DNA from: an uncultured bacterium
GTDB lineage: Bacteria; Patescibacteriota; Dojkabacteria; SC72
DNA length: 36,788 nucleotides
Direction: 5' to 3'
Assembly (NCBI GenBank): GCA_903840015.1
Contig: CAIMEL010000017.1
Span: 1-36,788, forward strand
In this document: positions 1 to 36,788 of the stretch, in pieces
Numbering within the stretch: position 1 is the first letter of the stretch
Layout: the number at the start of each line of letters is the position of its first letter
Notes under the pieces: generated by a model
Database searches by the model: none
Told to the model about the DNA's origin: nothing
The model's input: only the letters and a program-made list of their open reading frames with translations
Made by a program: the position numbers and the translations under genes

Positions 1-1592
1 GCATCCTTCTGGCCCAAAACCTTCCTGTTCAACTCACTCTCCAAATCCAACAGAGATTTCTTCTCCTTGCTACCGAGTGTATTCAATGGAATACCTGTCC
101 ATTTTGAGACCACATGCCTAATATCTTCTGTAGTTACCTGATTACTCTTACTCTTTTTGTTCTTGAGACATTCCAGTTCTCTTCTAGCAATCTTACGAGT
201 ATAGCTCTTCTCTCTCTTCTGCAACAACAAAGCTTCCTCCATATTCCCAAGAGATATTTGCTTCTCCTTCTGCTTCAAAACCTTTGTTAAATTTTCATGC
301 ATTTCGGAAAGATCCTTAAACTCATATTCAACAAGAAGCCGTCTAGAAGCTGCAGCTTCATCCAGTATATCTATCGCCTTGTCTGGCAGATATCTATCAC
401 TAACATACCTATCAGAAAGAAGCACTGCTGCCTTCACTGAATCATCTGATATTTTTACCTGATGGTGCTCCTCAAGTATCGATTTAACATTTGCTAAGAT
501 CTCCAAAGTATCTTCTACAGAAGCCTCTTTCAAAAATATTGGCTGAAATCTACGAACAAGTGCATTGTCTGATTCAAAATACATTGTGTATTCCTCTGTC
601 GTTGTAGCTCCAATACATCTAAAACCTTCCTGAAGAAGGGCTGGCTTAAGAACAGAAGCTATATCAGAGGAACTACCTGGCATTCCAGAACCAACAATAT
701 TATGGATTTCATCTATGAAGAGGATTGTATTCTTCGACGAAACAACCTCATCTACTATGGCCATAACCTTCTCCTCAACATCGCCCCTCATTTTACTACC
801 AGCCATTATATTTGCTACATCTAAGGAAATTATCCTAAAGTTTTTCAAAGAGGATGGTACATATCCATTAGCTATCCTCTGAGCCAAACCTTCTATGAGG
901 ACACTCTTCCCAACTCCGGACTCCCCAACAACTATGGGGTTGTTCTTTTTTCTTCTGCTCAAAATATTTATGAGCTGAGAAATCTCTCCATCCCTCCCTA
1001 TGACCCTATCCAATTTACCCTCTCTTGCAAGCTCTACTAAATCTATTCCCAGCATATCTACTACTCTAAAGGAGTCATCCTGTTCGTTCCGTATTGCTGG
1101 TTTTGACAAAATTCCAGAAGGATAGAAGGCAAAAGAGTAAAGCATTTTTTCAAACGATTCATGAGTCAAACCTAGGATCTTAAGTTTCTTGATTCTACTA
1201 CTTCCAGAAAGTAAAATAGCCAGCATTAAGTGTTCTGTGCCAACATACACATGAGCCATCTTCTGGGATGAATCAAACGCTCTTCTTAAGATATCCTTAA
1301 CCTCTTCTGAAAGAACGAGTTCTCTTGGCGATTTAGTATCACCAACAACCTCAACAATCTTCCCATCGAAAAGAAGCTTTAATAATTCCCCCCTATCTAC
1401 TCCCATCTCCACGACAATCCTCGTTGCCAAAGCTTCTTCAGTAAGAATTATCCCTATTAACAAACTTACAACCGAAACAGATTGCTCCTTAAAATACTCC
1501 GAAACAAAAGATGCATTCCTAAAGGATGTCGTTGCATTTTGACTCAACAAAGAAAATGTTGAATTGATTGTTTTAGATAGCTTTCTCTGCAT
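1..1592 (-). CDS. clpC: ClpC/ClpB-type AAA+ ATPase (N-terminal part; gene runs off the left edge)
   Basis: Reverse-strand reading from ATG at 1592 stays open to the window edge. It contains a Clp N-domain-like region, Walker A 'VVGESGVGKS' and Walker B/sensor 'ILFIDEIHNIVGSG', plus 'IGATTTEEY', typical of ClpA/B/C. Confidence 0.85.
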   Translation of the reverse strand, partial: MQRKLSKTINSTFSLLSQNATTSFRNASFVSEYFKEQSVSVVSLLIGIILTEEALATRIVVEMGVDRGELLKLLFDGKIVEVVGDTKSPRELVLSEEVKDILRRAFDSSQKMAHVYVGTEHLMLAILLSGSSRIKKLKILGLTHESFEKMLYSFAFYPSGILSKPAIRNEQDDSFRVVDMLGIDLVELAREGKLDRVIGRDGEISQLINILSRRKKNNPIVVGESGVGKSVLIEGLAQRIANGYVPSSLKNFRIISLDVANIMAGSKMRGDVEEKVMAIVDEVVSSKNTILFIDEIHNIVGSGMPGSSSDIASVLKPALLQEGFRCIGATTTEEYTMYFESDNALVRRFQPIFLKEASVEDTLEILANVKSILEEHHQVKISDDSVKAAVLLSDRYVSDRYLPDKAIDILDEAAASRRLLVEYEFKDLSEMHENLTKVLKQKEKQISLGNMEEALLLQKREKSYTRKIARRELECLKNKKSKSNQVTTEDIRHVVSKWTGIPLNTLGSKEKKSLLDLESELNRKVLGQKD

Positions 1593-1616
1593 ACCGTATT
1601 ATACTACAAAGAGAGA

Positions 1617-2945
1617 TTACTCTTTCACATTAATCTCTTCATCTATTGCAGTATCTATAGCAGATGCTAATTCCTCCTGAGTAATCTGAGGCTTTTCAAC
1701 TACTTCCTCCACTACGGTAGAACTCTTTCCTGTTGCTTTGAGACTCAATCCAAGATGTCTCTCTGTAGAAGATATTGAAAGAATCTTAACCTTAACATCA
1801 TCTCCAACCTTAACAATATCAGAAGGATCCTTAACAAGCTTGTCTGAGAGTTCTGAAATATGGATCAAACCATTTAAACCCTCTGCAATTCTAACAAATG
1901 CACCGTAAGGTACAACTTTCTGTATAGAGCCAGAGACTACATCCCCAACCTTGTACTTTGCAATTGCTTGAGACCATGGATCTTTCAACAACCTCTTAAC
2001 ACTGTATGCTACCCTTTTACCACCATCAGAGACTCCGATAACCATAACTTTAACCTTTGAACCTACTGCATACATACTACCAATATCCTCCACTTTGTCC
2101 CATGAAAGCTCTGAAAGATGTACTAGACCCTCCAAACCCTCTGCATTTACAAAGATTCCAAATGGAGTAATACCACTTACTAATCCCTCAAGAACATCTC
2201 CCTCTTTAACCTTGTTCAAAGTCTTCTCTCTCTGCTCCAAATCTCGTGATTGTGTAACCATCTTCTCCGAAAGAATTATTCTATTCTTCTCTCTATCTAA
2301 TTCTATGATCCTAGTAGAGATCTTCTCTCCAACTAAAGAATTCAATCTCTTCTGAACTTTTGAAGATATATCTTTTCCAACCTGTCGAATTCCATTTAAG
2401 TAAACTCTAGAAGCATCCAACTGAGAAGTTGGTATAAAGCCTCTAATATCCTTACCTATTTCAACTATCAAGCCACCATTATTAGCTTCAACTACAACAG
2501 TTTCAACAATATCATTATCCTTCTTCGCCTTTTCCAATGTAATCCAAGCACTAGCTTGCTGTGTTCTTCGAATTGAAAGTACTAACTGTCCTTCCTCATC
2601 CTCCGGTTTTACAACATATACTAAAATCTTGTCACCAATCTTAAGATCTCTCCAATCCAAAGTATCACTCTTCAACTCCCTTCCTGCAACAATACCCTCA
2701 GATTTGAAACCGACATCTACAACAACAAAACCATCTCTGGTATCAACTACTTCTCCCTCTACAATATCACCCCTTGAAAATGTTTTAATTTGATTAGATT
2801 TATCAGCTAGATATGAATCTATCTGTGAATATAAATCTTGATTGTTTTTTGTACTACCCATAGGATTATCCTTTGGTGATGCTTTGCCCGCAGTTAGCTC
2901 TAGCATACTACTTATATTATTTACTGCGGTCCGATTATAGCACAA
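1617..2945 (-). CDS. rpsA: 30S ribosomal protein S1 (multiple S1 RNA-binding domains)
   Basis: ORF with about four S1 repeats, e.g. 'VGDVVSGSIQKVVPYGAFVRIAEGLNGLIHISELS' and 'EGDVLEGLVSGITPFGIFVNAEGLEGLVHLSELSW'. Confidence 0.9.
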   Translation of the reverse strand: MCYNRTAVNNISSMLELTAGKASPKDNPMGSTKNNQDLYSQIDSYLADKSNQIKTFSRGDIVEGEVVDTRDGFVVVDVGFKSEGIVAGRELKSDTLDWRDLKIGDKILVYVVKPEDEEGQLVLSIRRTQQASAWITLEKAKKDNDIVETVVVEANNGGLIVEIGKDIRGFIPTSQLDASRVYLNGIRQVGKDISSKVQKRLNSLVGEKISTRIIELDREKNRIILSEKMVTQSRDLEQREKTLNKVKEGDVLEGLVSGITPFGIFVNAEGLEGLVHLSELSWDKVEDIGSMYAVGSKVKVMVIGVSDGGKRVAYSVKRLLKDPWSQAIAKYKVGDVVSGSIQKVVPYGAFVRIAEGLNGLIHISELSDKLVKDPSDIVKVGDDVKVKILSISSTERHLGLSLKATGKSSTVVEEVVEKPQITQEELASAIDTAIDEEINVKE

Positions 2946-3561
2946 GAAGTTCTTTTAAAACAACTCTTTCTAAATCTGGTTTTTTCGCCTTAAGAATATA
3001 CCTTCCATAAAGAACAAATGTAGAATTTACCTTGTACCAGCTATCTTTTGGATAGAGTTTTTCTAAATCATGGGATATCTTGGTCGGATCTTTCTCCTTT
3101 GTTAGACCATACATTCTAGCCACCCTAGCAACATGAGTATCTACAGCAATTCCTTGATTAGCCTTGTACAAATCATTTAAGAAAACATTGGCTGTCTTGT
3201 ATCCAACCCCAGGAAGCTCCAGAAGCAACCCAATTTCCTTAGGAGGTACTCCACCATATTTTTCTTTCAAGATTCTTGCTGTCTCTTGGATATGTTTCGC
3301 TTTCGTCTTGAAATAGTTTATACCCCCGATGGTATCTTCAAGGCCTGGGAGGTCCGCCTTAGAGAGATCCTCCGCAGAAGGGAATTGTAAGAACAGCCTC
3401 TTTGTAACCTTATTTACCTGCTTGTCAGTAGTTTGAGCAGAGAGCATTATACAGACTAGGAACTGAAATGGTGTTTCCCAATTCTGAAGCTCTGTGGTAG
3501 CCCCTGGGAAGAGATTTTCCAGTTCAGAGAGCAACAGCTCCGCTTTCACTCTTCTATTCAT
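2935..3561 (-). CDS. nth: Endonuclease III-like HhH-GPD DNA glycosylase, lacking the C-terminal [4Fe-4S] cysteines
   Basis: HhH 'LPGVGYKTANVFLN' with the catalytic Lys, 'VDTHVARVARMYGL' with the catalytic Asp, and N-terminal 'FQFLVCIMLSAQTTDKQVNKV'. Confidence 0.9.
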   Translation of the reverse strand: MNRRVKAELLLSELENLFPGATTELQNWETPFQFLVCIMLSAQTTDKQVNKVTKRLFLQFPSAEDLSKADLPGLEDTIGGINYFKTKAKHIQETARILKEKYGGVPPKEIGLLLELPGVGYKTANVFLNDLYKANQGIAVDTHVARVARMYGLTKEKDPTKISHDLEKLYPKDSWYKVNSTFVLYGRYILKAKKPDLERVVLKELLVL

Positions 3562-4570
3562 CCTGAACCCCCATGACTAATTTAGCATAGAATCCATTGT
3601 CGAGATACCTATTAAATATCTCCTCTATTTCAGGGAAACGATTGAGCATCTTTTTAAACTCCCTCCTAACAGAACAGTTATTGAACTTAACGTTTGGTGT
3701 ACTCTTCGCAATTGCTCTTCCAATCTTGATACCGTATTCATACATACTATCTTTGTCATTCTCCATTAAAAACTTCATATATCTATCAACATCAGCTTTT
3801 GGAACCTTTGAATTGGGATATATGCTTTGTCTGATTTCTTCAATATTGATGACATACTCTATACCAAAATCCTCCCTATCAAGCTTACCATGCCTCATCT
3901 CCACAAAGTTATATATCTCAGAGAATATATCCTCCCTATCTTTCCACCCCTCCTCGGTACGAGTCACTACTTTCCTCCAACCTTTCCCTACAAGTTTCTC
4001 ATAGATATCGTAAACCATACCAGACAGCTTTTGGACATCATCCCTCTCATTGATATCACCATCTTTTACTCTTAAATTACCCCACTTCTGAGAAGCCGAG
4101 ACCATCTGCACAACACAATCCTTCAATCCAAGAGAACCAATCATGAGGCCATCTAACCGCATTGCATACCTGACCAACTTCCTTACATTCTCCTCTGTGC
4201 AATCTGTTAATTTAAGCAACCCATATGCTATTGTCACAGCATTACTAAAACTGCTTCGATCGAGAACGATCAATGTCTCCATATACTTCGGATCTGACAA
4301 TAGAACATCAAGAAATTCCAACCTGTTCAAAGCATAAAGAACCATTTTCAATTTTGTTTCCCTTTCAATTGGGAATTTAAAATCTTCGAGACCGTTCTTT
4401 AGAAACATTCGGATGACAGTGCCAATTGGTGTTGCATATATTGGGAAGGAAGAGTAAGTAAACGGGATTTTAGAATTAGAAAGTTTTCGGCACAGAGTTA
4501 TCACTGCATCTCCCTTACCTACCTGATCTCCCCCCTCGCAAGACACCACCCTATAGTTTCTCTCTGCCAT
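3554..4570 (-). CDS. Thymidylate kinase-like P-loop protein with a ~120-aa C-terminal extension
   Basis: N-terminal 'VVSCEGGDQVGKGDAV' in the TMPK P-loop position, 'LIVLDRSSFSNAVTIAYGL' DR motif, and overall TMPK layout. The extension has no family I recognise. Confidence 0.65.
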   Translation of the reverse strand: MAERNYRVVSCEGGDQVGKGDAVITLCRKLSNSKIPFTYSSFPIYATPIGTVIRMFLKNGLEDFKFPIERETKLKMVLYALNRLEFLDVLLSDPKYMETLIVLDRSSFSNAVTIAYGLLKLTDCTEENVRKLVRYAMRLDGLMIGSLGLKDCVVQMVSASQKWGNLRVKDGDINERDDVQKLSGMVYDIYEKLVGKGWRKVVTRTEEGWKDREDIFSEIYNFVEMRHGKLDREDFGIEYVINIEEIRQSIYPNSKVPKADVDRYMKFLMENDKDSMYEYGIKIGRAIAKSTPNVKFNNCSVRREFKKMLNRFPEIEEIFNRYLDNGFYAKLVMGVQDE

Positions 4571-4619
4571 TTTAGATTACCAACCGTAAATTTATCATAC
4601 TTTTATTATACATCATGAC

Positions 4620-4905
4620 GTTTCTCGCCGATTTTGTACAAATATTCTACCCTGCGAAAAGGCTGGAGGAGCAACCCAAAAGGCAAGAGCCAAGAGTCTC
4701 TGTCGTCTTAAACGATGAGGACAGGTGACAAAACAGGCCAAGAGTAGCTCACGGCCTAGCCAATGTTACGCTTCACCCAGAGGCGCAGATATACTCCTAG
4801 TAGAATAGGGATAAAAAGTAACAGGCAGATTTCTACCCAACAACCCCCAAAACATCACAAGGCCACCAAGAAGGACCGAGAGGATTTGTCTATCGGATTC
4901 AGATT
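4620..4905 (+). ncRNA. Candidate structured RNA, possibly a divergent RNase P RNA
   Basis: Non-coding gap between divergent genes. It has ordered blocks resembling RNase P conserved regions: 'AGGTGACAAAACAGGCCAAGAGTAGCTCACGGCC', then 'GCAGATATACTCC', then 'AGAATAGGG'. Terminal pairing potential is CCGAT(~4628)/ATCGG(~4892) and ACAAAT(~4639)/ATTTGT(~4884). The usual 5' GAGGAAAGUCC and 3' ACAGAA..CGGCUUA blocks are not clearly found. Confidence 0.4.
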
Positions 4906-4936
4906 AGATCTCCTGACTATGCTATACTTTTAGACT

Positions 4937-5674
4937 ATGAAACTGCTTCTCTTAGATTATGACAATACAATAGCTCGTCCACAATCAAAGCCATCATTAA
5001 AAACCTTACAGACTTTGGCCCTACTCTCCCAGAAGAATTATGTTGCAGTAATAACTGGAGGAAGAAGCTTTACAGAACTTAAAAAACTTTTTGTAAAAAA
5101 TCTCCCGAAAGAGAAGAAAGCCCTCTTACAAAGCATCTTCTTATGTACAGAGTATGGTAATTTAATATATTCTTGGGACAAAAAATGGTCAGTCCTTTCC
5201 AAATCAACCCCCTTAAGAGAATCAGAGGCAGAGAAGGTCAGAAAGTTAATTGAGAATATTACATGGAGTAAATACGGAATTCAGAAGAGCTATGGCAGAA
5301 GGATTAGAAAGAGAATCAGCTACATCTCGATCGATTGCTTAGGAATGAATGCTCCCAGAGAGATTAAGGAGCGATGGGATTCTAACAAGAAAAAGAGAGA
5401 GAGTATAAAAGAGGAGATTCAGGAAGAAATAGATAAGAAGTATGACATATACATTACAGGTAGGAATACAATAGATATAATTCCAAAGGGGTTTAATAAA
5501 GCTGACTGTGTTTTAAGATTATGCCGATTGTTAAATATCGACTTGAAAGAGTGTATATTCTTTGGAGATGAGTTCAACAAGGATGGTAATGACTACCCTA
5601 TCCTTTCTCTCGGTATTAAACATTACAAAGTAGAAAACCCTGAGGAAACATTAAAATTGTTGAATAATATTTAA
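4937..5674 (+). CDS. HAD-superfamily hydrolase (Cof/sucrose-phosphatase-like)
   Basis: N-terminal 'LLLLDYDNTIA' (DxDxT), 'AVITGGRSF' motif II, C-terminal 'CIFFGDEFNKDGNDYPI' motif IV. Confidence 0.8.
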   Translation: MKLLLLDYDNTIARPQSKPSLKTLQTLALLSQKNYVAVITGGRSFTELKKLFVKNLPKEKKALLQSIFLCTEYGNLIYSWDKKWSVLSKSTPLRESEAEKVRKLIENITWSKYGIQKSYGRRIRKRISYISIDCLGMNAPREIKERWDSNKKKRESIKEEIQEEIDKKYDIYITGRNTIDIIPKGFNKADCVLRLCRLLNIDLKECIFFGDEFNKDGNDYPILSLGIKHYKVENPEETLKLLNNI

Positions 5675-5701
5675 GAAAAAACCCACCTTTTCAGGTGGGT
5701 T
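5675..5701 (-). terminator. Rho-independent terminator of the rRNA operon
   Basis: On the minus strand ACCCACCTGAAAAGGTGGGT (perfect 8-bp stem) is followed by a T-tract (TTTTTC), just downstream of 5S. Confidence 0.85.
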
Positions 5702-5715
5702 CCAGATTCAAAAAG

Positions 5716-5833
5716 TCCTGGCAATGACCTATCTTCCCAAGACCAAAGGTCTAAGTATTTTCGGCGCTAGAGTGTTTTACTTCTGAGTTCGGGATGGAGT
5801 CAGGTAGTTCCACTCTGCTACAATCGCCAGGCA
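5716..5833 (-). rRNA. rrf: 5S ribosomal RNA
   Basis: ~118 nt with paired ends (tcctggc...gccagg), the 5S-typical '...gagttcgggatgga...' segment, and position downstream of 23S. Confidence 0.85.
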
Positions 5834-5961
5834 CAAAAATTCATAGAATAAACTCTTGTGCCTGGGGGTCTTTCTTTCGAAAGACCAACAGGACTTCAGT
5901 TCTAAAGAGCTAGGGTGTACATTTGTACACTTAAACCGAATAGAAAGTAAAAATTTCAAAA

Positions 5962-9098
<3,137 letters not shown>

Positions 9099-9242
9099 TT
9101 ACTTTCTATTCAGTTTTAAATGTGCAACTACAAGTAGTGCGAATCTTACTGTAAAACATTGGACCTACCTCAACAGTAACGATATGCGCATATACCTGGT
9201 ACATCAGGAATTAAAGATTTTATCTTCTTTCCCTGTTATCTA

Positions 9243-9316
9243 TGGACCTGAGGAGAGTCGAACTCCTGACCTCTTCATTGCAAATGAAGCGTTCTAGCCA
9301 ACTGAACTACAGGCCC
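9243..9316 (-). tRNA. tRNA-Ala (UGC)
   Basis: Minus strand GGGCCTG..GTTC..GAAC..CTTCA TTTGCAA TGAAG..AGGAG TTCGACT CTCCT..CAGGTCC A; all stems pair; CCA not encoded. Confidence 0.95.
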
Positions 9317-9328
9317 GTTATTCGAATC

Positions 9329-9405
9329 TGGTGGGCGCACCAAGGATCGAACTTGGGACCTCAGTCTTATCAGGACTGTGCTCTAACCAGCTGAGCTATA
9401 CGCCC
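9329..9405 (-). tRNA. tRNA-Ile (GAU)
   Basis: Minus strand GGGCGTA..GCTC..GAGC..loop with GAT..TGCGCCC ACCA; full cloverleaf with encoded CCA. Confidence 0.95.
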
Positions 9406-9455
9406 CTTGCCTTAGGTACATATATTTAAAGATCTATAGCTTTTAAAAGCTAAAA

Positions 9456-9470
9456 AGTGACAGGAAAGTC
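9456..9470. other. 3' half of the 16S pre-rRNA processing stem
   Basis: 'agtgacaggaaagtc' is complementary in RNA to the leader copy at 11156-11169 with a single-nucleotide bulge. Confidence 0.7.
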
Positions 9471-9483
9471 TTGGTTACTCCTT

Positions 9484-11038
<1,555 letters not shown>

Positions 11039-11155
11039 TACTTAACTTACATACTGCATAAGCAATATGACCAACCAGTAAATATGTTGGATTTTTAATA
11101 TCTGACTAAATGAATTGTGTGAACCCTTCACACTATTTTAGAAAGTCAATAAGTC

Positions 11156-11169
11156 GACTTCCTGTCACT
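11156..11169. other. 5' half of the 16S pre-rRNA processing stem
   Basis: 'gacttcctgtcact' pairs with the 3' flank at 9456-9470; similarity extends outward (agctccttaaaagttgaag vs agcttttaaaagctaaaa). Confidence 0.7.
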
Positions 11170-11392
11170 CTTCAACTTTTAAGGAGCTGAGGAGGGTATT
11201 TGTTTGAAGATATAATAATATCCCGCTGTCAGGGTTTCGTTAGAGAATGTATTACTCTAAGAGGAAGCCTGTATCTCCGTTCATATAATCCCAAACTCGT
11301 GACAAGGATTTTAACACACCAAAGGGGAGGATGCAAGTCTTTTCATACAAGATATCAACCATTGCGAAATAAGCACTTTTTGAGGAAAAGGA

Positions 11393-14107
11393 TTAGATCC
11401 CCTTGAACCCTACCTCCTGCTTGTACATTGGAGATTCAGTACCAAAAAACACCCTAGATATATCAGAATACCTCGGATCATAGGACACCACTAATGTTGG
11501 ATAAGAATAATTGTACAATCTCAGATTACGCTTAATATCAATAGATGCTGCTCCACCAGTATCCCTACCTAGAGCCACCACCCCTCCCTTGATCTGCAAA
11601 CCATCTCGTTTGAGCTTATCGACATCTACATACTCTATACTAACAACATTTTCCGAAAGGAAGAAACCCTCTACCATATCGTACTCTAGTCTACTCGCAC
11701 TAAGATAATCCCCTCCTTTGATCTTGATATCACCTTTTGCGAGAAATATACAACCAGATGTTGCATCATACGTTGTGAGATCTGGATTAATAACAATGTC
11801 ACCTTCCGCAACAACTAGAATTTTTCCTTTACATACAGCCCCTTTCGGGATTTCAATATTTGCAACCTCTATCAAACATGTTTCCAATCCAGCTGGAGAA
11901 CACTCATCTATCTTGTTAACAGCCTTAAACTCTTCTTTCCTCTCCCCCAACTTCTTTGTTAAATACGAGAACCAGAAATTCTTCTTCTCATTAGAATCAT
12001 ACACTCCCGTTACCCTGACACCACCGATACTACGCAAGAAGCTCTCCACAACCTGATGCCTTGTTGCAACAAGTTCTGTACCTTTGTCAATTTCTGAAAC
12101 TAACATTTTAATCCTCTCAAAAGGATTGTAACCCATTTCGTCGGACATAGATTTAGCACCAATCCCTGAATACCCCTTTGAATACACGACCCCACCCTTT
12201 GTTGCGAACCAAGGATCTAAGTTCACATTTAATACTGTTTTACTTACATTACAGGCCTGATCGTAAGCGGTTGAATAAATGACAATAGTACCAAGTTCAT
12301 TTGCCCCTATCCCTATAACTCTCGAATCTTGATATATATTTGAACTTGGAGTCAGATTATTAAATTGCCAACTATTAGTATCATCCAACAATCCAATCTC
12401 CTCCTCAGGAGGTATTTCATATGGCTCTTCAAATTCTATTTGACCAACATCAACCATATCTACCATATCAATACTTCCTACTTTACCATCATCTCCAGGA
12501 TCTAGGCGGTAAGCATTTAATACAAAATCCGTTATCTTAGAATTTGTACCATCTATCCTCCAACTTAACTCAAGACTTTCGGGAGTTAATACTTTTTCCT
12601 TAAAGCTAGAGACGTCCGGATCCTGCAAATCTATACCCCAATTAAAAAATCTTTGGATTGTTGGAAGATATACCTGGGTCCCTGTGAAAGAGGAAGAATC
12701 TAAGACTTCCAGATTAACACCATATTCACCAGCGAAATGCTGTAAAGAAGAATTTTCATTGAAAAGCAAGCTCATTTCGAAGGTTATTATTGTTCCTTCA
12801 TAAACCTTGAGATAGTTACCACTATCGCCCTTAATTACACCACCAATACGTTCACCTGATGAATTCCTAATCTCAAGAACGGAACCAACCTCCTGCATTC
12901 TTCCCCATTCAGAGTCTGAATATGTATAGAATACTGGGCTATTCCAATCTGAGCCATTTTTTACAACAAGGATCCCCAGATTGCCTAGAGATGTACCTAA
13001 ATATGTATCAGAAAGAGATATGCTATCGCTTACAGGTGAATTTTTAGAAAACCAGAACATAGCTCCCCTGATATTTTGAGTACCATCAGGATCATAACCA
13101 GCAACTCGCATCTTAAGAGGATTGTTCAAGGTCTTGCCTGTATACCAGGTATCCGAAGCTCTACCGTTACAAAGACTCTTCTCCGGTACTATCTCATCTA
13201 TGGTACATTTTTTGTCAGGCTCCATGTCACACACCTCTGATTCTGGGCAACTTGGATCATCCGCTGCTATGGCTGGATTGGTATCGCAAGGGTCTACTAT
13301 TTTAGGGGCTAAGTTAATTTGATAGTAGCCCTTAATAGATGTTGAGTATCTTTTCCCATCATCACATTTGTTCAGATAGTAGTAATACGCTGCGACTTCC
13401 CCCCCACCCCCAGCGGTTAAAACTTGCGATACAGGAACAGAGGAAGGTACAAAATTTTGGACATTATCAGAAGTACTACGCGTACACTGATCTTCTCCTG
13501 ACAAACTACTACAATTGATATTACCTTCCCACGAGTCTCTAGTCCCATAGTTATCAACTCTGAACTCATACCCTACAGCCCTTGCCGAGCTTGGAGTTGA
13601 GATTTTAGGCATACTCATTTCAACCAGGTAATCTTTCTCCACCTTAGCATAGTATCCCCTGTAAGTACCATTACTTCCTGAGTACCACATTCTGTACTCT
13701 CCTCCATCTATTAACACAAACGGATCTGAGGCATGCGTAGTATCTCCTCCAGAGGTTCCCCTTGGGATTCTACCTTCTGTGGAGGTGGTATTAGAGTTAG
13801 CTGGTGTTGCATTGTTAACCTTCTGCCAGTTGATACCATCCAAAGAGTATGCGTAATATATTCTCCAGTTACTACCATCACTTCCTGAGTACCACATCTT
13901 GTAAAGGCTGTCTTCCTTGGTCACTGTTGGAGATTGGATATGGGTGTCGTCTCCACTACCACCTGTACCTCTCGGGATTGTTCCATTGGTTGATGTTGTG
14001 TTTGAGTTCGCAGGTGTTGTGTTGTTGTACTTACTCCAATCTGTACCGTTAGAAGATGTTGCATAGTAGATTCTGTAGTTACTGCCATCCGAGGCTGAGT
14101 ACCACAT
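11393..14107 (-). CDS. C-terminal part of a giant secreted tandem-repeat protein (separated from 14131-16374 by a frameshift)
   Basis: Starts with the same 'YKMWYS(A/G)SDGSNYRIYYATSSNG' repeat family as the upstream ORF. The C-terminus contains 'GKILVVAEGDIVINPDLTTYDATSGCIFLAKGDIKIKGG' and no recognised enzyme domain. Confidence 0.8.
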   Translation of the reverse strand: MWYSASDGSNYRIYYATSSNGTDWSKYNNTTPANSNTTSTNGTIPRGTGGSGDDTHIQSPTVTKEDSLYKMWYSGSDGSNWRIYYAYSLDGINWQKVNNATPANSNTTSTEGRIPRGTSGGDTTHASDPFVLIDGGEYRMWYSGSNGTYRGYYAKVEKDYLVEMSMPKISTPSSARAVGYEFRVDNYGTRDSWEGNINCSSLSGEDQCTRSTSDNVQNFVPSSVPVSQVLTAGGGGEVAAYYYYLNKCDDGKRYSTSIKGYYQINLAPKIVDPCDTNPAIAADDPSCPESEVCDMEPDKKCTIDEIVPEKSLCNGRASDTWYTGKTLNNPLKMRVAGYDPDGTQNIRGAMFWFSKNSPVSDSISLSDTYLGTSLGNLGILVVKNGSDWNSPVFYTYSDSEWGRMQEVGSVLEIRNSSGERIGGVIKGDSGNYLKVYEGTIITFEMSLLFNENSSLQHFAGEYGVNLEVLDSSSFTGTQVYLPTIQRFFNWGIDLQDPDVSSFKEKVLTPESLELSWRIDGTNSKITDFVLNAYRLDPGDDGKVGSIDMVDMVDVGQIEFEEPYEIPPEEEIGLLDDTNSWQFNNLTPSSNIYQDSRVIGIGANELGTIVIYSTAYDQACNVSKTVLNVNLDPWFATKGGVVYSKGYSGIGAKSMSDEMGYNPFERIKMLVSEIDKGTELVATRHQVVESFLRSIGGVRVTGVYDSNEKKNFWFSYLTKKLGERKEEFKAVNKIDECSPAGLETCLIEVANIEIPKGAVCKGKILVVAEGDIVINPDLTTYDATSGCIFLAKGDIKIKGGDYLSASRLEYDMVEGFFLSENVVSIEYVDVDKLKRDGLQIKGGVVALGRDTGGAASIDIKRNLRLYNYSYPTLVVSYDPRYSDISRVFFGTESPMYKQEVGFKGI

Positions 14108-14124
14108 CTTGTAGGTTCCTCCAT

Positions 14125-15640
14125 CCTTGATTACAGAGACTGAGAGTATATGAGCACATCACCCCTAGTGTTGGTACCTCTTGGTATCCTTCCGTTAGTT
14201 GAGGTGGTATCTGAATTTGCTGGATTGTTGTTGTCCATCTTGTTCCATGTAAGACCACCATCACCAGAAGTTGCGTAGAAGATTCTCCAGTTTGCTCCAT
14301 CGTAGCCTGAGTACCACATTTTGTACGTTCCTCCATCCTTGATTACCCACGGGTTTCTAACATGTACATCATCTCCCTTCCCACTGTTACCTAGGCCAAG
14401 CCTACCATTACTTGAAACTGTATCACTTCTACCATGGGCCTCGTTGTCATACTTGTTCCATTTAAAGCCATCCGTTGAAGTTGCATGGTAGATTCTCCAG
14501 GTAGAACCATCGTAACCTGAGTACCACATTTTGTAGGTACCATCTTTTACGATCGATACTCCTTGAATACCTGCATCATCACCTCTACCACTAGAACCAA
14601 GAGGAAGTCTACCTGATGTACTTACAGAGTCCAGTTTACCTGGAATATTGTTGTTGTACTTAGAGATATTTAAGCCGTCAGAGGAGGTTGCGTAGTAGAC
14701 CCTGTTGATTGATCCGTCCTCACCTGCATACCAGATCTTGTATTGGCCATCTACATAGATTACATATGGAAAGTAGACATGATCATCGTCTCCTTTACCA
14801 CTTAACCCTTGTGGGATTTGGCCATCAGAAGACACAGTATCTGAGTCCACAGGTATAACATTGTTTCTTTTAGTCCAATCAATCCCATTGTTTGAGGTTG
14901 CAAAGAATGTTCTGTAAAAGGAGCCATCCGATGCAGAATACCACATCTTGTAAACACCTTCTACCTTAACAACTGAGAGGCCTTGGACATGCGCATCATC
15001 TCCTTTACCATTTGTACCAAGAGGGATTCGTCCATTAGTTGAGGTTGTATCTGAAGCGACAGGAACAACATTATCTCTTTTAGTCCAGGTCAATCCGTCA
15101 GGGGAAGTAGTATAGTAGATTCGGTAGTTACTACCATTAGATGCAGAGTACCACATCTTGTATGTCTCGCCATCTTTGATTACTGACACTCCAAGAAGAT
15201 GTGTACTGTCTCCTTTGCCACTAGTTCCTCGTGGGATTCTTCCATCGGTTGAGGTTGTATCTGAGTTTGCAGGATTGGTATTGTTTCGTTTGCTCCATGT
15301 TAGGCCTTCATCGCTAGAGGTTGCATAGAAGATTCGCCAGTTTGCTCCATCGTAACCTGAGTACCACATTTTAAGTGTTCCACTGTCATCAATGACCCAG
15401 GGGTTTCGTACATGGACGTCGTCCCCCTTACCACTTGTCCCTATGGGGACTCTACCGTTGGTAGAAGTAGTATCTGAGGCAGCAGGTGCTGTGTTGTCAT
15501 ACTTGGTCCATCTAATTCCATTGGTTGAGGTTGCGTAGTAGATTCGGTAGTTTGAGCCATCGGAAGCGGAGTACCACATCTTGTACACACCATCCTGTTC
15601 GATGACTGCACCACCAATTACATGGGCATCGTCTCCTCTA
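14125..15640. repeat. Tandem ~210-bp coding repeats (continue past the frameshift to ~13650)
   Basis: Recurring DNA segments such as 'gattctccagtttgctccatcgtagcctgagtaccacattttgta' and 'ggtatctgaatttgctggattg' at roughly 210-215 bp spacing. Confidence 0.85.
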
Positions 15641-16374
15641 CCTGCAGCACCCAAAGGTAGGCGGCTGTCTGTTTGAGATACGGGATATCCATCAGCTACA
15701 GGGGCTACTGCATTGTTTAGTTTGGTGGTTTTGTTGTCATTTGCTAAAAGAGCATCAACATCTCCAAGGGAGGAGATGTCTATGTTCGTTGGGTTCGCTG
15801 GATCGGTAGAAAGAGTGTACACTATTCCGTTAACATTCATCTTTACAGACGTAGGAGCCGAAGGATTTGTGTTATTCGTTTCCAAAGGATAGCATAGTCT
15901 CGTCTTGGAATTACAACTACCTCCACAGTTATCAGTACCACTACAAGACTGTGTTGCACTCGAATCGGCAGGACACCCAGTCTGTGAGCTTGAGTATCCA
16001 GAAGGACACTGCTTCAAGGTACAATCTGTACAGCTAGTAACAACACAAGTTATTTTGTTGCAGCAGCCAGCAAATTCAGAGTTAATTTGTGCTTGGCAAT
16101 CAGCAAGAGTCCTGTAGTACTCTTTTCCACCAGAACAGGCCGCATCAGTTCCAGAGCAAGAGTATGGGACTGTATATTTCTCTCGGAAAAAACAGTAAGG
16201 AGGGGTAACATATACACCCAAACCAACAACACCTCCCGAGGTCTCACAATAGTATCCAGTTGGACACTTATATGCCATAGCAACAGAATCGAAAGAAAGA
16301 AGAAAGCCTAAAGAGGATAGAATCAAAGAGAATAGTAGAACAAAATAGTTGTATTTTTTAGATTTACTTGGCAT
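14131..16374 (-). CDS. N-terminal part of a giant secreted tandem-repeat protein (signal peptide, Cys-rich region, then ~70-aa repeats)
   Basis: Hydrophobic leader 'YFVLLFSLILSSLGFLLSFDSVAMA', Cys-rich segment, then repeated '(T/V)YKMWYSxxDGxxxRIxYATSxDGLxWxKxxNxxPxxSDTTSTNGRIPxGTSGKGDDxH'. Confidence 0.85.
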   Translation of the reverse strand: MPSKSKKYNYFVLLFSLILSSLGFLLSFDSVAMAYKCPTGYYCETSGGVVGLGVYVTPPYCFFREKYTVPYSCSGTDAACSGGKEYYRTLADCQAQINSEFAGCCNKITCVVTSCTDCTLKQCPSGYSSSQTGCPADSSATQSCSGTDNCGGSCNSKTRLCYPLETNNTNPSAPTSVKMNVNGIVYTLSTDPANPTNIDISSLGDVDALLANDNKTTKLNNAVAPVADGYPVSQTDSRLPLGAAGRGDDAHVIGGAVIEQDGVYKMWYSASDGSNYRIYYATSTNGIRWTKYDNTAPAASDTTSTNGRVPIGTSGKGDDVHVRNPWVIDDSGTLKMWYSGYDGANWRIFYATSSDEGLTWSKRNNTNPANSDTTSTDGRIPRGTSGKGDSTHLLGVSVIKDGETYKMWYSASNGSNYRIYYTTSPDGLTWTKRDNVVPVASDTTSTNGRIPLGTNGKGDDAHVQGLSVVKVEGVYKMWYSASDGSFYRTFFATSNNGIDWTKRNNVIPVDSDTVSSDGQIPQGLSGKGDDDHVYFPYVIYVDGQYKIWYAGEDGSINRVYYATSSDGLNISKYNNNIPGKLDSVSTSGRLPLGSSGRGDDAGIQGVSIVKDGTYKMWYSGYDGSTWRIYHATSTDGFKWNKYDNEAHGRSDTVSSNGRLGLGNSGKGDDVHVRNPWVIKDGGTYKMWYSGYDGANWRIFYATSGDGGLTWNKMDNNNPANSDTTSTNGRIPRGTNTRGDVLIYSQSL

Positions 16375-17374
16375 TCGGAATCAGCACATAAAACATTAAA
16401 TCGTCTACAAACAATTCCTCGGTAGAATCAATTAAATACTCTTCTATATCTACCTTATACCTATCTATATCTTCTCGTTTCTTCTCTGAGCAAAACAAAT
16501 CAAGCTCTCGTGGCCTGTTATCGCAATAAGAGTTTAGATCCATATCTCCAACTTGACTATCTTTTGGGAAATATAGGTACCCCACACTATACGAAGAACC
16601 TTCTTTCAACAGATTAATCGTACTCTTGTTTACAGTCCTAATTTCGTCACCATCGAGGAACCCTACATTATCAAGCCTCTGGGAAATTTTCAGAATACGG
16701 TCCTCTATACGTACAAGAAATGTTAGAAGGATCCCACCCTCTTCTCTCTGGATCTTCTTTAAAATGCCATCCATGAACATAACGCTACCTATATACTTCC
16801 CTTCCCCCATATCTAAAAAAGTACTAGTGTAATATCCCTTAGAAAGAATCTCTTCTTCCGATTGCAAACGAACACCTCCTAAATCAACTCCCTGCTGAGA
16901 CAAAAGAGAGTACGTTTTGAACGCTTTTTCATCTTCCATCAGGGAAAGGTCTATTCTCTTGACTACCCAACCCTTAGTAAGAGAAAGTCCATACTTAATA
17001 TCCATATACATAGGGACTTGCTTTGCACCATCAAATAGAGCTACATCAAATTCTATATTCTCCTTTTCCTCACAGACAACTATGTCTTTTACAGAGGCTA
17101 CTCTGTCGAACACCTTGAGTGAAAAACATTCATCCCCAGTATCGTTTTCTTCTATCAACTTCGCAAATACTTCATAATGCATTTTGATACCAAACCAATC
17201 TCTCCTCGCAATTCCAGAATCTGAGATTTCTTGGTATTTTGAGAGCTCAAATTTCCCTCCCTTAACAACAGAATCCAAGACGAGGAAATAGATACCGAGG
17301 CACAAGAGTAGCAAGGCCAAAAGCCCAACAAATCCCAACGGGACAAGTAGAGACCTATTTATACGAATTTTCAT
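16364..17374 (-). CDS. Hypothetical protein with one N-terminal transmembrane helix
   Basis: Long ORF on the operon strand, overlapping the repeat-protein start. Leader 'LLVPLGFVGLLALLLLCLGIYFLVL'. Confidence 0.75.
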   Translation of the reverse strand: MKIRINRSLLVPLGFVGLLALLLLCLGIYFLVLDSVVKGGKFELSKYQEISDSGIARRDWFGIKMHYEVFAKLIEENDTGDECFSLKVFDRVASVKDIVVCEEKENIEFDVALFDGAKQVPMYMDIKYGLSLTKGWVVKRIDLSLMEDEKAFKTYSLLSQQGVDLGGVRLQSEEEILSKGYYTSTFLDMGEGKYIGSVMFMDGILKKIQREEGGILLTFLVRIEDRILKISQRLDNVGFLDGDEIRTVNKSTINLLKEGSSYSVGYLYFPKDSQVGDMDLNSYCDNRPRELDLFCSEKKREDIDRYKVDIEEYLIDSTEELFVDDLMFYVLIPNAK

Positions 17375-17453
17375 TTTTCTAAAGATTGTGAGAAATCATT
17401 TTCAAGGCAGATTTCATCTCTAAATCGTACAGTTTTTACTTATTCATTTCAAG

Positions 17454-19289
17454 CTAATGTCTTGCTTCAAAAATCGTTTCTAATTCTGCAATAGTTGTAG
17501 CTTCTGCAACTCCCTTGTCTCTTCCCCATTCGACCAATCTTGGAAATCGCAAAGAAAATCCACCACCGATATTCTCGTCTACTCTTGCTAAACTCCTAGT
17601 TATCTCATCTGCTTCCACAGTGAAAACGATTTTAGGGACAACCCAAATATCAGGCGTCAAAGAGTTCGGACAAATAACATTTCGTGCCATGTCGTTAATC
17701 CTGTCTTGCCCTAATTCTTCCCCAATTCTAGTTAAAATCTCATCATCAAAACCAGTTCCAACCTTACATATCGCTTCAAACCTATCCATCTCTGGGTTAT
17801 ACAAAGCTCCGAGTACAGCCCCCACACCAAGAGAAGATCTACGACCAGAACCAACATAATACCCTACAGCTACTAGATCAACAGTATCAACAAGTGATGT
17901 TAACATAGACTTTTTCATCTTAATCCAATCATAGTTCCTCTCTCCAGGACAGTATCCACCTTCGAGTTTCTTTACTATAATGCCCTCGTAACCAGCAGAG
18001 ACATTAAGATCAAACTCACCCTTTAAGGCTTCTGCACCCTGAACTACCTTAGTATCACAGGCATCTATACTCCCCTGGGTATCCAAACCTTCTAACACCT
18101 TAACTCTTTTTACAGTATCCTCCTTCAAGAAATCCCTATCCTCAAGAGCTAAAATGTCAAAACACATAGCCTTAACGGGTATATCTTTGCCCATATTCTC
18201 CACTCCATGCTTTCGTCTTCTTTGCATAGTATCTTGGAATGGCAAGAACTTCTTCCCATCCCACCCTAGGACTTCCGAATCTAAGACAAAAGACCCTGCA
18301 GACATCTCTCTTGCTGACTGCACGATTTCTGGAAACATCGCAGTAACATCCTCAAGGTTCCTTGTAAAAAGTTTTACTGTAACAATATCCTCTGCCCTAC
18401 CAAACAATCCTCCTGTATTCATATTCTTTTGCAAGTATTTCTTCCAAACTGCCCCATCGTCGCCTACAGAACCACTCTCTTTGTACTTGTGTATCTGACA
18501 TCGAAGCCCATCGAATTTAGGTTGAACCAATACCTTCTCTCCCAATCTCTCGATAGTCTCTTCGAAGGACCCCACTCTTTCTACAAGCCTAGATAGCACT
18601 GGGATGCCAGGAGTAATACATATCTCTTTTAACATCTTCTTGCTCTCCTCAGAAGACCTACCTACTACTGTCGCACAAATTTCACCAATATCTGCATATA
18701 CACCGTAAGCTCTTGATAGTTCATCACTTAAACCCTTGCCACCCACTGCAACATACGAGAAAACATCTAGTAGAGTTCTGTAGTTTATGCCAAATCTTAA
18801 AGATCCACATACTATTCTAGTGAAGTATTTAAGCTCAAGCGGTGACATAGTGGTCATCGCAGAAGAAATTAAGATATTCTTCGACGAAACAGAACCTGAT
18901 CCTGTTGTATTAACAATCTTCCACAAGAGCCCATATACCTCAAGAAGTGATAGATTTGTTTCTTTCGATTTAGCACCCTCCACAACTTTGTAAACAGTAT
19001 CCCCAATATCACCTGTTTCCCTTCTAACAAGAGAGACATCAATTGTAAGGCTATTCATTTTTACAAAAGATTCTAGAAGATTGAGAAAGCTTTTCTCTGA
19101 ATAGTTAAATTCGCTATTTACAAATGATGGAGCAACCCTCCCAAGAATCAGGTATGAAAGAATCTGAGCATCCTCCATACCTAAAGTTTTGTAAAATTCA
19201 GAGAGAACCATTGTTGTCTCGTTGCGAGAAGAGATACCTTCTATGGTATCAAAGATTTTGCAAACATCAAGAAATTTCACTCTCTCCAT
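17454..19289 (-). CDS. lig: ATP-dependent DNA ligase, archaeal/eukaryal type
   Basis: Motif I 'VQPKFDGLRCQIHK', 'FVLDSEVLGWDGKKFLPFQDTMQRRRKHG', 'GYEGIIVKKLEGGYCPGERNYDWIKMKK'. Confidence 0.9.
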   Translation of the reverse strand: MERVKFLDVCKIFDTIEGISSRNETTMVLSEFYKTLGMEDAQILSYLILGRVAPSFVNSEFNYSEKSFLNLLESFVKMNSLTIDVSLVRRETGDIGDTVYKVVEGAKSKETNLSLLEVYGLLWKIVNTTGSGSVSSKNILISSAMTTMSPLELKYFTRIVCGSLRFGINYRTLLDVFSYVAVGGKGLSDELSRAYGVYADIGEICATVVGRSSEESKKMLKEICITPGIPVLSRLVERVGSFEETIERLGEKVLVQPKFDGLRCQIHKYKESGSVGDDGAVWKKYLQKNMNTGGLFGRAEDIVTVKLFTRNLEDVTAMFPEIVQSAREMSAGSFVLDSEVLGWDGKKFLPFQDTMQRRRKHGVENMGKDIPVKAMCFDILALEDRDFLKEDTVKRVKVLEGLDTQGSIDACDTKVVQGAEALKGEFDLNVSAGYEGIIVKKLEGGYCPGERNYDWIKMKKSMLTSLVDTVDLVAVGYYVGSGRRSSLGVGAVLGALYNPEMDRFEAICKVGTGFDDEILTRIGEELGQDRINDMARNVICPNSLTPDIWVVPKIVFTVEADEITRSLARVDENIGGGFSLRFPRLVEWGRDKGVAEATTIAELETIFEARH

Positions 19290-19290
19290 A

Positions 19291-19680
19291 TTAATTTCCT
19301 ACATAGATATAACTAGTGGACTTAGTAGCCCCATCCTGGCGTACCAAGCCCTTCTCTACTAACAGATCCATATCCCTTCTCAAAGTTCGAGAAGAGACCT
19401 CCCCGACCAGTGAGTATATCTTACTTGGAACCAGAGTACCCTGCTTTTTAATTTCTGCGAGGATTCTCTGTTGCCTATCATTCAGATTGCTCTGTTTCGA
19501 AATTTCGTTGGGAAGTTTTTTTACCCCACTCTTTTCAGATTCTACCCGATCAGACAAATGTACAAATCCTTTCCCCTCCTGGTGCTTAAGAAATATGATC
19601 AAAACTAACCCTAACAGAAAACTGAAGAGAGTTATTAAATTGATCATTCCCTGCTGCTTTTTTGTATGATTCTTTTTCAT
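19291..19680 (-). CDS. Membrane-anchored DeoR-like winged-helix protein
   Basis: TM segment 'LITLFSFLLGLVLIIFL' followed by HTH 'LNDRQQRILAEIKKQGTLVPSKIYSLVGEVSSRTLRRDMDLLVEKGLVRQDG'. Confidence 0.75.
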   Translation of the reverse strand: MKKNHTKKQQGMINLITLFSFLLGLVLIIFLKHQEGKGFVHLSDRVESEKSGVKKLPNEISKQSNLNDRQQRILAEIKKQGTLVPSKIYSLVGEVSSRTLRRDMDLLVEKGLVRQDGATKSTSYIYVGN

Positions 19681-19759
19681 AACATCTGGCTACAATATTA
19701 TCCACATCTTGAGATAGTAATCCACCTTCATTATACAGAATTAAAGTAAAGGATGTTAG

Positions 19760-22426
19760 CTATTTTAATTCGGACATATTATCCCCTACTGAAGACGATA
19801 CTTTCAAAGGAACCTCCAAAGACACAACACTTTCCATAATTTTCTTTGCCTTTTCTCTAAAACTATTAATTACATCCTCTCTCACCTCAAACACCAGTTC
19901 ATCATGCACCTGTAGAAGTATATAAGCTGATTCCTCGTATTCAGTATTGATCATCTTCTGCAATTCTATCATAGCTAATTTCATAATATCTGATTCACTA
20001 CCCTGAATAGGCATATTAACAGCCTCTCTTTGGGCTGCCCTACGATTGCGAATATTCTTTGATTTAATACCAGGGATATGCCTTGTTGTACCAAACATAG
20101 ATTGCACATATCCATTTCTGTAGGCATCTTTTTCCAAATTACGGATATACTCCTCAACTCCTAAGTAATGTGTAAAGTAAGCTTGGATATATCCCAAAGC
20201 AACATCATTTGGAACTCTAAGCATACTTGCCAATCCAAAAGATGTCTGTCCAAAAAGAATACCAAAATTTACGGTTTTGCCAACACTCCTCTCCGCCTTT
20301 GTAATCTCCTCTATTTCTTTATCTAGGATCCTTGAAGCTGTTGCGCTATGTATATCTAGATCATTGTTGAAATCCTCTATCAACAAATTATCCCTAGACA
20401 TATCGGCCATTATCCTTAACTCTATCTGAGAATAGTCCATACCTAGCAATTTGTAACCTTTTCTTGCAACAAATGTCCTTCTTAACTTCTCTGCCCACTC
20501 ACCCTGAGCAGGTATGTTCTGCATATTTGGATTCACAGAAGAAAGACGACCAGATGTCGTACCTGTCTGTTTGAAATCTGTGTGAATCTCCTTCATGTCT
20601 TTCGACATCTCTAAAAGTGGTCCTGTATATGTGCCAGATATCTTCGTCAACTGCCTGTACTCAAGAATTTTCTCAATACAGGGATGTTGCCCTAACAAGT
20701 CAGTGAGAACAGACTCTCGTGTAGAAAGCTTCTTACCACCAGACAATCCTAATTCCTTAAAAAGAACATCTGAGAGTTGTTTTGGAGAAGATATATTGAA
20801 TTCATGACCAACAGTATCAAAAATCTCCCTCTCTATCTTTCGAATTTTTTCCTTTACTTCAACATCAAGACTTCTCAGGTATTCTGTATCTACAGCAACA
20901 CCTCTTTTCTCCATATTTGCTAAAACAACAGAGGTTGGAACCTCTATCCTCTTAACAATGTTTCTAAAAACCTCCTTCGTGATTCCTAGGTTCTCATTCA
21001 AACTCGCTTTCGTATATTCATGTAAACCCATTCTATCTCCACGCTCTGTTAGGTTCTCAACAATCTCCCCAACAACATCTAAAACAGCTGTGGCATTGTA
21101 TGGAGAAAATTTCTCTGGGAGAGATTTTGTCGAGTAGTCAAAAGCCAAATCTTTAAGTAGATATGACTTCCTTTCCGAATGAATTAAATGAGCAAAAAGA
21201 GAAATATCTAGAATATTGTTCGGAAGTGTATTCGAGCTATACTGAACTGCCATTTCCTCCCAACCGTATGTTGTGATTTCACCACTGAATGATTCAATCT
21301 CTGGCATCTCTTTGAGAAGGAAGTCTTTGATATTACCATCAGCCAAGCGAACAAGAAAAAACTCTTCATCCAACAAAGACTCCTCTTCGCTTATGTACAC
21401 CAGAGTCATACTCTTCGAAGTCTTAAGAGATTTTGAAACTTCATCTGCATTACTCCAGACAATCTCTCCCTTCTCTTCGGTGGAGAACATATCTAACTGT
21501 GAGGAAAGGTTTTCTGCTTCACTCTTTTTGATTTCATCCAACCTTGGTATCAGGGATCTAAAGCTATATTTCTTAAAGACTTCCAGAACCCTCTCTTTCT
21601 CAAAATCACGAAGTAAACACTCCTCCAGATGAACATCTACCCCAACCTCTTGCTCTATTCTTGCTAACTTGCGACTTAATTCTGCCTGCTCCAGACCTTC
21701 AAGAAAGAGATTGGCTTGTCTAGGTTTAACATCTTTAAGATTTTTGTAAATTGTATCTAAGTCTCCATACTTCTGTAGAAGCTCCAATGCACTCTTGTTC
21801 CCCACACCCTTGATTCCAGGGATATTATCAGAGGAATCACCTGCAATTGCTTTGTAATCAACTATTTGCTCTGGATATATGCCCATATATTTAAATGTTT
21901 CTTCTCTGTCATAGGCTACAAGGTTTTTAAAATTCCCAGATGGCAAACATATCTTAACTTTCTCATTCACAAGTTGAAGCAGATCTCTGTCTCCACTTAG
22001 GATATACAGTTCAAGATTTTCATTAATCCATTTCCCAGTAGAAACAGATTTCGATATCGTGCCGAGGATATCGTCAGCTTCAAAACCCTCTTTTTTCAGT
22101 ATTGGGATATTGAAAGCTTTCAAAACTTCCTCTACAAGTGGAAATTGCGCTATGAGTGACTGATCTGTCGGTTTTCTAGTTGCTTTGTAATCTACAAATT
22201 CAATATGACGAAAGGTAGGTTTGCTTGTATCAAAAGCACAAAGGACATATTTGGGATCGAACAGCTTAAGAGCAGAAAGAAGCATAACAGTAAATCCGTA
22301 TACGGCATTAACTTGAATACCATCCGTTGTTTGCAAAGTTGATGGATATGCGTGAAAAGCTCTGTGCACAATGGCATTCGCATCTATGGCAAGAAACCTG
22401 TCCTTAGATGTTTTAGTTAGATTCAT
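19760..22426 (-). CDS. polA: DNA polymerase I (5' nuclease plus polymerase domains)
   Basis: N-terminal 5'-nuclease 'AIDANAIVHRAFHAYP...GDSSDNIPGIKGVGNKSA'; polymerase motifs 'DYSQIELRIMADMS', 'VGKTVNFGILFGQTSFGLA', 'LLQVHDELVFEV'. Confidence 0.95.
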   Translation of the reverse strand: MNLTKTSKDRFLAIDANAIVHRAFHAYPSTLQTTDGIQVNAVYGFTVMLLSALKLFDPKYVLCAFDTSKPTFRHIEFVDYKATRKPTDQSLIAQFPLVEEVLKAFNIPILKKEGFEADDILGTISKSVSTGKWINENLELYILSGDRDLLQLVNEKVKICLPSGNFKNLVAYDREETFKYMGIYPEQIVDYKAIAGDSSDNIPGIKGVGNKSALELLQKYGDLDTIYKNLKDVKPRQANLFLEGLEQAELSRKLARIEQEVGVDVHLEECLLRDFEKERVLEVFKKYSFRSLIPRLDEIKKSEAENLSSQLDMFSTEEKGEIVWSNADEVSKSLKTSKSMTLVYISEEESLLDEEFFLVRLADGNIKDFLLKEMPEIESFSGEITTYGWEEMAVQYSSNTLPNNILDISLFAHLIHSERKSYLLKDLAFDYSTKSLPEKFSPYNATAVLDVVGEIVENLTERGDRMGLHEYTKASLNENLGITKEVFRNIVKRIEVPTSVVLANMEKRGVAVDTEYLRSLDVEVKEKIRKIEREIFDTVGHEFNISSPKQLSDVLFKELGLSGGKKLSTRESVLTDLLGQHPCIEKILEYRQLTKISGTYTGPLLEMSKDMKEIHTDFKQTGTTSGRLSSVNPNMQNIPAQGEWAEKLRRTFVARKGYKLLGMDYSQIELRIMADMSRDNLLIEDFNNDLDIHSATASRILDKEIEEITKAERSVGKTVNFGILFGQTSFGLASMLRVPNDVALGYIQAYFTHYLGVEEYIRNLEKDAYRNGYVQSMFGTTRHIPGIKSKNIRNRRAAQREAVNMPIQGSESDIMKLAMIELQKMINTEYEESAYILLQVHDELVFEVREDVINSFREKAKKIMESVVSLEVPLKVSSSVGDNMSELK

Positions 22427-22447
22427 ATCGTAATTTTACAATATCCT

Positions 22448-24316
22448 TTAGAACAAAGCATCAAACTCCTCTTTAACAACAACCTCTTTCTCCAAAAGTA
22501 GTTTAACCAATTTCTCAACCATTTCCTTTTTCTCTTGTAGAAGTTTCTTGGAGTATTCATATGCCTCATTAATCATCCTTACAACTTCTTCGTCTATGAT
22601 TCGTGCTGTCTTCTCACTATACTCTCGCCCACCCCCGTAGGTGTATCCCAAATGTCTAGTCTCTTCCAAATCTCCATACTTAACCATTCCTAACTTTTCA
22701 CTCATTCCATATTTCATAACCATCTCCCTAGCAACTTCGGTAATTTGCTTAATATCGTTCGAAGCTCCTGTTGATATCTCACCAATGAATAGCTCTTCAG
22801 CGACTCTGCCCGCAACGCCAGTTCTCAACCAAGCAAGCATCTGCTTCTTGTAAAGAAAACTTCTGTCTTTCTCGGGAAGGTATACAGTCACACCACCACT
22901 CATTCCTCTTGAGATTATTGATATCTGCTCAACAGGATCAGAACCGTCTGTAAACTTAGCAACAATAGCATGCCCTGCCTCATGGTATGCAGTCTTCTTA
23001 ATATCATCCTCCTCCTTGTCTCCCTTCTTCTTCCTACCAAGCTTAACTTTCAGATATGACTCCATCAAATCCTCTTGTGAAATCTTCTTTCTGTCCTCTT
23101 TCGCAGCCATTATGGCAGACTCATTTAGGAGATTTTCCAAATCAGCACCAGAGTACCCAACTGTTTTTTTTGCCAAAGTATCAAGATCTACTCCGCCCTC
23201 AAACTTTTTGTTCTTAGCATGGACATCAAGGATTGCCCTTCTGCCCTTCATATCCGGCATTGGAACAACAACCATTCTATCAAACCTTCCTGGTCTCAAA
23301 ATTGCTGGGTCTAGGACATCTGGTCGATTAGTCGCTGCTAGAATAATGACGTTCTCCCTTTCCTCCAAACCATCCATCTCAACAAGAATCTGATTTAATG
23401 TCTGTTCACCCGCACCAGAATGTAGAACAGTACCTCTTTTCTTTGCAACGGCATCTATTTCATCAATGAAAACAATACATGGAGATGCTTTCCTTGCTTT
23501 CTTAAAAAGATCTCTAACTCTAGACGCACCAGCTCCTACCAACATTTCTTCAAATTCAGAACCAGAAGTATGGAAAAATGGAACACCAGCCTCCCCTGCG
23601 ATAGCCTTCGCTAGAAGAGTTTTACCAGTACCTGGTTCCCCTGCTAGCAATACACCTCTAGGGATTCTTGCTCCTAAATCTCGGTACTTCTTCGGTCTCT
23701 TAAGAAAATCAACTATCTCAGTTAGTTCCTCCTTAACCTCCTCTATTCCTGCAACTTCATCGAATGTTATACCTGTCTTTTTACCAAAGAGTAACCTCGC
23801 CTTACTTTCTCCGAAGTCTAGAATTTTCCCTCCGGATGCCTGCATATTTTTAATCATTATGTAAACCAGAACCAAACCAGCAGAAAGGAAGATAAATGTT
23901 AAGACATCACCAAATGTAATACCAAGTTTGGGCTCGTAGAAATCATTTTCGAGGTCTTTAATGTTGATACCAGAAGATGCCAAAACTTCATAGAAATTAG
24001 TGCCGGCAGGAAGAAGTGCATATTTCTTCAAAACAGTTTCCTTTCCCTCAACCTCTCCTTTGTATTCAACAATCACCATATCGTCCTTCAAAAGGATCTT
24101 CTCATATTTCTTCTCCGTTATATCTGTAACTATCTGACTTACAGCAACCTCGTCACCCTTCGTATTTAAAACTCGAAAAACATACAGGGAGAGGGAAAGA
24201 ATAACTGAGATACCTATTATGGTTAAAATTCCAGAGATATTGAATCTCTTTCCCTTAGGCAACTTCCTGATATCCACTATATACTCCTTTGTCTCCTTTT
24301 TACTTTGTTCTTTCAT
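22448..24316 (-). CDS. ftsH: ATP-dependent zinc metalloprotease FtsH
   Basis: AAA motifs '[22 protein letters not shown]' and 'FIDEIDAV', SRH '[20 protein letters not shown]', zinc site '[14 protein letters not shown]', two N-terminal TM helices. Confidence 0.97.
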
Positions 24317-24339
24317 GATGAAATTCGTAATGTAATATA

Positions 24340-24413
24340 TGGTGGGAAGTGGAATCGAACCACCGACCTTGGGTTTATGAATCCCATGCTCTAACCGACT
24401 GAGCTATCCCACC
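24340..24413 (-). tRNA. tRNA-Met (CAU), elongator-like
   Basis: GGTGGGA..GCTC..GAGC..TTCATAA..GGTGG TTCGATT CCACT TCCCACC A. G1-C72 paired, so not an initiator; CCA not encoded. Confidence 0.9.
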
Positions 24414-24459
24414 TAGTCAATTCTCACTATTATATCAAACAAGAAATCAAAAACCTATG

Positions 24460-25020
24460 TTAACTTGCCTTCCCAGAGTAGGTTCCACTCTCTGTATTAA
24501 TCTTCAAAACATCACCCTTTTTGACGAACAGGGGGACATGTAGTTTGTATCCTGTCTCAACAGTAACTAACTTTGTTGCTGTATTTGAGGTATTTCCCTT
24601 TACTGCATCTTCAGACTCTACAACAGTAAGATTCACAGATGAATTCTCCTTAACAGTAAGGACTTTACCCTCATACATCATCACAAGGGTTGAATCTCCC
24701 TCTTTCAAGAAATTCACATAGGTTCCAATAACATCCTTTGGAATCATTATCGTTTCAAAAGAGACAGAATCCATGAAGTAGGAACCAGTAGGATCGGAAT
24801 ACAAAAATTGCATCTCTTTAGTCTCGGGATTGATATACTCCACCTTAGTTCCAGCTTTGATGGTCTTTGTTAATATCTGTCCATTATCAAGCGCTCTTAA
24901 TTTCAAAATTATGAGACCACCTTGACGTCCCTGTGTTTTAAGTTTTCTCTCTTGAAGAAGAAAAACCCTACCCTCTTCTAATATATACATTCCTTTTACT
25001 GGCTGATCTGTTAATGGCAT
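24460..25020 (-). CDS. efp: Translation elongation factor P
   Basis: C-terminal 'VVESEDAVKGNTSNTATKLVTVETGYKLHVPLFVKKGDVLKINTESGTYSGKA' and central 'KEMQFLYSDPTGSYFMDSVSFE' are EF-P hallmarks. The start is reset to internal Met at 25020 because the ORF-track start lies in the adjacent tRNA. Confidence 0.9.
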   Translation of the reverse strand: MPLTDQPVKGMYILEEGRVFLLQERKLKTQGRQGGLIILKLRALDNGQILTKTIKAGTKVEYINPETKEMQFLYSDPTGSYFMDSVSFETIMIPKDVIGTYVNFLKEGDSTLVMMYEGKVLTVKENSSVNLTVVESEDAVKGNTSNTATKLVTVETGYKLHVPLFVKKGDVLKINTESGTYSGKAS

Positions 25021-25124
25021 ATTTGTCGGAGTTAATAATTTAGCAACAAGCGCAATTCTAGCACAATAGCAATGCTTTTCCAAGATTAGAGGAGCTAAAC
25101 AGAGAAGTTTTGAATCGGAAAATA

Positions 25125-25199
25125 TGGTTGCGGGGGTCGGACTCGAACCGACGACCTCCAGGTTATGAGCCTGACGAGCTTCCACTGCTCTACCCCGCG
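25125..25199 (-). tRNA. tRNA-fMet (initiator, CAU)
   Basis: CGCGGGGTAGAGCAGTGGAAGCTCGTCAGGCTCATAACCTGGAGGTCGTCGGTTCGAGTCCGACCCCCGCAACCA: unpaired C1-A72 and near-match to bacterial initiator tRNA; CCA encoded. Confidence 0.95.
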
Positions 25200-25238
25200 T
25201 TAGCAAGTGTCAAATTATACCTAAATAGTAATATTTAT

Positions 25239-25703
25239 TCAAATACCATCCTTTAGAAACTCCCACCATACTGAATACAGCTCCCTTGAAGAAAAAGGAT
25301 TTTCTTCAGAAAGTAAATTATCTATCACACCTCTAGCACTCCCAAGTGCATTTTCAGGGATTACAAAAACATACTCATTCTTACTACCGAAATTCAATCG
25401 ATCTCTAGCCTGAATCTCTACGTACTCAACACTTTGCATATCATCTAAAAGAAGCGCCAATTCCAAATTCTCTAGACGCAAAGATTCTACCTCTACCCTA
25501 GCATTTTTCAATATCTCAAGCTTCTGTACAGTTATCTTCACAGAATGGAAAACATTGTAAAGTAGAATAACAGAGATAGCCAAGAAGAAAATCTTAACAG
25601 GTGTATTATTCACAACTGAAGAGTTCGGAATATCCACCCTCTTTTCTGTATACGGTTTTTCTTTTCTGTAAATCACTTTGTCCATGATTGATATATACAT
25701 CAT
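25239..25703 (-). CDS. FtsB/DivIC-like septum formation protein
   Basis: Single TM 'IFFLAISVILLYNVFHSV', short coiled coil, then 'YVEIQARDRLNFGSKNEYVFVIPE' typical of DivIC/FtsB. Confidence 0.75.
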   Translation of the reverse strand: MMYISIMDKVIYRKEKPYTEKRVDIPNSSVVNNTPVKIFFLAISVILLYNVFHSVKITVQKLEILKNARVEVESLRLENLELALLLDDMQSVEYVEIQARDRLNFGSKNEYVFVIPENALGSARGVIDNLLSEENPFSSRELYSVWWEFLKDGI

Positions 25704-25740
25704 ATCAAATCACATTCAAACACCCTATATACAAATATTA

Positions 25741-25769
25741 TTGCCCTCCCCCTTGCAAGGTGATATAAT
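25741..25769 (+). promoter_or_regulatory. Sigma70-type promoter for the recombinase gene
   Basis: TTGCCC (25741-25746), 17-nt spacer, TATAAT (25764-25769), about 45 nt upstream of the GTG start at 25815. Confidence 0.6.
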
Positions 25770-25814
25770 TTTTCTACAATACAAAACTGCGATAAATTAA
25801 TACGCAAAAATAAA

Positions 25815-26702
25815 GTGGGGGAAATAAACAATCCAGATTTCAAAGCAAAAAGTAACCTGTTTGTTGAAGATCTAAAGTCTAAGAATCGTTCAGAAGCAAC
25901 AGTTATTGCCTATGCCAAAGATATTGAGCAACTTTTAAACTTCTTTTCTAAGGATGGGCTCAGCTCACTCGATTCAATTCAAGCAGAAGACCTTGAAAGA
26001 TATAAACAAAATCTACAGGACAACAACTACACACCTAAAAGTATTTCCAGAAAGATTAACAGTACAAGAACATTTTTCAGATACCTTCTTGAGAATTCAT
26101 ATATAAAAGACAATGTATCTGAGAAATTAGCACACCCAAGATTCGAAACAAAACCTCCCAGAGTTCTAACAGAAATGGAATACAGAGCGTTAAGAGATGT
26201 AAGTAGAGTTGATGTCCGATTATATTCCATTGTAGAAATTCTTTTACAAACAGGGATCCGTATTGGAGAATTAGCAGGATTAACAGTTGACGATATAAGG
26301 AAATCAAAAGATAATAAAATAGATTTCTTGTATATAAGAGCTTACGGTAGTCATCCTTCTAGAAAAGTTCCGTTGAACAAATCTGCAAAGAAAGCTATAG
26401 ATGAATATTTAGTCATAAGACCAGAGACAGAGGAAGATACAATCTTCGTAACAAAGAACGGAAGACCGTTATTAGTTAGAAATATAAGGACAGCAATAGA
26501 TAAAGCTTTTGAGAAAGCAGGTATCAAGAATGCCAAGGTTAATGACCTAAGAAACACGTTCATAGCACACCACCTTTCAAATGGTGTCAGTTTGGTAACT
26601 GTTTCCAAATTGGTTGGGCACAAAAGACTTTCCACTACAGAGAAGTATCTTAACCTTGTGAAGATGCAATCAGAAGAGGAGAAAAGTCTTAAAGATTTAT
26701 AA
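25815..26702 (+). CDS. Tyrosine recombinase, XerC/XerD-like
   Basis: SAM-like N-domain, 'LLQTGIRIGELAGL' (Arg I), 'VNDLRNTFIAHHLSNG' (Arg II), 'LVGHKRLSTTEKYLNL' (His, Tyr). GTG start. Confidence 0.9.
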   Translation: MGEINNPDFKAKSNLFVEDLKSKNRSEATVIAYAKDIEQLLNFFSKDGLSSLDSIQAEDLERYKQNLQDNNYTPKSISRKINSTRTFFRYLLENSYIKDNVSEKLAHPRFETKPPRVLTEMEYRALRDVSRVDVRLYSIVEILLQTGIRIGELAGLTVDDIRKSKDNKIDFLYIRAYGSHPSRKVPLNKSAKKAIDEYLVIRPETEEDTIFVTKNGRPLLVRNIRTAIDKAFEKAGIKNAKVNDLRNTFIAHHLSNGVSLVTVSKLVGHKRLSTTEKYLNLVKMQSEEEKSLKDL

Positions 26703-26729
26703 AGAGTTTGAAATTTCCAAAGTGAGAGA

Positions 26730-26806
26730 TGGTGGGAGTAGATGGATTCGAACCATCGACCACGGCTTTATAAGAACCGCGCTCTAACCGACTGAGCTAT
26801 ACTCCC
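26730..26806 (-). tRNA. tRNA-Ile (UAU)
   Basis: GGGAGTA TA GCTC AGTCGGTTA GAGC G CGGTT CTTATAA AGCCG TGGTC GATGG TTCGAAT CCATC TACTCCC ACCA. Clean cloverleaf; anticodon loop CTTATAA gives UAU. Confidence 0.92.
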
Positions 26807-26855
26807 GTATAACACACGATTTTACCAAATGTAGAGAGATATTAGAAGAGTATGA

Positions 26856-29417
26856 CTAAAAACCCATCGAAGGGAATGGTGATGGTTCTGGTGGTTTCTC
26901 CTCTTTACGATCAAGTTGAGATCGAATCTTAATGTCTTGATTTACAATTTCTAGATCTCTTCCATATTTTCTTCTAGACAATTCCTTAATTATCTTAGCA
27001 ACTTCTGCGTTTACAGGTAAATCAAAACCAGAGTCTGGATACTTTGAACCAAACAGTGTATCCAGTGTAAAAGGTGAAGGATACGAACCTTTTGTTAAAA
27101 GTTTTGTGTAATAGTGACCAAGACCCTGATTCACCATATCCATAGCTGTAATATATGATTCAAACTGAGTTTCCAAGAATTTGGCATCCTCTGCACTACA
27201 CCTCGCAACAAATAGCGATCCTACATTCCCAAAAACAGCATTTCGGATATCTTCAGGCAATTGACCGATATATTGATGAGCCAGAGTAAGATTCAATCTG
27301 TACTTCCTTGCTTCAGAGAGAATAGAGTTAAACTCCTCAGTTGCGAAATTTTGGAACTCATCGGCATAGAAGAAGAAATCTCTTCTATCCTTCTCCTCCA
27401 TATCTTCCCTGCTAAGAGCTGCTGCGAGCATTTTTTGGACTAGGAGCAAACCTAAGAAGGACATATTCTCGTCCCCTATTTTTCCCTTTGAAAGATTCAC
27501 TATTAATATCTTACCGTTATCCATCACCTCCCTAAAATCAAAGGAAGATCTTGACTGCCCTATTATATTCCTGATTGCCAGATTCGTTGTAAATTTATCA
27601 AACTTAGAAATGAAATATGTTAGAGATTCTGACTTTGTCTTCTTATCTGTTTTAGCAACCTGATCAGTCCAATATCTCTTCACTAACTCGTCTTGTATTA
27701 AAGGCAACCAGTAACTCATAACCCAATCTTCATCTTGTAAAATCCTTACAACTTCGATAAGGGTTGAATCTTTTTTAGACATTGCTGTCAACATAGAGTT
27801 ACGCACAGCCTGTTGAAATGCAGGGCCGGCATATCCTTGATTGTGTGGATCAAACAGCCTGATAAGTAATGCTAAGAAGCTATTAACAACTTGATGCTTA
27901 TGCTGTTCATTGTAATACTCCATGATATTTATACCGAAAGGCCTTTCGAAATCACCAGCATCAAAGTAGATTACATCCTCTGCCCTCTCTGGTGGTATAC
28001 GCTCAAGAATCATCTCTGCAGCCTGTCCGTGGGGATCAATAAAACAACATCCATCTCCATTGTATATATCTTGCAAAATCATTCTCACCATCAACCAAGA
28101 TTTTCCAGTACCCGTTTGACCAAGTATATATGAATGCCTTCGTCTATCATCTCTTTCAAAACATACTATTTTCTTCTTACCTCTGAAATGATTATTACCT
28201 ATCCATATTGTATCTTTCGAATTAATATCAGAGCTAATCTCATTACTTGCTATTAATTCCTTTGAAAGAAGCCATCGGATATTTGGAGTAGATATATCTT
28301 TATTCGGGAAATGATACAGTGAAGCTAACTCTTCTAAGTTAAGAATTGTTTTTTTATCCTCTGGCGTTCTACGGTATATTACATCGTAGAGGAATTTTTT
28401 TTCATCATTCTTAGAAATTTTTCTCTTCTTCAACCTATTTATCCCTGGATTTCCATACTGGTCAAAAGCCCCAATTATATTATCCAAATGCATCTTGGCT
28501 ATAGCTTTATCTGGAGCACTAGTGACTATACGAATCTCAGCCATAAGTCCTGGTTTTGAGACCTTTTTACTAATAGCTTGTAACTTCTCTTGCGAGACAT
28601 TCATTTTCTTTTTTTCAGGATCAGAGTTATTATTCTCTACCTTCTGAACAAATTTACTTCCATTCTTTTGCCATACTGACTCGGCCGGAGCAACAATCAA
28701 TTGAACTAACGCCCCTTCGTTTTCTGACATTTTGCTCAATGTACTAAGCACATTTGCCATTGGATCCCCAGTAAAATCTTCAGCTACACGGATTGGGCAG
28801 TACGAATCTTCATCCAGCCCTAATCTTGCATACTCTATTTGTGACCCTGGAGCAAAAATGTTGTATTCACTTACTACCGAAACATCGGCATCTTGATATG
28901 ATCCTAGTATTTGCTTCTCAACCAAATCCGCAAATTTCTTGGGACAATGTACATAGAATCGAATCTCTCCTGGCAAACCAATAACCTCAAAGCTAACACA
29001 GTTATTTACACTGAAATTCTCAGCTAAACCCTCCCCCTTCCCCCCTATACCATACAGATTTGCAAACATCTTTTCTGCAACCCCTATCTCAACCTCATTA
29101 TTCCTTGGAACCCTAACTTCCATTAAGACACCATCCGATGCTTTTTCATTACGATCTTTTTTTCTCAATCTCTTTCGTACAACTAAGAAACCTATGACAC
29201 CTGATATTATTAAAACAAAGAAGAAGACAATCCATCCCCAAGGGATATCGATATTCTTACTAGGTCCATAATATTCCTGATAGCTATTGTCTGGGTACAC
29301 CACATCTGCCCCAATTTCTATCTCTGGTTCTTTTACAGGAGAAGGTCCTATTTGTGAATATGTGAATTCGTTAAAATCCATATACAGGACAGTATATATT
29401 ATGCTAAAGAATATCAC
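26856..29417 (-). CDS. TraG/VirD4/VirB4-like membrane-anchored P-loop ATPase
   Basis: One N-terminal TM, Walker A 'YILGQTGTGKSWLMVRMILQ', 'GCCFIDPHGQAAEMILERIP', Walker B 'RDFFFYADEFQNFATEEFNSILSEARKYRLNLTLAHQYIGQL'. Confidence 0.85.
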   Translation of the reverse strand: MIFFSIIYTVLYMDFNEFTYSQIGPSPVKEPEIEIGADVVYPDNSYQEYYGPSKNIDIPWGWIVFFFVLIISGVIGFLVVRKRLRKKDRNEKASDGVLMEVRVPRNNEVEIGVAEKMFANLYGIGGKGEGLAENFSVNNCVSFEVIGLPGEIRFYVHCPKKFADLVEKQILGSYQDADVSVVSEYNIFAPGSQIEYARLGLDEDSYCPIRVAEDFTGDPMANVLSTLSKMSENEGALVQLIVAPAESVWQKNGSKFVQKVENNNSDPEKKKMNVSQEKLQAISKKVSKPGLMAEIRIVTSAPDKAIAKMHLDNIIGAFDQYGNPGINRLKKRKISKNDEKKFLYDVIYRRTPEDKKTILNLEELASLYHFPNKDISTPNIRWLLSKELIASNEISSDINSKDTIWIGNNHFRGKKKIVCFERDDRRRHSYILGQTGTGKSWLMVRMILQDIYNGDGCCFIDPHGQAAEMILERIPPERAEDVIYFDAGDFERPFGINIMEYYNEQHKHQVVNSFLALLIRLFDPHNQGYAGPAFQQAVRNSMLTAMSKKDSTLIEVVRILQDEDWVMSYWLPLIQDELVKRYWTDQVAKTDKKTKSESLTYFISKFDKFTTNLAIRNIIGQSRSSFDFREVMDNGKILIVNLSKGKIGDENMSFLGLLLVQKMLAAALSREDMEEKDRRDFFFYADEFQNFATEEFNSILSEARKYRLNLTLAHQYIGQLPEDIRNAVFGNVGSLFVARCSAEDAKFLETQFESYITAMDMVNQGLGHYYTKLLTKGSYPSPFTLDTLFGSKYPDSGFDLPVNAEVAKIIKELSRRKYGRDLEIVNQDIKIRSQLDRKEEKPPEPSPFPSMGF

Positions 29418-29441
29418 ACAGAAATGTATATATCAAAGAGA

Positions 29442-29762
29442 CTAATCCTGAGGAGGAAGACCTTGGGCTTTAGATGTAATAATTCCACTTGGGGAATCGG
29501 CATTACTACCGTCTGGCTCATACCCAACACTAAATTTAACAGCATTTGATGTTTCTGGCAAAACTGCAACAGATTCCGGAGTTTGGGATAATGCAGGAGA
29601 TGTAGTTTCAGCCTGAATGTTCCCCTCTACTACACCTTCCGGTACTAGATCCTCTACGGACTTCGTGGGGATTTCCGAGGTAGGTACAGGAATGACACCA
29701 GTTGTTTCTACTGGTGATACAGGATTCAATTCAGCTGTGTTAAATGTTACCATATTACTCAT
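29442..29762 (-). CDS. Small hypothetical protein, Pro/Thr/Ser/Glu-rich, probably disordered
   Basis: ORF on operon strand between two genes; low-complexity composition; no recognisable family. Confidence 0.5.
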   Translation of the reverse strand: MSNMVTFNTAELNPVSPVETTGVIPVPTSEIPTKSVEDLVPEGVVEGNIQAETTSPALSQTPESVAVLPETSNAVKFSVGYEPDGSNADSPSGIITSKAQGLPPQD

Positions 29763-29773
29763 AACCTATAATA

Positions 29774-30217
29774 TTATACCACATATTTCCGACTTTCGTA
29801 CAACAATTCCCTGTCTAGAGTCCTTTCTTTCTCCTTCTCCCTCTTTTCGTACTCCCTTTTACCTCTACCCAAACCAACCTCCACCTTTATTCTTCCTCTT
29901 GTAACATACAGAGAAAGGGGTATTAATGTCAATCTCTTCTGCTTTAACTTACTATCCAGTAATAGCAATTCATCTTTACGTACTAGGAGTTTCCTAGATC
30001 TTTTGGGGTCATATTCTTTCTCTCCGGAGTATTTGTACTTAGGGATATCAGTATTTACTAGATATAGCTCGTTGTTAATTATCTTAACATATGAATCCCC
30101 CAAATCAGCCCTACCAAGCTTAACAGATTTAACCTCAGATCCAGTCAGGACAACTCCTGCTTCAAACCTTTCTAAAATTTCATAATTGAAAGTTGCCTTT
30201 CTATTTACAATTTTCAT
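29774..30217 (-). CDS. smpB: SsrA-binding protein SmpB
   Basis: 'NRKATFNYEILERFEAGVVLTGSEVKSVKLGRADLGDSYVKI...LTLIPLSLYVTRGRIKVEVGLGRGKREYEKREKEKERTLDRE'. Confidence 0.97.
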   Translation of the reverse strand: MKIVNRKATFNYEILERFEAGVVLTGSEVKSVKLGRADLGDSYVKIINNELYLVNTDIPKYKYSGEKEYDPKRSRKLLVRKDELLLLDSKLKQKRLTLIPLSLYVTRGRIKVEVGLGRGKREYEKREKEKERTLDRELLYESRKYVV

Positions 30218-30229
30218 ATCGCCATTATA

Positions 30230-32485
30230 CTACAACGCGACTTTCCATATGACAAATCCATCCAGAATGTATGCAGTGTTATCTTTCTCATTAACTACGA
30301 AATCTTTAACATCACTCCAAACATCATCTTTTCCCCCACGGTAAACATATTGAGTTAGTAAAACTATTTGATCAGGATGAAGAATCTCCCCTCCTCCTTC
30401 AAGGGGTTTCTCAAACTTCAATATACGTTTTCCCTCAGAATCAAATAGGTAAAGAGGTTTCTTCATATTATCCCTAGTAAAACCCTTTGTAATATTCCCA
30501 AAATTACCATCGAAAGCACCAACGCTTAGGGGTGCCTCAGCCATTTTCTGTTGTACATAACTAAAATTGTATCTAACTAAACTGTTCTCTCCGGATGTTG
30601 AAACATACACACTGAGATCGGCGAAAATATCATTTGCTTCAACAAAATCCTCCTTATCTAAATATGGGTATGAGAGACCGTATCGATCACCATATGCAGG
30701 TGTCGATTTTAATACAGTTTGCAAATCTCTTGAAAGCAAATATACATTGTCTGAATCTGTCAGGATAATCATTTCAACAATCTCATTAGATTTAACATCC
30801 TCGATGGAGAGACCTGAGAGTGCAGTAAAATCCTTAAACCAACCCCCTTTATCAAAAGATGCCTTTGCCATACCAAGCTTGCTATCAAAAACATATACAC
30901 CATTCTTACCAACAGATATGTACTCTGGATCTATCAAAACCTTTTCGCTATCAGGAACAGTTCTTACTGCCTTGTCATACAGCGCTACTCGATATACAGA
31001 ATTTAAATCCTTGTCTGAAACAAAAAGATATTCATTCCCTGACTTATCTGTATATATATCAATATCACTAGGAGCAGAACCCTCACCAAAAGATAATCGT
31101 GCTTCTAGATACTTTGATATATTTCCACTCTCTTCGGAAATACCAACTCGACGATATATCGTATCTCCCAATCCCTCATATCTCTTATACAGATCTGAAT
31201 ATTTCGCAAGATCACTCTCTTTCAGCCCCTCTGGTATTTCATCAAAAAGTTTCTCCACTTTAAACAGGTATACCTCAGCACCAGATCTATCCACTCTCCA
31301 GTTTTTATCCACTTTATCAAGATATTCTGAAATCTGTGTAAATCTCTCATTCGCATATTTAGATACTTCTCTAGACTTTTTCTGGTTAACAGTAAAATTA
31401 ACACCAAGTGCGAGGATTACAACAATAGAGATAACGACAAAGCCTAATTTGAATTTACGAATCCTCAAATCCTTTACCTTGTAGCCGTCAACTCTAAAGC
31501 CCTCTCTTCTGACATTACCACTAGAAATTTTAATTGTAGAAAACTTCGACCCTATCTTCTTGAACCATCTCTTGTTCTTTACTTTTTCATAGACAAAATT
31601 AATAATCCCAGACACTATCTTTGCTAGCTTATTCTGTACATTTCGTAATATATCCTTAACCTTCAAAAGCAAAACTTTTGCTTTACCACCCTGTAATCTA
31701 GGGATTTTAATTCTTTTTGTTGAATTAAAAAGTGCTATGAGTTTTTTCTTAATGCCATCAACAAATACTAGATATTTTTTACTGGTAACCTTTGGTTGAG
31801 AAGTTGGCTTCTCTATGGGTAAGGGTTCAGAAACGGGTATTGGCATTTGCTTCTCACCAACTGCAAAGGCAAACAATCCACTAGGTTTACTCAGACTCTC
31901 CCCGAGCAGTTTAATATATTTCAACATATCCTCACTTGTTTTCACTCTGGATATTCTCTCCCTATTCTCAGAGATATTGCCCTGTGTAGATACAATCAAA
32001 ACATCCCCTTGTTTTAGAACTACCCCAACTGTATTCGCTTTTTTCTGCTTGAGCATTTCGGATATATCAACTATGGTGCCGTTCTTGTGCAAAGCAACTT
32101 CATTCTCTCCAAACACCCCTATATATGCGCCCTCTTTTTTGAATACAACAATTGAGAAGTTAACATCTAGTCCTACTTCTGTTAAATCCTTGTCGTTTTT
32201 GATTAGTTCTTTTACTTTGTTTACACCATCATCGACAGCTTCCTTAACAGATTCATTTGTTGAACGACTATTCGAGTAGAGATAGCCATCTAAGATTGCA
32301 TCTAGGATGAATCGACTAAATCTACTTGGAACAGATTCTTTCTCAGAATGTACACTTAAGAGGATATATACATCTCCATCCTTCCCCACTTTCTTACCAT
32401 CCTGAGAGGATTGGTTATGCTTGTGGCTTGTAACAAAAAGCTTCTCTTTCTTAGAGTTGTATATATATTGTTGAGCAGTAATCAT
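30230..32485 (-). CDS. Membrane protein: PP2C-like N-terminal domain, central TM, C-terminal propeller-like region
   Basis: 'LDVNFSIVVFKKEGAYIGVFGENEVALHKNGTIVDIS' and 'VLKQGDVLIVSTQGNISEN' resemble the PP2C core. TM 'LGFVVISIVVILALGVNF', then repeated short beta-rich segments such as 'YLFVSDKDLNSVYRVALYD'. Confidence 0.6.
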   Translation of the reverse strand: MITAQQYIYNSKKEKLFVTSHKHNQSSQDGKKVGKDGDVYILLSVHSEKESVPSRFSRFILDAILDGYLYSNSRSTNESVKEAVDDGVNKVKELIKNDKDLTEVGLDVNFSIVVFKKEGAYIGVFGENEVALHKNGTIVDISEMLKQKKANTVGVVLKQGDVLIVSTQGNISENRERISRVKTSEDMLKYIKLLGESLSKPSGLFAFAVGEKQMPIPVSEPLPIEKPTSQPKVTSKKYLVFVDGIKKKLIALFNSTKRIKIPRLQGGKAKVLLLKVKDILRNVQNKLAKIVSGIINFVYEKVKNKRWFKKIGSKFSTIKISSGNVRREGFRVDGYKVKDLRIRKFKLGFVVISIVVILALGVNFTVNQKKSREVSKYANERFTQISEYLDKVDKNWRVDRSGAEVYLFKVEKLFDEIPEGLKESDLAKYSDLYKRYEGLGDTIYRRVGISEESGNISKYLEARLSFGEGSAPSDIDIYTDKSGNEYLFVSDKDLNSVYRVALYDKAVRTVPDSEKVLIDPEYISVGKNGVYVFDSKLGMAKASFDKGGWFKDFTALSGLSIEDVKSNEIVEMIILTDSDNVYLLSRDLQTVLKSTPAYGDRYGLSYPYLDKEDFVEANDIFADLSVYVSTSGENSLVRYNFSYVQQKMAEAPLSVGAFDGNFGNITKGFTRDNMKKPLYLFDSEGKRILKFEKPLEGGGEILHPDQIVLLTQYVYRGGKDDVWSDVKDFVVNEKDNTAYILDGFVIWKVAL

Positions 32486-32490
32486 CTTCC

Positions 32491-32760
32491 TTAGCTTAGA
32501 ATTAGAAGCAAAACAGAAAGTAAGGTCAACATGACAGTAACAAAGATATATATGAGGACAACAGTCTGGATTATCTTGTTTTCAGGTGCTTTAAAAGTAT
32601 CTGCAAGTATTCTAACCCTTAAAAAAAGTAAAAGTGAGAAGAGAACATTACCAAGCAAGAACAGGAACAGAGGAATCTTCAAAATATTCAAAAGACTTAC
32701 AGTGAAGACACCCATATCTGTGCCTCCCAACCTATCAAGATATGATTTAGCTGTATCCAT
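32491..32760 (-). CDS. Small two-TM membrane protein of unknown function
   Basis: Two hydrophobic helices 'IPLFLFLLGNVLFSLLLFLRV' and 'TVVLIYIFVTVMLTLLSVLLLIL'; abuts neighbouring genes. Confidence 0.65.
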   Translation of the reverse strand: MDTAKSYLDRLGGTDMGVFTVSLLNILKIPLFLFLLGNVLFSLLLFLRVRILADTFKAPENKIIQTVVLIYIFVTVMLTLLSVLLLILS

Positions 32761-33380
32761 TATATCTCTCCTTTCTGCTTCGCCTCCAAGAGATCGTACA
32801 AGATATCTTGTACCTCTCGAGGACGAGGGATATTATCAAATTCTATCTCAGCTTTTGCTCCTGCTGTTTGAATATATACTGTACCGACATCAAATACACT
32901 CCCTATTAATCCAATCTGCTTGTGCGTTACATCCTCTATACGCTCTAATCGAGCCTCCGAGGAGGTATGGGACATTACGCTGGTGAAATCAAGATCAACT
33001 ACTCTTTGATCCGTTATGATGTTTACATTGAAATACCATTTGATTAATGCAAATACCACTACACTAAGAAAAATCATCAAAGACATTACAAAGAAGACGA
33101 GGAAAAGAGCACCATTATTCTGCAAATCTGGTACCACCAATTTAAAGAGGAAGGGTAACAAAAAAGCTAAGAAACCAAGTAGAACATGAGGGATGTAGAA
33201 GATCCAATGAGTCCTCACTATTAATACAACATTTTCTTCCTTTTCCTTACCTAAGAAAGAAAGATTTTTAGGGAAAGACATGAAGAAACTATTGTTATGA
33301 TTCTGGATATTATCCAAGAAACTCTTTTTTAACTTACGAAATTTTTTTGGTATTTGATTAGGATTTTCTTTCTTTGCCAT
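32760..33380 (-). CDS. Bacterial PH-domain (YdbT/bPH2-like) membrane protein
   Basis: Two TM helices then 'YFNVNIITDQRVVDLDFTSVMSHTSSEARLERIEDVTHKQIGLIGSVFDVGTVYIQTAG'. Confidence 0.75.
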   Translation of the reverse strand: MAKKENPNQIPKKFRKLKKSFLDNIQNHNNSFFMSFPKNLSFLGKEKEENVVLIVRTHWIFYIPHVLLGFLAFLLPFLFKLVVPDLQNNGALFLVFFVMSLMIFLSVVVFALIKWYFNVNIITDQRVVDLDFTSVMSHTSSEARLERIEDVTHKQIGLIGSVFDVGTVYIQTAGAKAEIEFDNIPRPREVQDILYDLLEAKQKGEI

Positions 33381-33416
33381 AGGAAAAGAATATCATAATT
33401 AAGTTGATATAACAAA

Positions 33417-35252
33417 CTATTTCTTCTCTATATTGATGTGTACAAAACTCCATTGAGGGATACGAAGATATGAAGGTGCCCTCATATTAAAGATTTTCTT
33501 AAAATCATCTCCAGGAATTGATATTAAACCTCTTTCCCTTGTATTGAATCGTACTGTATTGGTCGTACCATTAGAACTACTTGTAACGACACCGTATATC
33601 AGTTTAACTGGATTATTCACCATAGACCTGAGCTCTGATATGGTATATGGATTGGCTGCCTGACCCCAACATTTTGTTACATCTACAGACACAATTCTCG
33701 GATCACTATCAGGTTTGCCTTTGTCCGTCCACAACAGATACGCATTAACAATATCTGTCATCTCATCCATTGACAACCATGGTTTATGTCCACAATCATT
33801 ACCAGATGTTGCATAATTTTTTCTAAACCAGTTTTTGTAGAACCAAGATACTTTAGACTTACTTTCCCAAGCCCTAAGCATCCAATCACCCGTACCCAAT
33901 CCATCTTCGGTATCCCACCCTCTACCATTAATCCAACCCCCATGTACTGCAGCATATTGCGTAAGAGCTGGGGAACCATCAGAGTTAACCAAAACCATAC
34001 CTGCAGTTGCCAGTACCGCTTGTTTCCAAGCCCCTGTCTTTACAGGCAGGCTAAATACCTGACAATACTCGTCTGTACAGATACTCTTTCTTCCATTGCT
34101 TGTATATCTGATTGCATATGTCCTTGCCGCTATAGCTTGGGCCTTCAGAACCTCCATTGGCCAACTCTCAGGAACTTCTTTTATACCCATCAGGTAAACA
34201 TCTTCAAAAGATATCGTCCCATATCCTTCTACCTTGATATTGCTTGTTATTTGTTCCGAAACACCACTAATTTTAACTGTCCCCGTTACGGTTTTCTTCC
34301 CCGGATAATATGCCGCCAGAATCTGTTTGTAAGTTTGACCTGCCTCTGCCCTTGCTCTCGCACCCCACTGACTCATACCATTCCTATAGGTATATCCTCC
34401 GAAAGAAAATATTCCAAAGCTCCCTGGAGGAGCATTATCTAAGAAATATTTCTGAGAAGATGCAGGGTCCGAAGTGCTCTGAGGAACTGATCCTGAATTA
34501 ACTATAGTTCCACCAGACTTTGCTATTAAAAGATAGTTCTGAAGAGAAGAAATTTCTTTAGACAGATTACCTATCTGTGTCTTCAATGTATTCTTTGTTG
34601 CTACATTACTATTCAATTCTTTCACTAAACGAGCCTTCTCATCAGCAAGCAATTTATATGATTTATCTAAATCACTCCTCTCCTTATCCAGCTCACTCTT
34701 CTTCTTGTCTAGATCTAATTTAGCTTCAGTCAAATTACTAAATTCTCCTGACACTTTCAGAATCTGCTGCTGTAAAATTGTTATGGTGTTTTTTCTAACA
34801 AAAATACTCTCCATCATATCGCTCCACCCCGAGGAGGAAAGGAAGAATGTACTAGCCCTATGCCTTGACTGCATATACAAATCAGAGGAAACAGAATCTA
34901 AAAGGACCTGTTTCTTCTCTAATTCCCTCTGCTTCTCTGCTATCTCTTTAAGTTTCTGATCTAAATCTTTCTCTGTAGCTTCAATGCTTTCTTCTAATTT
35001 GTTAATCTCTGCATTAATTAAAGATATTTTCTGAGAAACCGAATAGTTACTCCCACTGATTTCAGCTATCCTTTTTTCAATACTGCTTAGTGTCGATTGT
35101 TTTTCTTTGACTAATTGATTCTTCTCTTCTAGTTGCTGTTCCAAATCTGATATTTCATCAGAGAATACTTGAAAACTGAAAAGAGAGAAGGAATATATTC
35201 CTAATACTAAAACAAGAAATATGTTTAGAAATTTTTGGGGCATCTTTCGCAT
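33417..35252 (-). CDS. Secreted coiled-coil plus SpoIID/LytB-domain protein (peptidoglycan remodelling)
   Basis: Signal peptide, long EnvC/PcsB-like coiled coil (residues ~30-240), then 'FEDVYLMGIKEVPESWPMEVLKAQAIAARTYAIRYT...ALTQYAAVHGGW' of the SpoIID family. Confidence 0.85.
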   Translation of the reverse strand: MRKMPQKFLNIFLVLVLGIYSFSLFSFQVFSDEISDLEQQLEEKNQLVKEKQSTLSSIEKRIAEISGSNYSVSQKISLINAEINKLEESIEATEKDLDQKLKEIAEKQRELEKKQVLLDSVSSDLYMQSRHRASTFFLSSSGWSDMMESIFVRKNTITILQQQILKVSGEFSNLTEAKLDLDKKKSELDKERSDLDKSYKLLADEKARLVKELNSNVATKNTLKTQIGNLSKEISSLQNYLLIAKSGGTIVNSGSVPQSTSDPASSQKYFLDNAPPGSFGIFSFGGYTYRNGMSQWGARARAEAGQTYKQILAAYYPGKKTVTGTVKISGVSEQITSNIKVEGYGTISFEDVYLMGIKEVPESWPMEVLKAQAIAARTYAIRYTSNGRKSICTDEYCQVFSLPVKTGAWKQAVLATAGMVLVNSDGSPALTQYAAVHGGWINGRGWDTEDGLGTGDWMLRAWESKSKVSWFYKNWFRKNYATSGNDCGHKPWLSMDEMTDIVNAYLLWTDKGKPDSDPRIVSVDVTKCWGQAANPYTISELRSMVNNPVKLIYGVVTSSSNGTTNTVRFNTRERGLISIPGDDFKKIFNMRAPSYLRIPQWSFVHINIEKK

Positions 35253-35267
35253 AGAACCATTATACCA

Positions 35268-35684
35268 TTAGAGAAGAAAGTTTTTTGCGAAATCTATGAG
35301 ATATGGTAAGAAGACAATTAAGCCTGTAACGACAGAGACAAATGCACTTACTAAAACAGCTCCAGCACTTACATCTTTCGCATATTTGATATTTATTTTG
35401 AAATCCTGAGATACAGTATCACACAAAGCTTCGATTGCACTATTTATTACTTCAGACATGAAGACCATGGATATTACTAGACTCAAAGCTATCCAATCGT
35501 AATGGGAAATCTTAAAAAGAAAACCTGCAATGATTACTAAGACGGCTATGAAAATGTCTATACGGAAATTTCTTTCGTTTCTGAAGATAAGCTTGATTCC
35601 ATTACGAGCGTAACCTTGACTCTTGAAAAAGCTCTCAGCTTTAAAATGATTATTCTTCATATATTTACGAAGTAACAAAGGCAA
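35268..35684 (-). CDS. dgkA: Diacylglycerol/undecaprenol kinase (DgkA family)
   Basis: 'ARNGIKLIFRNERNFRIDIFIAVLVIIAGF...MVFMSEVINSAIEALCDTVSQDFKINIKYAKDVSAGAVLVSAFVSVVTGLIVF'. Confidence 0.92.
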   Translation of the reverse strand: MPLLLRKYMKNNHFKAESFFKSQGYARNGIKLIFRNERNFRIDIFIAVLVIIAGFLFKISHYDWIALSLVISMVFMSEVINSAIEALCDTVSQDFKINIKYAKDVSAGAVLVSAFVSVVTGLIVFLPYLIDFAKNFLL

Positions 35685-35982
35685 CCAAGACCTTTAATAC
35701 AGCAAAGACGACTAGAAGGAAAACCAAACCAAATATTGCCCATGTCAAAGTACCCTGAGCCTGTTTTACCTTTGAAGGATCTCCTGAAGATACAATCCAC
35801 ATATACCCACCAATAATTACAAAAATCACTGCTATCAATCCACCTATTGGGAATACGTATCGCATTATGTTGTCAAGAATACCTGAGATTTCCGGCAATG
35901 TGGGAGGGGCATCTGCACTTACTGGCGAAACAGAAAACAAACCTATGAGAAAAAGGGCGAGGATTGTTTTTAATTTGTTCAT
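35665..35982 (-). CDS. Small two-TM pilin-like (TrbC/VirB2-like) protein with signal peptide
   Basis: Signal peptide ending 'SADA', then 'VFPIGGLIAVIFVIIGGYMWIVSSGDPSKVKQAQGTLTWAIFGLVFLLVVFAVLKVLVAFV'. Confidence 0.75.
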   Translation of the reverse strand: MNKLKTILALFLIGLFSVSPVSADAPPTLPEISGILDNIMRYVFPIGGLIAVIFVIIGGYMWIVSSGDPSKVKQAQGTLTWAIFGLVFLLVVFAVLKVLVAFVTS

Positions 35983-36257
35983 TACTTTGTTGTCAAAAAC
36001 TGATCTATTACAAATTGTATAATTGTTGGGGACAAGAATACAAGTATTAAACCAACTAGAGAGAAAGCTAATGCCCTACTTGCTTCTTTAATCCTCTTCT
36101 CATCTCCTAAAGAAAGAATGAATTTGAAACCTGATGCAACTATGGAAATGACAGCTATTATTACTGAAAAAGATATTGCAAAATTCAACACAGTTGAAAC
36201 GAAAGTTATCAAATCAGAATAGCCTGAATTGTTAAGAGTACTTAAATCGACAAACAT
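35982..36257 (-). CDS. Small two-TM pilin-like protein
   Basis: 'VIIAVISIVASGFKFILSLGDEKRIKEASRALAFSLVGLILVFLSPTIIQFVIDQFL': same TM-GD(E/P)xK-TM layout as its neighbours. Confidence 0.75.
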   Translation of the reverse strand: MFVDLSTLNNSGYSDLITFVSTVLNFAISFSVIIAVISIVASGFKFILSLGDEKRIKEASRALAFSLVGLILVFLSPTIIQFVIDQFLTTK

Positions 36258-36275
36258 TGTTTACAGAATATATGC

Positions 36276-36569
36276 TTAAACTCCTGTTTGACCCAAGATT
36301 GTATTCAATACGAATCTAACAAGGATTACTGCTATGAAACAGATTACCAATCCTACTATTGCATATGTTAATGACTTGGTTGCTGTGGAAACCTTATTCT
36401 CATCTCCAGCTGCTGTTATGTATAGGTAACCACTGTAGATAAGGATACCAACACAAATCAATGCTGCAAGTCCTACTGCAATATTAATAACACCGCCCAA
36501 CCAATCCAAAAGATTTGTTTGAACTCCGCCGGTAACTTTGCCTAAAAGACTTCCTGGATCTGTACTCAT
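36276..36569 (-). CDS. Small two-TM pilin-like protein
   Basis: 'AVGLAALICVGILIYSGYLYITAAGDENKVSTATKSLTYAIVGLVICFIAVILVRFVLNTILGQTGV'. Confidence 0.75.
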   Translation of the reverse strand: MSTDPGSLLGKVTGGVQTNLLDWLGGVINIAVGLAALICVGILIYSGYLYITAAGDENKVSTATKSLTYAIVGLVICFIAVILVRFVLNTILGQTGV

Positions 36570-36633
36570 AATAGTTTTATAAAATATTATATTATCTTAG
36601 AAAGATTATATACAAAGAGCCTACAATATGCAA

Positions 36634-36788
36634 CTAAACCCCTGCTTGACCCAAGATTGTATTTAATACAAATCTAACAAGGATCACTGCTATGAAACAG
36701 ATTACCAATCCTACTATTGCATATGTCAACGACTTGGTTGCTGTAGAAACTTTCTTTTCATCTCCTGCAGCTGTTATGTACAGATAAC
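36634..36788 (-). CDS. Partial tandem paralog of the 36276-36569 gene (runs off the right edge)
   Basis: Reverse strand reads '...YLYITAAGDEKKVSTATKSLTYAIVGLVICFIAVILVRFVLNTILGQAGV*', nearly identical to the previous gene's C-terminus. Confidence 0.8.
   Translation of the reverse strand, partial: YLYITAAGDEKKVSTATKSLTYAIVGLVICFIAVILVRFVLNTILGQAGV

Follow-up and report, generated by a model that had tools for sequence, protein, structure and literature searches.

A tRNA-Ile with a UAU anticodon in a Dojkabacteria genome lacking detectable tilS, and its counterparts among Patescibacteria

Background

Bacterial TilS is generally portrayed as essential and widely conserved. Decoding of AUA codons without this enzyme is already known, in M. 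mobile and hemoplasmas and, redundantly, in lactobacilli. Taniguchi et al. 2013, as discussed in PMC4014445, found that loss of tilS is accompanied by a UAU anticodon in M. mobile and in three hemoplasmas, and mutations in IleRS were needed in M. mobile (PMC4014445). In L. plantarum, tRNA-Ile(CAU) and tRNA-Ile(UAU) are redundant (Tomikawa 2018; Uesugi 2022, cited in PMC9976931). According to a 2021 review, the vast majority of bacteria lack UAU (PMC8007984), and a database paper of 2014 gives 19 as the number of bacterial species with TAT tRNAs (PMC4013482).

The locus described here resembles those of M. mobile and the hemoplasmas in the absence of tilS, a UAU anticodon in the tRNA for AUA, the use of AUA as Ile and a reduced genome. 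However, the IleRS of M. mobile is reported to be Arg-adapted, whereas the enzyme here is an IleRS2 without the domain concerned. L. plantarum likewise has a bacterial tRNA-Ile(UAU), which is recognized by IleRS in that organism, but it has kept the CAU tRNA, whereas the UAU tRNA is the only AUA tRNA found here. Eukaryotic cytosolic tRNA-Ile(UAU) shares the anticodon and an IleRS of the same broad class (charging is predicted in our case), but its anticodon is modified in eukaryotes (PMC8007984). A literature search returned no paper joining 'lysidine' with 'candidate phyla radiation'; subscription papers lay mostly outside this search, so we make no claim of priority. As far as the searched literature shows, the phylum-wide scale and the pairing with IleRS2 are apparently new.

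Results and discussion

The tRNA-Ile(UAU) gene and its surroundings

The window, meaning the whole stretch of DNA analyzed (36,788 nt), is one contig (C17) of a Patescibacteria genome of 680,604 bp in 25 contigs that is 96.6% complete. Among the named loci compared, the nearest is that of Candidatus Dojkabacteria UBA3081 (FtsH 71%, Xer 76%, PolA 55%). The features around the tRNA are as follows.

25815..26702 (+): Xer-type tyrosine recombinase, convergent with the tRNA (PF00589, 1.2e-27; synteny; conserved neighbor)
26730..26806 (-): tRNA-Ile(UAU) gene, 77 nt (ARAGORN, sequence, and motif in genomes of the class)
26819..26827 (-): candidate promoter element for the tRNA gene, of extended -10 type (TGGTAAAAT), with its end 12 nt upstream of that gene
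26856..29417 (-): TraG/VirD4/HerA-like ATPase, encoded upstream of the tRNA and on its strand (PF02534, 9.5e-8; PF01935, 5.6e-7; synteny; conserved neighbor)

ARAGORN calls tRNA-Ile(tat) at exactly 26730-26806 (-). By parts, the sequence is GGGAGTA-TA-GCTC-AGTCGGTTA-GAGC-G-CGGTT-CTTATAA-AGCCG-TGGTC-GATGG-TTCGAAT-CCATC-TACTCCC-A-CCA. All arms are paired, the anticodon loop has the seven bases CTTATAA, the discriminator is A73 and the CCA is encoded, which bears out the clean cloverleaf, loop and CCA described in the initial annotation. Together with this intact cloverleaf and A73, the tRNA has the U12-A23 pair and A38 that are expected of a bacterial tRNA-Ile. It also has A37, and a TsaD-like motif is encoded in the genome. 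Of 24 genomes sampled from the class, 19 carry the UAU motif, often flanked by the same gene pair, and the reversed motif, used as a control, has no matches in 287 genomes; the tRNA is therefore not a chance match.

A simple scan for sigma-70 consensus promoters upstream of the tRNA gave no match. A conserved TGGTARAAT-like element lies in this region and fits a candidate extended -10, and the orthologous tRNA in loci L079-L083 and L203 is preceded by similar elements in the same position. The order of TraG-like ATPase, tRNA on the same strand and convergent Xer is seen repeatedly in Dojkabacteria and also in one Woesebacteria genome (L201), and rearranged versions are found in other genomes.

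Elsewhere in the window, two adjacent ORFs at 11393-16374 (-), which lie 24 bp apart and in different frames, have a repeated motif in common (YKMWYSASDG...); they are suggestive of a single long repeat protein that a frameshift or an assembly error has split. The ORF at 17454-19289 (-) encodes an ATP-dependent DNA ligase; its three domains are arranged as is typical in archaea and eukaryotes.

The tRNA complement of the genome

ARAGORN, run on the joined contigs of the whole assembly, found 46 tRNAs, including one Ile(GAU), one Ile(UAU) and two with CAU anticodons. Its long-intron calls (Thr, Pyl) were taken as spurious. The other tRNAs relevant to the Ile/Met box all lie in the window.

9329..9405 (-): tRNA-Ile(GAU) in the rRNA operon, reader of AUU and AUC (ARAGORN)
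24340..24413 (-): elongator tRNA-Met(CAU), reader of AUG (ARAGORN; Met-type stem with unpaired 31A x 39A)
25125..25199 (-): initiator tRNA-Met(CAU) (ARAGORN; C1 x A72 mismatch)

These assignments agree with the initial annotation, which had placed a tRNA-Ile(GAU) inside the rRNA operon and read the two CAU tRNAs as initiator and elongator Met. The stem of the tRNA at 24340-24413 matches that of Met-type CAU tRNAs of tilS-bearing relatives and not the paired Ile2-type stem (for example, CGGCTCATAACCG). Because it is the sole elongator CAU tRNA found in the assembly, it must read AUG. Whole-sequence identity separated Met-type from Ile2-type CAU tRNAs poorly (mean identical positions, 57.8 versus 55.6), and the Met-type assignment rests on stem positions 31 and 39, on the mismatch that marks the initiator and on the requirement for a reader of AUG. 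ARAGORN detected no tRNA-Ile(CAU) anywhere in the assembly.

The tRNA for CGU and CGC arginine codons in bacteria usually has the anticodon ACG, which needs TadA. In this genome the corresponding tRNA has the anticodon GCG (G000:C22:52580-52655 (-)), as it does in two others (G208 and G192); the 2021 review holds that the vast majority of bacteria lack Arg(GCG), as they do UAU (PMC8007984). The only TadA-like motif match in the genome comes from a 148-aa protein on contig C4 that resembles guanine-deaminase-type proteins, and TadA may therefore be missing as well. The tmRNA (G000:C23:7050-7469 (-)) has an unusually long predicted tag of 30 residues.

Absence of tilS and use of AUA codons

No protein of the assembly matches PF01171 over the family cut-off for tilS, whereas 14 of 14 control genomes score; the genome has a sub-threshold match only, and that protein is MnmA. 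The 24 sampled genomes of the class likewise yielded no tilS over the cut-off. Three short contigs (5.7 kb) were masked and completeness is 96.6%, so the exclusion of a hidden tilS or tRNA-Ile(CAU) relies on the related genomes.

AUA is the commonest Ile codon, at 35.1 per 1000 codons and 41% of Ile codons (208 aligned protein pairs). In alignments with a partner genome (G208), AUA sites correspond to Ile in 37% of cases and to Met in 4%, the same as AUU and AUC sites, and AUG sites correspond to Met in 30%. Neither member of the TilS/lysidine system, tilS and tRNA-Ile(CAU), was found, and the genome has two features seen in M. mobile, a UAU anticodon in the sole AUA-reading tRNA and no tilS. 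Because tRNA-Ile(CAU) and tilS are lacking and the commonest Ile codon aligns with Ile, AUA is almost certainly read by tRNA-Ile(UAU) without lysidine. The TilS-independent decoding proposed in the initial annotation is thus supported.

Isoleucyl-tRNA synthetase and modification of U34

The sole IleRS found (L009:2248-5157:-; 970 aa; TIGR00392, 692 bits) belongs to the IleRS2, or eukaryote-like, class. Its nearest solved structure is 8c8w (578 bits, versus 250 bits for 1ffy), and its C-terminus is PF19302, with no zf-FPG_IleRS (zinc-finger) domain. M. mobile, in the work of Taniguchi et al. 2013, reportedly depends on an arginine (R865) that corresponds in its IleRS to W905 of the E. coli enzyme, a site in the zinc domain that IleRS2 is without. 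An IleRS1 with this Arg substitution is not present here, and because the enzyme lacks the IleRS1 zinc domain, the M. mobile solution cannot apply in that form. We had expected IleRS2 to track the UAU tRNA, and this was ruled out: PF19302 occurs in 275 of 287 Patescibacteria genomes, with or without tilS, so IleRS2 alone does not predict UAU. The class may be permissive.

Extension of U34 by the MnmEG route would favor the reading of AUG. MnmE is absent from the present genome, and MnmG is absent from it and from 281 of the 287 Patescibacteria genomes in total; the six carriers are five tilS genomes and one in which neither tilS nor UAU was detected. Because MnmE and MnmG are absent, U34 of tRNA-Ile(UAU) is probably not extended by this route.

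In the mechanism that we propose, U34 would pair directly with A, so no lysidine would be needed. The tRNA would be expressed and charged, and the single IleRS2 would serve both Ile(GAU) and Ile(UAU). U34 without the MnmEG modification would read AUG poorly, and the ribosome may help to exclude AUG.

Distribution in Patescibacteria and beyond

We surveyed one sample of 287 Patescibacteria genomes, counting tilS over the family cut-off. Approximately 185 have tRNA-Ile(UAU), 75 have tilS, and neither was detected in 27. The initial annotation had called UAU anticodons rare, which stands for bacteria at large but not for Patescibacteria, in which they are common. The UAU motif with A38 occurs in 95 genomes and tilS in 75, with no overlap (Fisher 2e-16, which ignores shared ancestry). 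At least two elongator-type CAU tRNAs were matched in 49 of the 75 tilS genomes versus 4 of the 95 UAU genomes, some of these matches being by chance.

Under the A38 pattern, 117 genomes had neither system. Introns or a third system were at first suspected. However, G208, one of the 117, proved to have a tRNA-Ile(UAU) with the loop CTTATAC when it was read almost completely (820 of 853 kb), and with relaxed patterns the number of genomes left fell to 27. A relaxed pattern in 80 of the 117 gave a stem-paired UAU tRNA in 52 genomes (CTTATAC in 44 and CTTATAT in 8), a form found in none of the 75 tilS genomes. Another pattern, with ARAGORN, added 4 genomes. The last pattern, applied outside the tilS genomes only, added 34, of which 16 were confirmed by ARAGORN and 18 judged from the 3' half only. 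Position 38 of tRNA-Ile is usually A; C or U occupies it in the UAU tRNA of G208 (L107, about 15592-15667 of the locus) and of at least 50 further Patescibacteria genomes.

In one family (f16), 12 genomes have tilS and two have UAU, suggesting that the AUA decoding system was switched within the family. Within the class sampled above, 5 of the 24 genomes have no detectable UAU tRNA. One of these five, G192 (L340-L376; a single contig of 738 kb, read whole), has no detected tRNA-Ile(UAU), tRNA-Ile(CAU) or tilS, and its AUA, UUA and GAU codons are heavily used (AUA at 34.6 per 1000). ARAGORN found no Leu(UAA), Asp(GUC), Pro(UGG) or Ser(GCU) tRNA in it either; because tRNAs such as Leu(UAA) and Asp(GUC) are missing from the output too, the tRNA set is incompletely detected, possibly reflecting interrupted or unusual tRNA genes.

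A scan of one genome per species gave at least 116 stretches, 115 of them with an ARAGORN UAU tRNA. Those listed include many Patescibacteria and also Planctomycetota, Ignavibacteria, Bifidobacterium, a Lacticaseibacillus, Lachnospiraceae, a Streptomyces and some archaea, so UAU occurs outside Patescibacteria as well.

Alternative explanations

The UAU tRNA could be a spare isoacceptor, as in Lactobacillus plantarum, where CAU and UAU tRNAs coexist (Tomikawa 2018, cited in PMC9976931), with tilS and a tRNA-Ile(CAU) lying in unassembled or masked sequence. The completeness figure and the 5.7 kb of masked contigs leave some room for such genes, but no sampled genome of the class has tilS over the cut-off, tilS and the UAU motif are never found together among the 287 genomes, and internal AUG codons depend on the one elongator CAU tRNA found. 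We consider such redundancy very unlikely. The position of the Xer-type recombinase, which ends 27 bp from the 3' end of the tRNA, might indicate that the recombinase integrated there and that the tRNA is a decayed or mobile-element copy, with something else reading AUA. However, the cloverleaf and CCA are intact, and the gene order conserved in Dojkabacteria and a Woesebacteria genome fits a resident locus, which makes this explanation hard to credit. Reassignment of AUA, for example to Met, or practical disuse of the codon, which would make the tRNA marginal, merits almost no credence, given the abundance of AUA among Ile codons and the alignment of its sites with Ile in G208, with Met at the level of AUU and AUC sites only. 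It is thus highly probable that tRNA-Ile(UAU) is the sole AUA reader of this organism, free of lysidine and with IleRS2 as its predicted charging enzyme.

Conclusions

For the phylum, we lean toward the view that lysidine has been given up in most Patescibacteria, where AUA is read by a tRNA-Ile(UAU), often with C or U at position 38, that is charged by IleRS2 in the absence of MnmEG. In that case, discrimination against AUG would depend on a permissive IleRS2 and on a U34 that is either bare or modified in a new way, unlike the route taken by M. mobile. Both AUA decoding systems are found beside one IleRS class, and Patescibacteria offer many natural comparisons of fidelity in the Ile/Met box. 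IleRS2 is the mupirocin-resistant class (PMC10485003), and TilS would be no drug target in most of these bacteria. A large phylum mostly without TilS alters the view of TilS as conserved and essential, and of UAU anticodons as missing from nearly all bacteria.
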